64,000 nucleotides of DNA from Lentisphaerota bacterium. Lineage in GTDB: Bacteria; Verrucomicrobiota; Lentisphaeria; Victivallales; Victivallaceae. Of the stretch, positions 1-64,000 are shown one piece after another; the first letter of the stretch is position 1; every line of letters begins with the position of its first letter. Below the pieces are notes generated by a model. The model was given only the letters and a program-made list of their open reading frames with translations, ran no database searches and was not told the origin of the DNA. The stretch covers positions 1 to 64,000 of the forward strand of contig SUWH01000004.1 of the NCBI GenBank assembly GCA_015061605.1, given 5' to 3'. The translations under genes were made by a program, and so were the position numbers.

Positions 1-43
1 TCGGACTCCGGTTCGGTCGAGTACCTGAGTACACTCCCTCACC
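1..43. repeat. Dispersed repeat fragment at window edge
   Basis: Read on the minus strand, this stretch contains GAGGGAGTGTACTC followed by GGTACTCGACC. A closely similar sequence lies at about 45655-45690, and a looser one at about 12685-12720. No gene is visible in positions 1-112. Confidence 0.5.
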
Positions 44-112
44 ATCGCCTTGATTTACCATCGACCTTGCATCACACTGCATCCGCCGACTGCAATCAAA
101 CCGTTTTATTGT

Positions 113-141
113 TTGACAAATTACTGTCTTTGCAGTATATT
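113..141 (+). promoter_or_regulatory. Sigma70-type promoter of the AraC gene
   Basis: TTGACA at 113-118 and TATATT at 136-141 are separated by 17 bases, which predicts a transcript start near 148 and a leader of about 60 bases. Confidence 0.7.
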
Positions 142-181
142 TTTTGTACAATAACGATTATCATTACAAATTAACATAAAA

Positions 182-206
182 GTTTCACAAAATTTGGGAC
201 AATAAC
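182..206 (+). repeat. Repeat D core, short variant
   Basis: GTTTCACAAAATTTGGGACA plus AATAAC sits directly in front of the AraC start codon. It matches the 3' core of the longer repeat at 1131-1190 and the inverted copy at 13012-13036, which also precedes a start codon. Confidence 0.5.
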
Positions 207-207
207 T

Positions 208-1107
208 ATGATAAAGAAGTCAAAATTTGAAAAATATTTGCATCATCCCGATTCTCAAACCGGAGAGATAACCGGAGTGCCGCTGGCGATCCGGTGGGAA
301 ACAAGTCAGAAGCCGATGGTACAGCACTCCCACCGTTTTACAGAACTGGTGATCGTACTTTCCGGAGAAGGGATACATCAGGGCAATGGTTTCCGCAGTG
401 AAATATCCGGAGGGGATATTCTGGTCATTCCGATCGGAAGTACCCACAACTATCAGGAGTGCCGTAAACTTTCGCTGGTCAACATCCTGTTTGACTTCGA
501 CCGGCTGCCGATACCATTTATGGACATGCACTTGCAACCCGGATTTCAGGGATTGTTTCCCGATGCCGGTGAATTTCTCCAAAATCCCCGTCCCTGTCCC
601 GGATTCCGTATTACTGATAAATTATTGAAGCAACTCAAACCACTGCTCACGGAAATGTTTACGGAATATAAAAATTTCACTCCCGGCCGGGATTTCCGGA
701 TGCTTTCGCTTTTCATGCTCATCATCGGGAAAATCATCAACGCTTATCCGGTTCCGAAAACCGGCAATGAGCTTTTTCCCACCTATCAGTTGAGCGCGGT
801 ACTGGGGTTCCTCAACCGGGAATTCGGGAAACATATAACTTCAGAGGATATTCTGAAACGGATACCGATGTCCCGCAGTACACTCAACCGCAATTTCAGC
901 AAGGCATTCGGGATGACTCCGATGCGGTATCTGAATAAAGTGCGGCTGGACCACGCAGCGGAATTGCTCGTATCAAGCAATTTGAGTATCAGTGAAATCG
1001 CCCGCCGGAGCGGATTTGAGGACAGCAATTATTTTACAAGGACTTTCCGGCAGAAGTTCGGGACAACTCCGGGACAATGGCGAAAAAAACACACAGAAGT
1101 CTCATAA
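208..1107 (+). CDS. AraC-family transcriptional regulator
   Basis: This 299-residue protein has the standard AraC/XylS layout. The N-terminal half (about residues 15-110) looks like a cupin-type effector domain, with a HSHRFTELVIVLSGEG segment typical of the small beta barrel. The C-terminal part (about 195-295) holds two helix-turn-helix units, ending in the family signature ISEIARRSGFEDSNYFTRTF followed by a G-x-T-P-G-x-W-R motif. Such proteins usually control sugar catabolism genes. It stands alone behind a consensus promoter at 113-141. The target is not visible from context; the nearest carbohydrate genes are 12 kb away. There is no clear Shine-Dalgarno beyond GGGA seven to eight bases before the ATG. 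Confidence 0.9.
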   Translation: MIKKSKFEKYLHHPDSQTGEITGVPLAIRWETSQKPMVQHSHRFTELVIVLSGEGIHQGNGFRSEISGGDILVIPIGSTHNYQECRKLSLVNILFDFDRLPIPFMDMHLQPGFQGLFPDAGEFLQNPRPCPGFRITDKLLKQLKPLLTEMFTEYKNFTPGRDFRMLSLFMLIIGKIINAYPVPKTGNELFPTYQLSAVLGFLNREFGKHITSEDILKRIPMSRSTLNRNFSKAFGMTPMRYLNKVRLDHAAELLVSSNLSISEIARRSGFEDSNYFTRTFRQKFGTTPGQWRKKHTEVS

Positions 1108-1130
1108 AAAATAACGGACGGCGGAGAACA

Positions 1131-1190
1131 GGGGCAATCTTGCGCCGCCGCAGTAAAGATTTTCACAAGGCATGAGACAATAACAATAAA
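1131..1190 (+). repeat. Repeat D, full copy
   Basis: This copy runs from GGGCAATCTTGCGCCGCC through GCAGTAAAGATTTTCAC to GAGACAATAACAATAAA. The same block occurs inverted at 8499-8560 and direct at 13180-13243; a partial inverted copy lies at 2892-2920. Nothing else is seen in the gap 1108-1338. Confidence 0.8.
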
Positions 1191-1338
1191 TCAAGAAACC
1201 TCTGTAAAACAAACTGATCCATGCTGCAGTCAAGAAAGGCGGAATGGGCAATTTTGCCGGGATTTCAGAGTTTTATTGAATTACTGAATTGAAAAATTGC
1301 TTTGTACAGTGTATATTACAGCAGCAGGAGCAGATACA

Positions 1339-2886
1339 ATGAAAGATATTACCAGCAGCGTTTACAATTTTGAAGATCTGATACAGGGAAATTTCCTGTA
1401 TGTGGATAAGACAGAATACATCTGGCAGTTGATAAGACCGGCCAAAGGAATGTATTTTTTATCGCGTCCGCGCCGTTTTGGTAAATCACTTGCGGTATCT
1501 ACATTAAAAGCTGTTTTTGAAGGCAGAAAAGAGCTTTTTAAAGGACTTTCGATTTACGACAGGCAGTATGATTGGAAGCAATATCCGGTCATTCATTTGG
1601 ATTGGAACGGCTGGGCTGTTGACACATTGGAGGATTTACTCCAGTCCATGAAAGATATTGTTGACCGCGTTGCCCGCAAATATGATTTACAGCTCGCCGG
1701 GGAAAATCCGCAAGTAAAATTTCGGGAACTTATAGAAAAATTAGCTCAAAAAGAAAAAGTTGTACTGCTGATCGATGAATATGACAAGCCTATCTTGAAT
1801 AATATATCCAAGCCTTGGAGTAAAGAAATTCTTGATACTCTCAAAGGATTTTATTCAGTAGTCAAAGCCTGTGAACATCTGGAGCGTTTTGTTTTTATTA
1901 CCGGAGTCAGTAAGTTTTGTCATGTTTCATTATTCTCTGATTTGAATAACCTTACAGACCTTACTATGGATGCCCGTTATGCAACCATGTTTGGTTATAC
2001 CCAGGACGAGTTGGAAGCAAACTTCGGAGACCGTATTGCAACGCTTGCCGGAAATACGGATATTACTGCTTACAAAGGCAAGATAAAAGAATGGTATAAC
2101 GGTTACCGTTTTCATAAAAATGCTCAAACGGTTTACAATCCGGTATCTTTGGCATATTTTTTTGAAAATAATGGTGAATTCAATAACTATTGGTTCTCTA
2201 CCGGGACTCCATCATTTCTGCTGGAACTTATCAAGAAGCAAAGATTTGATCTTGAAAAAGTTTTGGAGACTCCGGTTTCCGGTTTTGCATTCAGTGCCTA
2301 TGAAATCGACAAAATCAATCCATTGACGCTGCTGCTGCAAACCGGATATCTGACGATTGATAAAGCTGTTGAACGCTACGGAGATACCACATATATGCTC
2401 CGCTTCCCCAATCTGGAAGTCAAAGGTTCTTTTGAAGCATACCTTACCGGGGATTGCAGCGGACTTCATGTTGATCAGGTAAAAGATTCTATTTACAGAC
2501 TTGCCGACAATGTGAGTACCGGGGATGTTGATGGATTTCTTGAGACAATGAAAGTGTTTTTTGCAAAAGTCTCTTATGATGTCCATATGAAAAATGAAAA
2601 CAACTTCCAGCTGCTGTTTTATTCGATTTTCATGTTGCTCGGCATTAGTATCGTTGCCGAATCAAGAACAAACAATGGCAGAATTGATGCAGTTGCCACA
2701 AATGAAGACTTTGTATTTATTTTTGAATTCAAATTGAATAAAAGCGATGAGATCGCATTACAGCAAATCAAAGATCGTGATTATTATCGCCGCTATATGA
2801 ATTCCGGCAAAAAGATCTTTCTTATCGGTGTAAACTTTGATCAGGAAGCGGGACAAATTGACAGTTGGAGTTATGAAACGGTCTGA
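1339..2886 (+). CDS. AAA-ATPase-like protein with C-terminal PD-(D/E)xK nuclease domain
   Basis: The start at 1339 is chosen because AGGAG lies eight bases upstream; it gives 515 residues. The N-terminal part has the family's P-loop SRPRRFGKSL and the Walker B segment VVLLIDEYDKP. The C-terminal part holds GRIDAVA, then FIFEFKL, then a QI-x(4)-YY segment, the pattern of PD-(D/E)xK nucleases. This is the AAA-ATPase-like/DUF1703 family that is multicopy in many gut anaerobes. Its role is unproven; defence or mobile-element functions are often proposed. The gene is flanked by a full repeat D copy upstream and a partial inverted copy just after the stop. It is more AT-rich than the murF-murE genes, which fits lateral arrival. 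Confidence 0.85.
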   Translation: MKDITSSVYNFEDLIQGNFLYVDKTEYIWQLIRPAKGMYFLSRPRRFGKSLAVSTLKAVFEGRKELFKGLSIYDRQYDWKQYPVIHLDWNGWAVDTLEDLLQSMKDIVDRVARKYDLQLAGENPQVKFRELIEKLAQKEKVVLLIDEYDKPILNNISKPWSKEILDTLKGFYSVVKACEHLERFVFITGVSKFCHVSLFSDLNNLTDLTMDARYATMFGYTQDELEANFGDRIATLAGNTDITAYKGKIKEWYNGYRFHKNAQTVYNPVSLAYFFENNGEFNNYWFSTGTPSFLLELIKKQRFDLEKVLETPVSGFAFSAYEIDKINPLTLLLQTGYLTIDKAVERYGDTTYMLRFPNLEVKGSFEAYLTGDCSGLHVDQVKDSIYRLADNVSTGDVDGFLETMKVFFAKVSYDVHMKNENNFQLLFYSIFMLLGISIVAESRTNNGRIDAVATNEDFVFIFEFKLNKSDEIALQQIKDRDYYRRYMNSGKKIFLIGVNFDQEAGQIDSWSYETV

Positions 2887-2891
2887 CCGGT

Positions 2892-2920
2892 CGTTGTTGT
2901 CTCATTTCTTGTAAAAATAA
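2892..2920 (-). repeat. Repeat D, partial inverted copy
   Basis: On the minus strand this reads TTTTTACAAGAAATGAGACA then ACAACGA, matching the core of repeat D in about 24 of 27 positions. It begins a few bases after the stop of the AAA-ATPase gene. Confidence 0.55.
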
Positions 2921-2980
2921 CAATAAATAACCATTTTGACGATACGGAATCAGCAAAAACAGATAGAAGGGATGATTTTT

Positions 2981-3793
2981 ATGTATGAATTGACCTGTCC
3001 CTGCTGCGGAGAAAAATACAAGGTAGACGAAAAACCGCAGATCGGCCGCAAAGTTTATTGCGGCAGATGCCGTCGTAAACATATTTTTTACGGTGACAAG
3101 CTGGTTCCGTTTGCCTTTGATTTGAGTTCAGGAGAAGTTGCAAGGAGGATCGCCTGCCCGACCTGCCGCAGCCATTTTCTGATCAACAAAGGAGATGCCG
3201 GTGAATACAGTTGTGTTGCCTGCGGAGCTTTGTTCTATGTCTCTCTGATGCCGGAATCGAAAGGATCTGAACCGAAACCGGCAACTTCCGCCGTACCTTC
3301 CGGCACCGGAACTGCGGCCGCAGATGCCTCCGGATCTCCATCTGCGGAAAAAAACAGCACTGAAACCGGACTGTTCTTTGTTCCTCCTCCCAAAAGGCCG
3401 CAACCACCTGATGGCAAGGCGGCATTCATACCGGTTCCGCTGCCGGCAGAAGCATTCACCGGTTTCAAAACCGACATTTCCGATGAAAAAGCTCTGGAAC
3501 TGCCGACTGATCTGCAGGACAAAAATGAAGAAAAGGTTTCACCGCCAAAACCACCGCGGTCAAAACTCATACGGGAGGCTAAAAGAAAAACTCTTGCCTC
3601 AAACGCTCCGGTAACGTTGAAACTTCATGAAGATTTTTTTGAAACAGCAAATAAACCGGATAAACCGGAGCAGACAACTCCTGATGAATTGTCAAGAGAA
3701 GCCCGCAGAATTGTCTGTGAGGAGTTGAATAAACAACGCTCCGGAGCAAACGGAGTGTTGGCCAATATCACAAAAAAATTCAACGGCCGCTGA
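2981..3793 (+). CDS. Double zinc-ribbon protein with proline-rich tail
   Basis: The start at 2981 follows AGAAGG by ten bases and gives 270 residues. Two treble-clef or MJ0042-type zinc ribbons are visible. The first has CPCC at about residues 6-9 and CGRC about 20 residues later; the second has CPTC and CVAC near residues 57-76. The middle of the protein (about 90-190) is rich in Pro, Ser, Ala and Lys and looks disordered. The C-terminal 40 residues look helical. No transmembrane segment is seen. Such ribbons occur in regulatory or scaffold proteins of planctomycete- and lentisphaera-type bacteria. No specific function can be given. Confidence 0.75.
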   Translation: MYELTCPCCGEKYKVDEKPQIGRKVYCGRCRRKHIFYGDKLVPFAFDLSSGEVARRIACPTCRSHFLINKGDAGEYSCVACGALFYVSLMPESKGSEPKPATSAVPSGTGTAAADASGSPSAEKNSTETGLFFVPPPKRPQPPDGKAAFIPVPLPAEAFTGFKTDISDEKALELPTDLQDKNEEKVSPPKPPRSKLIREAKRKTLASNAPVTLKLHEDFFETANKPDKPEQTTPDELSREARRIVCEELNKQRSGANGVLANITKKFNGR

Positions 3794-3913
3794 ACGGAAG
3801 CAGTACCGGGAAATAAATTCTTGAAAAATGCTTCAATATCTATGGTAATATCACTCCCGGCATGCTATATTATCTCAACATAAAGAGTCAACTTACCGAA
3901 AGGATAAAAATAT

Positions 3914-4519
3914 ATGTTCAAATCAAAATGGTCTTTGATGCTTTTTGCCGTCATCGCCGGATGCATCTTCGGCGGTTGCGCCGATCCGGTAGTCTTTGCT
4001 GAAGTATTCCAGCTGGAAAAAGGTCAGGAAATTTGTACCAGATACAACATCTGGTATGACGATCCGCAGGAGATAAGCTGCCTCAACATCCAGCACGGCG
4101 GTTTCATCCCCATCGGCACAGTCATTGAACCATTGGGAACCGACAACTATCCGGAACGCATCCGTTTCAAAGTCAAATCCACCGGCAGAGAGTACGCAAT
4201 TTTGTTCAAAGAAGCCTACCGCCTCTGTACCATGCGCGACTATATCGCCAACACCTTTGCCGTTGAAAACCCGCTGGATAAACTTCCCTCTGCCTCCGAC
4301 CGGGACAAAAAGATCCGCGAACGCATCATCCGCGGCGAAGTCGTCCCCGGCATGACCAGAGATCAGGTCGAACTTGCCTACGGTCCTCCGCCGGCAGTGC
4401 GGACTCCGGACAAGCGCAACGAAACCTGGATCTACTGGAGATCAGAAGATCAGCAGATCAGGGTCATTTTCCGGGATGATGTGGTACGCAATGTTTTAAC
4501 TTTCAACAGCGAACTGTAA
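3914..4519 (+). CDS. Outer-membrane lipoprotein with BamE/SmpA-like domain
   Basis: The 201-residue protein begins with a lipoprotein signal peptide: basic start, hydrophobic stretch, and lipobox FGGC with the acylated cysteine at about residue 22. The C-terminal part contains GMTRDQVELAYGPP followed by an aromatic strand ETWIYW and a VIFRDDVV strand. This is the recognisable pattern of the BamE/SmpA fold, which in proteobacteria assists outer-membrane protein assembly. The central region is not recognised. It ends nine bases before murF, so it may share that transcript. Weak promoter-like TATATT preceded by TGC lies at 3866-3871. Confidence 0.75.
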   Translation: MFKSKWSLMLFAVIAGCIFGGCADPVVFAEVFQLEKGQEICTRYNIWYDDPQEISCLNIQHGGFIPIGTVIEPLGTDNYPERIRFKVKSTGREYAILFKEAYRLCTMRDYIANTFAVENPLDKLPSASDRDKKIRERIIRGEVVPGMTRDQVELAYGPPPAVRTPDKRNETWIYWRSEDQQIRVIFRDDVVRNVLTFNSEL

Positions 4520-4528
4520 AAATTATCC

Positions 4529-5908
4529 ATGTCAGAAACAGCTTTCAGTGCCGGAGAATTTGCTCTTGCCACCGGCGGAGAGTGGGTCGGTGATTTAAGT
4601 AATTTCCCGGAACGTGCCGGATTTTTCAGTGACACGCGCGTTGATGGGAAAGGCAAAGTGTTTTTCGCCTTTTCCGGAGAAAATTTCGATGCCCACAATT
4701 TCCTCGATGCCGCATCCGCTGCCGGATGCTGTGCGTTGTGCATAAAAAAAAGTTTCACCGGCAAAACGCCCGATCTGCCGCTTTTGAAAGTTGACGATGT
4801 GGTAAAAGCATTTCAGGCTCTTGCCGCATACCACCGGCAGAAATTTCCGGAACTTGTCGTCGCCGGAGTCACCGGAAGCGTCGGCAAAACCAGCACCAAA
4901 GAGATGGTGCGGGCAATTTTTACTGAATTTGCCGGAACACCTGAAGCAGTTTTATACACCATCGGCAACACCAACAACCATCTCGGCGTGCCGCAGAATT
5001 TACTGCGCCTCAATGATCAGCACCGTTTCGCCGTCATTGAAATGGGAACCAGTTCCCACGGTGAAATACTGCCGCTTTCATTGACCGCTTCACCGTGTGC
5101 CGCCGCCGTCAACACCGTCGCTCCCTGCCATCTGGAAAATCTGGGTTCTCTGGACGGCGTAGCTGAAGAAAAATCCACCATCTTTGCCGGTGTTCCGGAA
5201 GATGGCACCGCCGTTATCGGCATCGGAACCCATGGTGAAAATATCCTGCGCCAAGCCGCCGGAAAACGCAAAATCATAACTTTCGGCACCGATCCGGAGA
5301 AGTGCGATGTCGCCACAAATTTTGAATCTGGAACTCTTGAGAGCAGCACCTTTACCCTGACCTTTTTCAATCAGCGCAAATATTCCGTTTCGTGGCAGCT
5401 TACCGGAGTCCATCAGGCGGGCAACGCCGCCTGTGCCGCCGCGCTGGCAGTCGCCTGCGGGGTTTCCGAGGAAGCGATAGTTTCCGGATTGCGCAATACC
5501 ACCTTGCCCGGACGGCGGATGAAACGCACCGAAATAAATGAAGTCACCTACATCAACGACGCCTACAATGCCAATCCGGCAAGTATGCGGGCGTTGCTCA
5601 CACTTTTAGCTGAAACTGCCGACAAATCCAAACTGGTACTCTGTCTGGGCGGGATGCGCGAACTCGGTGAAAGCAGTGCGCTTGAACACACTGAACTTTT
5701 GCAGTTCGTTGCAAAAAACTTCCCCGGTGTCCGGCTGATAACTGTCGGCAGAGAGTTTGAAAACATCCCCGGCAACGGCAAATATTTCCTGACCAGTCCC
5801 GAAGCAGAAGCGTATCTGGCATCCATCGTCAAACCGGGTGATCTGGTTGCCGCCAAAGGTTCTTTCGGCAATCATACCGAACTTGCTCTGCCGGAGGCGG
5901 CGCGATGA
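4529..5908 (+). CDS. murF: UDP-N-acetylmuramoyl-tripeptide--D-alanyl-D-alanine ligase
   Basis: This 459-residue Mur ligase adds D-Ala-D-Ala to the UDP-MurNAc tripeptide in the cytoplasm, the last soluble step of peptidoglycan precursor synthesis. The ATP-binding loop GVTGSVGKTSTKEM lies at about residues 112-125. Further family landmarks are GNTNNHLGVP, the EMGTSSHGEI segment, and INDAYNANPASMRALL near residue 350. It is first of a tight operon: its TGA overlaps the murE ATG in ATGA, and murE overlaps the next gene. The order murF before murE is the reverse of the usual dcw order. Length and motifs are complete. Confidence 0.95.
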   Translation: MSETAFSAGEFALATGGEWVGDLSNFPERAGFFSDTRVDGKGKVFFAFSGENFDAHNFLDAASAAGCCALCIKKSFTGKTPDLPLLKVDDVVKAFQALAAYHRQKFPELVVAGVTGSVGKTSTKEMVRAIFTEFAGTPEAVLYTIGNTNNHLGVPQNLLRLNDQHRFAVIEMGTSSHGEILPLSLTASPCAAAVNTVAPCHLENLGSLDGVAEEKSTIFAGVPEDGTAVIGIGTHGENILRQAAGKRKIITFGTDPEKCDVATNFESGTLESSTFTLTFFNQRKYSVSWQLTGVHQAGNAACAAALAVACGVSEEAIVSGLRNTTLPGRRMKRTEINEVTYINDAYNANPASMRALLTLLAETADKSKLVLCLGGMRELGESSALEHTELLQFVAKNFPGVRLITVGREFENIPGNGKYFLTSPEAEAYLASIVKPGDLVAAKGSFGNHTELALPEAAR

Positions 5909-7353
5909 ATGAGTTGCGGCGGCAGTTACTTGATGAAGCACAAGCGATCGTCCGGAAATTTCCCGGCAGAAATATTGTGACCGATTCCCGCAAAGTGAAA
6001 AAAGGGGATATTTTTGTCGCGGTATCCGGGGTCAATGTTGAAGGCAAAGAATTCATTCCTGATGCCGTTGCCAACGGCGCGGAAGTGGTGATTTATTCCG
6101 GAACACTGCCGGAAGTTCTGCCGCAAGTAAACTGTATCGAAGTATCCGACAGCCGCCAAATCGTTTCATATTTGTACAAAGCGTTTTACAATTCGCCCGA
6201 TGAAAAGGTGAAACTCTATGCCGTCACCGGAACCAACGGCAAAACCACCAGTGCTTATTTGCTCAATGCAATATTGCAGAATTGCGGCGTAAAATGCGGA
6301 CTTTTTTCGACAGTCGAATACCGGACCGGCAAAGAAAATTTTTCTGCGACTCACACTTCTCCGGATGCCGGACAGTTTTTCCGGCTGCTCAATGAGATGA
6401 GAGAAAACGGTTTGACCGCCTGCGCTATGGAAAGTTCCAGCCACTCGCTTGCTCAACACCGGCTGGATGCGGCAGATATTGCCGGAGCGATATTCACCAA
6501 TCTTACGGGAGATCATCTTGACTTTCATAAGACGATGGAAAATTACTTCGCCGCCAAAGTCCGGTTGTTCACCGAATTGTCCGCCAACAACGGCGTTGCG
6601 GCAATAAATATTGATGACCCGTACGGCAAAAAACTGATGGAAAAAGTCAATGGTCATGCCGCAACTTTCGGTGTTGCACCGGATGCGGCATATCAGATAA
6701 GCGATATTTCTATCGGTGCCGATGGAACCGCTTTTAAATTGAGCCATGCCGGAAAGATTTTGGATATTTCATCAAATTTGAGCGGGGCGTATAATATTCA
6801 CAATCTTGCCGGGGTGTTGACGCTGTTGTGGGCGTCAGGTTTTCCGCCGGAAATATTGGGGAAAAGTGCGGCATTGCCGTTTCAAGTTCCCGGACGGCTG
6901 GAAAAAGTTTCCACCGTTTCTCCGGCGCAGTTCTATATCGACTTCGCCCATACCGATGATGCCCTGCGCAATGTGCTTTCGACCGTTAAGGCGTTTACTT
7001 CCGGAAAATTGTGGGTGGTTTTCGGTGCGGGCGGCGACCGCGACCGCACCAAGCGGCCGCGCATGGGCAAGGCGGCTTCAGAATATGCGGATATATTGGT
7101 CGTGACCAGCGACAATCCGCGTTCGGAAGTTCCGGAAGCGATCGTCGCCGATATCGTCAGCGGCATTCCGGAAAACAGCGTGTACCATGTCGAAGTTGAC
7201 CGCGCCAAAGCCCTGCACTATGCGGTAAAAAATGCCGCCGCAGGTGATGTGGTCGTCGTCGCCGGAAAAGGACATGAAAATTATCAGGAAATTGCCGGAG
7301 TGAAACACCCGTTCAGCGACCGGGAAGTTCTGATGGGGATAACAAATGAGTGA
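5905..7353 (+). CDS. murE: UDP-N-acetylmuramoyl-tripeptide synthetase, meso-diaminopimelate type
   Basis: The 482-residue protein is a Mur ligase with the phosphate-binding loop TGTNGKTTSAY at about residues 108-118. Near residue 402 it has DNPRSEVP, the signature that binds meso-diaminopimelate in MurE enzymes of Gram-negative type. It therefore most likely adds meso-DAP to UDP-MurNAc-L-Ala-D-Glu, and the presence of dapB at 29010-29816 supplies the matching pathway. HLDFHKTMENYFAAKVRLF carries the conserved region around the carbamylated lysine. The start overlaps murF by four bases and the end overlaps the following gene by eight, indicating translational coupling. Confidence 0.95.
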   Translation: MNELRRQLLDEAQAIVRKFPGRNIVTDSRKVKKGDIFVAVSGVNVEGKEFIPDAVANGAEVVIYSGTLPEVLPQVNCIEVSDSRQIVSYLYKAFYNSPDEKVKLYAVTGTNGKTTSAYLLNAILQNCGVKCGLFSTVEYRTGKENFSATHTSPDAGQFFRLLNEMRENGLTACAMESSSHSLAQHRLDAADIAGAIFTNLTGDHLDFHKTMENYFAAKVRLFTELSANNGVAAINIDDPYGKKLMEKVNGHAATFGVAPDAAYQISDISIGADGTAFKLSHAGKILDISSNLSGAYNIHNLAGVLTLLWASGFPPEILGKSAALPFQVPGRLEKVSTVSPAQFYIDFAHTDDALRNVLSTVKAFTSGKLWVVFGAGGDRDRTKRPRMGKAASEYADILVVTSDNPRSEVPEAIVADIVSGIPENSVYHVEVDRAKALHYAVKNAAAGDVVVVAGKGHENYQEIAGVKHPFSDREVLMGITNE

Positions 7354-8395
7354 TAAGCTTTTTCAATATTTGACCCGATTTTACCGTCCGGAAGAGTTCC
7401 CCGCTCTGGCGGCGCAGGCGGAAAGATGGAAAATTTCCCGCCCGCTGGCAGGCAGAATGATTTACGATGCCACGCCGGTTTTCCGCAATACGATGGTAAA
7501 ATATTATGCCTTGCAGTGCGCCGGAGCGCAAGTTACCGCTGCAGTCGGGAAGAATATTCCCTGCGATGAAAACATCTGCAAAATCCTGCCGGAATTCGGA
7601 ATAAAAGTCGCCGGAGATGTTGAAAAAAATCTCACTTATGATGTGGTTGCCGACTGCGCCGGAGTATCCCGGCAAATCAAGAGCCGCAACGGATATGTGG
7701 AACTCACCCGGAGCGGACTGGAATATTATGCAAACTTTCCCCGTCCGGTCTTTTCGGCGGATTCCGGGGTGTTGAAAAAGTTGGAAACCATCCTCGGTAC
7801 CGGAGAGGGATTTCTGCGGGCGATGAAACAGCTCGGATATAATGACTTCAAAAATAAAAAAGTTCTGGTTTTCGGAGGCGGCAAGGTCGGGCGCGGCGTG
7901 GCTCATTATGCCCGATGCGCCGGTGCGGAGGTCACAGTCGCCGATTTAAAGGAAGTGGTTCTGCCCGATAATATAACTTACCTTGACGGCAATGATGAAG
8001 ATTCCGTCCGCCGTGCGATCAATGAAAGCTGGTGTATCGTTTCTGTGACCGGGCTTGCCGGAGCGTTGAAACGCTGGGCCGTTGATCTGGTCAAAAGTTC
8101 TGCCATCATCGCCAATATGGGAGTCGAAGATGAGTTCGGCGGAGATGTTCCAGTATCCCGGGTGCTGAATGAAAAACGCCCGTTGAACTTCATTCTCAAT
8201 GAGCCGACCCATTTGAAATACATTGATGCTACGATGGCACTCAATAATTACGGCATTGAAAAACTGCTCTTTGAAACTTTGCCCTGCGGGATAAATTTTC
8301 CTTCGCGTGAATTGGAAAAATCCATCGTTGCCGACATAAAAAAGAACGGCATCATCGCAAATGAAATGGAATTTATAATTTCTGAACTGGATTGA
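7346..8395 (+). CDS. S-adenosylhomocysteinase-like NAD-binding protein
   Basis: The 349-residue protein resembles adenosylhomocysteinase but is about 80-120 residues shorter. A Rossmann loop GGGKVGRGVAHYARCAGAEV sits at about residues 176-195, matching the NAD-binding region of that family. It is followed by SVTGLAGAL and AIIANMGVEDEFG, which parallel the 'TTG' and 'NIGHFD' stretches of the family. The N-terminal half keeps the outline (FRNTMVKYYALQCAGAQV) but not the usual substrate-binding residues. A true SAM-cycle role is therefore doubtful. It overlaps murE by eight bases and closes the murF-murE operon, so a link to cell-wall precursors or nucleotide-linked metabolites is possible but inferred. 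Confidence 0.75.
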   Translation: MSDKLFQYLTRFYRPEEFPALAAQAERWKISRPLAGRMIYDATPVFRNTMVKYYALQCAGAQVTAAVGKNIPCDENICKILPEFGIKVAGDVEKNLTYDVVADCAGVSRQIKSRNGYVELTRSGLEYYANFPRPVFSADSGVLKKLETILGTGEGFLRAMKQLGYNDFKNKKVLVFGGGKVGRGVAHYARCAGAEVTVADLKEVVLPDNITYLDGNDEDSVRRAINESWCIVSVTGLAGALKRWAVDLVKSSAIIANMGVEDEFGGDVPVSRVLNEKRPLNFILNEPTHLKYIDATMALNNYGIEKLLFETLPCGINFPSRELEKSIVADIKKNGIIANEMEFIISELD

Positions 8396-8429
8396 ATTTC
8401 AGCATCTTCAGAGTTTGATTTGCGTTTCC

Positions 8430-8465
8430 CCGCAGGAAATTTGATGAGCTGCGGAATCTGTTTTT
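8430..8465 (+). terminator. Weak intrinsic terminator after the murF-murE operon
   Basis: CCGCAG at 8430-8435 pairs with CTGCGG at 8449-8454, followed after AATCTG by a run of five T. The stem is short. Confidence 0.35.
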
Positions 8466-8498
8466 AAAGTAAACGGCGTTCCACAGCGGCAAATTTTT

Positions 8499-8580
8499 TG
8501 TTATTGTCTCATTTCTTGTGAAAATCTTTACTGCGGCGGCGCATTGCGGGCAATCTCGCGCCTTGCTTCGTTCGCCGCTT
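8499..8580 (-). repeat. Repeat D, extended inverted copy
   Basis: Read on the minus strand it matches repeat D at 1131-1190 and 13180-13243 over its whole length: AATGCGCCGCCGCAGTAAAG, then ATTTTCACAAGAAATGAGAC, then AATAAC. It carries an extra GC-rich 5' part, GAACGAAGCAAGGCGCGAG. Confidence 0.8.
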
Positions 8581-8584
8581 CCGG

Positions 8585-8743
8585 CTTCAAATCAAAGGGT
8601 TGGAAACTTTAAGAAATCATTTTAAGGATTATAATGATTCCTATGTTATTTTTGGGGGAACTGCTTGCAATGAGTGGTTCTTTGAAGCCGATCTTGAGTT
8701 TGTGCCTTGTAAGAGTAAACGCAACCCCCTGAAAAAATATTGA
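8585..8743 (+). pseudogene. Decayed AbiEii/AbiGii-type nucleotidyltransferase fragment
   Basis: One open frame without a start codon encodes LETLRNHFKDYNDSYVIFGG followed by TACNEWFFEADLEF and ends at a TGA at 8741. The YVI-x-GGTAC block with its surroundings is the N-terminal signature of AbiEii-type nucleotidyltransferases, toxin components of abortive-infection systems. After about 45 residues the match stops, so this is a 5' remnant. Repeat D lies immediately upstream. Identification rests on the motif only. Confidence 0.6.
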
Positions 8744-8838
8744 TTGCATTTAATCTGACAAACTTGCGTTTACTTTGTCAAGTGACTGATTTACAATCGT
8801 CAGCCGGGTATTCCGCAGATCATTTGGAGACGGCTCTA

Positions 8839-8867
8839 TTGATTTTCAATCACAAGTGTGCTATATT
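8839..8867 (+). promoter_or_regulatory. Promoter of citrate synthase gene
   Basis: TTGATT at 8839-8844 and TATATT at 8862-8867 are 17 bases apart, and the -10 is preceded by TGC. The start would lie near 8874, giving a 40-base leader. Confidence 0.65.
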
Positions 8868-8913
8868 ATATATTTGAATATATATCAAGCAATCTTTTTT
8901 TGAGGCAATTGCA

Positions 8914-10233
8914 ATGGCAAGTGAAATAAAAAACAGAGAGTGCGCTGTACTCAAATTTGAGGGCAAGGAAGTTGAATTGCCCGTCGTTACCGGTACCGAA
9001 GGAGATAAAGCTCTGGATATCCGGGCGTTGCGCAGTGAGACCGGATTGGTTACGATCGACCCCGGATTTGTCAATACCGCCAGCTGCCGGAGTCAAATAA
9101 CTTATATCGACGGTGAACGCGGAATTTTGCGTTACCGCGGCATCCCGATTGAAGAACTGGTAAAGAAATCCACCTTTGTCGATGTCGCCTATCTGCTCGT
9201 ACACGGTACACTGCCCACCGCGCAGGAACGGCTGGACTTTTCCAGTATGCTCAATTTGAACAGTCTCATTCATGAGGATATGCGCCGTTTCTTCGATCAC
9301 TTCCCGCAGGGGGCGCACCCGATGCACATTTTGTCCACCATGATCAACGCCATGGCGGCATTTTACCCCAATGTGGACATCAACACCACGACTGCCAATA
9401 TTGAACAATCCTGCGCGCGGGTTATCTCCATCGTCCGTACGATCGCCGCCTTTGCTTACAAAAAATCCATCGGTGAACCGATCGTTTATCCGCGCCATGA
9501 CCTTTCATATTGCGCCAACTTTCTTAATATGATGTTCGATTCTCCGGTGCGCCCCTACCACATCAGTCCGGAAACCGTCCGTCTGCTCAATGTACTGTTT
9601 ATCCTCCACGCCGACCATGAACAGAACTGTTCAACTTCGGCGGTGCGGGTCATCGGCAGTGCGCAGGTGAATTTGTATGCGACCATTTCCGCCGGTATTT
9701 CCGCGCTTTCCGGCCCCTTGCACGGGGGAGCCAATCAGGCGGTCATCGAACAGTTGAAAATCATCCACAAAGATGGTGATGTGAATAAATTCATCAATAT
9801 GGCAAAAGATAAGAATTCGCCTTTCCGGCTGATGGGCTTCGGACACCGGGTCTACAAATCCTACGATCCCCGTGCCGCCATCATCCGCAAAGAGTGCGAA
9901 AACTATCTCAACCGTATCGGTTCCTCCGATCCGTTGCTTGAAACTGCCCGCAAACTGGAAGATGCCGCGCTCAAAGATCCTTACTTTATTGAGCGCTCCC
10001 TCTATCCGAATGTTGACTTTTACACCGGTATCCTTTACCGGGCGATGGGTATTCCGGAGAATATGTTCACGGTGATGTTCGCGCTCGCACGTCTGCCCGG
10101 ATGGGTGGCGCACTGGCGTGAAATGATCGGGGATTCGACCAAGATCGTCCGGCCGCGTCAGCTCTACATCGGCAGAACGCTTCAGGAGATCGGCGACGAA
10201 CTTGAATCACGCAGTTCGACATTCCTTCTTTGA
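8914..10233 (+). CDS. gltA: Citrate synthase
   Basis: The 439-residue protein is a type II (hexameric, Gram-negative-type) citrate synthase that condenses acetyl-CoA with oxaloacetate at the entry to the TCA cycle. The N-terminal beta domain (about residues 5-45) is present. The catalytic residues are in place: His in GPLHGGANQAV (about 270), His in GFGHRVYK (about 311), and Asp in NVDFYTG (about 368). The ATG is preceded by GAGG, and its own promoter lies 50 bases upstream. The gene ends about 20 bases before the MFS transporter, with which it may be cotranscribed. No other TCA gene is in the window. Confidence 0.95.
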   Translation: MASEIKNRECAVLKFEGKEVELPVVTGTEGDKALDIRALRSETGLVTIDPGFVNTASCRSQITYIDGERGILRYRGIPIEELVKKSTFVDVAYLLVHGTLPTAQERLDFSSMLNLNSLIHEDMRRFFDHFPQGAHPMHILSTMINAMAAFYPNVDINTTTANIEQSCARVISIVRTIAAFAYKKSIGEPIVYPRHDLSYCANFLNMMFDSPVRPYHISPETVRLLNVLFILHADHEQNCSTSAVRVIGSAQVNLYATISAGISALSGPLHGGANQAVIEQLKIIHKDGDVNKFINMAKDKNSPFRLMGFGHRVYKSYDPRAAIIRKECENYLNRIGSSDPLLETARKLEDAALKDPYFIERSLYPNVDFYTGILYRAMGIPENMFTVMFALARLPGWVAHWREMIGDSTKIVRPRQLYIGRTLQEIGDELESRSSTFLL

Positions 10234-10255
10234 GCGGCAAACATCCGGGGAAACT

Positions 10256-11521
10256 ATGAATAACGATATTATTGTTCAGCCAGTTAAAGTCAACTGGAAA
10301 CTGAATTTGTTTATCGTCTGGCTTTCACAGTTTCTGGCAATGGTAGGTTTCGGCTGCTGCATGCCGTTTATTCCGCTGTTACTCAAGGAAAATTTGAACA
10401 TTGCCGATGATAATGTCCGCGGTGTATATGTTTCAATATATTATCTGGCCTCAATGCTCAGTTTGTGTATTGCCACCAGCGTCTGGGGCATCCTTGCCGA
10501 CCGCTTCGGGCGCAAAATCATGCTGCTTCGCGCCAGTTACGGAGCTGCGATCTTTTATCCGCTGCTGGCGTTTGCTCCCAACTTCTGGGTATTGGCTTCG
10601 ATCCGTTTTGTCTGTTCCTTTTTCTCCGGAACCGTCAATCCGGCGCAAACGCTGCTCATCGCGACTACTCCAAGCGAAAAACACGGTTTTGTCCTCGGTG
10701 TCTTGAGTACAGGAGTATCCAGCGGAAATATGCTGGGCTATCTAATGGGAGGCATCATTGTGAACCGTTACGGTTACACGACCGGATTTCTCTCCTGCAG
10801 TGCGATATATATGGTAAGCGCGCTTCTGGTACACATTTTTGTCAAGGATGACTTCAATGTAAAACTTGCCAAAAAGCAGCGGGAAAAATCCCCGTACAAA
10901 TTTAAAGATGTTGCTACTCCTGCGGTTTTATGGCTGCTGGTGATGTTTCTGCTCATAGGAGTTTCCACCCGTTTGATCCAGCCGTACATGGCGGAACTGG
11001 TGGCAAAGGTCAACGGCTTCAAAGATGCCGCATATTGGACCGGTATAGTAAGTTCAGCCTCATCGCTTGGCGGATTTTTTTCCGGGGTCGCCATCGGCTG
11101 GCTCTGTGACCGTATCGCTCCGCGCAAACTTATGCTGCCATTGCTGATAATCGGCGGCGCATTCACGGCGGCAATGGCACTTTCAACCAATATAACCATG
11201 CTTATTGTCACCAAATTCTTTGCCGCATTTGCCGGTGGCGGAGTGAAACCGGTGCTTCAGCTGATACTGACCAAGATAACCCGTCCGGAACTGCGCGGGA
11301 CCTACTTCGGTTGGTCGGGCAGTCTGAATACCGCCGGCGGCATCGTCTGTTCTTTCCTCGGCGGTTCAGTGATCTATCTTACCGGAGTGCGCGGAGTTTA
11401 CATGGCGGCGGCATTGATACTGGTCATTATGATACCGTTGTTGATCCCGATGGTAATGGCGATAAAGAAAGAGTCTGCTGCCGCTTCCGATGTTGCTGCC
11501 GACAAATTGGAAAACGCATAA
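10256..11521 (+). CDS. Major facilitator superfamily transporter
   Basis: The start at 10256 follows CCGGGG and avoids overlap with gltA; it gives 421 residues. About twelve hydrophobic segments are visible. The loop after helix 2 reads GILADRFGRKIML, the classic MFS motif A (G-x-x-x-D-R-x-G-R-[KR]), and a degenerate repeat GWLCDRIAPRKLML occurs after helix 8. This places it among drug/H+ antiporter-like or MdtG-like exporters. The substrate cannot be read from the sequence. It is bounded by an intrinsic terminator at 11536-11565. Confidence 0.88.
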   Translation: MNNDIIVQPVKVNWKLNLFIVWLSQFLAMVGFGCCMPFIPLLLKENLNIADDNVRGVYVSIYYLASMLSLCIATSVWGILADRFGRKIMLLRASYGAAIFYPLLAFAPNFWVLASIRFVCSFFSGTVNPAQTLLIATTPSEKHGFVLGVLSTGVSSGNMLGYLMGGIIVNRYGYTTGFLSCSAIYMVSALLVHIFVKDDFNVKLAKKQREKSPYKFKDVATPAVLWLLVMFLLIGVSTRLIQPYMAELVAKVNGFKDAAYWTGIVSSASSLGGFFSGVAIGWLCDRIAPRKLMLPLLIIGGAFTAAMALSTNITMLIVTKFFAAFAGGGVKPVLQLILTKITRPELRGTYFGWSGSLNTAGGIVCSFLGGSVIYLTGVRGVYMAAALILVIMIPLLIPMVMAIKKESAAASDVAADKLENA

Positions 11522-11535
11522 AACGCATTGAACGG

Positions 11536-11565
11536 AAAAAATCCGGCAAATGCCGGATTTTTTTG
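11536..11565 (+). terminator. Intrinsic terminator after the MFS gene
   Basis: ATCCGGCA at 11541-11548 and TGCCGGAT form a stem with an AA loop, extended by A/T pairs and followed by a run of T. Confidence 0.85.
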
Positions 11566-11666
11566 TACCGGCGAACTGTTTTTTTGACAGAACCGTTTAT
11601 ATTGATTTTCAGAGTGAACCGGCAGAAATCGTTTCTGCCGGAAAAAAACACAGAGGAGAAAATCTT

Positions 11667-12191
11667 ATGAACGACATCCAAAGCCAGATCAACACCATTT
11701 TCCGTATGACTAAAGGCATGACCATTTTCAGGGCGGTCGTCATGCTGATCATCGGTATCGCCATGCTTTTTGCCCCGCTTCAGACATTGTGGTGGATGAC
11801 CATCGTCATCGGCGCGATCGTCATGGTGGACGGCATCGCGCTGTTAAGCAGCGCTCTGCAAAGCGATGATGAATTACGTAATGTTATGGTAGTAAATGCG
11901 ATACTGCTGATCATACTTGGGATATTCTCCCTTTCGGCACCGCTGATGATGGATATGATCTGGGTGATGCTGCTGGGCATCTGGCAGCTGCTCGCCGGAT
12001 TGCAGTATCTCTTTTTGCAGAAAAAATCCCGTCACACATTGTTTACGCTGACCAACGGAGTTATTTCGGTATTGGCTGGATTGTTCTTTCTGTTCCTGCC
12101 TTTCGGCGGATTGCTTGCGGCGACCTGGCTGATCGCGATCATCCTCATCGCCAGCAGCGTGATGAACTTCTTCACCGCCTTTAAACTGTAA
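11667..12191 (+). CDS. HdeD/DUF308 family membrane protein
   Basis: The start at 11667 has AGAGGAG eight bases upstream and gives 174 residues. The protein is almost entirely membrane: about six hydrophobic helices arranged in pairs (for example AVVMLIIGIAMLFAPLQTLW, then an AILLIILGIFSL segment). Short charged loops and the W-rich helix ends match the DUF308/HdeD family, known in Escherichia coli for acid-stress association, although function is not settled. It is monocistronic: an intrinsic terminator precedes it, and the long palindrome 12201-12252 follows nine bases after the stop. Confidence 0.8.
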   Translation: MNDIQSQINTIFRMTKGMTIFRAVVMLIIGIAMLFAPLQTLWWMTIVIGAIVMVDGIALLSSALQSDDELRNVMVVNAILLIILGIFSLSAPLMMDMIWVMLLGIWQLLAGLQYLFLQKKSRHTLFTLTNGVISVLAGLFFLFLPFGGLLAATWLIAIILIASSVMNFFTAFKL

Positions 12192-12200
12192 AAAATCTTT

Positions 12201-12252
12201 GGGGGAAGGGGAAAAACTTTTTTCACGTGAAAAAAGTTTTTCCCCTTCCCCC
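12201..12252 (+). terminator. Gene-end palindrome, copy 1 (52 bp perfect inverted repeat)
   Basis: The arm GGGGGAAGGGGAAAAACTTT continues into a CACGTG centre and then returns exactly, giving 26-base arms. It starts nine bases after the HdeD-like stop. A C-rich stretch and a TTTTTAAAAAAGCG tail follow. Copies 2 and 3 (27485-27536, 59707-59760) share both sequence and tail. It may terminate transcription or be a mobile hairpin repeat. Confidence 0.85.
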
Positions 12253-12338
12253 AAACCCCCTTCCCCTTTTTAAAAAAGCGAGATAATTTGCCGCTCCGTT
12301 GTCGCGGCGACGACCGCAAGGCCAGCGGGAGCAAAAAA

Positions 12339-12398
12339 ACCGCCGTCAGGCGGAACAAACACTACCTTGCCTGTCGTGCCGGAGGCACGACAAAAGGC
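12339..12398 (+). repeat. Repeat A, copy 1
   Basis: A 60-base unit with two hairpins: CCGCC-GTCA-GGCGG, then TGTCGTGCC and GGCACGACA around a GGA loop. Copies 2-4 are at 12552, 45283 and 45529. Confidence 0.85.
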
Positions 12399-12551
12399 GC
12401 CAAAAGCCAGTCGCACCACGGGGCGGATGGATCGGGCGGCAAGGTCGCCGGTAAGTCAAGGCGACGGCGAAGGAGTGGACTGCTGTCCCCGACTGAGCCG
12501 GCGACCGCTGACTTGCCCAGAGATTGCCCGCGAGCCGCCGCCCCCACAATA

Positions 12552-12611
12552 ACCGCCGTCAGGCGGAACAAACACTACCTTGCCTGTCGTGCCGGAGGCA
12601 CGACAAAAGGC
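12552..12611 (+). repeat. Repeat A, copy 2
   Basis: It is identical or nearly so to copy 1. It continues into CAACAGCCAGCAGCCCGGAA and AGGAGCGATATCGC, a tail shared with copies 3 and 4 near 45344 and 45590. Confidence 0.85.
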
Positions 12612-12757
12612 TCAACAGCCAGCAGCCCGGAATCAGGAGCGATATCGCGCCGCTATCCGGTGGTTTTGCCGAGGAGCAGCGACAGGAGCGTACTTGCGTA
12701 CGTGACTGGAGCGGCGACGACCGCAAGGCCAGCGGGAGCAAGCGAGATCGCTCCGTG

Positions 12758-13003
12758 TCACTCCGAGGCTTCGCGCATCATATCACGGAATTCTTCGCGT
12801 GAAAGTTCGGACAGATGTTTACCTTTTCTGGCAAGTTTTTCGTTGAATTTTATGGTTGTTTCGGTCATACGGTCATGAGTTTCCTCACTGCCGCCGACCA
12901 GACAGAAGTTATCACCTTTGGTAATGCGCCGCTGTCCGTCGGAGTTGTCGAATCCCATACCGAGCAGCAAGGCGTTTTTATCCGGATTTTTGTTTGTCAT
13001 CAT
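12758..13003 (-). CDS. Small protein of unknown function (81 aa)
   Basis: Starting at 13003 (or 13000) it encodes an acidic/basic mixed soluble protein. The middle reads LLLGMGFDNSDGQRRITKG, then NFCLVGGSEETHDRM, and the C-terminus has ELSREEFRDMM. The charged-helix ending and the G-F-D-x-x-D-G-x-x-R-I-T-K-G segment look like a real conserved small protein rather than chance coding. I do not recognise a named family with certainty. The start has no Shine-Dalgarno; an inverted repeat D core lies nine bases upstream. The stop codon abuts the repeat cluster 12253-12757, so the native 3' flank has probably been replaced. Confidence 0.6.
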   Translation of the reverse strand: MMTNKNPDKNALLLGMGFDNSDGQRRITKGDNFCLVGGSEETHDRMTETTIKFNEKLARKGKHLSELSREEFRDMMREASE

Positions 13004-13011
13004 AATATAAT

Positions 13012-13036
13012 GGTAATGTCCCGAATTTTGTGAAAC
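13012..13036 (-). repeat. Repeat D core, short variant upstream of the 81-aa gene
   Basis: On the minus strand it reads GTTTCACAAAATTCGGGACA then TTACC, matching 182-206 in front of the AraC gene in all but about three positions. Confidence 0.5.
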
Positions 13037-13179
13037 GTTGATAATTTTAATTGAGATCACTCTCATTACAGCAATATAATATACTACGCAAGCAATGATT
13101 TGTCAAAACTGATATGAGAAATGTTGCTGCAATCGGCTTGCCGGGATGGAGCCTTACGCGAAGAACGGTGGATGCAGAG

Positions 13180-13243
13180 CGGGATTGCCCGCAATGCGCC
13201 GCCGCAGTAAAGATTTTCACCGGAAATGAGACAATAACAATAT
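13180..13243 (+). repeat. Repeat D, full copy
   Basis: GGGATTGCCCGCAATGCGCC, GCCGCAGTAAAGATTTTCAC, then GGAAATGAGACAATAACAAT. It lies between the 81-aa gene and the 3' end of the DUF4838 gene. Confidence 0.8.
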
Positions 13244-13255
13244 AATTTTCCAGAT

Positions 13256-15010
13256 CTATCGGGTCGAAATATTTTTGAATTCTTTTCTCCGGCGTTGGAA
13301 TTCTGCAGGCCAATCCACATCAAAGAAGCGGCACGGGTGATTATTTTGAATATCTTCCAGCCACATACCGAGGTAGCGCAGTGCCGGAGCTGCCACGACG
13401 CGCCGTGATTTGTTGCGCTTTATCCAGGATAGAAACTGTTTCATTTCTGCGGCAGTTATGGTACGGCTGATTTCTTTATCGTACAGTTTTTTAAAACGGA
13501 TAAGGTAACTTATCCAGATTTCCAAATCGGCAGCGGGGCGAAGCGCGGGCAGTTTACGTGCCAGTTTCCGGGCGGCGGGGAGCAGTACTTCCAGTTGAGA
13601 GAGCGTGATCCGGCTGAAAAGCGATGCGGGAGTCGGGATATGACAATCGTCAAAAGATTCCATGACAGCGGCAAGAGAATTGAAAAATTTTTCTGCGTCA
13701 GAAGCATGTTTCCCGAAGCGGCGCTCATAGAAACGGCGCATGGTTGATTCAAAATCTTCTCCGCGTGCCGCCGCCGCCATAAAGCGGTAGTTGCTGCCGT
13801 AAACGCTCCAGTGGCCCATCTGGAACTGGGTGAGTACGCCGTCAACGGCTAAATTTTTATAGCAGTCGAATTCATCAAACATCCGTTTCCAGAAAAGAAG
13901 CGGTACTGACATGTAGAAATTTATGCCCATGTAATATTCGTAGATCATAAATTCTCCGCCCGCTTTCGCTTTTGACCATGCGGTGATGTCGTTGAAAAAC
14001 CCCCGGTTGGTCGGGCAGTCGGCATCAAAAATATCGTGTTTGACGCAGCGCCAGTAGTTGGCATGCTGAACGGCGATACCGGGAGTGAGTTTGAAATTTT
14101 TTGCCGGGGAAGCGTAGTTTACATAAGCAAAAAAGTTCAAGGCGATTTCCGGCTTGTGTTTGTGAAGTTCCTCCGCCACAGCTTTGATAAATTCATCATA
14201 GGCATTTTCGGCGTAGAAGTAGCCCGGCTTGGTGCTGGAACGGAATTTACGGTTATCGTCCGGCAAATAATATTTGGAACAGCGCGGGCACTCACACCAG
14301 CCGAAGCCGTCATTGGGGTTCAAACCGATACGGGTAAGTTCCGGATTTTTTTTGCAGTATGCCAGCAGTTGTTGGGCGATCTCTTTACGCAAACCGGGTT
14401 CAGTGGTGCAGAGCTGACGGCTGGCATGGGTGACCCCCGGCAGAGCTTTGATGTCGGAATCTTTGCCCCGGATGGCGAAATATTCGGGGTGTGATTTGCC
14501 GTATTTTTCCTGCGGGATGAGATATTCAAAATTGTGATGGCCGCTTTCGATCGTGATACCGCGGACGGAAGCGTATTCTTTCAGATATTCCGGCAGTTCA
14601 TCGTAATACTTCATCCAGACCAGAAGATAGTTCAATTTATTCTTTGCCATGAAGTCAAAGAGCTTTGGAGTATCGGTTTCATCAAAGGGGAACTCCTGAA
14701 TGAACCCGCAATGACGTACCGTTACCGGACGTGCCGGAACCAGTACCCCGTTATCCGGAACGCACTTTACTTCAGTTGGATCAAAATCTTCCGTACCCGG
14801 TTCAAAGAAGTCGTAACCGGAAAAGCGTTCAGCGCAATCATAGACCGCATAGAGCAGCTCCACCTCATTTGGCGCGCGGAAGAGCCATTCTCCATCAACT
14901 CTGGAAATTTCAAATGACGGCAAAGCGGGCTCAAGTACAAATTGAGCATCTTTGCCGCACAGCCGCTTAAATTCCGTTTTGGCGAGAGTCAACGTGGCAG
15001 AATGCTTCAT
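13256..15010 (-). CDS. DUF4838 protein (glycosidase-like), no signal peptide
   Basis: This 584-residue protein matches the DUF4838 family, which sits among alpha-glucuronidase-like TIM-barrel enzymes. Recognisable parts are the N-terminal ELLYAVYDCAERFSGYDFF strand-helix unit, HPEYFAIRG, LTRIGLNPNDGFGWCECPRC, and the DFAMMHE-like helices replaced by a long helical C-terminus. A CxCxxC cluster (CECPRC, about residue 241) is shared with the other DUF4838 proteins here. Unlike its paralogues at 24872 and 36083 it lacks a signal peptide, so it may act in the cytoplasm. Its start overlaps the upstream stop by four bases. It is the last gene of a four-gene operon beginning at 20007. Substrate is unknown. 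Confidence 0.75.
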   Translation of the reverse strand: MKHSATLTLAKTEFKRLCGKDAQFVLEPALPSFEISRVDGEWLFRAPNEVELLYAVYDCAERFSGYDFFEPGTEDFDPTEVKCVPDNGVLVPARPVTVRHCGFIQEFPFDETDTPKLFDFMAKNKLNYLLVWMKYYDELPEYLKEYASVRGITIESGHHNFEYLIPQEKYGKSHPEYFAIRGKDSDIKALPGVTHASRQLCTTEPGLRKEIAQQLLAYCKKNPELTRIGLNPNDGFGWCECPRCSKYYLPDDNRKFRSSTKPGYFYAENAYDEFIKAVAEELHKHKPEIALNFFAYVNYASPAKNFKLTPGIAVQHANYWRCVKHDIFDADCPTNRGFFNDITAWSKAKAGGEFMIYEYYMGINFYMSVPLLFWKRMFDEFDCYKNLAVDGVLTQFQMGHWSVYGSNYRFMAAAARGEDFESTMRRFYERRFGKHASDAEKFFNSLAAVMESFDDCHIPTPASLFSRITLSQLEVLLPAARKLARKLPALRPAADLEIWISYLIRFKKLYDKEISRTITAAEMKQFLSWIKRNKSRRVVAAPALRYLGMWLEDIQNNHPCRFFDVDWPAEFQRRRKEFKNISTR

Positions 15011-15792
15011 TTCATTCTCCCGATGGTAACGGTCAATTCATATTCAAAAGTTTCTCCGGCTTTGAATTTCTGTTTATTGACCGGCTGGAAATAGAGCTTG
15101 CGGTCAACACCGCGGTTCCAGAAGAGGAAAGCAGCTTTGCCGCGCGGAACAGCTTTGATAACATTCAAAGTTGTAGTTGCCGCTAATTTTTCTTTGGGTG
15201 CAAAATAGGTGACGCCGGTCAAGCCGGTTTTGCTCTGTGTTCCATTGATCTTCATGTCATTAAAGCGGATGGTATCTTCACTGCCGTCAGCTTTTTGACA
15301 TAAGGCGCTTTCAAAAATCGGACACCACGGGTGCATAAAGAGATAGAGCAGTTTAAGTTCGGTATCGCGCAAAACGGTGACTTTGGCGCGTTCGGTGAGT
15401 TTGCCGTCTTCCAGAGTAAGAATGTATTCAACGCGCAGATCAAGCAGAACGGAAGATTTCTTCAGTTCAAAATTCTTTGCTTCAATAACTTTGACCTTTT
15501 TTGACGGAACGAACTCTTTGCCGTCGGCAAAAAAATTGACTTTAAGTTCAGTTTCGCCGATTTTATTTTCCTTGTGTCCGCTGCCGACCCAGCCGCAGTT
15601 GAAACGTGCGACATTGCCGAAGTAACTGCGGTTGCGGCAGAGATTTATACCTGCAAAATCCAGTGAATTCAAATTCCAGTAATGACGGCTGACCAGAGTT
15701 ATTGAGGTTTCACCGCACTTGATCACTTGAGTCGCACCAAGCGAACTGCCCAGAAGAACAAGTAAGAGGATTGTCCAATATTTCAGTTTCAT
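15007..15792 (-). CDS. Secreted protein of unknown function (261 aa)
   Basis: The start at 15792 overlaps the preceding stop codon in TGATG. A signal peptide is clear: KLKYWTILLLVLLGSSLGA. The mature part is beta-strand rich, with segments such as SLDFAGINLCRNRSYFGNV and GKAAFLFWNRGVDRKLYF, resembling the fold of carbohydrate-binding or galactose-mutarotase-like beta sandwiches. I recognise no named family. It lies between a pseudopilin and a DUF4838 gene in one operon, which points to a role in extracellular glycan handling. Four-base overlap with the next gene suggests fixed stoichiometry. Confidence 0.7.
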   Translation of the reverse strand: MKLKYWTILLLVLLGSSLGATQVIKCGETSITLVSRHYWNLNSLDFAGINLCRNRSYFGNVARFNCGWVGSGHKENKIGETELKVNFFADGKEFVPSKKVKVIEAKNFELKKSSVLLDLRVEYILTLEDGKLTERAKVTVLRDTELKLLYLFMHPWCPIFESALCQKADGSEDTIRFNDMKINGTQSKTGLTGVTYFAPKEKLAATTTLNVIKAVPRGKAAFLFWNRGVDRKLYFQPVNKQKFKAGETFEYELTVTIGRMK

Positions 15793-16547
15793 CACCATTC
15801 GCCTTTCATCCATTTCAAAACATTGGTATAAGTGGCAAAATCGGTCAGCACCCGGCTGTGGGATATGGTGATAACACTGCCGTCGATGTTGCCGACATTA
15901 CCGCTGGCGTTATGCCAGAGACCGAACGTACTGGAATAAACACCGTTTTTATTAGCTTCGGAGATAATATAATTTTTCACATCCGGAACCAGATTTTCAG
16001 ATTTATAATTAGTGAATCCCTTATAACTGATGGAACGGTTGTAGTTTCCGTCCATGTACATGGGGACTTTGGACGGATTTTTGATCTGAGTAGTCTTGCG
16101 GAACACATCATTCTTTGTTCCGCCGCGGCCGGTCAGCCGCTGAACCGCATATTGTCCCTTGAAATATGTACCGTCTTTGAATTTATTACCGGTATCATAA
16201 TCACGGATATGAATCGGTCCTCCCGGACAGGTGAATACCGGCGGATCACAGTAATCATCCAACTGCATATACCAATGTTCTGATTCGTATTCGCGATCAG
16301 CAGCACCGGAACCTCCGGCGGCAAAAACCAGATAATCCTGAAAATCGTTACCGTACATCTGACCTCCGAGAGCGATCTGTTTCAAATTGGATACACAAGC
16401 TGACCGTTTGGAATTTGACCGTGCCCGCTGAAGTGACGGAAGCAATATTGCCGCCAGAATAGCGATGATGGCAATTACTACGAGCAGTTCGATAAGGGTA
16501 AAGCATACATGCTTTACCCCAACATGTTGGGCGGATTTCAGGCTCAT
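15792..16547 (-). CDS. Pseudopilin-like protein with H-x9-DG motif
   Basis: The 251-residue protein starts with a short leader and [18 protein letters not shown] at about residue 16, the type IV pilin/pseudopilin N-terminal helix with Glu5. Near the C-terminus [12 protein letters not shown] matches the H-x9-DG motif of the Planctomycetes-Verrucomicrobia-Lentisphaerae pseudopilin group (often labelled DUF1559-like). The residue before the predicted cleavage site is Cys rather than Gly. The fold between is unrecognised, with a [11 protein letters not shown] segment. It follows the 1146-aa protein by 19 bases and overlaps the next gene, so it is part of the same operon. Confidence 0.9.
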
Positions 16548-16566
16548 TGCGTTTCTCCTTTTCTAA

Positions 16567-19500
16567 TTATTCCAGTACCAAAAGTTTGAAATCATAAGGC
16601 GGCAGAACGATTTTCTGCGCATTTTCCATATTACGGGTCTCGGCATTGATGATCTTGAATCCATCTTTCAAGGCGAGATTTGAAGCATTAACGGAAAGCT
16701 TCAGCAGCTTTTCTTTGCCGGAAAGATTCCCCAGCACCAGCAATATCCTGCCGGGGAAACGCCAGGAACTTGCCAACACTTCCGCATCATTGACCGACAG
16801 ATCGGCGGCAGCATTTTCCCAGAACGGAACAAATTTGCATTCCGGTTTCCAGAAACCGAATTCCCCGGCAAGTCCGATGACAGAGAAGTAAAATTTCGCA
16901 TCGCCCGCCGGAGTGACGGGAGCTTTGAATTTCGCGCCGAAAGGCAGTGAAAGCGCGATCAAAGTTCTGGTAAGCCAGCGGTATTTGCCGTTTTTCCACT
17001 CTTTCGGAGTGTAAGTTTTCCGCTTGATACCGCCCAGAACACAGTTTTCTGTCCCGAGCTGCAAACCGGTTCCGGTGGCGAGAATGTCATCGACTTTGAA
17101 TCTGGTCGGCAACGGAGTGTCTCCGTAGTGGTTTTCCCACCCCAGAGTGCTGGTGGCCAGACTGAAACTGGGAATGAGCAATGCGTTGGTCATGTGTATT
17201 TGCAGCAGACGCGGATAGAGGTTGAGTTTATGCTGAAGTACCGCCACGCGCTTGACCAGCTCCCGCATGGCGAGAATGCCGTTTGCCGGATGCACCACGC
17301 CTTCATCGTCCATGACCGCCACCGTTTCCACATTGGGATCAGGCATCAGATACATATCATCGAGGTAGATACCGTGAGCGCCGTTGAGCAATTCTTTATG
17401 CAGAGCATCCACCATATAGTCAAGTGCCGACGGAGTGAGGGTTATCCGTCGCGCCCCGAAGTAACTCTGGGGGGCGGGGTTGAACCATTCGGCACGGAAA
17501 TACTCCGGGACATCTTCAAAGATCCAGGTAAGTTTGGGATCGGTGTATTTGTAGGGCAGAGCCGGACGGCGTGCCGGGTTATCAAGCTGGAAGCGGCGGA
17601 AATTTTTCCGGACACGGGAGTAGTGCATCGGATATTCCCCGGCATTGGGAACCTGTTTCATCTCCCTTATGAGTGCCGGTTCATACTTTTTCAGCCACAA
17701 GTCAAGCTCTTTTGCCATATTATCTTTGCCTCCGGCGCGGACAGCGCGGCAGGCGGCGCGGAAAAGTTTCCAGTCCCCGGCAAATGCATCATGTTTCCAC
17801 GGCGAAAATCCCATCAGCTGTCCGCCGATAAAGGTGAAGTTTTTCATCGTTTTTGCTCCGAGCGCCGAAGTATCGTGGGTATATTGATGCATGGCGGGAT
17901 CAACCTTTTTCACCGGAGTCGGCATCAGACCGAAAGCAAATTTGCGGTATTTTTCCGAATTCACCGGACGGTTGATGATATCCCATTCCAGAATGAGTTT
18001 GTCTTTATTGCGGATGATGCGGACGGCGCTTTTTTTGCGGTCGAGAGCGAAGCCGGCAGTGTTTTCCACAAAACAGCTTATGCCGCGCGAAACGCCGCCG
18101 AGATAGATATACGGAACCACCTGCGGATGCAAGGTCTCCTGTCCGAGTGCAGTGCGGCGCGGCAGTTTACTGCCCTCCCAGACCAGGCCTTCTCCGGCGG
18201 GGCTCCTGCCGGAAGGATTTTCGCGGATAAAGTTGGAAATCGCATGGAAGAAAGGTGCTTCACTGTTTTTAAGGGTTATTTTAAGTGTCAATCGCTCCAG
18301 TTTATTTTTACCCGGAGGAAACAGAGTGAAGTTGAGATACTGAAATCCGTCATATTCGATACTGGATTTTCCGGAAAGCGAAAGACCCGACGGAGTTCCG
18401 GCAGAAAAAGAATGGACTAAATCATGCCCATTATCTTTATCGATTGGATCGGAAATAACTCCGGAAAAATATTCTGTTTTGCCGTTTACGACCGCTTCCA
18501 ACTGTATCGGAGAAGCCAACATGGAAACATTTTCTGAAATAAACTCATCCCACAGCCCGCAGCCGTTGAGCTTGAGTTTGCTCAACAGCAGTTTGACCTC
18601 CGCGCCGCTGGACTTCAACGGCTCAAACGGCGGCAGCACGATTTTGTCACAGCCGAGTTTGCTTCCCAGCCAGGAAAAGGAACGTTTTTCCAGTTGAAAC
18701 GCTTTGGGATAAGTTTTTCCGTCAACATCCAAAGTAAAATCATATTTTCCGGCAGTTGACGGCACCGGAAAACGGAATTTGAAGCCGCCTTTTTCCTTTA
18801 TTCCGGAAACTTTACTGTTATCAGGCAGAATAACTGCGGTCTTGACAGTTTCTTTATTTGCCGGACGGAAAAATAGAACCGCTTTGTCATATCCCGGATA
18901 GTAGCGGCAGTCACCGCTGCCAACTCCTTTGAGCGTAAAACTGCAGGTCAGCGGGTGGCGTTCGGTATTGCCCCGGAGACCGGCAAAGTTGCGGGAAGCA
19001 TGGATACGGCCGGTTGACGGTTCAAACAAAACCGCGCTGTAATGGTAACGGGCATTGTCGTCCACGGAAAATTCCGCTTTCAGCGAACCGCTCCTACCGG
19101 GAGCGATATTTATTTTTTCAACCACATCCTGATGGCGGGTGGTCACACTTTTGCCTTTGATTTTAGCGTAGGTGTTGTGCCGGAGCATGACTGCCAGAGT
19201 CAACGGTTTTTCAGTCGGGTTGTCGGCTTCAAGAGCCAGTTCCCATTCGCCGCGCCCGACATCGCCGGGGTCGAGCTGGCGCATGATTCCCTGATCTTTC
19301 CGCCAGCGTACCGTGATCATGCGTTTAACATCGAAATAAGCTCCGGCAGGGTTGAGCAGAGAAGTTCCGGCGCTGCTCCAGTTGCGGCCGATGTTGAATT
19401 TGAAACTGCTTTTTGGAGTGCCGATTTCCGACAACGGTATGGCAAGCTCCATATCCCAGAAGCCTTTGTCCACATGGGAACGGCATTTTAAATTGCGGAT

Positions 19501-20007
19501 ATTCCACGAAACATCCGCTTTTTTCCCATTGGCAAAATCTACCTTTGAATCATAGACCGCATCGCGGGAATTGATAATAAAGTGATACAGTTTGCCGGTA
19601 TCGGTGTCGGAAACCAACATCAGATCCAGCGAATCATCCTGAAACACCTTACCGTCCCGGGTCAATACATTAGCAACCAGACTGCCGCCGGGATCGTTAT
19701 TCGGAGTGGTGGTGCGTATGGCAAGATAAAGGAAATTTTTATCCCGCATCAAACGCACAAAACCGGTGCCGTTGGTGACATAATTTCCATTGAGCAGGGA
19801 AAAACCGGAAATCTGCGCCGCCTTATCCCATTCGCCGTTTGCAAATACGCCGTTGATTTCCGGAGCTTTGCTTATCATCGGGATATTCGCCACGGCATTC
19901 CATGCGCCGACGCGCAAAAGCTGATCGGCTGTACTGCGCGGAGCAGCTGAACAAACTGCAGAAATGGCAGATAAAACGTACAAAACAAATTGCATCAAAC
20001 GCTTCAT
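16567..20007 (-). CDS. Large secreted CBM9/DUF6067-like carbohydrate-active protein
   Basis: The ATG at 20007, seven bases after GAGG, gives 1146 residues with a signal peptide ending near SAVCSAAP. Residues about 45-260 resemble a family 9 carbohydrate-binding-like domain (APEINGVFANGEWDKAA, then DSLDLMLVSDTDTGKLYHF). The middle is beta rich. From about residue 580 on, HPQVVPYIYLGGVSRGISCF and the later GIYLDDMYLMPDPNVE resemble DUF6067/GH-like barrels, with acidic residues in a plausible active-site position. The C-terminus ends in a small beta domain. Exact activity is unknown. It heads an operon with a pseudopilin, a secreted protein and a DUF4838 protein, behind the promoter at 20049-20077. 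Confidence 0.8.
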   Translation of the reverse strand: MKRLMQFVLYVLSAISAVCSAAPRSTADQLLRVGAWNAVANIPMISKAPEINGVFANGEWDKAAQISGFSLLNGNYVTNGTGFVRLMRDKNFLYLAIRTTTPNNDPGGSLVANVLTRDGKVFQDDSLDLMLVSDTDTGKLYHFIINSRDAVYDSKVDFANGKKADVSWNIRNLKCRSHVDKGFWDMELAIPLSEIGTPKSSFKFNIGRNWSSAGTSLLNPAGAYFDVKRMITVRWRKDQGIMRQLDPGDVGRGEWELALEADNPTEKPLTLAVMLRHNTYAKIKGKSVTTRHQDVVEKINIAPGRSGSLKAEFSVDDNARYHYSAVLFEPSTGRIHASRNFAGLRGNTERHPLTCSFTLKGVGSGDCRYYPGYDKAVLFFRPANKETVKTAVILPDNSKVSGIKEKGGFKFRFPVPSTAGKYDFTLDVDGKTYPKAFQLEKRSFSWLGSKLGCDKIVLPPFEPLKSSGAEVKLLLSKLKLNGCGLWDEFISENVSMLASPIQLEAVVNGKTEYFSGVISDPIDKDNGHDLVHSFSAGTPSGLSLSGKSSIEYDGFQYLNFTLFPPGKNKLERLTLKITLKNSEAPFFHAISNFIRENPSGRSPAGEGLVWEGSKLPRRTALGQETLHPQVVPYIYLGGVSRGISCFVENTAGFALDRKKSAVRIIRNKDKLILEWDIINRPVNSEKYRKFAFGLMPTPVKKVDPAMHQYTHDTSALGAKTMKNFTFIGGQLMGFSPWKHDAFAGDWKLFRAACRAVRAGGKDNMAKELDLWLKKYEPALIREMKQVPNAGEYPMHYSRVRKNFRRFQLDNPARRPALPYKYTDPKLTWIFEDVPEYFRAEWFNPAPQSYFGARRITLTPSALDYMVDALHKELLNGAHGIYLDDMYLMPDPNVETVAVMDDEGVVHPANGILAMRELVKRVAVLQHKLNLYPRLLQIHMTNALLIPSFSLATSTLGWENHYGDTPLPTRFKVDDILATGTGLQLGTENCVLGGIKRKTYTPKEWKNGKYRWLTRTLIALSLPFGAKFKAPVTPAGDAKFYFSVIGLAGEFGFWKPECKFVPFWENAAADLSVNDAEVLASSWRFPGRILLVLGNLSGKEKLLKLSVNASNLALKDGFKIINAETRNMENAQKIVLPPYDFKLLVLE

Positions 20008-20048
20008 AAACACCTCAAGTTGAATTTAATTATAGCGTGTCCACTTAT

Positions 20049-20077
20049 AATATATTCAACATCTGACATATTTTCAA
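20049..20077 (-). promoter_or_regulatory. Promoter of the 20007-13256 operon
   Basis: On the minus strand TTGAAA (20077-20072) and TATATT (20054-20049) are 17 bases apart, predicting a start near 20042, 35 bases before the ATG. Confidence 0.7.
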
Positions 20078-20095
20078 GCGACTTTGACATATTTT
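20064..20095 (-). promoter_or_regulatory. Phased direct repeats, candidate AraC-type activator site
   Basis: AAAATATGTCA occurs twice on the minus strand (20095-20085 and 20074-20064), 21 bases start to start, or two helical turns. The proximal copy overlaps the -35 box. This geometry is typical of AraC-family activators. Confidence 0.55.
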
Positions 20096-20141
20096 ATTTT
20101 ATTTTTATTTCATCAGCTTCCCCGACGCAGCTCTGCTCAAT

Positions 20142-21863
20142 TCAGCGGGCTTCAAAACTGAACATTCTGACATCTTCACTGTTTTCGCGCAGAGAATCGA
20201 TGACCAGTTTCACCTGTTTTGCCGGAGAATCAAGTTTTATTTTCACCAGGCGCTGATAATTGTTGTCCGTGCGGAAAACCTCTTTACCGTCAGCTTCAAT
20301 GTGAAAACTTTGCACCAGTTCGTCTGGCGGAGTGTATACTTCACCTTTGAGCGGATAATTGGCAACCATATTCAAATGATTGCGCTTGAGGTTGGAATCA
20401 AAAATAAGCCGCACTTCCGTAAATCTGTCTCCGTCAGCAGCGGTGTATTCCGCCCAGTCCCCGGGCGTGACATGCCATGCATTGTCACAATTTTCATCCG
20501 GACGGTCAAAACCGTTGCGCAAGAGTTCCGCGTCACCGGAAGAAACAGTCAATTCAGCATTCCGGGTAATTGCAGAAACTTCCCGCTTGATGTGAAGCAG
20601 ATAGCAGTCATCATCCAGAAGCGTCTGCTGGATGTCCCGGATGTGATCCTTTGCCGCAGTACGGACATCCGGACAGTTGTTCTTTATGGCATGGAAAGCC
20701 GCTGTTCCGGCTGCCTGCCCCAGAGTGGCACAGGTTGCCATCACCCGGGTCGAACTCAAACCGGTATGAGTGGCACTGATATTGCGTCCGGCAAAGAGCA
20801 GATTGGGAACATTTTTTGAATAAAGACAGCGCAGGGGGATACCGTAGGATTTTCCCGGCTCGATAACCATGTTGGGCGGACCGAAATAACGGAATCCGGC
20901 GGGATGATGGTCGTCTACCGGCCAACCGCCGAATGCCACGATGTCTTCAAAATTTCCGCCGTCAAGGACATCGTGCTGGGTCAAAAGGTGATCGCCGATA
21001 CAGCGGCGGCTTTCCCGTTTGCCGGGGAGAAAACCGAGCCAGTCCAATATCCAGTTATCCGCCTGATGATCTCCCTGATTTTTGATGTGATCCCACATGC
21101 CGAGGGCGGTTTTGATAAGATCATCGCGGATCTCTTCGGTATCTTTGATCGAATCCTGATCGCCGCCATATTCCAGATACCAGAAATTGAGAAACCATTT
21201 GATAAGGTGGCCGCGTTTGGGGAAAGATTCATCGGTCGGATATTTATACGCCCAGGCGGGGGGGATGAACTTTTTGGGAGAATCGGTTTCCCTTACTTGC
21301 ATGATACAGCTCATTCCCATCGTTTTATCATCTGCTTCGTCCTGACCGAGGGATTCGCCGAACTCTTTTTTGGCTTCGCGCCCGATGCGGAATTCCGCGC
21401 CGGAAAGCGGAGCCAAAATACTGTCACCGGAACAATCGGCAAAAAAATCAGCTTCAACAATATGGAAAGTCTGGGTGGTCATCTGCCAGCCTTTGACCGA
21501 TTTGATGCGCCCGTCACTCATTTCGGCATCCATACAGGAGCAATTGAGCAGACAGGTTAGATTCTCCTGAAAGCGCATCTTTTCATAAAGTACGGTATCC
21601 CAGACGGCATAACTGGGGTGAGTGTTGCGGTAGAGGTTTTCCAAACGGAGCTCTTCGATGATACCGGTTTCGCGGTCGTAGTAAGAGCCGCAGACCCACA
21701 TTCTTATTTCGCTGGAAGCGTTGCCGCCGAACATCGGACGCTCGTGGATGATGAGGGTCTTTATACCGTGACGGGCAGCGGCAAGGGCGGCGCACATACC
21801 CGCCAACCCTCCGCCGACTACACAGAATTGTACTTTATGCCGGATAGTTTCCATAATTGTCAT
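20142..21863 (-). CDS. FAD-dependent oxidoreductase (FAD_oxidored family)
   Basis: The 573-residue protein starts with a dinucleotide-binding loop, CVVGGGLAGMCAALAAARHG at about residues 13-32, followed by the FGGNAS motif characteristic of PF12831-type oxidoreductases. Further on are DFFADCSGDSILAPLSGAEF and, near residue 375, LLFAGRNISATHTGLSSTRV with a FAD-contacting second motif. The C-terminal 130 residues form an extra beta-rich domain. In Lentisphaerota and Planctomycetota such proteins accompany polysaccharide or sugar-acid catabolism; the substrate is unknown. It follows the creatininase-family gene by 12 bases. A new promoter directly after it separates it from the 1146-aa gene. Confidence 0.85.
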   Translation of the reverse strand: MTIMETIRHKVQFCVVGGGLAGMCAALAAARHGIKTLIIHERPMFGGNASSEIRMWVCGSYYDRETGIIEELRLENLYRNTHPSYAVWDTVLYEKMRFQENLTCLLNCSCMDAEMSDGRIKSVKGWQMTTQTFHIVEADFFADCSGDSILAPLSGAEFRIGREAKKEFGESLGQDEADDKTMGMSCIMQVRETDSPKKFIPPAWAYKYPTDESFPKRGHLIKWFLNFWYLEYGGDQDSIKDTEEIRDDLIKTALGMWDHIKNQGDHQADNWILDWLGFLPGKRESRRCIGDHLLTQHDVLDGGNFEDIVAFGGWPVDDHHPAGFRYFGPPNMVIEPGKSYGIPLRCLYSKNVPNLLFAGRNISATHTGLSSTRVMATCATLGQAAGTAAFHAIKNNCPDVRTAAKDHIRDIQQTLLDDDCYLLHIKREVSAITRNAELTVSSGDAELLRNGFDRPDENCDNAWHVTPGDWAEYTAADGDRFTEVRLIFDSNLKRNHLNMVANYPLKGEVYTPPDELVQSFHIEADGKEVFRTDNNYQRLVKIKLDSPAKQVKLVIDSLRENSEDVRMFSFEAR

Positions 21864-21875
21864 GCTGAAGTTATA

Positions 21876-22754
21876 TTATTTGCCGATAGCGATTTCGCTG
21901 GAGCCTTTTTCCACCACCAGAACAGGGGATTTGACTTCGATACGTTCTCCGGTCCGGCGGTTTTCATCGGCTTGAGCAATAGCTTTTTTGACCATTTCCG
22001 CCATGGGAGTGATGGCACTTTCGACATTTTCCACGCCGCGTTCAGCGGTGGCAAATTCCGGATAGCCCATAACACCGACTTTGACTTCGGGACGCTGCCG
22101 GGTGGTGACGATCTCCTGCGGCTGACCGGTAAGAGAGGTGCACAACTGATAAGCATTCTGGTCATGGCGCATCCATTCAGCGAGCTCTTTTTCGTCCAGC
22201 TCGAGCTGATCCATCTGAACCAGATGTGGGCGGTAGGCAAGCATCAGGGAGGTTTCGGAATCCCCGGCGTGGAAATCTTCGCCGGTCTGACGGGGATCGC
22301 GGGGACGCCGCCAGTGATCACCGCGGCGGAGGACCATGATCAGGACTTTTTCCAGAGAAGCGTTGAGCCACTTTAAAATACGGAGAGATTCTTTGAGCTG
22401 GTCGAGGCTTTCGGTGCCGCCGTGTCCGGGATAGATGAGGATATTTTCAAATCCCTGTGCGGCGAGAGCTTCGACGATATCGCACATCATCTGGCAAAAG
22501 GTGGTCGGGCGGACATTGATCGTACCGGGGAGCTGACCGCCGGAAAAGCAGTAGTTGAGCGGGGGAGCAACGATACAGCCGAGTTTTTCCGCCAGAATAT
22601 ATGCCGGAACTTCGGCGTTGTGGATATCCATGCTGACCGGCAGATGGTAGCCGTGCTGTTCAACGACACCGTAGGGAACGATAATGGTTTTGTTGTTTTT
22701 GAGATATTCCCGGATCTCTTTTACGGTCATTTCGCCCATAGCATGAGTACGCAT
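21876..22754 (-). CDS. Creatininase-family amidohydrolase
   Basis: The 292-residue protein matches the creatininase/creatinine amidohydrolase superfamily. The metal-binding region VVEQHGYHLPVSMDIHNAE at about residues 30-48 holds Glu, His and Asp ligands. GHGGTES near residue 117 and HAGDSETSLML near residue 175 complete the family pattern. Members act on creatinine, 3-dehydro sugars or formamide-type substrates; in sugar operons they are often thought to open cyclic intermediates. Here it leads a two-gene unit with an FAD oxidoreductase, which fits an oxidise-then-hydrolyse pathway (inference). AAGGAG lies before its start. Confidence 0.88.
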   Translation of the reverse strand: MRTHAMGEMTVKEIREYLKNNKTIIVPYGVVEQHGYHLPVSMDIHNAEVPAYILAEKLGCIVAPPLNYCFSGGQLPGTINVRPTTFCQMMCDIVEALAAQGFENILIYPGHGGTESLDQLKESLRILKWLNASLEKVLIMVLRRGDHWRRPRDPRQTGEDFHAGDSETSLMLAYRPHLVQMDQLELDEKELAEWMRHDQNAYQLCTSLTGQPQEIVTTRQRPEVKVGVMGYPEFATAERGVENVESAITPMAEMVKKAIAQADENRRTGERIEVKSPVLVVEKGSSEIAIGK

Positions 22755-23080
22755 AGTAAACTCCTTTATATTTTATGGATTATGTAATGGGATGATTTCA
22801 AAAATCTTTCAGTACCGGCGAAAAATCTGCAGCAGTATTGAAAAAGTTTTGAAATTCCCCCGTTGGAATAAAATATAATCTGAAATCAGCAGTTATTCAA
22901 GCAAATTTCAACAGATTATCGCAAAAAAACGCCGCCGGAAGTACAAATGAGGAAAAAAAAGAGAGATACCGGTAAAACCGCAGTTGGCAAAATTTTCCTT
23001 TAAAAACTTGCAAAAAATAAAAAACGTGATTATATTATGATCCGGGATATTTGTTCACAACATGATATTTGGAGGTTTTT
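22755..23080. other. Divergent intergenic region
   Basis: AT-rich spacer between divergent genes. It contains the promoter at 23008-23036 and a weak TATAAT near 22878. I see no further gene or repeat. Confidence 0.6.
23008..23036 (+). promoter_or_regulatory. Promoter of the second pseudopilin module
   Basis: TTGCAA at 23008-23013 and TATATT at 23031-23036 with 17-base spacing. The ATG follows at 23081 with GGAGG at 23071-23075. Confidence 0.65.
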
Positions 23081-23947
23081 ATGACTTGGAAAGATGCATT
23101 TTCAGTCCATTGCAATGGACTGAAGCGGTACCGCTTCACCCTGATCGAACTTCTTGTAGTCATCGCCATCATCGCTATTCTGGCGGCGATCCTGCTCCCG
23201 GCTTTGCAAAGCGCACGTGACCGCGGCCGGCAATCCAATTGTTCAAATAACATAAAACAGTTTGCCGGAATATGGATGTCGTACAGCGACGATTACGAAC
23301 AACTTTATCCAAGCTATATGAATCGCGGTCCAAAAGGCAACAAAACAGACAAATACGCTACCCACGAATCTTCCAACTGGGCGGAAAATGCCTGTAAATC
23401 AAAATACTGGGGCGGATTCAAAGGAGTTCCCAAAATGTACGATGAAAAGTATTATGGTTACAGCAATATGTTGCTTTGCTGTCCATCTGCAATGGCAGAT
23501 GGATATAAATGGCGGAAATATAACATATTTCCGATAACAAACAGCTATGCATACAACTTTTTCTTCAACCCACGCTCATCCAAATTGAATCTGGCTTCGG
23601 CAAATGCGATCGTAAAAATGAGTCAAATAACCAAACCGGGAATAACTTTACTGCTCTGTGATGACTGGGTGGCTCAAAAGCCGAACTGGGCACAAACGGC
23701 ACGCGGTCAGTACAATGTTGACGGAGATGACAGCAAAGGCGGTGCCCAGGCATTTTCATGGGTCGGCCCCGGCGCAGGAACCAGTACCGGACAGTATGGA
23801 GCACATAACAAGGTCTATGCCAATATGGGATTTGCCGATGGTCACGTGGAACTCCGGAGATCCTTTTATGTCATCAAAAGCTCCAGCGGCAAATACAATC
23901 CGGTAACTTGGAACAGAGATAAAGAAATCATTGAGGTTTACTGGTAA
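23081..23947 (+). CDS. Pseudopilin-like protein with H-x10-DG motif
   Basis: The ATG at 23081 with GGAGG five bases upstream gives 288 residues. After an 18-residue leader comes [18 protein letters not shown], the pseudopilin helix with Glu5. The C-terminal [19 protein letters not shown] is a variant of the group's His-to-Asp-Gly signature. Arg, not Gly, precedes the predicted cleavage site. The middle is aromatic and rich in Asn/Tyr. It opens the second carbohydrate module, whose later genes encode a secreted protein and a DUF4838/CBM9 protein. It likely sits in the inner membrane or is assembled into a surface fibre; neither is shown. Confidence 0.9.
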
Positions 23948-23949
23948 TA

Positions 23950-24084
23950 TCGCAAATCCGCCATCCGAGCTACGGAGTCAATTACCTTTTTGGCGATGGT
24001 CACGTGGAAGCCAGAACCCGGCTCAACTCCAATACCAACCGGATTTTCAGAATGACTCATCTCCCGGCATCTCAACAATATTAA
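23950..24084 (+). pseudogene. C-terminal remnant of a second pseudopilin
   Basis: In a different frame from the preceding gene, and without a start, this stretch encodes RHPSYGVNYLFGDGHVEART and continues to a TAA at 24082. The His-to-Asp-Gly segment followed by HVEAR is the C-terminal signature of the pseudopilin group. The N-terminal 200 residues are absent. It is either a decayed tandem copy or an alternative 3' end. Confidence 0.7.
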
Positions 24085-24095
24085 AATAGGATATC

Positions 24096-24854
24096 ATGAA
24101 AAATATTGCAGTATTGTTATTGAGTGCGCTGTTTCTGCCGCTGTTTGCCCAACACCGGGCAGCGGTAGTTCCCCGTCAGCGTTACCGTGCCACCTTTGAA
24201 GCGCGCGCAACCAAAAACATCTTCCCCGAAGAGTTCCGCTGTCAAAACGCGAAACTCGATTACCCCGGAGTTGAACTGCAATTCACCGATAAGAAAAACC
24301 GGAAATATGTCCGCATGGCACGGGGAAATTTTTTCAATCTCCACAGCAAAGAGTTTGTTCCCGGCGCAATAGAATTTTATGCCGGAGAAGGCATCAAATT
24401 CGTCAAACTCGTACCGAAAAATGCCGAAATCCGCAATTTCAAACTTATTCCGGTAAAAAAAGAAAACAATCTTGCCATACCGCTGGATTACCGTGTTTAC
24501 GGTCAGGTACGCGATTTCTTCCTCACCCCCGGGAAAACCGGCGAAGCGGTCTACGATGTCTGCGATGGCAAAATTTACGGGGACCCCTTCCCCATTGAAG
24601 GCGGCAAACGCTACCGCCTGACCGTCAACGGCTATACCGGAGTTGCCCGCCCCCTGCGTGCCGGAGTGGAATTTTACACCCATGACCGCGGCGGCAAAGG
24701 TGCCACCGTCCGCAGCAGCCGCACCCAGATCCAGATCAGAGGAAAAAATCAACAGGTCGTATATAATTTCAAAGCCCCGGATAAGGCCACCTGGATGCGC
24801 GTTACTATGATGCGGGGGTTTGTCAAAAGTTATAAAGTAGAGGAAATTCAATAA
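24096..24854 (+). CDS. Secreted protein of unknown function (252 aa)
   Basis: A signal peptide, NIAVLLLSALFLPLFAQ, is followed by a beta-rich soluble protein. Two halves can be seen: residues about 25-130 and 135-250, the second with KRYRLTVNGYTGVARPLRAG and a C-terminal RVTMMRGFVKSYKVEEIQ. The pattern resembles carbohydrate-binding beta sandwiches (CBM-like), where aromatic residues bind sugars. I recognise no named family. It lies 17 bases before the DUF4838 gene, so both are likely cotranscribed from 23008-23036. AAAATAGGA provides a weak ribosome site. Confidence 0.65.
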   Translation: MKNIAVLLLSALFLPLFAQHRAAVVPRQRYRATFEARATKNIFPEEFRCQNAKLDYPGVELQFTDKKNRKYVRMARGNFFNLHSKEFVPGAIEFYAGEGIKFVKLVPKNAEIRNFKLIPVKKENNLAIPLDYRVYGQVRDFFLTPGKTGEAVYDVCDGKIYGDPFPIEGGKRYRLTVNGYTGVARPLRAGVEFYTHDRGGKGATVRSSRTQIQIRGKNQQVVYNFKAPDKATWMRVTMMRGFVKSYKVEEIQ

Positions 24855-24871
24855 AATATAAAGGAGAAAAA

Positions 24872-27187
24872 ATGAAATATCTGCTTTCAGTTGTGATGTT
24901 CGCCTGTGCGGTGATGCTTCCGGCGGCATCGGTCAAAGTTGCGGCCGACGGCAAAGCCGCTTCCGTTATCTTCATCGACAAGAGTGCTCACCGTACCGTA
25001 AAATTTGCCGCAAAAGAACTGCAGAACTATTTCCGGTTGATCACCAATGCCAAGGTCTCCATCAAACAGGCCATGCCCGAAGGCAAGGTTTCTTCCTTTG
25101 TTCTGGGAACAACCGATTCCCCGCTGGTCAAAAAGTTCATCGGTAAAAACGCCGCCAAACTCAATTATGACGGTTACGCTGTCTTTGCCAAAGACAATAC
25201 CATCGTCATCTACGCCGATGATCCGCGCGGCGTACTCAATGGTGTTCACCGTTTCATCATGAAGCACACCGATTTCATCTGGGTTCGTCCGCTTGCGGAA
25301 CAGGCGATTTATTCCAGGAATAAAAATCTGACGCTTAATGTCAGCAGCTATATTGACAATCCGGTTTTCCGTATCCGTTCCTGGAGCGCAAACTCCTGGA
25401 GCAGAGAGTTTGAAGTCTATGTTTCCCGCCTTTGCAACAACCACGCCCGCTACCCCAACAAAAAACGGCTGAATGAACAGCTCGATCAAAGTTTCCTGCT
25501 GGAATTCGGTCAGGGACACAACCTGGCCAAAATTTGGCTGCCGCTGAAAAAATACGGCAAGACCAATCCCGAATTCTATATGCTCAACAACGGTGAACGC
25601 CGCACCACCGGACGGGTCCAGCTCTGCTACACCAACCGCAAAATGTGGGATGTTTTCGTCAAAGAATCACTCGATATCATTGCCAAACTTCCCAAACATT
25701 ACGGCCGCGTCAATATGCTTATTGAAGACACTCCGTCAGTTTGTGACTGCGCGGAATGTCACAAACCGATCAAGCTCCCGGACGGCAGCATTCTCAAAGA
25801 CACCGATGAAGGCTTCCGTTCGACCCAGTACTTTATTTTCCAGAACTATGTGGCAGAAAAGATTTATGAAAAATATCCCGAACTGGAAATCAAAGTCTAC
25901 GGCTACTTCTTCACCGCGGTGCCGCCGAAAGTCAAAATTTTCAAAAATATCGTCGTCAGCTTCTGTCCCTACGTCCGCAACGACAAGGAAACTCTCCACG
26001 GCAAAAGCAATGCCAAGTGGCTCGCCCGTACCAATCAGTATGCCGCAATGAGTTCCAATGTCATCTGGAGAGAATACTACTACTGCTTCCCCAAGTTCCC
26101 GCGCGCTCAAGCCAACGTCATCGCCCAGGATTTGCGCTATATCAGCAAACTCGGCGTGATCATGGTCTTCCCCGAACTTTCCTGGGTCGATAACCCGAAA
26201 CGGGGTGACAGCGAATTTTCTGATAATGATTTCTACACCATGGCCGGACCTGAATTCTGGACCATCAACCAGCTCTACTGGGATCCGGCACAGGATCCGG
26301 ATGCCCTGCGCAATGAATACATCAAACGGGTCGCCCGGGAAGGTGCACCCGGAATGCAGAAGTTCTTCAAGATCCTCCGCGACAGCTGGTTCCTTGACCC
26401 GACCCCGGCATCATACAACGATACCTACAAACGCGATACGGCATACTATGTCATCCGCAAGAAACTGGAGGAACCCTGCCGCGCCGCGCTCGCCGAAGCC
26501 GCCGCTTCCGTCAAAGATCCCCGCTCCAAAGCCTGGATCGAAAAGGTGACCGCCATCTTTGAAAAATGGCTCAAAGCCGCCGCCGCAGAAAGCGGTGCCA
26601 CCGCCGAAATCAGTATCCCCAAAGCTGAAGTCAAAGAGTTCCCCGGATTCGATTTCAACTCCGGCATCTGGACCAAAGCCGCCACCTTGCAGCCATTTAC
26701 CCGCATGGGCAACCCCAAAGTCAAACCGCCCGAACCCACCGATGTCAAACTCGTTCACAACGGCGAAACCCTCTATATCGGTTTCAACTGCCCCGTACCG
26801 CATAAGCCGATCGGCAAAAGTGAACTCACTCCGGAAAGCTTCCCTTCCGGCGACCACGTGGAAATATTCATCGCCAACAAAGATGACGGTTACTATCATC
26901 TGGCATTCAACTTCCACGGCAAAAAATATGATGCCATCGGTACAAATTCCGATTGGAACACCAAATGGGAAGCCCGCGGTCAAGTCACCAAAGACGGCTG
27001 GCGCGGTGTCGCCGCGATCCCGCTCAAATCGGTCAAACTTGCCATCGAACAGGATAACCGTGTCCGCGCTCTCTTCTTCCGCTCCCGCAGCGGCGGTGTC
27101 GGCAAACACAATGTCAACAGTGCCTGGGGCGGCGGTACTGTCCACTCAGTAAGCTCGTTTGGAGAGATTGTCTTCCAACATGAGTGA
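24872..27187 (+). CDS. Secreted DUF4838 protein with C-terminal CBM9-like domain
   Basis: The 771-residue protein has a signal peptide ending near VMLPAAS. Residues about 22-130 form an alpha-glucuronidase-like N-terminal domain (RTVKFAAKELQNYFRLIT, then VLGTTDSPLVKKFI). DUF4838 follows (about 170-450), with CDCAEC near residue 291, EIKVYGYFFTAVPP and the FVNYASP-like strand region. The C-terminal 150 residues (VKLVHNGETLYIGFNCPVP, then SGDHVEIFIANKDDGYYHLA) resemble a family 9 carbohydrate-binding domain. It is probably an extracellular glycan-acting enzyme of unknown specificity. AAAGGAG precedes its ATG, and the hairpin at 27221-27269 ends the transcript. Confidence 0.8.
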   Translation: MKYLLSVVMFACAVMLPAASVKVAADGKAASVIFIDKSAHRTVKFAAKELQNYFRLITNAKVSIKQAMPEGKVSSFVLGTTDSPLVKKFIGKNAAKLNYDGYAVFAKDNTIVIYADDPRGVLNGVHRFIMKHTDFIWVRPLAEQAIYSRNKNLTLNVSSYIDNPVFRIRSWSANSWSREFEVYVSRLCNNHARYPNKKRLNEQLDQSFLLEFGQGHNLAKIWLPLKKYGKTNPEFYMLNNGERRTTGRVQLCYTNRKMWDVFVKESLDIIAKLPKHYGRVNMLIEDTPSVCDCAECHKPIKLPDGSILKDTDEGFRSTQYFIFQNYVAEKIYEKYPELEIKVYGYFFTAVPPKVKIFKNIVVSFCPYVRNDKETLHGKSNAKWLARTNQYAAMSSNVIWREYYYCFPKFPRAQANVIAQDLRYISKLGVIMVFPELSWVDNPKRGDSEFSDNDFYTMAGPEFWTINQLYWDPAQDPDALRNEYIKRVAREGAPGMQKFFKILRDSWFLDPTPASYNDTYKRDTAYYVIRKKLEEPCRAALAEAAASVKDPRSKAWIEKVTAIFEKWLKAAAAESGATAEISIPKAEVKEFPGFDFNSGIWTKAATLQPFTRMGNPKVKPPEPTDVKLVHNGETLYIGFNCPVPHKPIGKSELTPESFPSGDHVEIFIANKDDGYYHLAFNFHGKKYDAIGTNSDWNTKWEARGQVTKDGWRGVAAIPLKSVKLAIEQDNRVRALFFRSRSGGVGKHNVNSAWGGGTVHSVSSFGEIVFQHE

Positions 27188-27220
27188 GTGCGGCGCGCCC
27201 TCGTGCGCGCTGACTTTAAA

Positions 27221-27269
27221 AGAGCGGGGAAGCTCGTGAACGGGAGTTCACGTCGCCCCGCTCTTTTTT
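27221..27269 (+). terminator. Intrinsic terminator after the second module
   Basis: AGAGCGGGG (27221-27229) pairs with CCCCGCTCT (27256-27264), with an inner hairpin GTGAAC-GGGA-GTTCAC, followed by a T run. Confidence 0.85.
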
Positions 27270-27484
27270 CGTCATCATCGCACGATCATCGCGCCGATTG
27301 CAGCAACGCGGATGGCGGAATGGTGTTGCTGGAGTTTTGCGCCTGTCGTTGCGCTGAACGCGCAACAGGCGTGAGGTAGTTTTTGCGATAGCGCCGCTGT
27401 CGCGGCTTATGACCGACTGATGGCGTTTTTGCGACCAACGGGAGCAAAACACACTCCGCTTTTTTTGAAAAAGGATGGGGGTGC
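27270..27484. other. Gene-free spacer with repeat-like sequence
   Basis: It holds an imperfect hairpin (CGCCTG ... TTGCGC with GCGCAA ... CAGGCG near 27340-27375) and, from about 27428, the block CGACCAACGGGAGCAAAACA that is also found at 59653. No credible gene is seen. Confidence 0.55.
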
Positions 27485-27536
27485 GGGGGAAGGGAAAAAC
27501 TTTTTTTCTCGTGAAAAAAAGTTTTTCCCTTCCCCC
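27485..27536 (-). terminator. Gene-end palindrome, copy 2 (52 bp)
   Basis: Arms of 24 bases beginning GGGGGAAGGGAAAAAC flank a TCGT loop. The palindrome lies four bases downstream of the uvrC stop and is followed, on the minus strand, by CCCCCATCC, then CTTTTTCAAAAAAAGCGG, as in copies 1 and 3. Confidence 0.85.
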
Positions 27537-27540
27537 GTGA

Positions 27541-29010
27541 TCAAGTGCGGTTCAGCGCTTCCACGATTTTTTGAGCAGTAGCTCTGCCGATACCGGGAAC
27601 ACGGAGCGCGATGATACCGGCATCTGCTTTGGCAAGATTTCTCACCGATCCGAAAGCCTTTAACAACTGACGCTTGCGGACTTCTCCAATGCCTGAAATC
27701 TCATCCAGAAGCGAACTGCTTATCCGCTTCTCCCGCAAATTACGGTGGTAGGTTATCGCAAAACGGTGCGCTTCATCGCGCAGCGCCTGAAGCATCCGCA
27801 GCGCGGCATCATGCCGGTCGAGCCGGATCGATTCACTGCGCCCGGGAATAAATATCTCTTCAAACCGTTCCGCCAGACTGATTACCGGCAGCGGCGGACA
27901 CTTTATTGCTATAAGCGCATCCAGCGCCGACGAAAGCTGACCTTTGCCGCCATCGACCACCAACAGATCCGGCAGCGGGCGTTTTTCATTGAGCAAACGG
28001 GAAAAATGACGGGTGACCGCTTCATGCATCATCGCAAAGTCATCGCTCTGCATGACCGTCTTTATCCGGAACCTCCGGTACGCCTGCCGGTCGGGTCTTC
28101 CATTGGTAAAAGTCACCATACTTGCCACGGCAAGCGTGCCCAGAATATTGGAAATGTCAAAACAAACGACCGTTTCCGGCGGCTTCGGCAGCCCCAGACG
28201 GCGGGCGAGAGAATTTATCGCCGCCAGACCGGGCGGAATTTTCTGATCGGGAAGCGCGGGGTTTTCAAAAATCCGGTTTTTGCGCCCGAAGACCGCTTCG
28301 ATATTATCGTATACATCCCGCAACCGGGCGGCTTTTTCAAAATTGCATGCGGCAGAAGCGGCAAGCATCTGTTCTTTCACCGCCGCCCGCACCGGAGCGA
28401 TATCCCCCTCCAAAACCGCCAATGCCTGATCGAGCCGGGCACGGTATTCTTCAACAGTAACCTTTCCGGTACAGGGGGCACAGCAATCTTTTACCAGCCG
28501 CTTGAGGCAATGCTTTCTGGTTTCAGGAGTCGGTTCAGAGTCGCGGCAGCCGCGCAATCCGAAGTGGGCGAGCAGAAATTCACGGGTCATTTTCAACGCT
28601 GAACCATGCGGAAACGGTCCGAAATAACGGGCGTTGTCCGGCTTGCGCAACCGGGCGAGATTCAATGTGGGAAACTTTTCACTCAAATCGACTTTGAGCA
28701 GCAGATAACGTTTGTCATCCCGCATCAGAATATTATAATGCGGCGCGTAGGCTTTGATCAGCTGGGATTCCAGAATAAGTGCTTCATCCTCGCTGTTCAC
28801 CACCTGAAACGACCATTCATTGATGGAATTTATCAGTGAACGCAGTTTGGCATCCCCTGTACGGCGGCGCGACGGCTGAAAATAATTCCCCAGACGCCGG
28901 CGCAAGTCACGCGCCTTGCCGACATAGATCACCTTGCCGAACCGGTCGCGGAACATATAGACTCCCGGCTTGGCAGGGATTTCAGAAGGATGATATTCTT
29001 CAAAGTGCAT
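27541..29010 (-). CDS. uvrC: UvrC-like excinuclease subunit, short form
   Basis: The 489-residue protein carries the UvrC domains in order: GIY-YIG nuclease (GVYMFRDRFGKVIYVGKARD, residues 16-35), a UvrB-binding UVR segment (NFEKAARLRDVYDNIEAV near 225), an RNase H-like nuclease core (VCFDISN near 280 and VVDGGKGQL near 345), and two C-terminal helix-hairpin-helix motifs. It is about 110 residues shorter than typical UvrC, mainly between the UVR and RNase H parts. It should make the dual incisions of nucleotide excision repair with UvrA/UvrB, which are not in the window. Its start overlaps the dapB stop in TAATG. A long palindrome follows the stop. Confidence 0.9.
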   Translation of the reverse strand: MHFEEYHPSEIPAKPGVYMFRDRFGKVIYVGKARDLRRRLGNYFQPSRRRTGDAKLRSLINSINEWSFQVVNSEDEALILESQLIKAYAPHYNILMRDDKRYLLLKVDLSEKFPTLNLARLRKPDNARYFGPFPHGSALKMTREFLLAHFGLRGCRDSEPTPETRKHCLKRLVKDCCAPCTGKVTVEEYRARLDQALAVLEGDIAPVRAAVKEQMLAASAACNFEKAARLRDVYDNIEAVFGRKNRIFENPALPDQKIPPGLAAINSLARRLGLPKPPETVVCFDISNILGTLAVASMVTFTNGRPDRQAYRRFRIKTVMQSDDFAMMHEAVTRHFSRLLNEKRPLPDLLVVDGGKGQLSSALDALIAIKCPPLPVISLAERFEEIFIPGRSESIRLDRHDAALRMLQALRDEAHRFAITYHRNLREKRISSSLLDEISGIGEVRKRQLLKAFGSVRNLAKADAGIIALRVPGIGRATAQKIVEALNRT

Positions 29011-29816
29011 TATTTGAGATTCAACACATCCTGCATATCGTACAGACCGTTGGCAGCGTTCTGCAGAAATTCAGCGGCGCGCAATGCGCCTTTGGCAAAG
29101 GTATCCCGGCTGGATGCTTTATGGGTGAGTTCGACCCGTTCTCCACCGGCGGCAAAGATGACAGTATGGTCGCCGACCACATCTCCGCCGCGCAGAGCGT
29201 GCATACCGATTTCGCCGCAGGTACGTTTACCGACCTTACCGGCACGGCCGTTGCGGATAACTTCATCGTAATCCCAGTTGCGCGCTTCGCAGACAACTTC
29301 GCCCAGCCGGACAGCAGTACCGCTGGGAGCGTCGATTTTCTGATTGTGGTGCATTTCGACGATTTCCACATCGAACTTTTCACCGAGGACGGTCGCGGCT
29401 TCTTTGACCAGTTTAAAGAGCAGATTGACTCCGACGCTCATATTGCCGGAAACGACCAGACGGCCTTTTTTGCCCAGTGCCTTCAATGCGGCGCGTTCTT
29501 CCGCACTCATCGCGGTAACGCCGCAAACAAAAGCGGCATTGTTGGCAACGGCGATTTCGGCGCACTCCACAGCTCCGGAGGTGGCAAAGTCAATGACCGC
29601 ATCGACTTTGGCAGACGCAAAAACTTCGGCAAGTGAAGAGGTGATTTTCACATCCAGAGCCTGAACTCCGGCAACACTGCCGGCATCCTGTCCGAGCAGC
29701 GGACAACCTTCCCAATCGACAGCACCGACGACCTTAAAATTTCCGTTTTCAATGGCATTGGCAATAATGCGGCGTCCCATACGTCCGGCGGCACCGATAA
29801 CAGCGATATTGATCAT
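29010..29816 (-). CDS. dapB: 4-hydroxy-tetrahydrodipicolinate reductase
   Basis: The 268-residue enzyme reduces 4-hydroxy-tetrahydrodipicolinate to tetrahydrodipicolinate on the lysine/meso-diaminopimelate pathway, in the cytoplasm. The NAD(P) loop GAAGRMGRRI occupies residues 8-17. The catalytic region EMHHNQKIDAPSGTAV near residue 155 carries the His-His and Lys residues and the DAPSGTA substrate loop. It supplies the meso-DAP used by the MurE at 5905. AAGGAG lies nine bases before the ATG, and its promoter is at 29857-29884. Cotranscription with uvrC follows from the one-base stop-start overlap. Confidence 0.95.
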   Translation of the reverse strand: MINIAVIGAAGRMGRRIIANAIENGNFKVVGAVDWEGCPLLGQDAGSVAGVQALDVKITSSLAEVFASAKVDAVIDFATSGAVECAEIAVANNAAFVCGVTAMSAEERAALKALGKKGRLVVSGNMSVGVNLLFKLVKEAATVLGEKFDVEIVEMHHNQKIDAPSGTAVRLGEVVCEARNWDYDEVIRNGRAGKVGKRTCGEIGMHALRGGDVVGDHTVIFAAGGERVELTHKASSRDTFAKGALRAAEFLQNAANGLYDMQDVLNLK

Positions 29817-29856
29817 AATTATTCATCTCCTTGAAAAATTTCATTGTCATTGATAT

Positions 29857-29884
29857 AGTATATCCCAAAAAACAGAATATTCAA
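29857..29884 (-). promoter_or_regulatory. Promoter of dapB-uvrC
   Basis: On the minus strand TTGAAT (29884-29879) and TATACT (29862-29857) are 16 bases apart. Confidence 0.6.
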
Positions 29885-29904
29885 GATATTGTGAGCGCAA
29901 AAGC

Positions 29905-29933
29905 TTGAAAAAAAGCGTTCCGCGTGGTATGGT
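29905..29933 (+). promoter_or_regulatory. Promoter of the 29980 operon
   Basis: TTGAAA at 29905-29910 and TATGGT at 29928-29933 are 17 bases apart; TG precedes the -10. Confidence 0.5.
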
Positions 29934-29979
29934 ATGTAAAAGTATATATACCGCACTCTTTTAAGGAAAACTGTTTATC

Positions 29980-31209
29980 ATGATAAAAGCCGCTGTTGTC
30001 GGAGTCACCGGATTCGGTGGTACTCATTACAATGATTTGATCAGAGAATATGAAGCCGGCAGAGTCCAACCGGTCGCCGCCGTGGTGATAAATCCGGAAG
30101 AAGCCGCCGCCAAAGTTGCAAAACTGCAGGAGATCGGCTGTGATATCCTGCCGGATTTTGACACGCTTATTGCGAAATATGCCGGAAAACTGGACATCTG
30201 CTGCATCCCAACCGGAATAGCTCTGCACAAACCGATGAGCATCGCTGCGGTTGAAGCCGGGTTCAATGTCTTTGTCGAAAAACCGGTCGCCGCCACCGTT
30301 GCCGAAGTAAATGAAATGACAGCAGCCGCAAAAAAGAACGGTAAATTCATCGCAGTCGGCTTCCAGAACATGTACCAGAGCGAAACATTGCGGATAAAAG
30401 AGATCCTGCTTTCCGGAATGATCGGCAAACCGCAGAGTTTCAAATGTTACGCCATGTGGCCGCGCCATTTCGGATACTACAACCGCAACCAATGGGCAGG
30501 ACGCATACTGGGCGGCAACGGCGAAGCGATCCTGGACAGCCCTTTCACCAACGCACTGGCACATGACCTCAATCTCCAGCTTTTTTATGCCGGAAAAACA
30601 ATGGACGAAATGGCTGATGTCGTTTCCGTGCAATCGGTTTTAATGCGGGCAAACGATATTGAGAGCTGTGATACGGCAAGTATAAAATGTATAACTTCCG
30701 ACGGTTGCGAACTCCTTTTCAACGTGACTCACGCCGCAAACTGTCTCTCGCATCCTCTGCACATCATCAAATGCGAAGACGGCGAACTTCACACCAACCG
30801 GGCGTTCAGTATGTGTAAAGTTTTTGACAAAGAAGGCAACTTGCTGGAAGAAGTTCCCTTCGATACCGAACCGCGGCGCAATATCTGGACCGCCATGAGC
30901 GACCGGATCAACGGTAAAAAATCGTTTATCTGCACTCCGGAAATGGCGGGAATACACACTCTGGTATCCAATGCCGCATTTGACAGCGCTCCGGTGATAA
31001 ATTTTCCGGAAGATTTGGTAAGCACCGTCACCTTCGACGAGACCGGCGTGGAACGCCGGGTGGTGCGCGGCATCGAAAAGATCCTGCGCAGAACCTTCGA
31101 TGAAGACCGGCTGTTCAATGAAGATGATTTTTCATTTGTCCTTCCGGGAAAAATCATTGACCTCAAACAGTATAACGGATTTCAAAACATTCAGGGGTAC
31201 GGCAAATGA
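29980..31209 (+). CDS. Gfo/Idh/MocA-family oxidoreductase
   Basis: The 409-residue protein has the N-terminal Rossmann domain of this family, GVTGFGGTHYNDLI at residues 8-21, and the conserved FVEKPVAATVAEVNEM segment near residue 90, whose Lys takes part in catalysis. The C-terminal alpha/beta domain is complete. Members oxidise or reduce sugars, sugar acids or inositols with NAD(P). The nucleotide loop is unusual (G-V-T-G-F-G rather than G-x-G-x-x-G/A). Its stop overlaps the LptF/G-like start in ATGA, an unexpected pairing with an envelope gene. AAGGAA precedes the ATG. Confidence 0.88.
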   Translation: MIKAAVVGVTGFGGTHYNDLIREYEAGRVQPVAAVVINPEEAAAKVAKLQEIGCDILPDFDTLIAKYAGKLDICCIPTGIALHKPMSIAAVEAGFNVFVEKPVAATVAEVNEMTAAAKKNGKFIAVGFQNMYQSETLRIKEILLSGMIGKPQSFKCYAMWPRHFGYYNRNQWAGRILGGNGEAILDSPFTNALAHDLNLQLFYAGKTMDEMADVVSVQSVLMRANDIESCDTASIKCITSDGCELLFNVTHAANCLSHPLHIIKCEDGELHTNRAFSMCKVFDKEGNLLEEVPFDTEPRRNIWTAMSDRINGKKSFICTPEMAGIHTLVSNAAFDSAPVINFPEDLVSTVTFDETGVERRVVRGIEKILRRTFDEDRLFNEDDFSFVLPGKIIDLKQYNGFQNIQGYGK

Positions 31210-32333
31210 GAATTTTGAACCGCTATGTGGTAAAAAGCTTTATGCTCGCTTTTTTCATGGCAATATTGATCCTCACTTTTGCCATGACCGGCGCCAATCT
31301 GGTCAATGTGCTTGATTTTGTTTCCCGGGGAATACCGATGTCGGTTTTCGGCACCTACATCCTCTATATGCTCCCCCGCATATTGACCTTCACCGTACCG
31401 TGGGCAGTCATGGTCGCAGTGATGCTGGTCTTCGGCAGAATGTCCGCCGACAGCGAAATAACTGCCATGCGCGCATGCGGTATATCCATTTTGCAGATCG
31501 TAAGTCCATTACTGCTCATCACCATCGGTTTGACCGCGCTGTGCATCTATTTGCAGGTCGAAGTCGGTCCCCCGCTGCTGGGCAAATCCCGGACGATGAT
31601 GGAACAGGCCGGTCTGGAACGTCCTCTGGCTATGTTTGAACCCGGTCATCCGTTGAGTTTGAAGTCAGGTGACAGTTCGATCGTTATCAATATCGACAAC
31701 AAAAGCGGTGAAAATGAATTGCAGGGAGTCCTGCTCTGCAAAGCACGGCTCAAAGATAATTCCATCGAACAGACCATCACTGCCGAAAGAGGCACTATCA
31801 CCGCCGATAACAAAAGTCAGATGCTCACGATCGTACTCAAAGACTGCATGACCAGCAATCACGGAGGAGGCACCACAGCCGCTGACCGGGAAGCGGATTC
31901 TGTCGACCGGTTGTTTTCCGATGAACTGGTGTTCAAATTCAACTACGGCAAGGAAGCCAATGCCGGCAAGATAAGTGTCCGGGCAAAATATATGAGACTC
32001 TCTGATCTTCTGGGTGAGATCCGCCGCTACAAACAGAATAAGCTCCCGACTCTCAATCTGGAAATTGAACTGAACCGCCGTATCGCCTTTGCGCTTTCAC
32101 CGATCGCATTTCTGCTGCTGGGAATGCCGCTGGCAATCCGCACCGGGCGGCGTGAAACCAGTGTCGGACTGTTTATCAGCGTGATCCTTGCCGGTATATT
32201 TTTCATGTCGATCATCATGTGCCAGAGCCTGGACAACTTCCCGAAACTCTATCCGCAATATCTGTTGTGGATACCTAACATCGTCTTTCAGGTATTGGGT
32301 GCAGTTTTGACCTGGCGTATTTCCCAGAGGTAA
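31206..32333 (+). CDS. LptF/LptG-family lipopolysaccharide export permease
   Basis: The 375-residue membrane protein has the layout of LptF/LptG: a short cytoplasmic start (MRILNRYVVKSFMLAFFMAI), three N-terminal helices up to about residue 120, a large periplasmic beta-jellyroll (about 130-270), and three C-terminal helices. The segment FGRMSADSEITAMRACGIS is the coupling region seen throughout this family. With LptB it extracts lipopolysaccharide from the inner membrane. Only one of the usual LptF/LptG pair is in the window. It overlaps the upstream oxidoreductase by four bases and precedes the substrate-binding protein by three. Confidence 0.88.
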   Translation: MRILNRYVVKSFMLAFFMAILILTFAMTGANLVNVLDFVSRGIPMSVFGTYILYMLPRILTFTVPWAVMVAVMLVFGRMSADSEITAMRACGISILQIVSPLLLITIGLTALCIYLQVEVGPPLLGKSRTMMEQAGLERPLAMFEPGHPLSLKSGDSSIVINIDNKSGENELQGVLLCKARLKDNSIEQTITAERGTITADNKSQMLTIVLKDCMTSNHGGGTTAADREADSVDRLFSDELVFKFNYGKEANAGKISVRAKYMRLSDLLGEIRRYKQNKLPTLNLEIELNRRIAFALSPIAFLLLGMPLAIRTGRRETSVGLFISVILAGIFFMSIIMCQSLDNFPKLYPQYLLWIPNIVFQVLGAVLTWRISQR

Positions 32334-32336
32334 AAA

Positions 32337-34130
32337 ATGAATTGGTTTGACCGCTTTATACGGGTTACAACTATTGTGCTTATCCTGGCGGTGATATACC
32401 TGTTTTTTACCATGATCCAAGCCATTGACCGGCTGCATTTCAGCAATCTGAAACTGACAGCCGCATTGGAAAAATCAAAATCCGGCAATCGTCTTTCATC
32501 TGCCCCGGAATACCGGAGCGCTGAAGAAAAAACAGACATTGCCAACGTGGGATATTTCGATCCGCAGGCAAAAGTCGGCGGCGAACTGGTTTCCGCTCTC
32601 TTTGCCGATGCCCCCGGATTCAACCCACTGACCATGAATGAAGCTACTGCCAGTACCATATTCTCCCTCTGTTCAGCGACTCTGGCGGAGCGCGACTGGC
32701 AAAAGCCGGAAGTTTTCAAACCGATGCTGGCTGAATCATGGGAAATATCTCCCGATCATTTGACCTATAAGGTAAAATTGCGGAAAAATGCCATGTGGCA
32801 GGAGTATATTTGCCCGGATACCGGAAAAAAAGTTCCGGCGCGGGAGATCACCGCTGACGATTTCGTTTTCACCGTCGAAGCAATAAAAAACAGCGATGTT
32901 GATTGCGCACATCTGCGCAGTTACTACAAAGATTTGGCAACCATCAAAGCGGTCGGCAAATACGAACTTGCGGTTCACTGGAAAAAAGCCTATTACGGTT
33001 CACTGGACTGCACCTTGTCACTCTTCCCCCTGCCCCGGGAATATTATTCACCAAACGGAAAATTTGACGGCAAAGCGTTCAATTACGACCACAAGCGCAA
33101 CCGTACGATCATCAGCTGCGGTCCCTATATTCTGGATTCATGGGACAAAGACCGCAAAATTGTCCTGAAACGGAATCCGGATTATTTCGGAGTCAAACTT
33201 GGCATCGCCCCGCCGCTTGAATACCGGATATTTGAAATCATCAAACATCCCAATACCCAGCTGCAGGCTTTATTCGGAAACAAACTCGGCATGATGGCCC
33301 TCTCTGCCGAACAATGGGTGCGCCGCGCCGGAGAAAAGCCGTTTAACGACGGCACGCTCAAGCGTTACCGATACAGCAGCCGCGGATACAATTACATCGG
33401 ATACAATGCGCAAAATCACTGTTTCAAAGATGCCGCCACCCGGCGCGCCCTGACCTTGCTGATCGACCGTGAACGGATATTAAAAGAGGTACTTCACAGT
33501 TGCGGCACTGTCGCCAACGGGCCATTTTCACCGGGCAGCAGTTACGCCGATGCAAATTTGAACCCCTACCGGCAGGATGTCAATAAAGCAAGAGAACTTT
33601 TGAAAGCTGCCGGATGGCGCGATGCTGACGGAGACGGCATACTGGAACGGGACGGAAAACCTTTCCGCTTCACGATGCTGCAAATTTCCGGCAGCACCAC
33701 CCAAGCCCGGATATTGCCGATGGTAAAAGAGTTTTTTGCCGCCGCCGGGATCGATATGCACTTGCAGACTGTCGAATGGAGCGTCTATCTGGAACGGCTT
33801 AAAAACCGTCGCTTTGATGCCTGTAACCTTGGGTGGACGGGCAGTATCGATCCTGATCCCTATCAGATATTCCACTCAAGTCAAATTGAAAACGGCGATA
33901 ACTTCGTCGGCTACAAAAATCCGGAAGTCGACCGCCTGATCCTTGAACTGCGCAGCGAATTTGATCTTGATAAACGCATTGCACTGTGTCGTGCCATTGA
34001 ACGCCATTTGTACAATGATCAACCGTACACATTTTTGTTTTATCCGGATTCGCTGGTCGCATTGAACCGGCGTTACCGGAACGTACGTCTTTTCCCCCAT
34101 GGTCTTGCCGCAATGGCATTCTGGGAATAA
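32337..34130 (+). CDS. Family 5 extracellular solute-binding protein, membrane anchored
   Basis: The 597-residue protein belongs to the peptide/nickel-type solute-binding proteins (SBP_bac_5). It begins with an uncleaved-looking membrane helix, TTIVLILAVIYLFFTMIQAI, instead of a lipobox. Family landmarks include LAESWEISPDHLTYKVKLRK, GPYILDSWDKDRKIVLKRNP and the C-terminal NLGWTGSIDPDPYQIFHSSQ. It should bind oligopeptides or similar ligands in the periplasm. No ABC permease or ATPase gene adjoins it, so the partner transporter is encoded elsewhere or it has a sensing role. AGAGGT precedes its ATG. It ends the operon that starts at 29980. Confidence 0.88.
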   Translation: MNWFDRFIRVTTIVLILAVIYLFFTMIQAIDRLHFSNLKLTAALEKSKSGNRLSSAPEYRSAEEKTDIANVGYFDPQAKVGGELVSALFADAPGFNPLTMNEATASTIFSLCSATLAERDWQKPEVFKPMLAESWEISPDHLTYKVKLRKNAMWQEYICPDTGKKVPAREITADDFVFTVEAIKNSDVDCAHLRSYYKDLATIKAVGKYELAVHWKKAYYGSLDCTLSLFPLPREYYSPNGKFDGKAFNYDHKRNRTIISCGPYILDSWDKDRKIVLKRNPDYFGVKLGIAPPLEYRIFEIIKHPNTQLQALFGNKLGMMALSAEQWVRRAGEKPFNDGTLKRYRYSSRGYNYIGYNAQNHCFKDAATRRALTLLIDRERILKEVLHSCGTVANGPFSPGSSYADANLNPYRQDVNKARELLKAAGWRDADGDGILERDGKPFRFTMLQISGSTTQARILPMVKEFFAAAGIDMHLQTVEWSVYLERLKNRRFDACNLGWTGSIDPDPYQIFHSSQIENGDNFVGYKNPEVDRLILELRSEFDLDKRIALCRAIERHLYNDQPYTFLFYPDSLVALNRRYRNVRLFPHGLAAMAFWE

Positions 34131-34187
34131 TACGGAAAACAGCGTCCCACCGTTGTGCGGTCAGGAAAATAATTTTTTCCTCATCTC

Positions 34188-34216
34188 TTGACAAATTCTA
34201 TTTTTGGTGATAGTAT
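34188..34216 (+). promoter_or_regulatory. Promoter of the third carbohydrate module
   Basis: TTGACA at 34188-34193 and TAGTAT at 34211-34216 are 17 bases apart. The predicted start near 34223 lies upstream of the ATG at 34264 and rules out a TTG start at 34204. Confidence 0.65.
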
Positions 34217-34243
34217 TGGTCAGAAAGTATGAGAAAATAATTA

Positions 34244-34259
34244 TTTTTGGTACCAAAAA
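34244..34259 (+). promoter_or_regulatory. 16-bp perfect palindromic operator
   Basis: TTTTTGGTACCAAAAA is its own reverse complement. It lies about +21 to +36 relative to the predicted start and just before the regulator's ATG. A half-site TTTTTGGTGA overlaps the spacer of the promoter at 34201-34210. This suits autorepression by the encoded GntR/LacI-type protein. Confidence 0.65.
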
Positions 34260-34263
34260 GACC

Positions 34264-35328
34264 ATGTTTCGCAAAGATTACGCCTACAATATTTTGAAGC
34301 AAAACATTGCTTCCGGATTTTACGCCCCCGGTTCCAGGCTGCCGTCAGAACAGAAACTGGCAGCAGAATTGCAGTTATCCAGAAATACGATACGCAGTGC
34401 CTTGCAGAAGCTCCGGGAGGAAAAACTGATCGAGAGCGATTCAAGAAGCGGCAGTTATGTTTCTTTAAATAATGAAACGCAACGTTTTCTATTTCTGACC
34501 TTTGATCAAAACCTTGACAATTTGCAGTTGGTCACATCATATTTTGTTTCAGAATTGCAAAATGCTTTGAGCAAATACAACCATTCGCTGATTCTGTTTT
34601 CGGCAATGCGGCTCTTTGAAATTGATGCCGAAAGTTTTGAGAAACTGCTCAAAGATAATGACATCAGAGGAATTTTTTTTCATTCAAGAATATTCAAACC
34701 TTATCCTTCGCTGCGTGAGATGATCCACCGCTGCCATATCCCGGTAGTGGAATTCGGCAATAATTTGAGCAGCGATGGCGCGTATGCTTCAGTTTGCGTC
34801 GATATCCGGCAGGCGTTTGCCGATGGGGTGCGTTATCTTGCCACATTCGGATACAAGCGGATCGCAACGGTTTTCAAGCGCAATTCCATGCGCGGTTTTA
34901 CCCGCAGTTCCTATGAAGAGTTTCTGAATTCCATCGGTTTGGAAGAATCGATCCCTCTGATTTATGATACTTCCATTATCTATGAAAACAAAATCCCGGA
35001 ACTGATGGCTTCCTCCGATCGCCCGGAAGCATTTATGTGTTTTTGTGATGGTATCGCGATCAAGATGATCAATGCCTTACAAAAGTGCAATGTAAATGTG
35101 CCTGCGGATGTGGCAGTGATGGGGATTTCCGGATATTTGGAGCGTCTGTTCGTTTCACCGCCATTGTCCATTGTCAACTTTCATTATGACCAGATGGCAA
35201 AGGAAGCAGTAAGATTGATGCTGAACAGTTCAATGTGGTTTATGAAAGAACCGGCATTGATAAATTACATCTCCCATAAAATAGTTCAACGGGGTACAAC
35301 TCCGGCATTCATCTTGAATTCAAAATAA
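34264..35328 (+). CDS. AraR-like regulator (GntR winged helix plus LacI-type sensor)
   Basis: The ATG at 34264 gives 354 residues and fits the promoter. Residues 1-70 are a GntR winged helix: [20 protein letters not shown] followed by [14 protein letters not shown] and a GSYV wing. Residues about 80-350 match the LacI/periplasmic-binding-protein sensor fold ([47 protein letters not shown]). This combination is that of AraR, a sugar-responsive repressor. It is first in a unit with pseudopilin, DUF4838 and GH28 genes, so it probably represses them until a sugar from their substrate binds. The palindrome at 34244-34259 is the likely operator. Confidence 0.88.
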
Positions 35329-35351
35329 CTTTTAACCAGGAAAGAGACATT

Positions 35352-36059
35352 ATGAAAAAAATCCATCATTCATCTGAACTGCACTTTACTCTGATCGAGC
35401 TGCTTGTGGTAATTGCCATTATCGCAATACTGGCAGCGATTCTGCTCCCGGCACTTCAAAGCGCCCGCGAACGCGGCAAGGCGACAAACTGCATCTCCAT
35501 GCGTAAACAAGTGGGCATTTGGGTCTTTTATTATACCGAAGTGTACGACGGCAGAATGATGCCGGTTCATTGGGGCAATGAGAATGCTTACCGCCGCTGG
35601 TACACCGCTCTTGCCGGTTCAAATGGCGGCAACAGCAGTACCGTAAAAAAAGCTGTCGCGATCACTAAAATGAATCGGCTTGACCAATATTTCGGATGCC
35701 CTTCCATGCCGTCAAATGCTTCATCGGGATTGACGGTTGACGGTCTGCCCAGAACTGCCGGAGGTTCCATAAATTACAACAAACACATGAGCGGACAGAA
35801 GATCACACACATGAAGCGCCCCGGAATCAAATTTATAATATGTGACTCCACCAGCGGTTATTACTTCGGTTACGATGCATCTGAACGCGTTTCCAGAATG
35901 ACTGCCTACGGACCGACCAGTGGTTTTTATCCGTGGCATAACAATAAAAAAGCCGGAACCATGCTGTATGGAGATAATCATGTCGAGCTGCTGCCGCTGA
36001 TCAATGGTGATATTTCAGACAGTACGATACATTATACAGTCAACGAAGAAGCAGAATAA
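35352..36059 (+). CDS. Pseudopilin-like protein with His-to-Asp-Gly-type C-terminus
   Basis: The 235-residue protein carries [18 protein letters not shown] from about residue 12, preceded by His rather than Gly. After the helix come [20 protein letters not shown] and a conserved-looking region with a Cys-Ile pair. The C-terminus [20 protein letters not shown] corresponds to the group's final motif, with GDN in place of DG. It lies 23 bases after the regulator gene (ATG after AGGAAAGAG) and 23 before the DUF4838 gene, so all are probably one transcript. Confidence 0.88.
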
Positions 36060-36082
36060 AAACGAAAGAAATAAAAATAAAA

Positions 36083-38323
36083 ATGAAAAACCATCTCCTG
36101 TTATTATTGCTCGCGGCAGTGTTCACACTGTCCGGAGCTGAATATAAACTTTCCGACATCAAACTCGTCAATACTCACAAAAAATATAAAGATGCATTCA
36201 GTGAGTTGAAGTATCATCTTGAACTTGCCGCCGGAAAACTTACTCCCGGCAAAGATGCACTGCAAATCATCATCGGCGCACCGGGGACAGACGATACGCT
36301 CGCAGACGGAGAAGCCCGTTATTTCTATAAAAACCATAAACTCTACATCTGGGGCAGCAATGCCAAACCGCAATACGTTCTGTATGCTGTTTATGAATTT
36401 CTGGAAAAGAAACTCAAAGTCCGCTGGCTTTATCCGGCTCCCGGAGGGGTCTATATCCCGAAACAGGACAAAATAAGTTTTACCGAAGGTGAAATGCACA
36501 GCCGCATCCCCCATTTTTACTGGGGATTTCTCCGCAAGGGAAAGGTTGATGATATCAATACTCATGCGTACAATCCGCCGGTATGGCGTTTGCCGGAAGA
36601 TGCCTTGAAAGAGTTGAAAAAGGAGATGTCCGTTTTTCCCGCCCGTCACCGTCACGGCAGAATCAAATTCATCAACTACGGTCACGCCTTTGTAAAGTGG
36701 CCGGATCGTTTTGCCAAGACCCGCATGGATTATTTCGGCGTATCTCCCTACGGTAAGCCGAAACTGGCAACCAGAGCCAAATATTCAAAACTCTGCCTGT
36801 CCAATCCGGATGTGATCGGGCAGATCATCAGCGACTGGAAAGCCAAAGGTACTCCAAAATATCTGAATATCTGCCCCAACGATGGCAGAGAAGGATTTTG
36901 CCACTGTAAAAAATGTATGGCACTCGACGTCCGTAAAGAGGGGGAATCCTTCTACTCTCACCTTACTGACCGTTATCTCAATTTCTGGAACCGGGTCGCC
37001 AAACGTGCAGTAGCGATCCGATCGGATGTCGTTCTGGTAACCTATATTTACGCCTACTACCGTTATGCACCGCGCCGGGAAAAAATCGAATATCCGGACA
37101 ATATGCTCTGCGGTCTGGTTCCGATGCTGCATGAGGATTCAGAAAAACTTTTCCGCGAGTGGAAAGCCGCCGGGATGAAGCATTGCTTTTTGCGCCCCAA
37201 TGATACCCATCCGGCAGCGACTTTGATGCGCGGCATGGAGAAACATATTTATAACAAATTTCAGTCCGTACGGAAGCACTTCAAACTCTACGGTGCGGAT
37301 TATGACGGGACTCTCGGTGTCCGTTCCCGCGACCTTGAACACTATGTGATCAGCCGGATGATCTGCGAACCGGATGCCTCTTTTGAGCAGATCATTGATG
37401 AATTCTGCTCCGCATTCGGTCCAGCCGGAAATACGGTAAAAGCTTTTTACACCAATGTTCGCCCGGCAGGTGAAAAGATGTACTTCAACAGTGTCGGCAA
37501 AAACCGCAAACTGCTGCTTGACGATTCCGAGCTGGAAAGTGTCGTCAATAAAGAGTATGTTCAAGTTATGACTGCTGAACTGAAAAAATTGAAAGATTTT
37601 CCGCAGGATAAACTTTCTGAAATGGAAAAAATCCGCTTGAAACGGCTTATCCTCACCATCGAACAAAGTCTGCTCACCGCAGAATTTATGCATCAGGGAG
37701 ATCTGCGTATTGCCAAAAAGAAAAACAATTTCAAAAATGCCGCCAAAGCACTGTGGGATTTCCGCGTTACCCATGCCGCATTTCTTCAGGAAGGATACGG
37801 CGAAATAATCCGCCGCAGCGAGTTGAAATACTGGTCTCATTACCGCCCCTATATCAACGCGATTTCTAAAACACCGGTCAAACAGCTGGATCAGGCTGCC
37901 GGATGGCGGCACAGTTTCGATCAACCATCCATGCAAGGCTGGGGCAAACGGAACGCATTTAAGGAAATAACCAATTCCGAAGCAAGTTACGGCAATTACA
38001 GCATCGCTGCAAAACCGGTGCCGGGGAAAGGCGAATTTGTAATGTATCTGCCCGGAGTCGAGGTCACTCCGGGTGCAAAATACAGTGCAAGTTTTGATGT
38101 AAAAGCACCGAAAGGCGGCGATTTCTCATTGCGTATTGCCAATAAAAGCCGGACAATGAAACGGATAAAAGTTTCTGCAAAAGGTAATAATTGGCATAAA
38201 GGCAGCGATGTTATCACTATTCCTGCCGATTTGGATCAGGTCAATTTCTATATTTCGATCGGCAACGCTCCGGATGGTGGTTTCATAGACAGAATAGAAT
38301 TCATAAGGATCAATAACAAATGA
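36083..38323 (+). CDS. Secreted DUF4838 protein (alpha-glucuronidase-like)
   Basis: The 746-residue protein starts with a signal peptide, NHLLLLLLAAVFTLSGA. Residues about 20-130 are a GH67-like N-terminal domain (YHLELAAGKLTPGKDALQII, then YVLYAVYEFLEKKLKVRWLY). DUF4838 follows, with NICPNDGREGFCHCKKCMAL near residue 262 holding the CxCxxC cluster, and SDVVLVTYIYAYYRYAPRRE. The C-terminal 130 residues form a beta-sandwich with GKRNAFKEITNSEASYGNYS, like a carbohydrate-binding module. It overlaps the GH28-like gene by four bases, so the two enzymes probably act on the same polymer, possibly pectin-like or glucuronate-containing (inference). Confidence 0.8.
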   Translation: MKNHLLLLLLAAVFTLSGAEYKLSDIKLVNTHKKYKDAFSELKYHLELAAGKLTPGKDALQIIIGAPGTDDTLADGEARYFYKNHKLYIWGSNAKPQYVLYAVYEFLEKKLKVRWLYPAPGGVYIPKQDKISFTEGEMHSRIPHFYWGFLRKGKVDDINTHAYNPPVWRLPEDALKELKKEMSVFPARHRHGRIKFINYGHAFVKWPDRFAKTRMDYFGVSPYGKPKLATRAKYSKLCLSNPDVIGQIISDWKAKGTPKYLNICPNDGREGFCHCKKCMALDVRKEGESFYSHLTDRYLNFWNRVAKRAVAIRSDVVLVTYIYAYYRYAPRREKIEYPDNMLCGLVPMLHEDSEKLFREWKAAGMKHCFLRPNDTHPAATLMRGMEKHIYNKFQSVRKHFKLYGADYDGTLGVRSRDLEHYVISRMICEPDASFEQIIDEFCSAFGPAGNTVKAFYTNVRPAGEKMYFNSVGKNRKLLLDDSELESVVNKEYVQVMTAELKKLKDFPQDKLSEMEKIRLKRLILTIEQSLLTAEFMHQGDLRIAKKKNNFKNAAKALWDFRVTHAAFLQEGYGEIIRRSELKYWSHYRPYINAISKTPVKQLDQAAGWRHSFDQPSMQGWGKRNAFKEITNSEASYGNYSIAAKPVPGKGEFVMYLPGVEVTPGAKYSASFDVKAPKGGDFSLRIANKSRTMKRIKVSAKGNNWHKGSDVITIPADLDQVNFYISIGNAPDGGFIDRIEFIRINNK

Positions 38324-39624
38324 AAAAAACATATCTTATTTCAACAGTTGTATCATTACTTCTTTCATTACATGCGAATAATGTACCAATGATAAAAAAC
38401 ATGGTAAATGTCAAAGATTTCGGAGCTGTCGGGGATGGATTATACAAAGATACCCGCGCTATTCAAAAAGCAGTGAATACCGGGAAAATCGTCTACTTTC
38501 CCCCCGGTGTCTACCGGACCGGAACCATCTATTTGAAAAGCGGCGGCGGACTTCACCTCGCTGCCCATGCGGTGATCCTGGCAAGTCCGCACCCGGAAGA
38601 TTACAATAAAGATGATTTCGATAAGCGCAATCCGATCCCGGTAAATGAATACGCTTCCGGCGCCCATTTGATCATTGCCAGAGACGCTTCTGATATCACC
38701 ATTTCCGGTTCCGGTTCCATCCATGGCAACCGCAACAAAATTTTCGACACCGATCTCATCCACATGCCGCGGGGAAGACGTCCGCGCTATCTGATGCCGC
38801 GTTGGCGCCCCGGAGCCATGCTCTACTTCATCGGCTGCAAAAACATCAAAGTCGAGGGAGTAAAACTCACCGATCCGACTTATTGGACCGCATTTTTTCA
38901 CGATTGTGAAAATCTCGTCATTAACCGTGTGATCATAATGTCCGATTACTTCACCAACAACTCCGACGGTTTGGATATCGACTGCTGCCGCAACGTAAAA
39001 ATCACCAACTGTACCATTTTCAGCGGTGATGACTCCATTGCCATCCGGGGTTCAGAACGCAAATTGAATAAAGTTGCCGAATGTGCCAATGTCATTGTTG
39101 ACAACTGCACTCTGGCTTCTGCCGCCTGCGGAGTGCGCGTAGGTGTCGGCACCGGAACCATCCGCAACTGCAAACTCTCAAATTTGAAAATTGTCGATGC
39201 CGGAATCGGTATCGGGATTTGTCCGAGTTACCGTTTCGGCAACGCAACCAGAATCGACAATATTGAGTTTTCCAATATCAAAATTGATGCCGTTCAAGCG
39301 TTGCGGATGATGCCCAGCTGGAACACTGTCAAAGATGATCCGGCAATCAAAAAGGTTACCAATTTGTCCTTCAATAATATTGAAGCGCGTTCAAGCAAAG
39401 CAAGCATCATCGCCTATCCGTCACAAGAGGGAATTTTTGATAATATCACTATCAAAGATTCCACATTCACCTTGTCTGAAGGCAGTGTCGGTCCGATGGT
39501 CAAATACTGGACAACACCGGAATACGGCATAATCAACATCCGCGGAAAAAGTAAACCGCATATCATCAACTGCCGGGGCAACTCTCCTGACAACAAACCG
39601 TTGATTTTACAAAAATCCCACTGA
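38320..39624 (+). CDS. Secreted GH28-like (polygalacturonase-type) beta-helix protein
   Basis: The 434-residue protein has a signal peptide ending near LSLHANN and the entry motif VNVKDFGAVGDGLYKDTRAI of pectate-lyase-3/GH28 proteins. The GH28 acidic motifs are present as NNSDGLDID (about 213-221) and SGDDSIAIR (about 234-242). The usual GHG and RIK motifs are not: the corresponding places read ACGVRVG and ALRMM. The three Asp may suffice for hydrolysis of an altered substrate, or the protein may act as a lyase or epimerase. The start overlaps the DUF4838 stop in ATGA. It ends the module; the next gene is convergent. Confidence 0.82.
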   Translation: MKKTYLISTVVSLLLSLHANNVPMIKNMVNVKDFGAVGDGLYKDTRAIQKAVNTGKIVYFPPGVYRTGTIYLKSGGGLHLAAHAVILASPHPEDYNKDDFDKRNPIPVNEYASGAHLIIARDASDITISGSGSIHGNRNKIFDTDLIHMPRGRRPRYLMPRWRPGAMLYFIGCKNIKVEGVKLTDPTYWTAFFHDCENLVINRVIIMSDYFTNNSDGLDIDCCRNVKITNCTIFSGDDSIAIRGSERKLNKVAECANVIVDNCTLASAACGVRVGVGTGTIRNCKLSNLKIVDAGIGIGICPSYRFGNATRIDNIEFSNIKIDAVQALRMMPSWNTVKDDPAIKKVTNLSFNNIEARSSKASIIAYPSQEGIFDNITIKDSTFTLSEGSVGPMVKYWTTPEYGIINIRGKSKPHIINCRGNSPDNKPLILQKSH

Positions 39625-39638
39625 AATAAATATAAAAA

Positions 39639-39673
39639 CGGCGGCTGAAAAACCTCAAGTTTCACAGCCGCCG
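39639..39673 (-). terminator. Intrinsic terminator of SSS symporter 1
   Basis: On the minus strand CGGCGGCTG pairs with CAGCCGCCG around a 17-base loop, followed by TTTTTATAT. The convergent GH28-like gene may use the same hairpin. Confidence 0.8.
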
Positions 39674-39695
39674 GAACAGCGATCAGCATTACATA

Positions 39696-42077
39696 TTATG
39701 CTTCGGAGGAGCTTTTTTCCTCTTTCTTTTCGTCAGCGTCCAATGCTTCAAGTTCAGCTTTGTCAGCCAGTGACATATTGCCTTCGACCTGACCATTGTC
39801 GAGATAGTTGATCTTTCTCGTCTTCAAGTCGCGGAAAAGCTGGATCATATCGCGCACCGAACCGATACCGAACCAGAAAGTAACGATCACGGTAACTGCC
39901 CCCGGAACCAGCAGACTGGTAACAAGGAAGTATCCGCTCCACCAGGAAATCGGCCATCTCTGGAACAAATTCCAGATCACGATGATCACAAACGCTCCGA
40001 GGAAACGGTAGATGATCGAATAGACAAAGAGTGAACGGGCTATGACCCGATCCCAGAAAGTATATTCCGGGGTGATACCGATAAGTTTGTTGCAGACAGT
40101 TTTGATGTTCCAGACCGTCTTTTCCTGATTGTGCTTATCGAGGTTGTATTTACCGCGATGGAGCATGCGGTCAAGGTTGAACGGCTCTTTACAGGTCAGC
40201 TTGGAAACCACGATGTAGACCACAAACGAAGTCAATGTGGCAATAAGATTGAATTCATACGCATTGATAAAGCACTTATAAGGATTGACTCTCCAGACAA
40301 CGATCGGTTCAAAGGGAGCGGAAATCGCATGAACAACCGCAGAAAAACCATTCAACCAGCCCATGTCGCGGAGGAAACCGTACAACTCTGTCCAATTCTG
40401 CTTCATTCCGATATAAGCAAGTGCCATACCGCAACTGGTGAGCAGACTTGTCCAGGCGCCCTTGGTAGTACCGAAACGGGTGTAAAGACCAAGCATCACC
40501 ATTGAACCTGCGCCAATCCACATGGTGGTCATCGTACTCATAAAGAGGTTGATATAGTCCAACTGGCTCATCATCGTTGAACCGACATAGAAACAGATAC
40601 CGACCGTAATTGCCACCGCACGCACGACCCAGAGATGCTGGATCGGAGTGAGCGGCTTCTTGATAAACGGCATCACAACGTCCTGGGTGATGGTCAGCGA
40701 TGCCGAGAAAATACGGGTATCGTCAGTGGAGATCATCGCCATGATCATCAGCAGACAGAAGAGTCCGCTCAAACCCGGCGGCAGCATGTGACGGACACCT
40801 ACCGCCGTCATCATCTGATGATAGAGCGTGCGGAACTGCTGATACATACCGGCATTGACTTCCGGAGTATCAACATCATTGTTGTCGATAGCCTGCTTGA
40901 CTTCGGCAAGATAAATTGTATCAAGATTCGCCTCTTCAGAAAGCTGTTTATCAACTCCTACGTTATGGATGATCGGAGCTTTGCGGTGCATTGCATCAAC
41001 AATCTTTTTACGCAATGTCTGGTGTTTTTCAGCATGGAAAAGTCCTTCGGCAACGCGTTCACTGATGGTGTCGCGCACCTCTTTGGCCTGTTTGGCAAAA
41101 TCTTTGTGGTTGAAGTAGGCGATCAATGAAACTGCGATAAGAATGTACAAAACACTCATCAAACTGCCGCGGTAAGTACCGAGCAGAGCAGCCATTTTCT
41201 GTTCATGCGGGCTCTTGGCACTGGTGGAGTTACCGGCACCGATCCACGAGCCGCGGTTGATGACGGTAGTAATGAGCGTCACACCGACAAAGAACAAATT
41301 GAAGTCACGCAGTTCAGATATATCGTACGGATTGAGGAAGCTCTGATTGGCAACGCGGTCGGTAAGCACCGGAACGATCTGGTCGCTCCACGAAAATTTG
41401 TAAAGCATGAAACCGACAAACACCGCCATGATGGGATAGCAGAACATACCCTGAATACTGTCAGTGATAACCAGCGCGAGAGTACCGCCCATGCAGATAA
41501 TACCGATAGCAACCGTCAAACAGCAGAGAATAAGCACGTTGAAAGTCGGGATCTCAACTCCCCAAACCGTAAAATGCTGCGGCAGACCGAAGTAGTAGAT
41601 AAAGAAACGTCCGGCAATAGCGGGCATGATCATGTTGGCAAGCACTTCGGAAGTTGAACGCAATGCACTCGCAAAAATACGCAGTTTGCGGCTGTAACGC
41701 ATTTCAATATACTGTCCGAAACTCATCGCCTTGGTTTCGCGGAAACGGTAGGTCACAAATCCGGTCAAACTCAACACCACGCCCAGCGGCATGGTCAAAT
41801 TCTGCCAGAAGGTCAACGCAAAACCGGTTCGGTAATGCACTTCGACGAATGCCACCAATCCCATGATCGACAAACCGTTGGCGATGTCCGCGATACTGAT
41901 CAAATACCGGCCGCACAAACGACCCGCCGACAGAAAGTCGGAAACCTGTACCACATAACGGCGGGAACGGTATCCCATGTACAGAACAAACGACACCGGA
42001 AGAATGATTATCAGCCAGTCCAGCGGACTGACGAAAAACCAGTCATCCTTTACAAACCATTGAAAAAAAGCACCCAT
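39696..42077 (-). CDS. Sodium:solute symporter (SSS family), copy 1
   Basis: The 793-residue membrane protein belongs to the SSS/SLC5 family. It has about 13 or more helices, the early segment DFLSAGRLCGRYLISIADIA typical of the first core helices, and the GQYIEMRYSRKLRIFASALR stretch before helix 5. A large insertion (about residues 330-420, with many charged residues) and a C-terminal extension of about 150 residues make it longer than the usual 450-600. The C-terminal tail is acidic. AGGAGG precedes the ATG. It has its own promoter (42141-42169) and terminator. Location after the third module suggests sugar or sugar-acid uptake. Confidence 0.9.
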   Translation of the reverse strand: MGAFFQWFVKDDWFFVSPLDWLIIILPVSFVLYMGYRSRRYVVQVSDFLSAGRLCGRYLISIADIANGLSIMGLVAFVEVHYRTGFALTFWQNLTMPLGVVLSLTGFVTYRFRETKAMSFGQYIEMRYSRKLRIFASALRSTSEVLANMIMPAIAGRFFIYYFGLPQHFTVWGVEIPTFNVLILCCLTVAIGIICMGGTLALVITDSIQGMFCYPIMAVFVGFMLYKFSWSDQIVPVLTDRVANQSFLNPYDISELRDFNLFFVGVTLITTVINRGSWIGAGNSTSAKSPHEQKMAALLGTYRGSLMSVLYILIAVSLIAYFNHKDFAKQAKEVRDTISERVAEGLFHAEKHQTLRKKIVDAMHRKAPIIHNVGVDKQLSEEANLDTIYLAEVKQAIDNNDVDTPEVNAGMYQQFRTLYHQMMTAVGVRHMLPPGLSGLFCLLMIMAMISTDDTRIFSASLTITQDVVMPFIKKPLTPIQHLWVVRAVAITVGICFYVGSTMMSQLDYINLFMSTMTTMWIGAGSMVMLGLYTRFGTTKGAWTSLLTSCGMALAYIGMKQNWTELYGFLRDMGWLNGFSAVVHAISAPFEPIVVWRVNPYKCFINAYEFNLIATLTSFVVYIVVSKLTCKEPFNLDRMLHRGKYNLDKHNQEKTVWNIKTVCNKLIGITPEYTFWDRVIARSLFVYSIIYRFLGAFVIIVIWNLFQRWPISWWSGYFLVTSLLVPGAVTVIVTFWFGIGSVRDMIQLFRDLKTRKINYLDNGQVEGNMSLADKAELEALDADEKKEEKSSSEA

Positions 42078-42140
42078 TTTTTTTGATTCCTCCTGTTTAT
42101 TTTTTTATTTTCAAGAATGAAACATAACTAAATCGTTAAT

Positions 42141-42169
42141 AAAATATCACCATTTCCCGGGCATTTCAA
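42141..42169 (-). promoter_or_regulatory. Promoter of SSS symporter 1
   Basis: On the minus strand TTGAAA (42169-42164) and TATTTT (42146-42141) are 17 bases apart, with TGA before the -10. Confidence 0.6.
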
Positions 42170-42203
42170 CAAAAACGAAGATTATTTTTTAGTTATCAAA
42201 AAT

Positions 42204-42232
42204 AAAAAAAGACCCCTGATTTTTCAGGAGTC
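42204..42232 (-). terminator. Intrinsic terminator of SSS symporter 2
   Basis: On the minus strand GACTCCTGA pairs with TCAGGGGTC, followed by seven T. Confidence 0.85.
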
Positions 42233-42261
42233 CTTTGATTTTCAACCAGTTCAGGAATTAA

Positions 42262-44634
42262 TTATCCTTCATCCTCTTCCGAGAGTGCCGGAGTATCCAA
42301 CGCCTCAAGTTCAGCTTTGTCCGCCAGTGACATATTGCCTTCGACCTGACCATTGTCGAGGAAGTTGATCTTTCTCGTTTTGAGATCACGGAAGAGTTGA
42401 CGCATATCAATAACTGAACCGATACCGAACCAGAACGCAACGATCACGGTGATCGCCCCCGGCACCAGCAAGCTGGTAACAAGGAAGTATCCGCTCCACC
42501 ATTCCAGAGGCCACTTCTGGAAGATGTTCCAAATCACGATGATCACAAACGTACCGAGGAAGCGGTAGATGATCGAGTAGACAAAGATGGAATAGGCAAC
42601 CACGCGATCCCAGAAGGTGTATTCGGGAGTAACGCCGATGAGTTTGCCCAGAACCGTCTTCAAAGTCCAGGCGCTCTTTTCCTGATTGTGCTTATCGAGA
42701 TTGTATTTGCCGCGATGGAGCATGCGATCAAGGTTGAACGGCTCTTTACAGGTGAGTTTGGAAACCACCAGATAAATGACCAGTGAAGTCAATGTGGCAA
42801 TAAGATTGAATTCATACGCATTGACAAAGCATTTGTAGGGATTGACTCTCCAGACGATGATCGGTTCAAAGGGTTTGGAAAATCCCTGAATGACCGCAGT
42901 AAATCCTTCCAGCCAGCCCATGTTGTTCAGGAAAGCATAGAAGTCGGTCCAATACTGCTTCATCCCGATATATCCCAGCGCCATGCAGCAGCCGGTAAGC
43001 AAGCTTGACCACGCTCCTGCAGTCGTACCGAACCGGGTGTAAAGTCCGAGCATCACCATGGCACCGGCTCCCACCCACATGGTGGTCATGGTACTGACAA
43101 ACAAATTGATATAGTCCAGCTGGCTCATCAATGTCGAACCGAAGTAGAAAACCACACCGACTCCGATGGCAACCGCACGAATGACCCACATATGCTGTTC
43201 CGGAGTGAGCGGCTTTTTGATGAACGGCATCACCACGTCCTGTGTGATGGTCAGCGCCGCCGAGAAAATACGGGTATCGTCGGTGGAGATCATCGCCATG
43301 ATCATCAGCAGACAGAAAAGTCCGCTCAACCCCGGCGGCAGCATGTGACGCATACCGACGGCAGTCATCATCTGATGATAGAGCGTGCGGAACTGCTGAT
43401 ACATGCCGGCATTGACTTCCGGAGTATCAAGGGTGTTGTTATCAATGGCTGATTTTACTTCAGCAAGATAGACGGTATCGAGGTTCGCTTCTTCAGAGAG
43501 CGGTTTTTCAACTCCGACAGTATGTATGATCGGAGCTTTCTGATGCATGGCATCAACAACTTTTTTGCGCAACTCCTGATGCTTTTCGGCATGGAAAAGA
43601 CCATCAGCGACCCGTTCACTGATGGTATCACGCACCTCTTTTGCCTGTTTGGCAAAGTCTTTGTGGTTGAAGTAGGCGATAAGCGCGACCGCGATCAGGA
43701 TGTAGAAAATACTGGTCAGACTGCCGCGGTAAGTTCCCAGAAGTGAAGCCATTTTCTGTTCGTGCGGACTCTTGGCACTGGTTGAGTTGCCCGCCCCCGT
43801 CCAAGCTCCGCGGTTTACTACCGTGGTGATAAGTGTAACACCGACAAAGAACAAATTGAAGTCGCGCAGTTCAGAAATATCATAAGGATCAAGGAAGCTC
43901 TGATTGGCGACGCGATCGGTCAACACCGGCACGATCTGGTCGTTCCACGAAAATTTGTAAAGCATGAAACCTACAAAGATCGCCATAATGGGATAACAGA
44001 ACATGCCCTGGATACTGTCGGTAATGACCAGCGCCAGCGTACCGCCCATGCAGATGATGCCGATCGCCATGGTCAGACAGAGAATGATCAGCGCGTTAAA
44101 GGTCGGGAACTCAATACCGCAAATGGTGAAATACTGCGGCAGACCGAAATAATAAATAAAGAAACGTCCGGCAACCGCAGGCATGATCATATTGGCAAGC
44201 ACTTCAGAGGTGGAGCGCAAGGCACTGGCAAAGATGCGCAGTTTGCGGCTGTAACGCATTTCGATGTACTGCCCGAAGCTCATCGCCTTGGTTTCGCGGA
44301 AACGGTAGGTCACAAAACCGGTCAAGCTCAACACCACCCCCAGCGGCATGGTAAGATTCTGCCAGAATGTCAGCGCAAAACCGGTACGGTAATGCACTTC
44401 AACGTAGGCAACCAACCCGATGATCGACAAACCGTTGGCAATGTCGGCGACACTGATAAGATACCGTCCGCACAACCGCCCCGCCGATAAAAAGTCGGAA
44501 ACCTGTACCACATAACGCCGGGAATACCATCCCATAAAAAGTACAAATGCGACCGGAATTAAAATAATCATCCAGTCCAGTGGACTCACAAAAAACCAGT
44601 CATCTTTTACCAACCATTGAAAAAACGAAGCCAT
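42262..44634 (-). CDS. Sodium:solute symporter (SSS family), copy 2
   Basis: The 790-residue protein is a close paralogue of copy 1: long blocks are identical, for example the segment around GFVTYRFRETKAMSFGQYIE, and differences cluster in helix interiors and in the charged insert. The same unusual length, insert and C-terminal tail are kept. Independent terminator and AT-rich upstream region (44635-44760) indicate a separate transcript, so the pair may serve different sugars or growth states. GGAGG lies nine bases before the ATG. The duplication looks fairly recent; the fragment at 44799-45058 is a third member. Confidence 0.9.
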   Translation of the reverse strand: MASFFQWLVKDDWFFVSPLDWMIILIPVAFVLFMGWYSRRYVVQVSDFLSAGRLCGRYLISVADIANGLSIIGLVAYVEVHYRTGFALTFWQNLTMPLGVVLSLTGFVTYRFRETKAMSFGQYIEMRYSRKLRIFASALRSTSEVLANMIMPAVAGRFFIYYFGLPQYFTICGIEFPTFNALIILCLTMAIGIICMGGTLALVITDSIQGMFCYPIMAIFVGFMLYKFSWNDQIVPVLTDRVANQSFLDPYDISELRDFNLFFVGVTLITTVVNRGAWTGAGNSTSAKSPHEQKMASLLGTYRGSLTSIFYILIAVALIAYFNHKDFAKQAKEVRDTISERVADGLFHAEKHQELRKKVVDAMHQKAPIIHTVGVEKPLSEEANLDTVYLAEVKSAIDNNTLDTPEVNAGMYQQFRTLYHQMMTAVGMRHMLPPGLSGLFCLLMIMAMISTDDTRIFSAALTITQDVVMPFIKKPLTPEQHMWVIRAVAIGVGVVFYFGSTLMSQLDYINLFVSTMTTMWVGAGAMVMLGLYTRFGTTAGAWSSLLTGCCMALGYIGMKQYWTDFYAFLNNMGWLEGFTAVIQGFSKPFEPIIVWRVNPYKCFVNAYEFNLIATLTSLVIYLVVSKLTCKEPFNLDRMLHRGKYNLDKHNQEKSAWTLKTVLGKLIGVTPEYTFWDRVVAYSIFVYSIIYRFLGTFVIIVIWNIFQKWPLEWWSGYFLVTSLLVPGAITVIVAFWFGIGSVIDMRQLFRDLKTRKINFLDNGQVEGNMSLADKAELEALDTPALSEEDEG

Positions 44635-44758
44635 TTTCTGCTTTACCTCCTGTCTTTTTACTCCAATATTACTTTTTGGTTATTTTTTTGCCTATTATAA
44701 AATATAACTGGAAAATTATATTTCAAGTCAAAAAATAACTTTTTCGTAATTTTTCAAT

Positions 44759-44791
44759 AAAAAAACGGCAGGTTCCAGAAGAAACCTGCCG
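44759..44791 (-). terminator. Intrinsic terminator of the decayed symporter copy
   Basis: On the minus strand CGGCAGGTT pairs with AACCTGCCG, followed by seven T. It still sits at the end of the pseudogene. Confidence 0.8.
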
Positions 44792-44798
44792 CAGAGGG

Positions 44799-45058
44799 TC
44801 AATATTCTGAATTACGCTTCAGAACCTTCTTCAAAGTCCAGGCGCTCTTGGCTTGATTGAAGTTTTCCAGATTGTACTTACCGCGATGGAACACAACGCC
44901 ATGCCGCAACTGGTAAGCAAACTCGCCCACGCGCCTTTGGTCGTACCGAAACGGGTGTAAAGTCCGAGCATGATCATCGAACCGGCACCGACCCACATCG
45001 CTGTCATGGTACTGACGAACAAGTTGATGTAGTCCAACTGGCTCATCATCGTTGAGCC
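44799..45058 (-). pseudogene. Third SSS symporter copy, decayed
   Basis: Two pieces in different frames abut. Positions 45058-44894 encode MMSQLDYINLFVSTMTAMWV through LLTSCGMAL; positions 44891-44802 encode HRGKYNLENFNQAKSAWTLK. In the intact copies these are about 86 residues apart, so roughly 260 bases were deleted at the junction. The first 500 residues and the tail are missing; tandem repeats replace the upstream part. Its terminator is intact. Confidence 0.85.
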
Positions 45059-45073
45059 GGACGCGCCGGACAT

Positions 45074-45107
45074 GTCGGACTGGTCGGACTGGTCGGACTG
45101 GTCGGAC
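45074..45107 (+). repeat. 9-bp tandem repeat
   Basis: GTCGGACTG is repeated three times and ends with a fourth GTCGGAC. It borders the decayed symporter. Confidence 0.85.
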
Positions 45108-45160
45108 GCGCGGCAAAACAGACCGTGCAGCATCCGCAGACATAAAGACAATGGGCGCCC

Positions 45161-45212
45161 TGTTGTCCGTTATAGTCCGTTATAGTCCGTTATAGTCCGT
45201 TAATGTCCGTTA
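45161..45212 (+). repeat. 10-bp tandem repeat
   Basis: GTCCGTTATA recurs about four and a half times with degenerate ends (TGTTGTCCGT first, TAATGTCCGT last). Confidence 0.85.
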
Positions 45213-45282
45213 GACAACATCGCTCCATGAGGCACTCCGCCCGTGCGCCAGCCCTACATGCAGCAAGGCGCGCTCCGTAACA

Positions 45283-45343
45283 ACCGCCGTCAGGCGGAAC
45301 CAAACACTACCTTGCCTGTCGTGCCGGAGGCGCGACAAAAGGC
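45283..45343 (+). repeat. Repeat A, copy 3
   Basis: It matches copies 1 and 2 except that the second hairpin's 3' arm is GGCGCGACA; the changed base still pairs as G-U. The shared tail runs to about 45390. Confidence 0.85.
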
Positions 45344-45528
45344 ACAACAGCCAGCAGCCCGGAATCAGGAGCGATATCGCACCGCCGGGCGGCGGCAAAC
45401 GTGCCGCTGCGAGGTGTCGCGCCCTTCCCGTTGGTCGGGCTTGATCGGGTTGCTTCGCAACAACCGCCGGAATCAATTACTGCACGTGACTGGAGCGGCG
45501 ACTACCGCAAGGCCCGCCCCCAAAAAAT

Positions 45529-45589
45529 ACCGCCGTCAGGCGGAACAAAACACTACCTTGCCTGTCGTGCCGGAGGCGCGACAAAAGGC
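45529..45589 (+). repeat. Repeat A, copy 4
   Basis: Same as copy 3 including the G-U change, and followed by the same tail to about 45630. Confidence 0.85.
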
Positions 45590-45742
45590 ACAACAGCCAG
45601 CAGCCCGGAGTCAGGAGCGATATCGCACCGCCGGGCGGGTTTTGCAAGCGAGAAGCGAGGGGAGTGTACTCCGGTACTCGACCCGAGCGGCGAGCGCAGC
45701 AAGGCGCGCTCCGGCAAAGCGAGATCGCTCCGTGAACACAAA

Positions 45743-45768
45743 AAAATGGAGCCAATTATCGGAATCGA
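45743..45768 (-). repeat. Duplicated 3' end of tRNA-Thr (att-like)
   Basis: Twenty-six bases (plus strand: AAAATGGAGCCAATTATC then GGAATCGA) repeat exactly at 45965-45990, where they form the last 22 bases of tRNA-Thr plus four flanking bases. The copies are 222 bases apart. Confidence 0.85.
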
Positions 45769-45835
45769 CAAGACGGACGTAGTCCGGCGCAGAGCCTGAA
45801 CGGAGCAACGCGGAGTGAAGGCAACCGACAACCAA

Positions 45836-45950
45836 GTGAGAATTGCGTTATTGGCGGCACGCCAATGAGCAAAGCGATGATACAAAACAAAAACAGCGGC
45901 AAAACATCGTTTTGCAAGATGTTTTTGGAGTGTATCAAAGCAATTCTCAC
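45836..45950 (+). other. 115-bp multibranch inverted-repeat element, candidate structured RNA or MITE
   Basis: GTGAGAATTGC (45836-45846) pairs with GCAATTCTCAC (45940-45950). Inside are ATTGGCG-GCA-CGCCAAT (45850-45866) and TGATAC (45878-45883) with GTATCA (45932-45937), the latter enclosing AAAACATC (45901-45908) with GATGTTTT (45918-45925). No promoter or reading frame is evident. It lies between the two tRNA-Thr 3' ends. Confidence 0.55.
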
Positions 45951-45968
45951 GAATTTTGACAAAGAAAA

Positions 45969-46044
45969 TGGAGCCAATTATCGGAATCGAACCGATGACC
46001 TATTCATTACGAGTGAATTGCTCTACCGACTGAGCTAAATTGGC
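45969..46044 (-). tRNA. tRNA-Thr (anticodon CGT)
   Basis: A complete 76-base cloverleaf on the minus strand: acceptor GCCAATT/AATTGGC, D stem GCTC/GAGC, anticodon stem ATTCA/TGAAT with loop CTCGTAA, T stem ATCGG/CCGAT with loop TTCGATT, and an encoded CCA end. The CGT anticodon reads ACG. Confidence 0.95.
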
Positions 46045-46145
46045 ATCTCTGACACTGTGTGTCATAAAATATAACTCCTCAAAACGCAGTTGTCAAATAT
46101 CAGCTGGTGATTTTTATAAAAAAAACGAGCAGTAAACGTTTGTAT

Positions 46146-46173
46146 TTGACAGTCAGAGGTGTTATTTTATATA
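46146..46173 (+). promoter_or_regulatory. Promoter of the thioredoxin-like gene
   Basis: TTGACA at 46146-46151 and TATATA at 46168-46173 are 16 bases apart. Confidence 0.6.
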
Positions 46174-46217
46174 TAAGGAGTTATTGTACTGTTAAGATGG
46201 TCTTTATGGAGTCAGCT

Positions 46218-47240
46218 ATGAAGAAATGTTTTATTGCGATGCTGTTTTGTCTGCTGTCGGTTCATTTGAGTGCAGCGCCCGCCGGATGGTTCACAGAACC
46301 GGATCAGGCACAGGAAGCATCCCGTTCACGTAATTTGCCGATATTGGTGATTTTTGCCGGAAAAGAATGTACAGATTCAGCGGTATTGCGCGGAAAGCTT
46401 GATGCATTCAGAAATCAGATCGAAGACAAGTGCGTTATGCTCTACATTGAATTGCCTCCGGCCTCCCAGTGGGGCAAGGAATTCAGACGGAAATTGCAGC
46501 GGACCTACCCGTTTCTGGCGGTTGAGAGCGGCATTCCGCTGCCGGCGATCTACATGACGGATGCAAAATTTCAGGATTTGAATATCCGTGAACCCCGTTA
46601 TACGGCTGCCGGATTCCGAAAAATGGTTTTAAACGGACAGGAAAAATTTGCGGCGGCGAAGCTCCGGACAGAGACTGCCCCGCAGGAAAGCGCCGCAACT
46701 ACCGTCAAAGAAACGCCGAAAAAAACAGCCGGACGCCGGACACGTACTGAAGCGGCTTCCGAAACAGACAACACAGCAAAAGCTGTTGCCAAAAAGAAAA
46801 AAATATATAATTCAGTTGAACAGGCAAAAGAAGCCGAACGCCAGAGAGATGATAATCTGGACAAAAAAGCTGATCCGCCGACCGGATGGTTTATCGACAA
46901 GCGAAAAGCACAGGAATTTGCGGCGGCCCGCAAACTTCCGATAATGATACTGTTTTCCGGGACAGACTGGTGCGGACCGTGTAAAAGTTTGCGCCGCCGG
47001 ATACTGGATAAGAGGAATCTCCAGAATCTGGTAACCGACAAATGCGTTGCACTTTATGTGCACGTTTCCCGCAAAGGTTGGAACAAAGTAAGATCGGAAT
47101 ATCCATTCTGGAAGGGGCGTGGAGTACCGTCATTTATCTTCACCGATGCAGAGTTCAATGTTGTCGGCGGAGATTTGAGAGATCGCAGCTACAATGGGAT
47201 AAGCAATGCGATAAAAGCGGCGACAGGTAAATTAAGATAA
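46218..47240 (+). CDS. Secreted protein with two thioredoxin-like domains, one lacking CxxC
   Basis: The ATG at 46218, six bases after GGAG, gives 340 residues with a signal peptide (CFIAMLFCLLSVHLSAAP). Two thioredoxin-like domains are clear. Domain 1 (about 20-140) begins GWFTEPDQAQEASRSRNLPI and has GKECTDS where the active site should be. Domain 2 (about 225-338) begins GWFIDKRKAQEFAAARKLPI and has the active WCGPC. A Lys/Ala/Thr-rich linker with KKTAGRRTRTEA joins them. It probably works in the periplasm on disulfides or as a redox chaperone, with domain 1 binding a partner. It precedes a lipoprotein gene by 34 bases. Confidence 0.85.
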   Translation: MKKCFIAMLFCLLSVHLSAAPAGWFTEPDQAQEASRSRNLPILVIFAGKECTDSAVLRGKLDAFRNQIEDKCVMLYIELPPASQWGKEFRRKLQRTYPFLAVESGIPLPAIYMTDAKFQDLNIREPRYTAAGFRKMVLNGQEKFAAAKLRTETAPQESAATTVKETPKKTAGRRTRTEAASETDNTAKAVAKKKKIYNSVEQAKEAERQRDDNLDKKADPPTGWFIDKRKAQEFAAARKLPIMILFSGTDWCGPCKSLRRRILDKRNLQNLVTDKCVALYVHVSRKGWNKVRSEYPFWKGRGVPSFIFTDAEFNVVGGDLRDRSYNGISNAIKAATGKLR

Positions 47241-47274
47241 ACATTCCCGAAATAAAACATAAAGGAAATCAACT

Positions 47275-47712
47275 ATGATGAAAAAAGTCTCTCTTTTGGC
47301 AATGACAGCGATCCTTGCCGCCGTGTTCACCGGCTGTACCACGGTGGAATCCACCCAGAAATTCAACCGGATGGGCCTCGGAACCCCCAACGAAAAGGCG
47401 GTTTGCCAGACCTTTGTGGAAATCCCCGGTTACTTTTTCTTCGGACTGCCCATTGTTGTAGGCAGCACCAAAGGGGATGGAACCTGGACGATGTTCCGCA
47501 ACAACCTTACTGCTGAAAACGCAGTGTATCTGCTGACCAAAGAAGCTAAAGCGCGCCGTGCGGCACGGGTGGTCAATGTTCATGTCAGCAGTACGGATGC
47601 CTTTGTTTTCTTCGGGATCAGCCGCCGTACGATCCAGGCTTCCGGTACGGGAGTGCGCACCAAAGGTGCGGCATTGGACAATGCGGCAAGAGAATATGAC
47701 AGCCAACCCTGA
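47275..47712 (+). CDS. Small lipoprotein of unknown function
   Basis: The 145-residue protein has a lipoprotein signal: KKVSLLAMTAILAAVFTGC with Cys at about residue 21. The mature part contains TFVEIPGYFFFGLPIVVGST, AVYLLTKEAKARRAARVVNV and SRRTIQASGTGVRTKG. No named family is recognised; the layout resembles small surface lipoproteins with an alpha/beta domain. AAGGAAA precedes the ATG. It follows the thioredoxin-like gene and is ended by the terminator at 47728-47753. Confidence 0.75.
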   Translation: MMKKVSLLAMTAILAAVFTGCTTVESTQKFNRMGLGTPNEKAVCQTFVEIPGYFFFGLPIVVGSTKGDGTWTMFRNNLTAENAVYLLTKEAKARRAARVVNVHVSSTDAFVFFGISRRTIQASGTGVRTKGAALDNAAREYDSQP

Positions 47713-47727
47713 ACAAATCTAACTTTC

Positions 47728-47753
47728 ACGGCGGTGGCAACACCGCCGTTTTT
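47728..47753 (+). terminator. Intrinsic terminator after the lipoprotein gene
   Basis: ACGGCGGTG and CACCGCCGT form a nine-pair stem with a GCAA loop, followed by TTTT. Confidence 0.85.
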
Positions 47754-47759
47754 CAGCTT

Positions 47760-48395
47760 ATGACCTCTCAACCGACTGTTGTATATTTTGTCCGCCACGG
47801 TCAAACAGCTGCCAATGCAGGTCAAGTCATCCAGGGACATACCGATGTACCGCTGGATGAAACCGGCTTGAAGCAGGCGGATATTGTTGCTGCCAGATTG
47901 AAAAACACTGACTTTGACGTGATTTATTCCAGTGATCTTTCGCGGGCGCTGGTCACGGCGGAAAAGATCGCCGGTTCGCGGGCAATCATCACCACGCCGG
48001 AATTGCGGGAATGGCATCTCGGACATTGGCAAGGTTGCACTCTGGATAAGATCAGAACTGATTTCCGCGATGAACATCAAACATATCTGGCAGATGATCC
48101 GGAATTTACCGTAGAAGGCGGTGAAAGTTCCAGAGAATTCAAAGAGCGTGCGATAAACTTCATGCGGAAAATCGCCGCAAACCATCCGGGGAAAACGATA
48201 CTGTGCGTTTCGCATGGAGGTTTTCTGACCAAAGTGTTCAAATATGTACTGCAAGTGGAAACACTGCCGTGCCGACCGCGGATATTCAATACCGCGCTGT
48301 GCTGTTTCAGCACGGTCGACTGCGGAAAAACATGGCAGCTTGTAACGTGGAACGATGCCTCGCATCTGCAAAACGGTGCGTTGGATGATGTCTGA
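47760..48395 (+). CDS. Histidine phosphatase (phosphoglycerate mutase-like)
   Basis: The 211-residue protein starts with YFVRHGQTAANAGQVIQGHT, the RHG phosphohistidine motif of the branch that includes CobC, phosphoglycerate mutase and phosphatases. The second catalytic His is in LCVSHGGFLTKVF near residue 145. A Glu near residue 80 (ELREWHLGHWQG) is conserved in the family. It dephosphorylates small phosphomonoesters; the exact substrate (alpha-ribazole phosphate, 3-phosphoglycerate or other) cannot be told. It starts seven bases after the terminator, so it may have little leader of its own. The Gfo/Idh oxidoreductase follows 16 bases downstream. Confidence 0.88.
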   Translation: MTSQPTVVYFVRHGQTAANAGQVIQGHTDVPLDETGLKQADIVAARLKNTDFDVIYSSDLSRALVTAEKIAGSRAIITTPELREWHLGHWQGCTLDKIRTDFRDEHQTYLADDPEFTVEGGESSREFKERAINFMRKIAANHPGKTILCVSHGGFLTKVFKYVLQVETLPCRPRIFNTALCCFSTVDCGKTWQLVTWNDASHLQNGALDDV

Positions 48396-48411
48396 ATAGA
48401 AAGGGAATATC

Positions 48412-49446
48412 ATGAGTAAGATAATTCGTTGCGGGGTATGCGGTCTGGGCCGCATCGGCTGGCACTTCCATTTGCCGGCAATAAAGAAAACAGAAGGACT
48501 GAAATTGACCGCAGTGGCAGATCCGCTTCAAGCACGGCTGGATGAAGCACAGGAAACATACGGAATTTCCAAAACATTCACCAACTGGCAGGAGATGGCA
48601 GATCCGGCGCTGATCGATCTTGCGGTGATCGCTTCACCGACGGTCTTTCACAAAGAGCAATGCGAATTTTTTATGAGCCGCGGAATAGATGTATTTTGTG
48701 ACAAACCGATAGCCCTCAATTCAGCGGAAGCACAGGAGATTGCAGATTTCGCCGGTAAGCACCAGCGCAAACTGATGGTCTATCAGCCGCACCGCCTGAC
48801 CGGAACTGCCGTAAAAGCCAAAGAAATAATCGCCTCCGGCAAACTTGGCAGGATCTATCAGATCAAACGTAATTGCTATTCATTTGTCCAGCGCAATGAT
48901 TGGCAGGCATTCCTCTCGCAAGGCGGCGGCATGCTGAATAATTACGGAGCGCACTTTCTTGACCAATTGCTCTTTATCGGCGGAGACAAAAAGGTAAATA
49001 AACTTCATTGCGAAACTGCCCGGCTGCTTTCAGTCGGAGATGCCGAAGATTTTGTCGTCGTGACGATGCGCGGCGGTTCAGGTATACTTTACCGCATGGA
49101 TATCAACATGGCGCACCCGCTTCCGGGAACGGACATGGAAATCTGCGGAACTCTGGGCAGTGCAGTATTCCAGAATAATGTCTGGAAAATAAAATATTGT
49201 GAAAAACTTTCTGATACCACAGCGACAACCGATATGGCCGCTCCCGACCGGCGTTATCCGGCGCGGGAACAGAACTTTATTGAAGAAGAAGCCGTCAATC
49301 CGGAAATAGACAGCGCCGACTGGTATCTGTATTGCCGCGATTATTTCAATGGTTCAGCCGCACCGTTCGTTCCGCTGGAAGAAACCCTTGAAATCATGCG
49401 GATATTAAAAGAGTGCCGCGAATCTTCCGGAGTTTTCTGGAGTTGA
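48412..49446 (+). CDS. Gfo/Idh/MocA-family oxidoreductase
   Basis: The 344-residue protein has the N-terminal dinucleotide loop GVCGLGRIGWHFHLPAIKKT (residues 7-26), with the GxGxxG pattern intact, and the catalytic FCDKPIALNSAEAQEI segment near residue 96. The C-terminal domain has QGGGMLNNYGAHFLDQL, with the conserved His of the family. It likely oxidises or reduces a cyclic polyol or sugar with NAD(P). It differs from the protein at 29980 in size and motif details. It is cotranscribed with the phosphatase upstream (AAAGGGAA before ATG) and convergent with tadA. Confidence 0.9.
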   Translation: MSKIIRCGVCGLGRIGWHFHLPAIKKTEGLKLTAVADPLQARLDEAQETYGISKTFTNWQEMADPALIDLAVIASPTVFHKEQCEFFMSRGIDVFCDKPIALNSAEAQEIADFAGKHQRKLMVYQPHRLTGTAVKAKEIIASGKLGRIYQIKRNCYSFVQRNDWQAFLSQGGGMLNNYGAHFLDQLLFIGGDKKVNKLHCETARLLSVGDAEDFVVVTMRGGSGILYRMDINMAHPLPGTDMEICGTLGSAVFQNNVWKIKYCEKLSDTTATTDMAAPDRRYPAREQNFIEEEAVNPEIDSADWYLYCRDYFNGSAAPFVPLEETLEIMRILKECRESSGVFWS

Positions 49447-49461
49447 ATCCGGAAAATTGGT

Positions 49462-49917
49462 TTATTTTGCCGCGCGGCGGGAACGGAAAAACTGACGGAT
49501 AAGTTCAAGTGATTCGTCACCGCAAACGCCGCCGGAAACTTCCGGATGCCAGAGCAAACCGGGAATGGAATTGATATCAAATGCCCCGCCGCAAAAACCA
49601 CCTGCCGGGTCCCCTGCCCCGTAAACGATCCGTTTAATCCGGGAATTTATCAACATTCCGGCACACATCGGACAGGGTTCTTTGGTCACATATATGGTAC
49701 ATTCACTCATGCGCCAGTCGTTGAGAACAGCCTCGGCTTCGTGAACAGCCTCAAATTCGGCATGGGCAGAAACTGAATGTTTCTCCTCGACCCGGTTTCT
49801 GCCGCGGGCGATAATAACACCGTTTTTCACAACGACCGCCCCGATCGGCACTTCACCGGCTTCCGCCGCCTTTTCGGCTTCCGCCAGCGCCTGGCGCATA
49901 AAATCAATATCGGTCAT
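49462..49917 (-). CDS. tadA: tRNA-specific adenosine deaminase
   Basis: The 151-residue protein is a zinc-dependent deaminase that converts A34 to inosine in tRNA-Arg(ACG). HAEFEAV near residue 55 carries the zinc His and catalytic Glu; PCPMCAGML near residue 86 carries the two zinc Cys. NSRIKRIVYGAGDPAGG follows as in TadA. Its ATG overlaps the upstream lipoprotein stop in ATGA, so translation is coupled. Length is normal for the family. Confidence 0.92.
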   Translation of the reverse strand: MTDIDFMRQALAEAEKAAEAGEVPIGAVVVKNGVIIARGRNRVEEKHSVSAHAEFEAVHEAEAVLNDWRMSECTIYVTKEPCPMCAGMLINSRIKRIVYGAGDPAGGFCGGAFDINSIPGLLWHPEVSGGVCGDESLELIRQFFRSRRAAK

Positions 49918-50309
49918 TTTTCAGTGATCTCGACCCGCACCACAAACATTTTGTGGCTGAAAAAGCGGATACGGACGTAATTGTCACCGTACCGGTAATT
50001 AAATGAATACACCGGACTGTCCTGATCTTTATCATCAACCAGCATATCGCGGTAATTGAAAAGTGCGTTGACCGTTTTCAATTCCCGGGTATAGTACAAA
50101 TCAACAACTCTGATCAACTTTCTGGCAGCTTCATATTTTTCTTTGGAGTCGGCAGAAAATTTATTGCTCTTGAGAACCTCTATAATATCTTTGTGCTTCT
50201 CAAAAACTTCGATATCCTCCGACGGCAGCATTTCGGTCGCACATCCGGAATTGAAAATAAGTAATAACGCGGAAAAAGCACATAACAACAGAGAACAACA
50301 GAACTTCAT
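49914..50309 (-). CDS. Small lipoprotein of unknown function
   Basis: The ATG at 50309, after AGAGGTGC, gives 131 residues. The signal ends in a lipobox (FNSGCATE, Cys about 23). The mature part is charged and helical in the middle (EKHKDIIEVLKSNKFSADSK), followed by a beta-strand tail with SPVYSFNYRYGDNYVRIRFF. No family is recognised. It shares a four-base overlap with tadA, which is a common arrangement for genes of unrelated function. Confidence 0.7.
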   Translation of the reverse strand: MKFCCSLLLCAFSALLLIFNSGCATEMLPSEDIEVFEKHKDIIEVLKSNKFSADSKEKYEAARKLIRVVDLYYTRELKTVNALFNYRDMLVDDKDQDSPVYSFNYRYGDNYVRIRFFSHKMFVVRVEITEK

Positions 50310-50343
50310 AGCGCACCTCTTGCACACGCAAATGTTAAAAAAA

Positions 50344-50417
50344 TGGAGCGGGTGACCGGAGTCGAACCGGCGTCGCCAGCTTGGGAAGCTGGAGCATAAC
50401 CGTTTTGCTACACCCGC
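50344..50417 (-). tRNA. tRNA-Gly (anticodon CCC)
   Basis: A complete 74-base cloverleaf: acceptor GCGGGTG/CACCCGC, anticodon stem CCAGC/GCTGG with loop TTCCCAA, T stem GCCGG/CCGGT with TTCGACT loop, and encoded CCA. The CCC anticodon reads GGG. Confidence 0.95.
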
Positions 50418-50475
50418 AACAACATTTTATAATATAATGCACATTATCTGCGGTGTCAAGTGGCGTTACAGCTTA

Positions 50476-51567
50476 TTATCCTAATTCTTCCACCAATTTC
50501 TGCATACGCGGCAGCTGGGACTGGATGGACTGTGCCAGTTTGATCTGGGTACGGCAGCGGTCAAGGTTGTGTTTTTCGCGATGGATCTTGAAATAAACAT
50601 CACCGGCGAGGTAATCGGTCAGGAAACGGATACCGATCTCCAGAGTGATAAGCTTTCCGGAAAACGGAAGCAGCTCTTTTTCGCGGGGATTCAGAAATTT
50701 TCCGGCACCGGAGAGAAAGCCGCGCAGAAGCGCGTCAAACATTTCAAAACGCATGCCGACTTTGGAAAGATCCAGTTCATCTTCAGCCGCAGGTGAAGTT
50801 CCGGTACGTACCATATCGCCGAAGTCATAATGCGGCAACCCCGGCATGACCGTATCAAGGTCGATAACACATATCCCCTCCCCGGTCACATCGTCGATAA
50901 GTACATTGTTGAGCTTGGTATCATTGTGGGTGGTGCGCTCAAAAAGTTCCCCCTTATCCATACCGTCAATAAGCAGAGAATATTCTTCACGGTTGCTGAA
51001 AATATAGTCAAGTTCCGGCTGAACCTCTTTGGCACGACCTTTGACGTCAGCCGCGAGAGCCGCTTCCAACGCCGCCAGACGCTTCGGAGTATGGTGAAAA
51101 TCGGCGATAGTTTCGTTGAGCCGTCCGGGCATATCAGCCAGGTCAAGCTGGAAATTACCGAAAGCTGCTGCGGCAGCATACGCCTGCTGCGGAGTTTCCA
51201 AAATATCGTAGGTGCGCGCCTGATCGACATAGATATAACAGCGCCAGAAGTTATTGTTTTCATCCCGGTAAAAAGGATTCCCCTCACGGGAACGCATGAC
51301 CTGCAAAGCCCGGCGGCGGGAAGCCGGATCGATCTTCTTTTCAGCGGCGATCTTGCCTTCGATATGCGAACAGACCCGGACAAAGTTATCCATCAGCAGT
51401 TCCGGCTGCTTGAAAATAGTCGTATTGATGCGCTGAAGGATGTAGGTCTGATTGGTGGTATACATTTTGAATGTATCATTGATATGACCGGTACCGAAAC
51501 GTTCCGCAGAAACAAATCCGCCATCCAGAACAAAACCGGCAGCAACAGAAGAAAGATCGAATTCCAT
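50476..51567 (-). CDS. Aminoglycoside-phosphotransferase-fold sugar kinase, NahK-like
   Basis: The ATG at 51567 follows GGAGAG and gives 363 residues. The fold is that of aminoglycoside/choline kinases. The catalytic loop THNDTKLNNVLI lies near residue 205 and the metal-binding VIDLDTVMPG near residue 228, followed by YDFGDMVRTG. Overall layout matches N-acetylhexosamine 1-kinases, which phosphorylate GlcNAc or GalNAc at C1 and are used by gut bacteria on host glycans. Other small-molecule kinase functions are possible. It is divergent from the PocR/AraC regulator, with a shared control region. Confidence 0.82.
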   Translation of the reverse strand: MEFDLSSVAAGFVLDGGFVSAERFGTGHINDTFKMYTTNQTYILQRINTTIFKQPELLMDNFVRVCSHIEGKIAAEKKIDPASRRRALQVMRSREGNPFYRDENNNFWRCYIYVDQARTYDILETPQQAYAAAAAFGNFQLDLADMPGRLNETIADFHHTPKRLAALEAALAADVKGRAKEVQPELDYIFSNREEYSLLIDGMDKGELFERTTHNDTKLNNVLIDDVTGEGICVIDLDTVMPGLPHYDFGDMVRTGTSPAAEDELDLSKVGMRFEMFDALLRGFLSGAGKFLNPREKELLPFSGKLITLEIGIRFLTDYLAGDVYFKIHREKHNLDRCRTQIKLAQSIQSQLPRMQKLVEELG

Positions 51568-51593
51568 TTTTACTCTCCGTAATTTCAATTATT

Positions 51594-51633
51594 TTTTGCA
51601 GCTTATCTATAATATATCACACTTTCTGCAAAA
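51594..51633. promoter_or_regulatory. Inverted repeat in the kinase/regulator control region
   Basis: TTTTGCAG (51594-51601) and CTGCAAAA (51626-51633) form an exact inverted repeat, and TTTTGCA recurs at 51667-51673. It sits between divergent genes and is a candidate operator of the adjacent regulator. Confidence 0.45.
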
Positions 51634-51722
51634 TAATATATAATTTTCGTCTTATAATATGGACTATTTTGCAAAGTAAAGGTATATTATATACAAAATC
51701 AAAAAATCCGGGAAATAAAATC

Positions 51723-52595
51723 ATGCAAAATATGACACTCGATCTTTTTTTAAGTGATGAAGTTCAAGGGTTACTGGACGATTTTGCCGCATTGCTCGAC
51801 GTCCGGGTAACTTTTTTTTCTCTTTCCGGCGAATGTCTGCGCCGGGGCAAGGAGATGCGAAATTGCGACTACTGCCATATCATCCAGAATGAACTTGCCA
51901 ACCGCGACCAATGTCTGGCAATGGATTGCAGCAAGCGCAATGAAGTCCTGCAAAGCGGGAAAGACATATCTTACCGCTGTCATGCCGGTTTATATGAATG
52001 TCTGGCAGTCGTCAGGCTGAAAGATCGTCCGGCCGGTTTTGTAATGATGGGGCAATTCAGATTGGAAGGGGATCAAATGCCGGACTTTCCCGGTCTTGAT
52101 GCTGCCCGGAAACGCAAATTGACAAATGCCTACAATGCGCTGCCCTGTTTCAGCAAAGAAAAACTTCAGGCGATAACCGGCGTACTGCGAACTCTCATTG
52201 ATTATATCACGGTCAGAGAACTTGCGGTACTGCGCGGAGATTTTTTACGTCAGGAGATCAATAAATATATTGAACGCCACGTAACAGAAGATATCCGGCT
52301 GCCGGATATGGCGCGTAAACTTGGAAGAAGCGTATCATCCATTTCCCAGTTTTTACGGAAAAATCATCACACCAGCTTCAAAAACCTCCATCTGGAAGCC
52401 AGATTGAAACTGGCAGAACAGTATTGGCAGAACAACCCGGATGCCACGGTTGCCGAAACCGCATTTGCCGCAGGTTTCCGGGACCAATTCTATTTTTCAA
52501 GAGTCTTCAGCCGGATGCGCGGCATGCCGCCGGGCAAATATCACGCCCGGCTCAAAGAGGCGATAAATAAAAAACCGCATGATCCCGCCGAATAA
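51723..52595 (+). CDS. PocR-domain AraC-family regulator
   Basis: The ATG at 51723 after GGGAAA gives 290 residues. The N-terminal half is a PocR sensor domain: Cys-rich, with CDYCHIIQNELANRDQCLAM and later YRCHAGLYECLAVVRLKDRP. PocR domains bind small ligands such as sugars or diols. The C-terminal half (about 185-285) is an AraC helix-turn-helix pair ending VAETAFAAGFRDQFYFSRVF. It is divergent from the NahK-like kinase and most likely controls it. TATAAT at 51653-51658 may be its -10, without a clear -35, which suits activator-dependent transcription. Confidence 0.88.
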   Translation: MQNMTLDLFLSDEVQGLLDDFAALLDVRVTFFSLSGECLRRGKEMRNCDYCHIIQNELANRDQCLAMDCSKRNEVLQSGKDISYRCHAGLYECLAVVRLKDRPAGFVMMGQFRLEGDQMPDFPGLDAARKRKLTNAYNALPCFSKEKLQAITGVLRTLIDYITVRELAVLRGDFLRQEINKYIERHVTEDIRLPDMARKLGRSVSSISQFLRKNHHTSFKNLHLEARLKLAEQYWQNNPDATVAETAFAAGFRDQFYFSRVFSRMRGMPPGKYHARLKEAINKKPHDPAE

Positions 52596-52614
52596 AAACA
52601 GCAGAGCCTGCAAC

Positions 52615-52779
52615 TTAATAAAAATTATACGGATTGATCTCCCATTCGCCGGGAGAATTCTGCGGGATCGGACTGTAACCGTTGCGTTCGATTTCAGTAC
52701 ACCCCGCCGCAAGCAGAAACAACAACGCCGCCACAATAACCGTGACGGCGCGTTTGATTTTTACAATCGATGTACTCAC
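52615..52779 (-). CDS. 54-aa lipoprotein with GTG start
   Basis: The frame starts at a GTG that overlaps the stop of the gene before it and has AAAAGG eight bases upstream. It encodes a short basic stretch, a hydrophobic helix and the lipobox LAAGC (Cys about residue 27), then TEIERNGYSPIPQNSPGEWE and INPYNFY. The signal and the even Pro/Asn-rich tail make real coding very likely. It would be anchored in the envelope with a tail of about 28 residues. No family name is certain. Cotranscribed with the 44-aa and 424-aa genes. Confidence 0.75.
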   Translation of the reverse strand: MSTSIVKIKRAVTVIVAALLFLLAAGCTEIERNGYSPIPQNSPGEWEINPYNFY

Positions 52780-52910
52780 TTAAAAAACCTTTTGGGCAGA
52801 GTTTCAAGCAAACTGTAATCACGCATTTCCAAAACCTGAAACGCCAATGTTGCAGCGATCGCTAAAAAGGTGAGAATTATCATCACCGTGAAAAATTTTG
52901 ATTTCCACAT
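52776..52910 (-). CDS. 44-aa single-helix membrane protein
   Basis: It encodes MWKSKFFTVMIILTFLAIAA then TLAFQVLEMRDYSLLETLPK and RFFK. One transmembrane helix with a basic N-terminus suggests an N-in small inner-membrane protein with a short periplasmic tail. AAGGG lies about ten bases upstream. It starts 23 bases after the 424-aa gene and overlaps the lipoprotein gene by four bases. It is probably an accessory of the membrane-anchored coiled-coil protein. Confidence 0.65.
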   Translation of the reverse strand: MWKSKFFTVMIILTFLAIAATLAFQVLEMRDYSLLETLPKRFFK

Positions 52911-52933
52911 ATTCGTTATACCCTTTTCGCAGA

Positions 52934-54208
52934 TTACCTGGCTTCAGCCTTGTAGAGAACGATGTCACCGACTTTTACATCAGCTCCGGCGGGCAAGTCA
53001 ACCACAGACTCTTTTTCGCCGACTTTGACGATCTTACTGGAAGCGATATATTCATCTTTTGCGGCCAATTCGGTACTGTTGAGAACCGCGCCGTCAGCGT
53101 TATACCAGGTTGCCGGATTGACATCGGAACTGGGACGCACGATCATCAACTCGATACCGCTGGCAAGATTGAGGCAGATTTTAACACTCTCTCCGGTTTT
53201 GGCATCTTTCTGATAAACCACGCTCTTTTCGCCGAGGTCGATCACAAAGTAACCGTATTCTTTGGAGACTCCGATGATTTTTCCGCAAAGTCTGGAAAGG
53301 GCAGCCTCGGAACCGGGTTTCCACGCAACAAACTCCTCGCTGACGCCGATAGATTTACGAAGTGCGGCAAGCTTTTCGGCAGTTTCGGCTTTTGCTTTTA
53401 CAGCAGCGAGCCGCTGACTTTCTTTAGCTTTCACGCTCCGGTTCAAACCGGCGATCTCCCGTTTGGCTTTGGCAAGCTCTTTTGCCAGACTGTTGACCTC
53501 TCCGATTTTTTTGCTCACAGCAGCTTTGACATTTTTGATACCGGTATCGCGGCTGGAATCAGAAACAGAAACCCGGGCACCGGCAATCCGGGCGATTTCA
53601 GACAGCGCATTGCGGTAGGAGTTGCTGTTATCAACAGTCTTGGAGATAAAATCACTGAATGGACGCAGAGCATTTCTTGCGTTATTGTCTTTTTCTTTCA
53701 AATCAACGACATTGACACCGCCGCGCCCTTTGGCGATGCGGGCGATCTCGGCATAAGCATCATTGCGGCGGGAAAGAACGGAATTGAGTTTGCGTCCGAC
53801 TGCCGCGGTACTGCTGTCATACTTATCGATCATCATAAAGCTGCTGACATCACTGCCGCTCATGCCGCGTTTCAGATCACTGCTCAAAGCATTATCGATC
53901 TTTGCCAGAGAATCAGCCATGAAGTCACGCTGGGAGATGATGTTCTTTCCCTGCGTACTGATTTTCGGCAGTTTGGAATCAAGATCAGCATATTTCTCAT
54001 GGGCAAGGACTTCAGTTGTCAGATCTTTGGCATAGTCGGTACCGCTGTTCTGATCCAGCGCTTTGGAAGTCTCATAAATAGCTTTTGCCATTTTTTCATG
54101 CCCTTTGACGAATTGGGCGCGCTTCTCAAAGAGGAAGTAGGAGCAGACCGCACTTGCTGCCGCAAAGAGAAAAATAAAGATGCTGAGGATAATGTTGAGA
54201 ACTTTCAT
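52934..54208 (-). CDS. Membrane-anchored coiled-coil protein with C-terminal beta domain
   Basis: The 424-residue protein has one N-terminal helix, NIILSIFIFLFAAASAVCSY, acting as anchor. A long helical region follows, with a coiled coil about 225-290 (KELAKAKREIAGLNRSVKAK, then AKAETAEKLAALRK). The last 120 residues are beta rich with two repeats of the kind GKIIGVSKEYGYFVIDLG and KIVKVGEKESVVDLPAG, like the FlgT-C/KOW-style barrels of Verrucomicrobia and Lentisphaerae envelope proteins. I cannot name its function; it may span the periplasm and bind the wall or a partner. It heads an operon with the 44-aa and 54-aa genes. Confidence 0.75.
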   Translation of the reverse strand: MKVLNIILSIFIFLFAAASAVCSYFLFEKRAQFVKGHEKMAKAIYETSKALDQNSGTDYAKDLTTEVLAHEKYADLDSKLPKISTQGKNIISQRDFMADSLAKIDNALSSDLKRGMSGSDVSSFMMIDKYDSSTAAVGRKLNSVLSRRNDAYAEIARIAKGRGGVNVVDLKEKDNNARNALRPFSDFISKTVDNSNSYRNALSEIARIAGARVSVSDSSRDTGIKNVKAAVSKKIGEVNSLAKELAKAKREIAGLNRSVKAKESQRLAAVKAKAETAEKLAALRKSIGVSEEFVAWKPGSEAALSRLCGKIIGVSKEYGYFVIDLGEKSVVYQKDAKTGESVKICLNLASGIELMIVRPSSDVNPATWYNADGAVLNSTELAAKDEYIASSKIVKVGEKESVVDLPAGADVKVGDIVLYKAEAR

Positions 54209-54289
54209 ACCACTTTAACCTTACTTATAATTAAAAAACTTTAAACAATCCAATGTCAAAAAACGTGTCAAAAATAATAACACTTTGAA

Positions 54290-54318
54290 AATTTAGCACC
54301 ATCGGAGCTGATTGTCAA
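54290..54318 (-). promoter_or_regulatory. Promoter of the coiled-coil protein operon
   Basis: On the minus strand TTGACA (54318-54313) and TAAATT (54295-54290) are 17 bases apart, with TGC before the -10. The leader is about 80 bases. Confidence 0.65.
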
Positions 54319-54377
54319 ATCGACATGGCACTTTTTTGCAAACATTTTGCATTTTTTCTTAAAAAAACGGATTTTCC

Positions 54378-54635
54378 TTAAAGAATAAAACGGACTCCGT
54401 CCAAATTCTTCAATTTTTCTCCGACTGCATTTGCATCATCTTTTGACGATGCAAGAAAAGTCATCCGGAGTGTCTTGTAGGTGCCGCTGCCGGAGGCTGC
54501 CCCCGGTTCAATCTTAAGTTCATCCACACCCATATTGCGAACAGCAGCTTCGACAGCATCACATTTATCGCTCCGGCAGAAAATCCGGTATTCCCAATCG
54601 CGCGGAAACACGATTTCAGCATTTTTGTCACTCAT
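54378..54635 (-). CDS. DUF493 (YbeD-like) protein
   Basis: The 85-residue protein matches the YbeD/DUF493 family: IVFPRDWEYRIFCRSDKCDA at the N-terminus, YKTLRMTFLASSKDDANAVG in the middle, and LKNLDGVRFIL at the end. The fold is ferredoxin-like with a proposed ligand- or protein-binding role; in Escherichia coli the gene lies near lipoate genes. Here it is six bases downstream of a cysteine desulfurase gene and probably cotranscribed, which suggests a link to sulfur or cofactor handling (inference). Confidence 0.8.
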   Translation of the reverse strand: MSDKNAEIVFPRDWEYRIFCRSDKCDAVEAAVRNMGVDELKIEPGAASGSGTYKTLRMTFLASSKDDANAVGEKLKNLDGVRFIL

Positions 54636-54641
54636 AAAAAC

Positions 54642-55826
54642 TCATCCTTTCCAATAAGGGGAAATTTCCCGCAGACGGGAGATTACCGGCGGCAGTTTTC
54701 CGGAAACAAAATCGACATCTTCCATCGTGTTATAACGGGAGAAGCTGAAACGGATCGTTCCATGCGCCGCGCTGTAAGGTATCCCCATGGCGCGCAGGAC
54801 GTGGGACGGCTCCAAACTGCCGGTGGTGCAGGCACTCCCGCTTGAAGCACAGATACCGAACATATCCAGCAGCATCAGAATGCTTTCACCCTCGATACAC
54901 TCAAAACTTATGGAAGAAGTTCCCGGCAGACGGTTTTCCAGATCGCCGTTGACACGTACTTGCGGGATGGCTTCAATGATACGGCGTTCCAATTCGTTGC
55001 GCATTGCGGAAAGTTCAGCATATTCTTTATCCAGTATCTCCGCACTGATCCGGCACGCTTCGCCCAGACCGATGATACTGGCAACGTTTTCAGTACCGCC
55101 GCGGCGGGAACGTTCCTGATGCCCGCCGTAGATCAGCGGAGTAAAACGGATCCTGCGCCGGACAAAAAGTGCGCCGACCCCTTTGGGCGCATGAAGTTTA
55201 TGTCCGGAAATGGTCAGAAAATCGACACCGGTGTCATCCACATCTATTTTGACTTTTCCTGCCGCCTGAACCGCATCAGTGTGAAACAACGCACCTTTAC
55301 TGTGAGCGATCGAACAGGCTTCTTTGATGGGAAAGATGGTTCCGGTTTCATTGTTTGCCCACATCAGAGAGACGACTGCGGTATTTTCATCGGTCTCTTT
55401 TTCAAGAACGTCCATATCGAGTCTGCCTCTGGCATCCACCGGGATTTTGACGATTTCATAACCGCGCCGTGCCAATTCATCGCAATAGTGAAGAACGGCG
55501 GGGTGTTCAACGACCGAAGTGATGACTTTTTTGCGTTCCGGTTTGGCGCACACTGCGGAATTGAGTGCGGCGTTATCCCCCTCGGTCCCGCAACTGGTAA
55601 AGATGATTTCAGTGGCATGGCCGTCTCTATCGCGCCATTTTGCGCCGAGCAATCCGGCGACCTGACACCGGGCATTTTCTATCTTTTCCGCCACGCCGCC
55701 GCCGAAGCGGTGGATACTGGACGGGTTGCCGTACATCTCGCAAAAATACGGCATCATAACTTCAAGAACTTCCGGAGCAACTCTGGTGGTGGCGTTGTTG
55801 TCCAGATAGACGACTTTGTTTTCCAT
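54642..55826 (-). CDS. Cysteine desulfurase (NifS/IscS-like)
   Basis: The ATG at 55826 gives 394 residues. It is a fold-type I PLP enzyme that moves sulfur from cysteine to a persulfide for Fe-S clusters and tRNA thiolation. YLDNNATTRVAPEVLEVMMP opens the protein; the PLP lysine is in TISGHKLHAPKGVGALF near residue 195; the sulfur-accepting Cys is in GICASSGSACTTGSLEPSHV near residue 320. It belongs to group I (NifS/IscS). The Shine-Dalgarno GGGAG is about 12 bases away, slightly far. The next gene in the operon is DUF493; a second, diverged paralogue starts 133 bases away on the other strand. Confidence 0.92.
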   Translation of the reverse strand: MENKVVYLDNNATTRVAPEVLEVMMPYFCEMYGNPSSIHRFGGGVAEKIENARCQVAGLLGAKWRDRDGHATEIIFTSCGTEGDNAALNSAVCAKPERKKVITSVVEHPAVLHYCDELARRGYEIVKIPVDARGRLDMDVLEKETDENTAVVSLMWANNETGTIFPIKEACSIAHSKGALFHTDAVQAAGKVKIDVDDTGVDFLTISGHKLHAPKGVGALFVRRRIRFTPLIYGGHQERSRRGGTENVASIIGLGEACRISAEILDKEYAELSAMRNELERRIIEAIPQVRVNGDLENRLPGTSSISFECIEGESILMLLDMFGICASSGSACTTGSLEPSHVLRAMGIPYSAAHGTIRFSFSRYNTMEDVDFVSGKLPPVISRLREISPYWKG

Positions 55827-55959
55827 AATTGAACTTTTCTCCCAACGTTGAAACGTCATTCTTATAGAATATCACATTTTTTGAAAATTTCAACCTTTTT
55901 ATCTTGAAAACTGCATTGAAAACAGCTATTTTATGCCAATAAACATCGGGGTAATGTGA

Positions 55960-57042
55960 ATGATCCAATATTTTGACAATGCAGCGGCATCAGTACCGCT
56001 GCCGGAAGTTCTTGATTTTTACCGGCGATCTCTTTTGGAGGATTTTGCAAATCAGGAGGCTGTTCATCTGCTCGGTTATCAATTGAGAAAAAAACTGGAT
56101 GATGCGGCAAAGGAGCTTTGCCTGGCATTGCTTGATGACACAGAAAACCATCAGGTCATCTGGGCAGGAAGTGCAACGGAGTGCTTCCGGATCATTGCCG
56201 GATATCTTTCCGGAAGCCGGGTATTTGCCAGCAAACTGGAACACCCTGCCCTGATTGCCAATTTTCAAAAACACACCGATTTGAAACTGCTGGATATTTC
56301 CCGCGACGGAAAAATAACCGTTCCGGCAGAAAGAGAAAATTGTGATGCGGTAATATTCCACCATGTCCAAAGTGAAACCGGGATCATTCAGGATTTGCCC
56401 GCGCTCTTTTCCGCATTCCCCGAAGCGCTCCATATGACCGATGCTGTACAGAGTGCGGGAAAAATACCTCTGTGCAAAGCTGCTGATCTGCACATTGTCT
56501 CCGGGGTAAAATTCGGTTGTCCGGGCGGCGCGGCGGTGATCTGGAAAAAATCTGCCGAAAAGTTGCAGAAACTTGCCGCTTTTGCTGAAAATATGCGCCA
56601 CAAGGATTATTCATTATCCAGAGTGAATGTCCCGCTGTGCCGCACCCTTGCCTTTGCGGCACGTTTGAGAGCGGAACGGCAGAAAAACGATTTTGAAAAA
56701 GTTTCAGCATTGAATTTGCGTTTGCGTCAGCAGCTTGCAGAAGCGGGGATCTATCCTTTACTTCCGGAAAGCACTCCGGTTTCGCCCTATATCATAAACT
56801 TTTTTCTCCCCGGTATCCAGACTGCGGTCGTGGTAAGAGCTTTGTCGGAACAGGGGATTTACTGTGCCAGCGGCAGTGCCTGCGCCGCTGAAGCCGGAGG
56901 GCCGAGTCCGGCTCTGCTGGCTCTGGGAAAAAGTAAAAAAGATGCTTTCAGCGGACTGCGGATAAGTTTTGATGCAGCGACAGCAGAAAATGATGTGGAT
57001 TTTTTGGCTTCTTCTTTAAAAAAGGTGTTGAAAAATTACTGA
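55960..57042 (+). CDS. Diverged cysteine-desulfurase-like aminotransferase class V
   Basis: The 360-residue protein keeps the group I outline: YFDNAAASVPLPEVLDFYRR at the start, the PLP lysine in IVSGVKFGCPGGAAVIW near residue 185, and CASGSACAAEAGGPSPALLA near residue 305. It differs from true NifS in the lysine motif, where SGVK replaces SGHK, and in a shorter middle. It may desulfurate a different substrate, act as an assembly partner of the paralogue, or be a dedicated thiolation enzyme. GGGG lies about ten bases before the ATG. Orientation is divergent from the NifS gene. Confidence 0.8.
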   Translation: MIQYFDNAAASVPLPEVLDFYRRSLLEDFANQEAVHLLGYQLRKKLDDAAKELCLALLDDTENHQVIWAGSATECFRIIAGYLSGSRVFASKLEHPALIANFQKHTDLKLLDISRDGKITVPAERENCDAVIFHHVQSETGIIQDLPALFSAFPEALHMTDAVQSAGKIPLCKAADLHIVSGVKFGCPGGAAVIWKKSAEKLQKLAAFAENMRHKDYSLSRVNVPLCRTLAFAARLRAERQKNDFEKVSALNLRLRQQLAEAGIYPLLPESTPVSPYIINFFLPGIQTAVVVRALSEQGIYCASGSACAAEAGGPSPALLALGKSKKDAFSGLRISFDAATAENDVDFLASSLKKVLKNY

Positions 57043-57103
57043 TTTGATATTATCTTTTACCCGTGCATTTATATCAACACTCTAAATCCCTGTGAGGAGC
57101 CGT

Positions 57104-58309
57104 ATGCTTAAAAATCTTCTTGCTGTTTCGGGAGCCTTTTTTCTGGCTCTGTCGCCGTTGTCGCGCCTTGAAGGGCGCATCATTGAGATCCGCAAAAAAG
57201 CTGAACTCAATCCCACAGTATATTTTTCCGGAGTCCCCGGCAATCCGGCATTGAGCAAGGAGATCCAAACCTTTCTCGGAGTTTGCGGCTGGTTCGATAT
57301 AACCAACCGGAGCGATAACGCAGATTACACGATTACCGCCGAAAATTCCGGAAACCGTATCATCATCCGCCTCATTCACGGCAAAAAGCCGATCGCGGCG
57401 TGGAGTCTGCCGGCTTCAGCAAACAGCAGGGAACTTGCAAAGACCGCGGTCGATGCCATTATCGAACGTGCCTTTGAACAGCTCAAAGTCCGCAGTTTCT
57501 GCCGTTCCCGCATCGCTTTTACCGCCGAAAGCGCTCCGGGTATACGCAATGTTTTTGTTTGTGACATCGACGGTGGAAATGTTCAGCAAATAACCAATTA
57601 CCGGACTCTCAATGTAGAACCGAACTGGAGTCCGGACGGCAGAACGATCTATTTTTCCAAGTACAACCGTTCCGGCATTTCCATCGTTGAAACCACGGTC
57701 GCAACTCCGCGCCGCAGCCGGATAATTTCCAGTTCACGCGGGATCAATACCGGCGCGGCAGTAAGTCCGGACGGTTCCATGATGGCGGTGATTTTGAGCC
57801 CGGATCATCAGGTCGATTTGTACTGCCTCGGCTTAAAGCGCAGAGAACGGCGGCGGCTCACCCGCGGCATCGCAGTCGAAGCCTCTCCGTGCTGGAGCCC
57901 GGACGGACAGAAAATCGCTTTTGTCAGCGACCGCCGGGGCAATCCGCGTATATTTATCAGCGACACCTACGGCAGAAATACTCAACTTATCCCTTCCATC
58001 GGTAATGATGCGGTCACTCCGGCATGGTCAAAGGATGGAAAAATAGCTTACGCCGCCCGCATCAACGGAAACTACACCATTGCAGTCTACAATCCGGCGA
58101 CCGGAGAAAACCGCCGCGTGGTCGAACTCCCCGGAAACTGGGAATCTCCCGAATGGGCAGCCGACAACCGTCAGGTGGTCTGCAAACGTACCACAGGAAA
58201 AAATTCCGCGCTGTATGTCATCGACACCAGAACCGGTAAAACCCGGCTGCTGCTGCAAACATCTTCGCGGCTCTTTGATCCATCCTGGTCGCCCTGCGCA
58301 AAAAAATAA
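57104..58309 (+). CDS. tolB: TolB-like beta-propeller protein
   Basis: The ATG at 57104 after TGAGGAG gives 401 residues with a signal peptide ending near SPLSRLEG. The N-terminal domain (about 25-140) matches TolB's alpha/beta domain. The C-terminal half is a six-bladed propeller made of WD40-like PD40 repeats, with recurrent motifs such as EPNWSPDGRTIYFSKYNR, SPCWSPDGQKIAFVSDRRGN and DPSWSPCAKK. TolB links Pal and the Tol complex in the periplasm during envelope constriction. The other tol genes are not in this window; the next gene is folC, 22 bases away. Confidence 0.85.
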   Translation: MLKNLLAVSGAFFLALSPLSRLEGRIIEIRKKAELNPTVYFSGVPGNPALSKEIQTFLGVCGWFDITNRSDNADYTITAENSGNRIIIRLIHGKKPIAAWSLPASANSRELAKTAVDAIIERAFEQLKVRSFCRSRIAFTAESAPGIRNVFVCDIDGGNVQQITNYRTLNVEPNWSPDGRTIYFSKYNRSGISIVETTVATPRRSRIISSSRGINTGAAVSPDGSMMAVILSPDHQVDLYCLGLKRRERRRLTRGIAVEASPCWSPDGQKIAFVSDRRGNPRIFISDTYGRNTQLIPSIGNDAVTPAWSKDGKIAYAARINGNYTIAVYNPATGENRRVVELPGNWESPEWAADNRQVVCKRTTGKNSALYVIDTRTGKTRLLLQTSSRLFDPSWSPCAKK

Positions 58310-58331
58310 CATTGTATGAGAGGTGTTGATA

Positions 58332-59606
58332 ATGTCATTCAGTACATCTGCATTTTTTGACCGGCTGGAAATGTTTTCGATCCGGCTCGGTCTGGAATCC
58401 ACCCGGGAACTGGCTCATCTCGCCGGAAATCCGGAAAATTCTTTGCGCTTCATCCATATCGCCGGAACCAACGGCAAAGGTTCGACCGGAGCAATGCTGG
58501 AACGCACGCTGCGGGAAGCGGGCTTTTCCACCGGATTTTACACCTCTCCACATCTCATTGATGTCCGGGAACGTTTCCGCATCAACGGCAAAACGGTCGA
58601 TGAGGAAACTTTTGAATACTGGGGAAAATATCTCGCCGATATAGCCGGAACTAAATACAGCTATTTTGAATACGCAACCGTCCTCGCCATGCTGATTTTC
58701 AAAGCCGCCAAATGCGATGTTGTCGTCTGGGAAACCGGTCTGGGCGGACGGCTCTGTGCCACCAATATCGTCACGCCGCAACTGTGCATAATCACCAATA
58801 TCGCCCTCGATCATACCGACCACCTCGGGGACACCATTGCCAAAATCGCCGCTGAAAAAGCGGGGATCATCAAACGCGGCGTGCCGCTGGTATGCGGAAA
58901 ACTTCCTGATGATGCAAAAGCGGTTATTGAAGCCAGAGCGCAGGAAATGGATGTAAAAGTATTTCCCTGCCGCGAAGCTGTTCCGGAAAAATATACCCTT
59001 TTACCGGGTGATGACGGCGTGCCGCTGCAGAAATTCACCTACGACAACCGCGAAATAACTCTTGCTCTTCCCGGAAGAATGCAGCGCGAAAACTTCCGCA
59101 TCGTCTACGAAGCTCTGGAAATTTTGAGCAAACAATGGAACTTCAACTTTGAAACCGCCCTTGAAGGCTTGAGCAAAGTGCGCTGGCCGGGCAGATTTCA
59201 AAGGATCGGCGACCGGATGATCCTTGACGGCGGACACAATCCGGACGGCACCGCCGCCCTCGCTGAAGCACTGAATGAACTTTACCCGGGCGAGAAATTC
59301 ACCACCGTATACGCCGCATTCGCCAATAAAAATGCCGGAGAATGTGTGCAGAATCTTTCAAAATTCACGGAGCAGTTCATCTTCACTTCCCCGGGGACCT
59401 GGAACCGCAAGGCCTTCAAACCGGAGGAGTTGATCAGCTTTGCTTCACAATGCAATATTCCGGCAAACGGCAATCCGGTGCCGCTGAAAGCGGTGGAAGA
59501 GGCGTTGAAAATCTCCCCGCGCCGGGTGATAATTTCCGGTTCACTTTATCTTGCCGGAGAAGTCCTCCAACACTATATGCCGCTTGAATCAACACTGGAT
59601 ATATAA
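58332..59606 (+). CDS. folC: Folylpolyglutamate synthase/dihydrofolate synthase
   Basis: The ATG at 58332 follows GAGAGGTG and gives 424 residues. It is a Mur-ligase-superfamily enzyme that adds glutamate to folates. The ATP loop FIHIAGTNGKGSTGAML lies near residue 45, followed by GFYTSPHLIDVRERF, the typical folate-binding loop. VVVWETGLGGRLCATNIV and the DHTDHLG segment are also present. The C-terminal domain has RMILDGGHNPDGTAALAEAL. It ends before the palindrome 59707-59760, which it shares with the convergent tgt gene. Confidence 0.93.
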   Translation: MSFSTSAFFDRLEMFSIRLGLESTRELAHLAGNPENSLRFIHIAGTNGKGSTGAMLERTLREAGFSTGFYTSPHLIDVRERFRINGKTVDEETFEYWGKYLADIAGTKYSYFEYATVLAMLIFKAAKCDVVVWETGLGGRLCATNIVTPQLCIITNIALDHTDHLGDTIAKIAAEKAGIIKRGVPLVCGKLPDDAKAVIEARAQEMDVKVFPCREAVPEKYTLLPGDDGVPLQKFTYDNREITLALPGRMQRENFRIVYEALEILSKQWNFNFETALEGLSKVRWPGRFQRIGDRMILDGGHNPDGTAALAEALNELYPGEKFTTVYAAFANKNAGECVQNLSKFTEQFIFTSPGTWNRKAFKPEELISFASQCNIPANGNPVPLKAVEEALKISPRRVIISGSLYLAGEVLQHYMPLESTLDI

Positions 59607-59706
59607 CGGCGCGATATCGCTCCTTGCGTAACTGGCGAGACGCCTCTCGTCCGACCAACGGGAGGACAAAACACTTCGCTTTTTTTTGAAAAAGGATAGG
59701 GGGTCC
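59607..59706. repeat. Repeat-like spacer downstream of folC
   Basis: GGCGCGATATCGCTCCT at 59610 is the complement of the repeat A tail, and CGACCAACGGGAGGACAAAA at 59653 matches 27428. It leads into the gene-end palindrome. Confidence 0.6.
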
Positions 59707-59760
59707 GGGGGGAAGGGAAAAACTTTTTTTCACGGGAAAAAAAGTTTTTCCCTTCCCCCC
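59707..59760 (-). terminator. Gene-end palindrome, copy 3 (54 bp)
   Basis: Arms of 25 bases beginning GGGGGGAAGGGAAAAAC flank an ACGG loop. It lies 12 bases after the tgt stop and 100 after the folC stop. The same tail (CTTTTTCAAAAAAAAGCG on the minus strand) follows as in copies 1 and 2. Confidence 0.85.
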
Positions 59761-59772
59761 GATGCCATCGAC

Positions 59773-60879
<1,107 letters not shown>

Positions 60880-61428
60880 TTACAGCTCCACAAACATTCC
60901 TTTGAACAATTCCCGGCATTCAGCTTCCAATCCGAGTGCCGCCGCCAGTTTCCCCGCAAATGCATAAACCGCCCCGGGGCCTTTGCCGGTAACGATATTG
61001 CCGTCGATTTCGGCGGGAGCATCGGTATATTTTGCACCGTTGAGATAGGTGTCAAAACGGGGGTACATGGTGAATTTTTTACCATCCAGCAATCCGGCTT
61101 TCGCCAGAACGATGGGGGCGGCACAGATGGCGGAAATGATTTTTCCGGCACGAGCCATTTCAGAAAGCCAGCAGCCGACCGCAACAGATTCATAAAGCGT
61201 AGTTGCTCCGGGAAGACCGCCGGGCAGGAAGATGGCATCGAAATCTTCCGGAGTCAATTCATCAAGCAGCGCGTCAGCGCGCAAAGTGATGTTGTGAGCT
61301 CCGTTGAGTTCGCTATTTTCCAATCCGGCGATAGTGACACCGGCATTCAGACGGCGCAGACAATCAACAGTGGCAATAAGTTCAGTTTCTTCAAAACCGT
61401 CGGCTACAACGGCGATAATTTTTTTCAT
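60880..61428 (-). CDS. DJ-1/PfpI-family protein
   Basis: The 182-residue protein matches the DJ-1/ThiJ/PfpI family. ADGFEETEL near residue 9 holds the conserved Glu, and IISAICAAPIVLAKAGLLDG near residue 100 holds the reactive Cys at the nucleophile elbow. IFLPGGLPGATTLYES is the other family landmark. Members are redox-sensitive chaperones, glyoxalases or amidases; the type here (YajL/DJ-1-like) is often deglycase- or thiamine-associated. It begins the transcript that includes tgt. Confidence 0.9.
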   Translation of the reverse strand: MKKIIAVVADGFEETELIATVDCLRRLNAGVTIAGLENSELNGAHNITLRADALLDELTPEDFDAIFLPGGLPGATTLYESVAVGCWLSEMARAGKIISAICAAPIVLAKAGLLDGKKFTMYPRFDTYLNGAKYTDAPAEIDGNIVTGKGPGAVYAFAGKLAAALGLEAECRELFKGMFVEL

Positions 61429-61525
61429 GATGCAAATTCTCCGTAAATAAAAATTACTCCGCTAAAATATACATTTACCGGAACATTATTGCAAGCCGGA
61501 AAAGATAAAATATTCTATCTCAAGT

Positions 61526-61554
61526 TGAAATTTTGCTTTTGCAGTGCTATATTG
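61526..61554 (+). promoter_or_regulatory. Promoter of the thermonuclease leader
   Basis: TTGAAA at 61526-61531 and TATATT at 61549-61554 are 17 bases apart, with TGC before the -10. The start would be near 61561, leaving a 270-base leader. Confidence 0.7.
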
Positions 61555-61640
61555 TGGAGTGTTTGTTTAAACCAACAGGAAAGGAAAAATATCAACATAA
61601 AAATCTTGAATTGATAAATTGTATATAGCATAAAAAGGCT

Positions 61641-61766
61641 ACTTCAGCAAACTACCACCTTGTAAAAACAGCCTTCTGACGGAAGTATTTTGTGCCGTGT
61701 ATTGTCATATACACGGTGCATTTCTGCTTTGTATTCCGTTGGACGCTGTGGTAGGCGGGCTGAAGT
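61641..61766 (+). ncRNA. Structured leader RNA (candidate)
   Basis: ACTTCAGC (61641-61648) and CTACCAC (61652-61658) pair with GTGGTAG (61748-61754) and GCTGAAGT (61759-61766), giving 15 pairs around one internal loop. Inside, CCGTGTAT (61695-61702) pairs with ATACACGG (61709-61716), extended by two G-U and two more pairs. The outline recalls the immunity-type leader RNAs of P4-like satellite phages, from memory and unverified. It lies between promoter and gene. Confidence 0.5.
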
Positions 61767-61834
61767 GTGCAAACAGGGATGCACCTCTTTTTTTTGTGGT
61801 GTTTCCCCAAAAACTCAAAGGAAACAACCACAGC

Positions 61835-62308
61835 ATGAAACCACTGTTTTTACTCTCTTTACTTTTTCTCTCTCTTTCTCTCTTTTCCGCTGAAATCATT
61901 GGTAAGGTAATTGGCGTTTCTGACGGTGATACCATTACCGTTTTAGATAATCTTGATAAAGGCAAATTCCGCATACGCCTTAATAAAATTGATGCACCTG
62001 AAAAGAAACAAGCCTTCGGCAACAAAGCCAAACAGTATTTATCCAGTTTGATTTTCGGCAGACAAGTTTCTGTAAGGTTCAAAGAAATAGACCGTTACGG
62101 CAGAATTTCAGGAGTTGTTTACTGTGACGGTGCAGAAATCAATCTGGTAATGGTTCAAAATGGCTATGCGTGGCATTACAGCTATTACGATAAAACCCCT
62201 GCATACATTCAAGCTGAAAAGCAAGCAAGGGCAGATAAAAAAGGTTTATGGGCAGACCCAAACCCCATAAATCCTTATGAGTTTAGAAAAATGAAGAAAA
62301 AACGCTGA
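61835..62308 (+). CDS. Secreted thermonuclease (staphylococcal nuclease-like)
   Basis: The ATG at 61835 follows AAAGGAAA and gives 157 residues with a signal peptide (LLSLLFLSLSLFSA). The SNase fold is clear: GVSDGDTITVLDN near residue 27, then RIRLNKIDAPEKKQAFG with the catalytic Arg and Glu, and IDRYGRISGVVYC with the second catalytic Arg. YAWHYSYYDKTP and KKGLWADPNPINPYEF complete it. It should hydrolyse DNA and RNA outside the cell or in the periplasm with calcium. The gene is AT-richer than its neighbours, and a folded leader precedes it; it may be an accessory or mobile-element gene. Confidence 0.9.
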   Translation: MKPLFLLSLLFLSLSLFSAEIIGKVIGVSDGDTITVLDNLDKGKFRIRLNKIDAPEKKQAFGNKAKQYLSSLIFGRQVSVRFKEIDRYGRISGVVYCDGAEINLVMVQNGYAWHYSYYDKTPAYIQAEKQARADKKGLWADPNPINPYEFRKMKKKR

Positions 62309-62360
62309 ATTTCTTCAGCCTATCCTCCCGTATTATTTTAAGGAAAGAATGCAAACCGCG

Positions 62361-64000
62361 TCATTTATATTCAGGAATCACCAGTATCCCGCCAGGTTTT
62401 ACGATCTGATGCCGGTAAACAAGGTCACTTTTACCCTGATTCATCAGCAACAAAACAGTTTTATTACGATATTCGATTGCCTGCACAAAATCTTTCTGCC
62501 ATCCGGGAATTTGTACTGATTTGCGATTCCCGTAAAGAAAAAAGTCTTCATACATGGCAATGACCTTTGATACATCTGCAACAGCGCGGAATGATTCGCC
62601 ATTGAGCGTTGAATATTCAAAAAGCAATATCCCGCCGGTTCCGTCTGCCGCCCGGCGCAGTAGCCATGCCGGAGTAAACTGTCGCGGATAGGCACGATTT
62701 TCCATCAGATAAGGACGAATGATCGCCCCGGTAACCAGCGGTGTTTTGCCGATTGCTTTCAAAGTAGCCTCAAGTTCCTTTTCCGGTCTGCCGTAACCGC
62801 ACTCCGCCATATCAATGATACCGGGAAACAAAGACCAGTCAATACAGTAATTTTCACGGGTTGACGGACTCTGGTAGCCGCTGTAAACCGTGAACATTAT
62901 TTTTTTATCATACCGTTTCAACGCATCATGGATCAACTTTGCATAATATGCCACCATTTTGTTGCGTGAACCGATATCGCTTTCTTTGATACATTTACTG
63001 CAATAACAGGAGAACGGAGTGTTTTTGTAATTATGTTCGAAATCCCATCCGATGATCCGGGGATTTCCAGCTCTTTTCAACCAAACCGGGATTTGCTGTT
63101 CGAGCCATCCGGCAAATTCCGGGGTCCGGATGTATTGTGGACAGACCAGTATATTATTCCGCTTGCCATTGATTCCGGTCAAAGCGGCTTCCGGATGCAT
63201 CCGGACGTATGGTTTCAAACTCCAGCTCCACTGTTTCAAGTTGAAACGGTAAGAAAACGGGATATGTGTATTGTGCAGTTCATGGACTTCATTGATCCCG
63301 TATTTGGCAAATTCAGCAGCAAGAGTATTCAAATAGTTTTGATCAGTAAGGCGTCTTGTCCACTCGACCCACAGTAAAATACGGTATTTCTGCGGACGTT
63401 TTCCGCTGATTTCCGGGATGACGTTCACCTTGAAACCGCGTGGGATCTCCACAATTTTCGACTGTCGGCTTGAAGCAGAATAGGCGATTTCCCCGGTAAA
63501 ACATTTTTTCGGAGCCCGGATAAATACCGAAATATACTTATGGCCCGGCAAAGTTCCGTTATACTTTATTGGAGTGCGGAATGTTATTTTACCATCCGGA
63601 GTAAAATCAAGTTCATAATTTTTGTAATATCCGGAAACACATTCAACTTTGAACCCGGGCGGCAAATCCAGTTTCAAAGTATAATCTCTGACCGTTTTGC
63701 CGGGGAATCCACGGGGGGCAAACAGCAGCATCTGAATCCCACCGGCGGGAATGCTCAATTCTCCGGCGTGCCAATTCGGCCACATATATGAACACCCGGC
63801 AGCAAGAATAAACTCTTTATCCGGCGGAACAATATCCCGTCCGGAAGCCCGCAATTCCCCGGAGAAATCATCCGGAAGTTTGAGGTAATTGAGTGTATTG
63901 AAAAGCAATGATCCCGAAACCGCATTTTTACCGTTGAGCAAAATCGTTTTGGCACCGCTGAATGTAAGCAATTCAGCATTGAGCGACAACTCATATTCGG
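62361..64000 (-). CDS. Secreted or large glycosidase-like protein, 5' end beyond the window
   Basis: The frame runs off the right edge without a start, so at least 546 residues are seen and the N-terminus is missing. The visible part opens with a beta-rich region (about 1-190). A barrel-like middle follows, with YGINEVHELHNTHIPFSYRF, GWDFEHNYKNTPFSCYCSKC and a CxCxxC cluster shared with the DUF4838 proteins. Acidic residues in GWDFEHN and CIDWSLFPGIIDMAECGYGR are possible catalytic sites. It ends in a beta segment with LLLMNQGKSDLVYRH. It is probably a carbohydrate-active protein of a fourth module to the right. No family is certain. Confidence 0.6.
   Translation of the reverse strand, partial: EYELSLNAELLTFSGAKTILLNGKNAVSGSLLFNTLNYLKLPDDFSGELRASGRDIVPPDKEFILAAGCSYMWPNWHAGELSIPAGGIQMLLFAPRGFPGKTVRDYTLKLDLPPGFKVECVSGYYKNYELDFTPDGKITFRTPIKYNGTLPGHKYISVFIRAPKKCFTGEIAYSASSRQSKIVEIPRGFKVNVIPEISGKRPQKYRILLWVEWTRRLTDQNYLNTLAAEFAKYGINEVHELHNTHIPFSYRFNLKQWSWSLKPYVRMHPEAALTGINGKRNNILVCPQYIRTPEFAGWLEQQIPVWLKRAGNPRIIGWDFEHNYKNTPFSCYCSKCIKESDIGSRNKMVAYYAKLIHDALKRYDKKIMFTVYSGYQSPSTRENYCIDWSLFPGIIDMAECGYGRPEKELEATLKAIGKTPLVTGAIIRPYLMENRAYPRQFTPAWLLRRAADGTGGILLFEYSTLNGESFRAVADVSKVIAMYEDFFLYGNRKSVQIPGWQKDFVQAIEYRNKTVLLLMNQGKSDLVYRHQIVKPGGILVIPEYK

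Follow-up and report, generated by a model that had tools for sequence, protein, structure and literature searches.

The last gene of a murF-murE operon in Lentisphaerota encodes a 349-residue protein, which we call SAHL, with an NAD site and the fold of adenosylhomocysteinase (AhcY/SAHH). SAHL belongs to a distinct family of proteins with the SAHH fold, found in gut bacteria from several phyla, and the recurring partner of SAHL across these phyla is a nucleoside deaminase. On balance we favor the view that the NAD-binding SAHL works after this amidohydrolase-type deaminase on purine nucleosides left behind by SAM chemistry.

The window analyzed is a stretch of 64,000 nt from a Lentisphaerota genome. 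The gene, its neighbors and the segments of SAHL discussed below are as follows:

3914–4519, + strand: BamE-like protein, first gene of the operon conserved in the genus (PF04355, 19.8 bits, below the cut-off of 23.2)
4529–5908, + strand: murF (profile match)
5905–7353, + strand: murE (profile match), found beside SAHL only in the window's genus
7346–8395, + strand: SAHL, SAHH-fold protein with an NAD site, 349 aa (ORF calls, Pfam, structure model)
7475–7489, + strand: PxFxN, residues P44–N48, at the place of the AhcY base-binding motif HxTxQ (P44 and N48 in 81/81)
7775–7789, + strand: K144–T148, at the place of K186/D190/N191 in human numbering (K144, E147 and T148 invariant)
7874–7897, + strand: GGGKVGRG, residues 177–184, NAD-binding glycine motif (sequence motif)
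8114–8137, + strand: NMGVEDEF, residues 257–264, corresponding in position to the NIGHFD gate loop, which carries the catalytic H301 (NMGVEDEF invariant, 81/81)

The ORF coordinates bear out the first-pass annotation, in which the gene overlaps murE by eight bases and closes the operon: the overlap spans 7346–7353, and the next + strand gene, encoding citrate synthase, starts at 8914. The ORF is real and not a chance reading frame, since we found 80 homologues with 38–75% identity, and 42 columns are invariant across 55 aligned sequences. SAHL was also correctly described as a shortened AhcY-like protein with an NAD-binding core; besides its length and the glycine motif, it matches PF00670 with 30.9 bits (cut-off 27) over residues 168–262, the Pfam NAD domain being the only part to pass. 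It falls far below every AhcY cut-off in NCBIfam (57.2 against 275 for the best model, 48.2 against 497.6), and PF01048 is absent from its Pfam matches up to an E-value of 1. SAHL is about 110 residues shorter than AhcY, with a median length of 358 (n = 81) compared to 471 for AhcY of the phylum (n = 13). A quick tree, built without five of the 81 SAHL rows (L073, L082, L086, L092, L099) and with four of the 13 AhcY rows, placed SAHL in a clade of its own with a very long branch, and the two proteins usually occur together in the same genome. SAHL had no match in plasmids, and spread by plasmids is thus not backed. We found no paper on the family in the open-licence literature, a scope that makes this a weak negative.

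The predicted model of SAHL (pLDDT 95.6) was compared to known structures with Foldseek and VIA-align. It superimposes on 1xwf_A over 328 residues (Z 34.3, rmsd 2.7), which corresponds to the SAHH fold across the whole length, with the same domain order and the NAD motif. The active site differs. Neither the base motif HxTxQ(E)/HxExK nor the catalytic His55 was found in the 81 sequences; the site reads PxFxN instead, with P44 replacing H55 in 81/81. Likewise, there are no equivalents of D131, E156, the gate His301 and His353: D131 is replaced by C104 (77/81), E156 by L120 (81/81) and H301 by V260 or E263, depending on the alignment. No histidine is invariant in SAHL, the best His column reaching 61/81 and being N300 in the window protein. 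The equivalents of D130, E155 and T157, on the other hand, are kept and invariant in three alignments, and in all three D190 corresponds to an invariant E147. K144 aligns with K186 by hhalign only and is one residue off in MAFFT. The earlier statement that SAHL lacks clear active-site matches thus holds for the histidines, HxTxQ, D131 and E156, but not for D130, E155, T157 and D190, the last matched as Glu; the full catalytic set that had been named as refuting evidence was not found on alignment. SAHL thus retains the NAD site and part of the ribose contacts, and has lost the residues acting at C5′.

A deaminase of the MTA/SAH/5′-deoxyadenosine type adjoins SAHL in 34 of the 80 loci, 29 times downstream on the same strand, four times convergently and once divergently. 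This adjacency is seen in Lentisphaerota, Verrucomicrobiota, Kiritimatiellota, Sutterellaceae and Bacteroidales. The first-pass annotation was right to suggest a link with SAM metabolism. The two genes also tend to occur in the same genomes: the deaminase (E ≤ 1e-85) was detected in 39/43 genomes with SAHL and in 11/37 without (Fisher 2.4e-8, the genomes not being independent). A close deaminase was absent from 4/43 SAHL genomes, and eight had only a more distant one. A search of the window for a remnant deaminase 3′ of SAHL found none; the window's own genome encodes a deaminase at C51 with 81% identity to a SAHL-linked one. The best PDB match of the deaminase is an MTA/SAH deaminase, and H54, H56, H201, H239 and D290, which we take to be residues of the metal-ligand type, are the same in all 22 deaminases compared. 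Three Bacteroidales genomes have the deaminase gene beside one for an inosine/guanosine purine nucleoside phosphorylase (PNP).

In the window's family (f1), PF01048 genes were typed in 5 of 32 genomes with SAHL and in 22 of 26 without. No PF01048 nucleosidase or phosphorylase gene was found in the five SAHL genomes typed, all of which have the deaminase, and one was present in 22/22 of the others. All six of the typed SAHL-less genomes of f1 that have the deaminase carry an inosine-type PNP (NF006054, over cut-off), and those without the deaminase carry MTAP or MTAN-like genes. It is therefore well supported that SAHL takes the slot of the inosine-type PNP in f1. PNP is also active in general purine salvage, so its absence is open to other meanings, and SAHL, deaminase and PNP or MTAN occur together in Kiritimatiellota (4/4 tested) and most Bacteroidales. 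A simple replacement of MTAN is not backed: in the phylum, MTAN over cut-off is no rarer with SAHL (8/75) than without (33/312), and it was found in 11/109 Bacteroidales. Counting any TIGR01704 match, which mixes MTAN with other PF01048 members, gives 8/75 and 98/312. A role in the futalosine (menaquinone) pathway was rejected, as MqnE (TIGR03700) was strong in only one (G342) of the 75 SAHL genomes, with no strong match in the window's own genome; the accessible part of PMC4746308 names no such protein.

A deaminase followed by a methylthioinosine/5′-deoxyinosine phosphorylase is a known route in P. aeruginosa and M. jannaschii (PMC6302742, in extract). SAHL would occupy the slot of the second enzyme after the same deaminase step, unlike that phosphorylase not being a PF01048 member and having another fold and an NAD site. 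The deaminase would convert the 6-amino group of 5′-deoxyadenosine and methylthioadenosine, formed in SAM reactions, to a 6-oxo group, and SAHL would then consume the resulting 5′-deoxy- or 5′-methylthio-inosine. Most likely, bound NAD+ would transiently oxidize the ribose 3′-OH in the manner of SAHH, and the 3′-keto intermediate would lose its base from C1′ by elimination, followed by water addition and re-reduction, to give hypoxanthine and 5-deoxyribose, SAHL acting as an NAD-assisted nucleosidase. SAHH cleaves at C5′; base loss from C1′ is suggested here because the C5′-acting residues are gone and 5′-deoxyinosine has no C5′ leaving group. We propose only tentatively, as a reading that may well prove wrong, that SAHL stands for a new class of enzyme, a nucleosidase with the SAHH fold that cleaves the N-glycosidic bond of 5′-deoxyinosine/methylthioinosine via a 3′-keto intermediate and catalytic NAD+ and that replaces a non-homologous PNP in radical-SAM waste disposal in gut anaerobes. 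If true, the SAHH redox trick has been reused on another bond. This reading would also correct the "adenosylhomocysteinase-like" labels that relatives bear in Victivallis, Akkermansia, Fibrobacter, Alistipes and Sutterellaceae. Both 5′-deoxyadenosine and methylthioadenosine inhibit SAM enzymes and need removal (PMC10986504, in extract); for genomes like the window's, in which no PF01048 nucleosidase or phosphorylase was detected, SAHL plus deaminase offers a concrete, assayable answer.

SAHL could instead be a divergent S-inosylhomocysteine (SIH) hydrolase, the deaminase converting SAH to SIH and SAHL cleaving at C5′ to inosine and homocysteine as in Methanocaldococcus, where, according to excerpts of PMC10978960, an SAHH homologue has a comparable deaminase, DadD, as its partner. 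The modeled SAHH fold is consistent with this, as is the lack of AhcY in 12 of 75 SAHL genomes of the phylum. However, the SIH-preferring archaeal enzymes described there keep HxExK, SAHL has lost H55, D131 and the gate His without retaining any invariant His, and 9 of the 12 AhcY-less genomes belong to a single family (f29), eight of them with MTAN. In the other 63/75 AhcY is present, so SAH is already served; the first-pass annotation had called for a search for a canonical AhcY elsewhere in the window's genome, and one is indeed there. We regard this alternative as unlikely.

Slightly less likely again is a nucleoside 3′-dehydrogenase or other oxidoreductase that uses up NAD+ and releases an oxidized nucleoside with no net cleavage. 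The retained NAD motif and partial ribose contacts would fit it, together with the loss of C5′-acting residues, but SAHH-fold enzymes bind NAD tightly and recycle it, and the phosphorylase replacement suggests base release. We think it improbable that SAHL is a pseudoenzyme sensing adenosine- or NAD-like ligands in the manner of the animal AHCYL proteins. These eukaryotic regulatory proteins, with full-length SAHH domains, are SAHH homologues, and the human ones (3gvp, 3mtg) are among the nearest PDB sequences to SAHL by phmmer; the AhcY catalytic residues are also lost. Yet SAHL has 42 invariant columns, many polar and unlike AhcY, and shares operons with a deaminase that seems to have a complete active site, which argues for an enzyme.

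The placement beside murE is a local feature confined to a single genus. The linkage asked about in other Lentisphaerota proved genus-wide rather than confined to one genome, with murE directly upstream in 14/14 SAHL genomes of the window's genus, but it was found at none of the 16 other loci of the phylum that were examined; in the named collection it is present in 11/80 loci, each in a Lentisphaerota MAG belonging to the window's clade, and absent in 69/80. The earlier suggestion that SAHL acts on an envelope precursor or couples the SAM cycle to wall synthesis, which the genus-wide linkage and an in-frame murE-SAHL fusion in one MAG (L041) would favor, is thus rejected as a general explanation and very improbable, the more so as the partner shared across phyla, the deaminase, follows SAHL even within the genus in 12 of 14 loci.

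The recurrent neighbour of SAHL, the SAHH-like protein of the window, is an amidohydrolase of ~415 aa. Among the 80 SAHL loci from a scan of named genomes (identity 38–75%), it lies within 250 nt of SAHL in 34 (29 times downstream in the same orientation, 4 times convergent and once divergent) and a few kb away in 3 more; in 43 the fetched stretch holds no amidohydrolase above 200 bits, which at L034 is due to the end of the contig. The NCBIfam models that fit the amidohydrolase best describe deaminases of the methylthioadenosine (MTA)/SAH/5′-deoxyadenosine group, with scores below their cut-offs, and its best PDB match is the MTA/SAH deaminase 4f0r (E 1.8e-72). Within the window's genus, 12 of 14 loci have this deaminase after SAHL. 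In the window's own genome it has moved from the SAHL locus to contig C51, where it is 81% identical to a SAHL-linked one. There (L127, G000:C51:2500-12207) it adjoins genes that, judged by eye, we take to be Gfo/Idh-type dehydrogenases and mnmE.

Across 80 genomes (43 with and 37 without SAHL), an alignment search at E ≤ 1e-85 found the deaminase in 39/43 SAHL-positive versus 11/37 SAHL-negative genomes (Fisher 2.4e-8, the genomes in the test not being independent). Eight of the 39 carry a more distant type (G390, G391, G393, G400-G403, G410) and two have broken matches (G406, G421); the search gave no match in SAHL-positive G394, G399, G409 and G418.

These 80 genomes were also searched for the nucleoside phosphorylase superfamily, PF01048. 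In the window's family it was found in 22/22 SAHL-negative genomes tested (26 known) and in 0/5 SAHL-positive genomes tested (32 in the family), namely the window's own, G387, G388, G392 and G396, the latter four taken as G064, G009, G028 and G138. G389, outside these five, has a hit that is both weak and broken (3.6e-12). When typed by NCBIfam models, all six SAHL-negative genomes with a deaminase (G094, G141, G170, G252, G269, G379) scored above cut-off for a purine-nucleoside phosphorylase (NF006054). Thus, deaminase-bearing genomes of this family carry either an inosine-type phosphorylase or SAHL. The 16 SAHL-negative genomes without a strong deaminase match have MTAP above cut-off (nine: G006, G019, G153, G200, G202, G238, G266, G275, G278), MTAP below cut-off (G173, and G106 as a fragment), an MTAN-like gene below cut-off (G022, G034, G067, G385) or, in G150, MTAN above cut-off from the MTAN model search alone. 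The four with the MTAN-like gene belong to the window's genus, and AhcY, the canonical hydrolase, is missing in G022, G067 and G385, while G034 has a partial one. This amounts to a complete change of the route for SAH/MTA disposal inside one genus.

Outside the family, PF01048 had no match in 4/4 SAHL-positive Sutterellaceae, four Akkermansia and 2/3 gut Opitutales tested. In the Bacteroidales G437, G440 and G406 the deaminase adjoins an inosine/guanosine phosphorylase, which occupies the slot that SAHL has elsewhere; G406 has SAHL besides this pair. The exclusion is not strict, since PF01048 genes occur in SAHL-positive Kiritimatiellota (two each, 4/4), most SAHL-positive Bacteroidales (1–4), G410 (a phosphorylase), and seven Fibrobacter genomes (one weak match each, the sole typed one nearest to futalosine hydrolase). 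MTAN above cut-off is no rarer in SAHL-positive than in SAHL-negative genomes. General purine salvage may explain the phosphorylase copies beside SAHL.

The AlphaFold2 model of SAHL (mean pLDDT 95.6) predicts an SAHH fold over the whole length (Z 34.3, rmsd 2.7, 328 residues against 1xwf_A). In sequence, the match to the SAHH NAD domain PF00670 is weak (30.9 bits; the cut-off is 27), and the AhcY models all stay below their own cut-offs. We compared the active sites of 81 SAHL and 13 AhcY sequences in three alignments (hhalign and two MAFFT modes), using human SAHH residue numbers and roles. All three pair H55 with P44, T57 with F46, Q59 with N48, D130 with D103, D131 with C104, E155 with E119, E156 with L120, T157 with T121, D190 with E147, N191 with T148 and C195 with T152. 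The counterparts of K186 (K144 by hhalign, L143 by MAFFT), N181 and H301 (V260 or E263) differ by alignment. Under every alignment SAHL lacks an invariant His (best column 61/81), whereas the 13 AhcY have five all-His columns; NMGVEDEF (257-264) is invariant in 81/81 SAHL. The first-pass annotation's lack of clear active-site matches holds for the histidines, the HxTxQ motif, D131 and E156, but not for D130, E155 and T157 (here D103, E119 and T121) nor, with Glu in its place, for D190. The HxTxQ/HxExK motif and the gate His are described in PMC10978960.

A known route, described in PMC6302742, runs from a deaminase to a methylthioinosine/5′-deoxyinosine phosphorylase, and SAHL would fill its second place. 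As SAHL has lost the C5′-acting residues and retains NAD and some of the ribose contacts, the simplest chemistry would be 3′-oxidation followed by base loss. Rival readings make SAHL an S-inosylhomocysteine hydrolase, a plain dehydrogenase or a ligand-sensing pseudoenzyme.

The canonical AhcY that the first-pass annotation sought elsewhere in the window's genome is present on contig C48 (248 bits). Of 387 phylum genomes searched, 75 have strong SAHL matches (E below 1e-50), and AhcY is absent from 12 of these. SAHL is rare in Bacteroidales (3/109 genomes, including the one on which the search was centred). In a quick tree, SAHL forms a single clade separated from AhcY by a very long branch; gut Opitutales cluster with Bacteroidales (support 91) and Sutterellaceae lie within the Bacteroidota-Fibrobacterota portion, a pattern suggestive of transfer across phyla. 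Two short fragments on a second contig of the window's genome (G000:C2:6831-7025; residues 256-277 at 95%, 305-349 at 84%) come either from a second copy in decay or from a stray strain. In six Fibrobacter loci (L072, L094, L101, L104, L108, L111) a conserved ~200-aa gene and then a ~186-aa gene, by eye presumably exonuclease-like, lie 3′ of SAHL; in several, the divergent upstream gene is, again by eye, presumably a sodium symporter.

In the window, SAHL ends a run of genes:

3914-4519, forward strand, BamE-like gene
4529-5908, forward strand, murF
5905-7353, forward strand, murE
7346-8395, forward strand, SAHL (349 aa)

The annotated eight-base overlap with murE is confirmed, and citrate synthase follows (start 8914). 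The linkage of SAHL to murE extends throughout the window's genus, with murE directly 5′ of SAHL at 14/14 loci, but is seen at 0/16 other phylum loci fetched (L004-L033); in the named set murE is upstream in 11/80. The mur linkage, including a single fusion of murE and SAHL in frame, looks like a local operon arrangement. The fused frame (L041 4456-7044, MAG G097; 862 aa, no stop between) is either natural or an assembly error. Elsewhere in the window, two interleaved pairs of direct repeats, 12332-12398 with 12545-12611 (67 nt, 97%) and 12304-12334 with 12711-12741 (31 nt, 100%), sit 3′ of the gene at 11550-12191.

Follow-up and report, generated by a model that had tools for sequence, protein, structure and literature searches.

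Directly 3' of an intact tRNA-Thr(CGT) gene, the window (the whole stretch analysed, 64,000 nucleotides of contig SUWH01000004.1 in the Lentisphaerota assembly GCA_015061605.1) carries a repeat unit of 222 bp, in which a folded core is followed by a T-arm split by a hairpin insert and by an exact copy of the 3' end of the tRNA. Units of the same build stand behind at least 13 tRNA isoacceptors within the same bacterial family, and in each the copy tracks the local tRNA. Their anatomy is that of the rtT repeats, which have been known at the tyrT locus of E. coli for decades; what is already known is thus the layout in E. coli, and what is new is a family in gut Lentisphaerae that has that layout but no detectable homology to rtT. 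We propose that the units, each about 220 bp long, are non-autonomous mobile DNA cassettes whose integration into the T-loop of tRNA genes would proceed by site-specific recombination, and we give this reading a probability of about one half. A second, much larger family with the rtT layout, present at more than 12 tRNA genes, marks the duplication of tRNA 3' ends around a split T-arm as a recurring process, and the comparative dataset assembled here (boundaries, empty sites, compensatory changes and a candidate recombinase) makes its mechanism testable. If mobile, the units would be among the smallest cassettes that target a universal gene part, and they might offer a tool for insertion at tRNA sites.

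The folded core and the repeat unit in the window

The sequence-only reading of this DNA had singled out positions 45836-45950 as a multibranched inverted-repeat element inside a tRNA duplication, had judged it too ordered for spacer DNA, and had proposed that its folding energy be compared with that of shuffled sequence and that a covariance model built from it be searched against Lentisphaerota genomes. The coordinates proved correct and the 11-pair outer stem is present. When folded as RNA, the plus strand reached -49.1 kcal/mol (z -8.1) and the minus strand -43.2 kcal/mol (z -7.2), and on either strand none of 200 shuffles folded as well; these values, together with the homologues found at the equivalent position in many genomes, bear out the judgement about spacer DNA. 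The fold is a three-way junction in which the closing stem leads to a short hairpin and to a long arm (Table 1). Two details of the earlier description changed on refolding: the hairpin counted as 7 pairs has 9, and the pairing of GCAAAAC with GTTTTGC, taken for an alternative hairpin, is in fact the tip of the same long arm. The informative strand is the minus strand, as for the tRNA, since a covariance model of 15 Thr/Gly-type cores (R1) scored 120 bits there and 23 bits on the plus strand.

The 115 bp originally delimited are therefore a real folded core, but the feature is wider and includes the split T-arm and the copy of the tRNA 3' end. The tRNA duplication around the fold was also correctly seen: the 22-nt 3' end of tRNA-Thr(CGT), TCGATTCCGATAATTGGCTCCA, occurs exactly twice in the window, both times on the minus strand, against a chance expectation of 0.00. 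The open reading frames listed across the unit are short overlapping frames only.

Table 1. Positions of the tRNA gene, the repeat unit and its parts in the window. Arms and strands of the unit are named as read on the tRNA strand unless stated otherwise.
Feature	Position	Strand	Basis
tRNA-Thr(CGT), intact, CCA encoded; putative insertion target	45969..46044	-	ARAGORN; Rfam tRNA 74.4 bits
tRNA-Thr 3' end, T55 (T-loop) to A76; proximal copy of the 22-nt repeat	45969..45990	-	exact repeat
Whole repeat unit, 222 bp: T-rich spacer, core, split T-arm, tRNA 3'-end copy	45747..45968	-	boundaries from relatives; direct-repeat spacing 222
T-rich spacer straight after CCA	45951..45968	-	sequence; equivalent position in relatives
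Structured core, three-way junction	45836..45950	-	folding z; R1 120 bits; covariation in relatives
Closing stem, 11 pairs	45836-45846 with 45940-45950	+ coordinates	RNA folding
Closing stem, 5' arm GTGAGAATTGC	45940..45950	-	fold; conserved in alignment A1
Closing stem, 3' arm GCAATTCTCAC	45836..45846	-	fold; conserved in alignment A1
Short hairpin TTATTGGCG / CGCCAATGA (as on the + strand)	45848..45868	-	fold; 9 pairs, 45848-45856 with 45860-45868
Long arm, nested 7 + 8 + 7 pairs	45878..45937	-	fold; compensatory changes in homologous arm (helices 3-5)
Long-arm pairs	45878-45884 with 45931-45937; 45888-45895 with 45920-45927; 45899-45905 with 45909-45915	+ coordinates	fold
GTCGG, 5' strand of split T-arm, matches/pairs with local T-stem	45825..45829	-	5/5 pairs with CCGAT
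Hairpin insert in T-loop of split T-arm (GCC...CTTG)	45769..45822	-	sequence and relatives
Distal copy of tRNA 3' end (T55-A76), 22/22 identical	45747..45768	-	exact repeat; extent as in relatives

Anatomy of the units across tRNA genes

Read on the strand of the tRNA, the units follow a common order: the CCA end, usually a T-rich spacer, the structured core and a tail. The tail is a dismantled T-arm, in which a 5' strand that matches the local T-stem and continues with TT is followed by a hairpin insert starting with GCC and then by TCGANTCC, with the 3' strand of the T-stem, the 3' strand of the acceptor stem and CCA. The stretch identical to the tRNA covers exactly the 22 nt from T55 to A76 in 45 of the 59 scored units, which belong to many isoacceptors, and the others are mostly broken by single insertions, deletions or substitutions. 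The split arm is likewise fitted to the tRNA that it follows: over 19 tRNA groups its 5' strand paired with its own T-stem at 3.47 of 4 positions, compared with 2.83 (SD 0.13) when the tRNAs were shuffled, and none of 10,000 shuffles gave a value as high. In genome G011, one copy has mutated from CCGGT to CCGCT, a change that improves the pairing of the split arm. The host sequence that follows the Arg-CCG array of G012 has no T tract, which indicates that the T tract belongs to the element.

Some loci depart from this scheme. In the tRNA-Tyr unit of G012 (L152), the hairpin insert of the T-loop appears inverted, GG[TTCGAC...GGCAA]TCC, as though the palindromic TTCGAA of the T-loop permitted both orientations. 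A repeat of about 35 bp (CTTGTCACGGCGTAATCTGC...GCCGGAT, and variants) is inserted in the tRNA-end copies or the tail at L116, L120 and L101. A second type of tRNA-end repeat, CCATTTTTTTGC...GCAAAAAAATGG followed by AACGAAG.CGCAAG.CTTCACTTCAC, was found behind His, Phe, Pro and Ser tRNAs (L101, L106, L107, L148 and L153). The idea that the short hairpin, by its ATTGGC/GCCAAT arms, acts as a guide to the acceptor stem of tRNA-Thr was dropped; the units of G005 and those behind tRNA-Gly do not keep the match.

Homologues and distribution

The genome of the window contains one close copy of the unit, and matches were found in 18 of 149 related genomes, mostly of the same genus, often as two or three units in tandem at 210-225 bp; overall, one to four units occupy a site. 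In these relatives each element follows a tRNA gene immediately, in the orientation of that gene, and complete units close with a duplicate of the gene's 3' end. A covariance search, as had been proposed, was run with R1 and detected units in 24 of 78 genomes from the family, the tRNAs concerned now including Glu, Gln, Gly, Lys, Leu and Met; this count, like the others given here, is a lower bound, the genomes being metagenome-assembled (MAGs) with many contigs and arrays being prone to break assemblies. Searches with the tail additionally revealed units behind Cys, Pro, Ser and Arg tRNAs, and the hosts of 3' units are tRNA-Thr, Gly, Glu (CTC, TTC), Gln, Lys, Leu, Arg (CCG, TCT), Pro (TGG, GGG), Ser, Asp, Cys, Tyr and Met. 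The sequences 3' of the tRNA genes were surveyed in fetched regions, for 39 tRNAs in the genome of the window and 44 in G012. Units stood behind roughly a quarter of the tRNAs in each; the two sets differ in part, an Asp unit being present only in the former and a Pro-TGG unit only in the latter.

Independent confirmation of homology came from a model built solely from non-Thr units (R2), which detected the window unit at 45820-45950 with 53 bits (E = 2e-10), although no Thr unit had entered it. The next match in the window, at 12188-12306 on the plus strand, scored 21 bits (E 0.006), and ARAGORN predicts no tRNA gene there. At the R2 loci that were read, a tRNA gene lay upstream on the same strand in all but four, one of which is at a contig start. 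Across 388 genomes of the phylum, R2 found nothing beyond three genera of this family, and the exact tail motif, searched in 84,980 species, occurred in Lentisphaerae MAGs only (11 stretches). Neither the tail nor the core had an exact match in viral contigs, plasmid and phage records gave chance or tRNA matches only, and Rfam yielded no match to the unit at any useful score.

Relation to rtT repeats and to other known systems

We know of no settled origin or function for the rtT repeats. In E. coli (RF00391, rttR) these form tandem units of 175-178 bp directly 3' of a tRNA gene, as here, and each unit ends in the 3' end of its own tRNA, over about 19 nt there and 22 nt here; at the tyrT locus, which served as comparator, three 178-bp units matching Rfam RtT follow tRNA-Tyr. 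In both systems the T-arm is split in the T-loop by several hairpins, with a stem that is specific to the tRNA (AAGGTTCGAC...TAATCCTT for Tyr and GGAGGTTCGAC...TAATCCTC for Pro in E. coli), and in E. coli, too, more than one tRNA is targeted (Tyr and Pro), with a copy number that varies among strains and 1-14 places per genome. The differences lie in the split point, which falls after A58 in E. coli and after T55 here, in the three-way-junction core, which is not apparent in E. coli, and in the number of isoacceptors used, which is far greater here. Moreover, a cmscan of the window unit and seven relatives gave no match to RtT at the gathering cut-off of 45 bits, against 133-138 bits for the E. 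coli control. The units thus have both hallmarks of the RtT layout, namely tandem 3' units that end in the tRNA 3' end and a hairpin-split T-arm matching the local tRNA, while they show no detectable homology to RtT and fall outside RF00391. To call the element one of unknown type, as had been done from the sequence alone, was too strong in view of this shared anatomy. A diverged rtT-like unit lies behind the tRNA-Pro gene proK (loci L168 and L166). It is annotated in another E. coli strain, but the K-12 unit (L168) carries no annotation in NC_000913.3, and the terminator of the tRNA lies within it.

Integrons assemble arrays of short cassettes at one site by means of recombination sites (attC) that work as folded DNA, and the units can be likened to such cassettes, but they are geneless and their target is the T-loop of a tRNA. 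They also resemble the RAYT-mobilised REP/BIME sequences in being short, imperfectly palindromic, intergenic and non-autonomous, but differ from them in their direct repeats of the target and in their strict location at tRNA 3' ends; a REP/RAYT origin was rejected on the absence of a Y1_Tnp transposase match in the genome of the window (88.7% complete), such matches being present in 11 of 34 genomes of the genus. Two further classes were discarded: a MITE with terminal inverted repeats, the 11-bp inverted repeat being internal, 18 bp from the start of the unit and 67 bp before the tRNA copy, and a casposon-like insertion, the unit ends having no terminal inverted repeats.

A precedent for the T-loop as the site of a recombinase is provided by mycobacteriophage Ms6, whose attB is the T-loop of tRNA-Ala, with a core of 26 bp (PMC1762012). 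Elements of the Ms6 type share with the units a duplication from the T-loop to the tRNA 3' end, a restored tRNA and a preserved host flank, and here a candidate recombinase family adjoins tRNAs; the units differ in being geneless and only about 220 bp long, in their folded split T-arm and in their tandem arrangement at many tRNAs. Elements of the tyrosine-recombinase class that target tRNA genes carry their own integrase, for which the 222-bp unit is too short, but the direct repeat that runs from the crossover site to the tRNA 3' end, with the tRNA left intact, is there (45 of the 59 units; ARAGORN calls the tRNA-Thr of the window as intact).

Folded DNA or RNA

The fold has been maintained by changes on both sides of its helices. 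Among 63 distinct aligned cores, paired cells make up 96% of the total and both sides have changed in 26 of 36 pairs, with a covariation of 0.345 compared with 0.127 ± 0.006 after shuffling and at most 0.07 when the partner was slid, although the alignment was fitted to the model and the absolute covariation values lean upwards. Type A cores display a weaker compensatory pattern (11 of 30 pairs). G-T and A-C mispairs are similarly rare: 55 GT (32 of them in one column and 23 elsewhere) and 39 AC were counted in A3, and 33 GT (21 in one column) and 14 AC in A4. By contrast, the stems of the tRNAs at these loci, taken as a control, gave 64 GT and 1 AC. An exception is one base-pair column of A3 that is mostly U-G. 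Since the G-U excess normally left by selection on RNA is lacking, the structure is more likely to be preserved in the form of DNA hairpins, or through template-switch correction, and, as judged from these mispair counts, the core is more likely folded DNA than a selected RNA. The suggestion of a small structured RNA, made in the sequence-only reading, thus finds its compensatory base-pair changes, but not the G-U excess typical of RNA, and is the less supported for it.

Apparent movement of units between tRNA genes

Similarity between cores located at different tRNAs reaches 0.85, while cores at the same tRNA in two species range from 0.53 to 0.82 and the shuffled baseline is 0.41. For instance, the Gly units of G001 are nearer to the Gln units of G020 (0.85) than to the Gly units of G019 (0.54), and the Arg-CCG core of the genome of the window is nearer to its own Glu-TTC core (0.79) than to the Arg-CCG core of G012 (0.57). 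A precise empty site was identified at one tRNA locus: the tRNA-Glu(TTC) gene of G012 (L158) is empty, and its flank is the same as that following the last copy in G021, with three units (L058), and in G008, with one (L189). Together, the empty and filled sites and the core similarities indicate that the units come and go precisely, and they appear to move between tRNA genes. Most tRNAs in unit-bearing genomes have no unit, and the choice of unit-bearing tRNAs varies between related species. The earlier proposal of a non-autonomous mobile element is well supported by the presence of the unit in many genomes, at the same tRNA position and with the tRNA end duplicated.

A candidate recombinase

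Three tyrosine recombinases are encoded in the genome of the window. One of them, a Phage_integrase protein of 442 aa (L226:532-1860, minus strand), lies about 225 bp 3' of tRNA-Arg(ACG), and in about 22 of 30 sampled loci its closer relatives (54-97% identical) are encoded immediately behind a tRNA gene; the adjacent tRNAs are Arg, Leu, Ala, Ser, Val, Glu, Asn and Tyr, representing a dozen or so isoacceptors. In G008, the gene order is tRNA, unit, recombinase. By its gene neighbourhoods, this family of about 442 aa is a putative tRNA-end specialist with a broad choice of tRNA, as the units are, and it is the best candidate for the enzyme acting on them, an unproven lead rather than a result. 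Around its members (L226:532-1860 (-), L225:4532-5857, L227:2216-3550 and others), no second attachment site was evident within 2-3.5 kb.

Proposed mechanism and alternative explanations

In the cassette model, crossover would occur at about T54/T55 of the tRNA gene, the incoming cassette would supply anew the part of the tRNA between T55 and CCA, and the original 3' end, once displaced, would stay behind as the distal copy; tandem arrays would then result from repeated insertion or from unequal crossing-over. The core and the split T-arm would probably act as folded DNA, single-stranded or cruciform, recognised by a recombinase in a manner comparable to attC, and the enzyme would most likely be a host- or helper-encoded tyrosine recombinase working in trans, such as the family described above. 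We infer that the cassettes may still be mobile; in the MAGs examined, no circular form or recent excision was seen. Two points count against the model. A simple integrase brings in the element's own tRNA end, so that a jump to a different tRNA would damage it, and, since both the copies and the T-stems are adapted to each tRNA, an extra step is needed, which could be target duplication or gene conversion. In addition, the recombinase and the units are unevenly matched across genomes: G012 has many units yet no recombinase match at E<=1e-30, while G032 and G024 have the recombinase and no detected units.

The location of the unit directly 3' of the tRNA and on the same strand, the strong fold with its compensatory changes and the mostly U-G column of A3 would also suit a functional small RNA that is transcribed together with the tRNA and cut from its 3' trailer, with tandem copies serving for dosage. 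There is a parallel in E. coli, where the rtT RNA is annotated as processed from the tyrT transcript, and the RtT sRNA was reported to be upregulated in the cold in Thioalkalivibrio (PMC8092127). We nevertheless consider this explanation unlikely, given that there is no overall G-U preference, unlike in the neighbouring tRNAs, that most tRNAs are unit-free and the unit-bearing ones differ between related species, and that cores move from one tRNA to another. Marginally less likely still is that the units are passive repeats, in which tandem duplications of tRNA 3' ends and hairpin-rich intergenic repeats, arising with no dedicated enzyme, were spread by gene conversion, their palindromes being kept by replication template switching. 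Strand-symmetric pairing is the expected outcome of such palindrome correction, array numbers do vary, and the genome is rich in other intergenic repeats, which also insert into units (L116, L120, L101). However, one T55-A76 boundary and one T-loop split recur at more than 12 unrelated tRNA genes, and this argues against passive repeats because chance duplications would not stop at one nucleotide.

The same exact end at A76, that of the mature tRNA, which is kept even at the T-tract-free Arg-CCG flank of G012, could instead point to a target- or tRNA-primed retro-element, whose reverse transcription would join the element to the mature CCA end and duplicate the 22 nt between two nicks. A target-site duplication of this kind would account for the constant match between the copy and its local tRNA, but a boundary at CCA is equally expected of an integrase that must restore the tRNA, and no pattern of 5' truncation was noticed in the units, so that we regard a retro-element as highly improbable. 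As for the cassette model, its most far-reaching version would be a system resembling a miniature integron, in which a tyrosine recombinase would insert geneless cassettes of folded DNA into the T-loop, a universal part, of nearly any tRNA gene, each cassette adopting the local T-stem and 3' end, and to which the rtT repeats of E. coli would belong as an independent or ancient branch; this version is speculative, and we give it about as little credence as the small RNA.

Other repeats near the unit

Beyond the tRNA-end copy, a 110-bp repeat occurs twice with 98% identity (45283-45392 and 45529-45638), and near it are several shorter repeats that recur in the flanks of other tRNAs in the genus. 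Two short tandem repeats, with periods of 9 bp (CGGACTGGT) and 10 bp (GTCCGTTATA), lie at 45058-45102 and 45155-45214 in a decayed gene region. The fragment 44799-45151 on the minus strand resembles part of the two neighbouring transporter-like open reading frames of about 790 aa (39696-42077 and 42262-44634) and is a decayed third copy.
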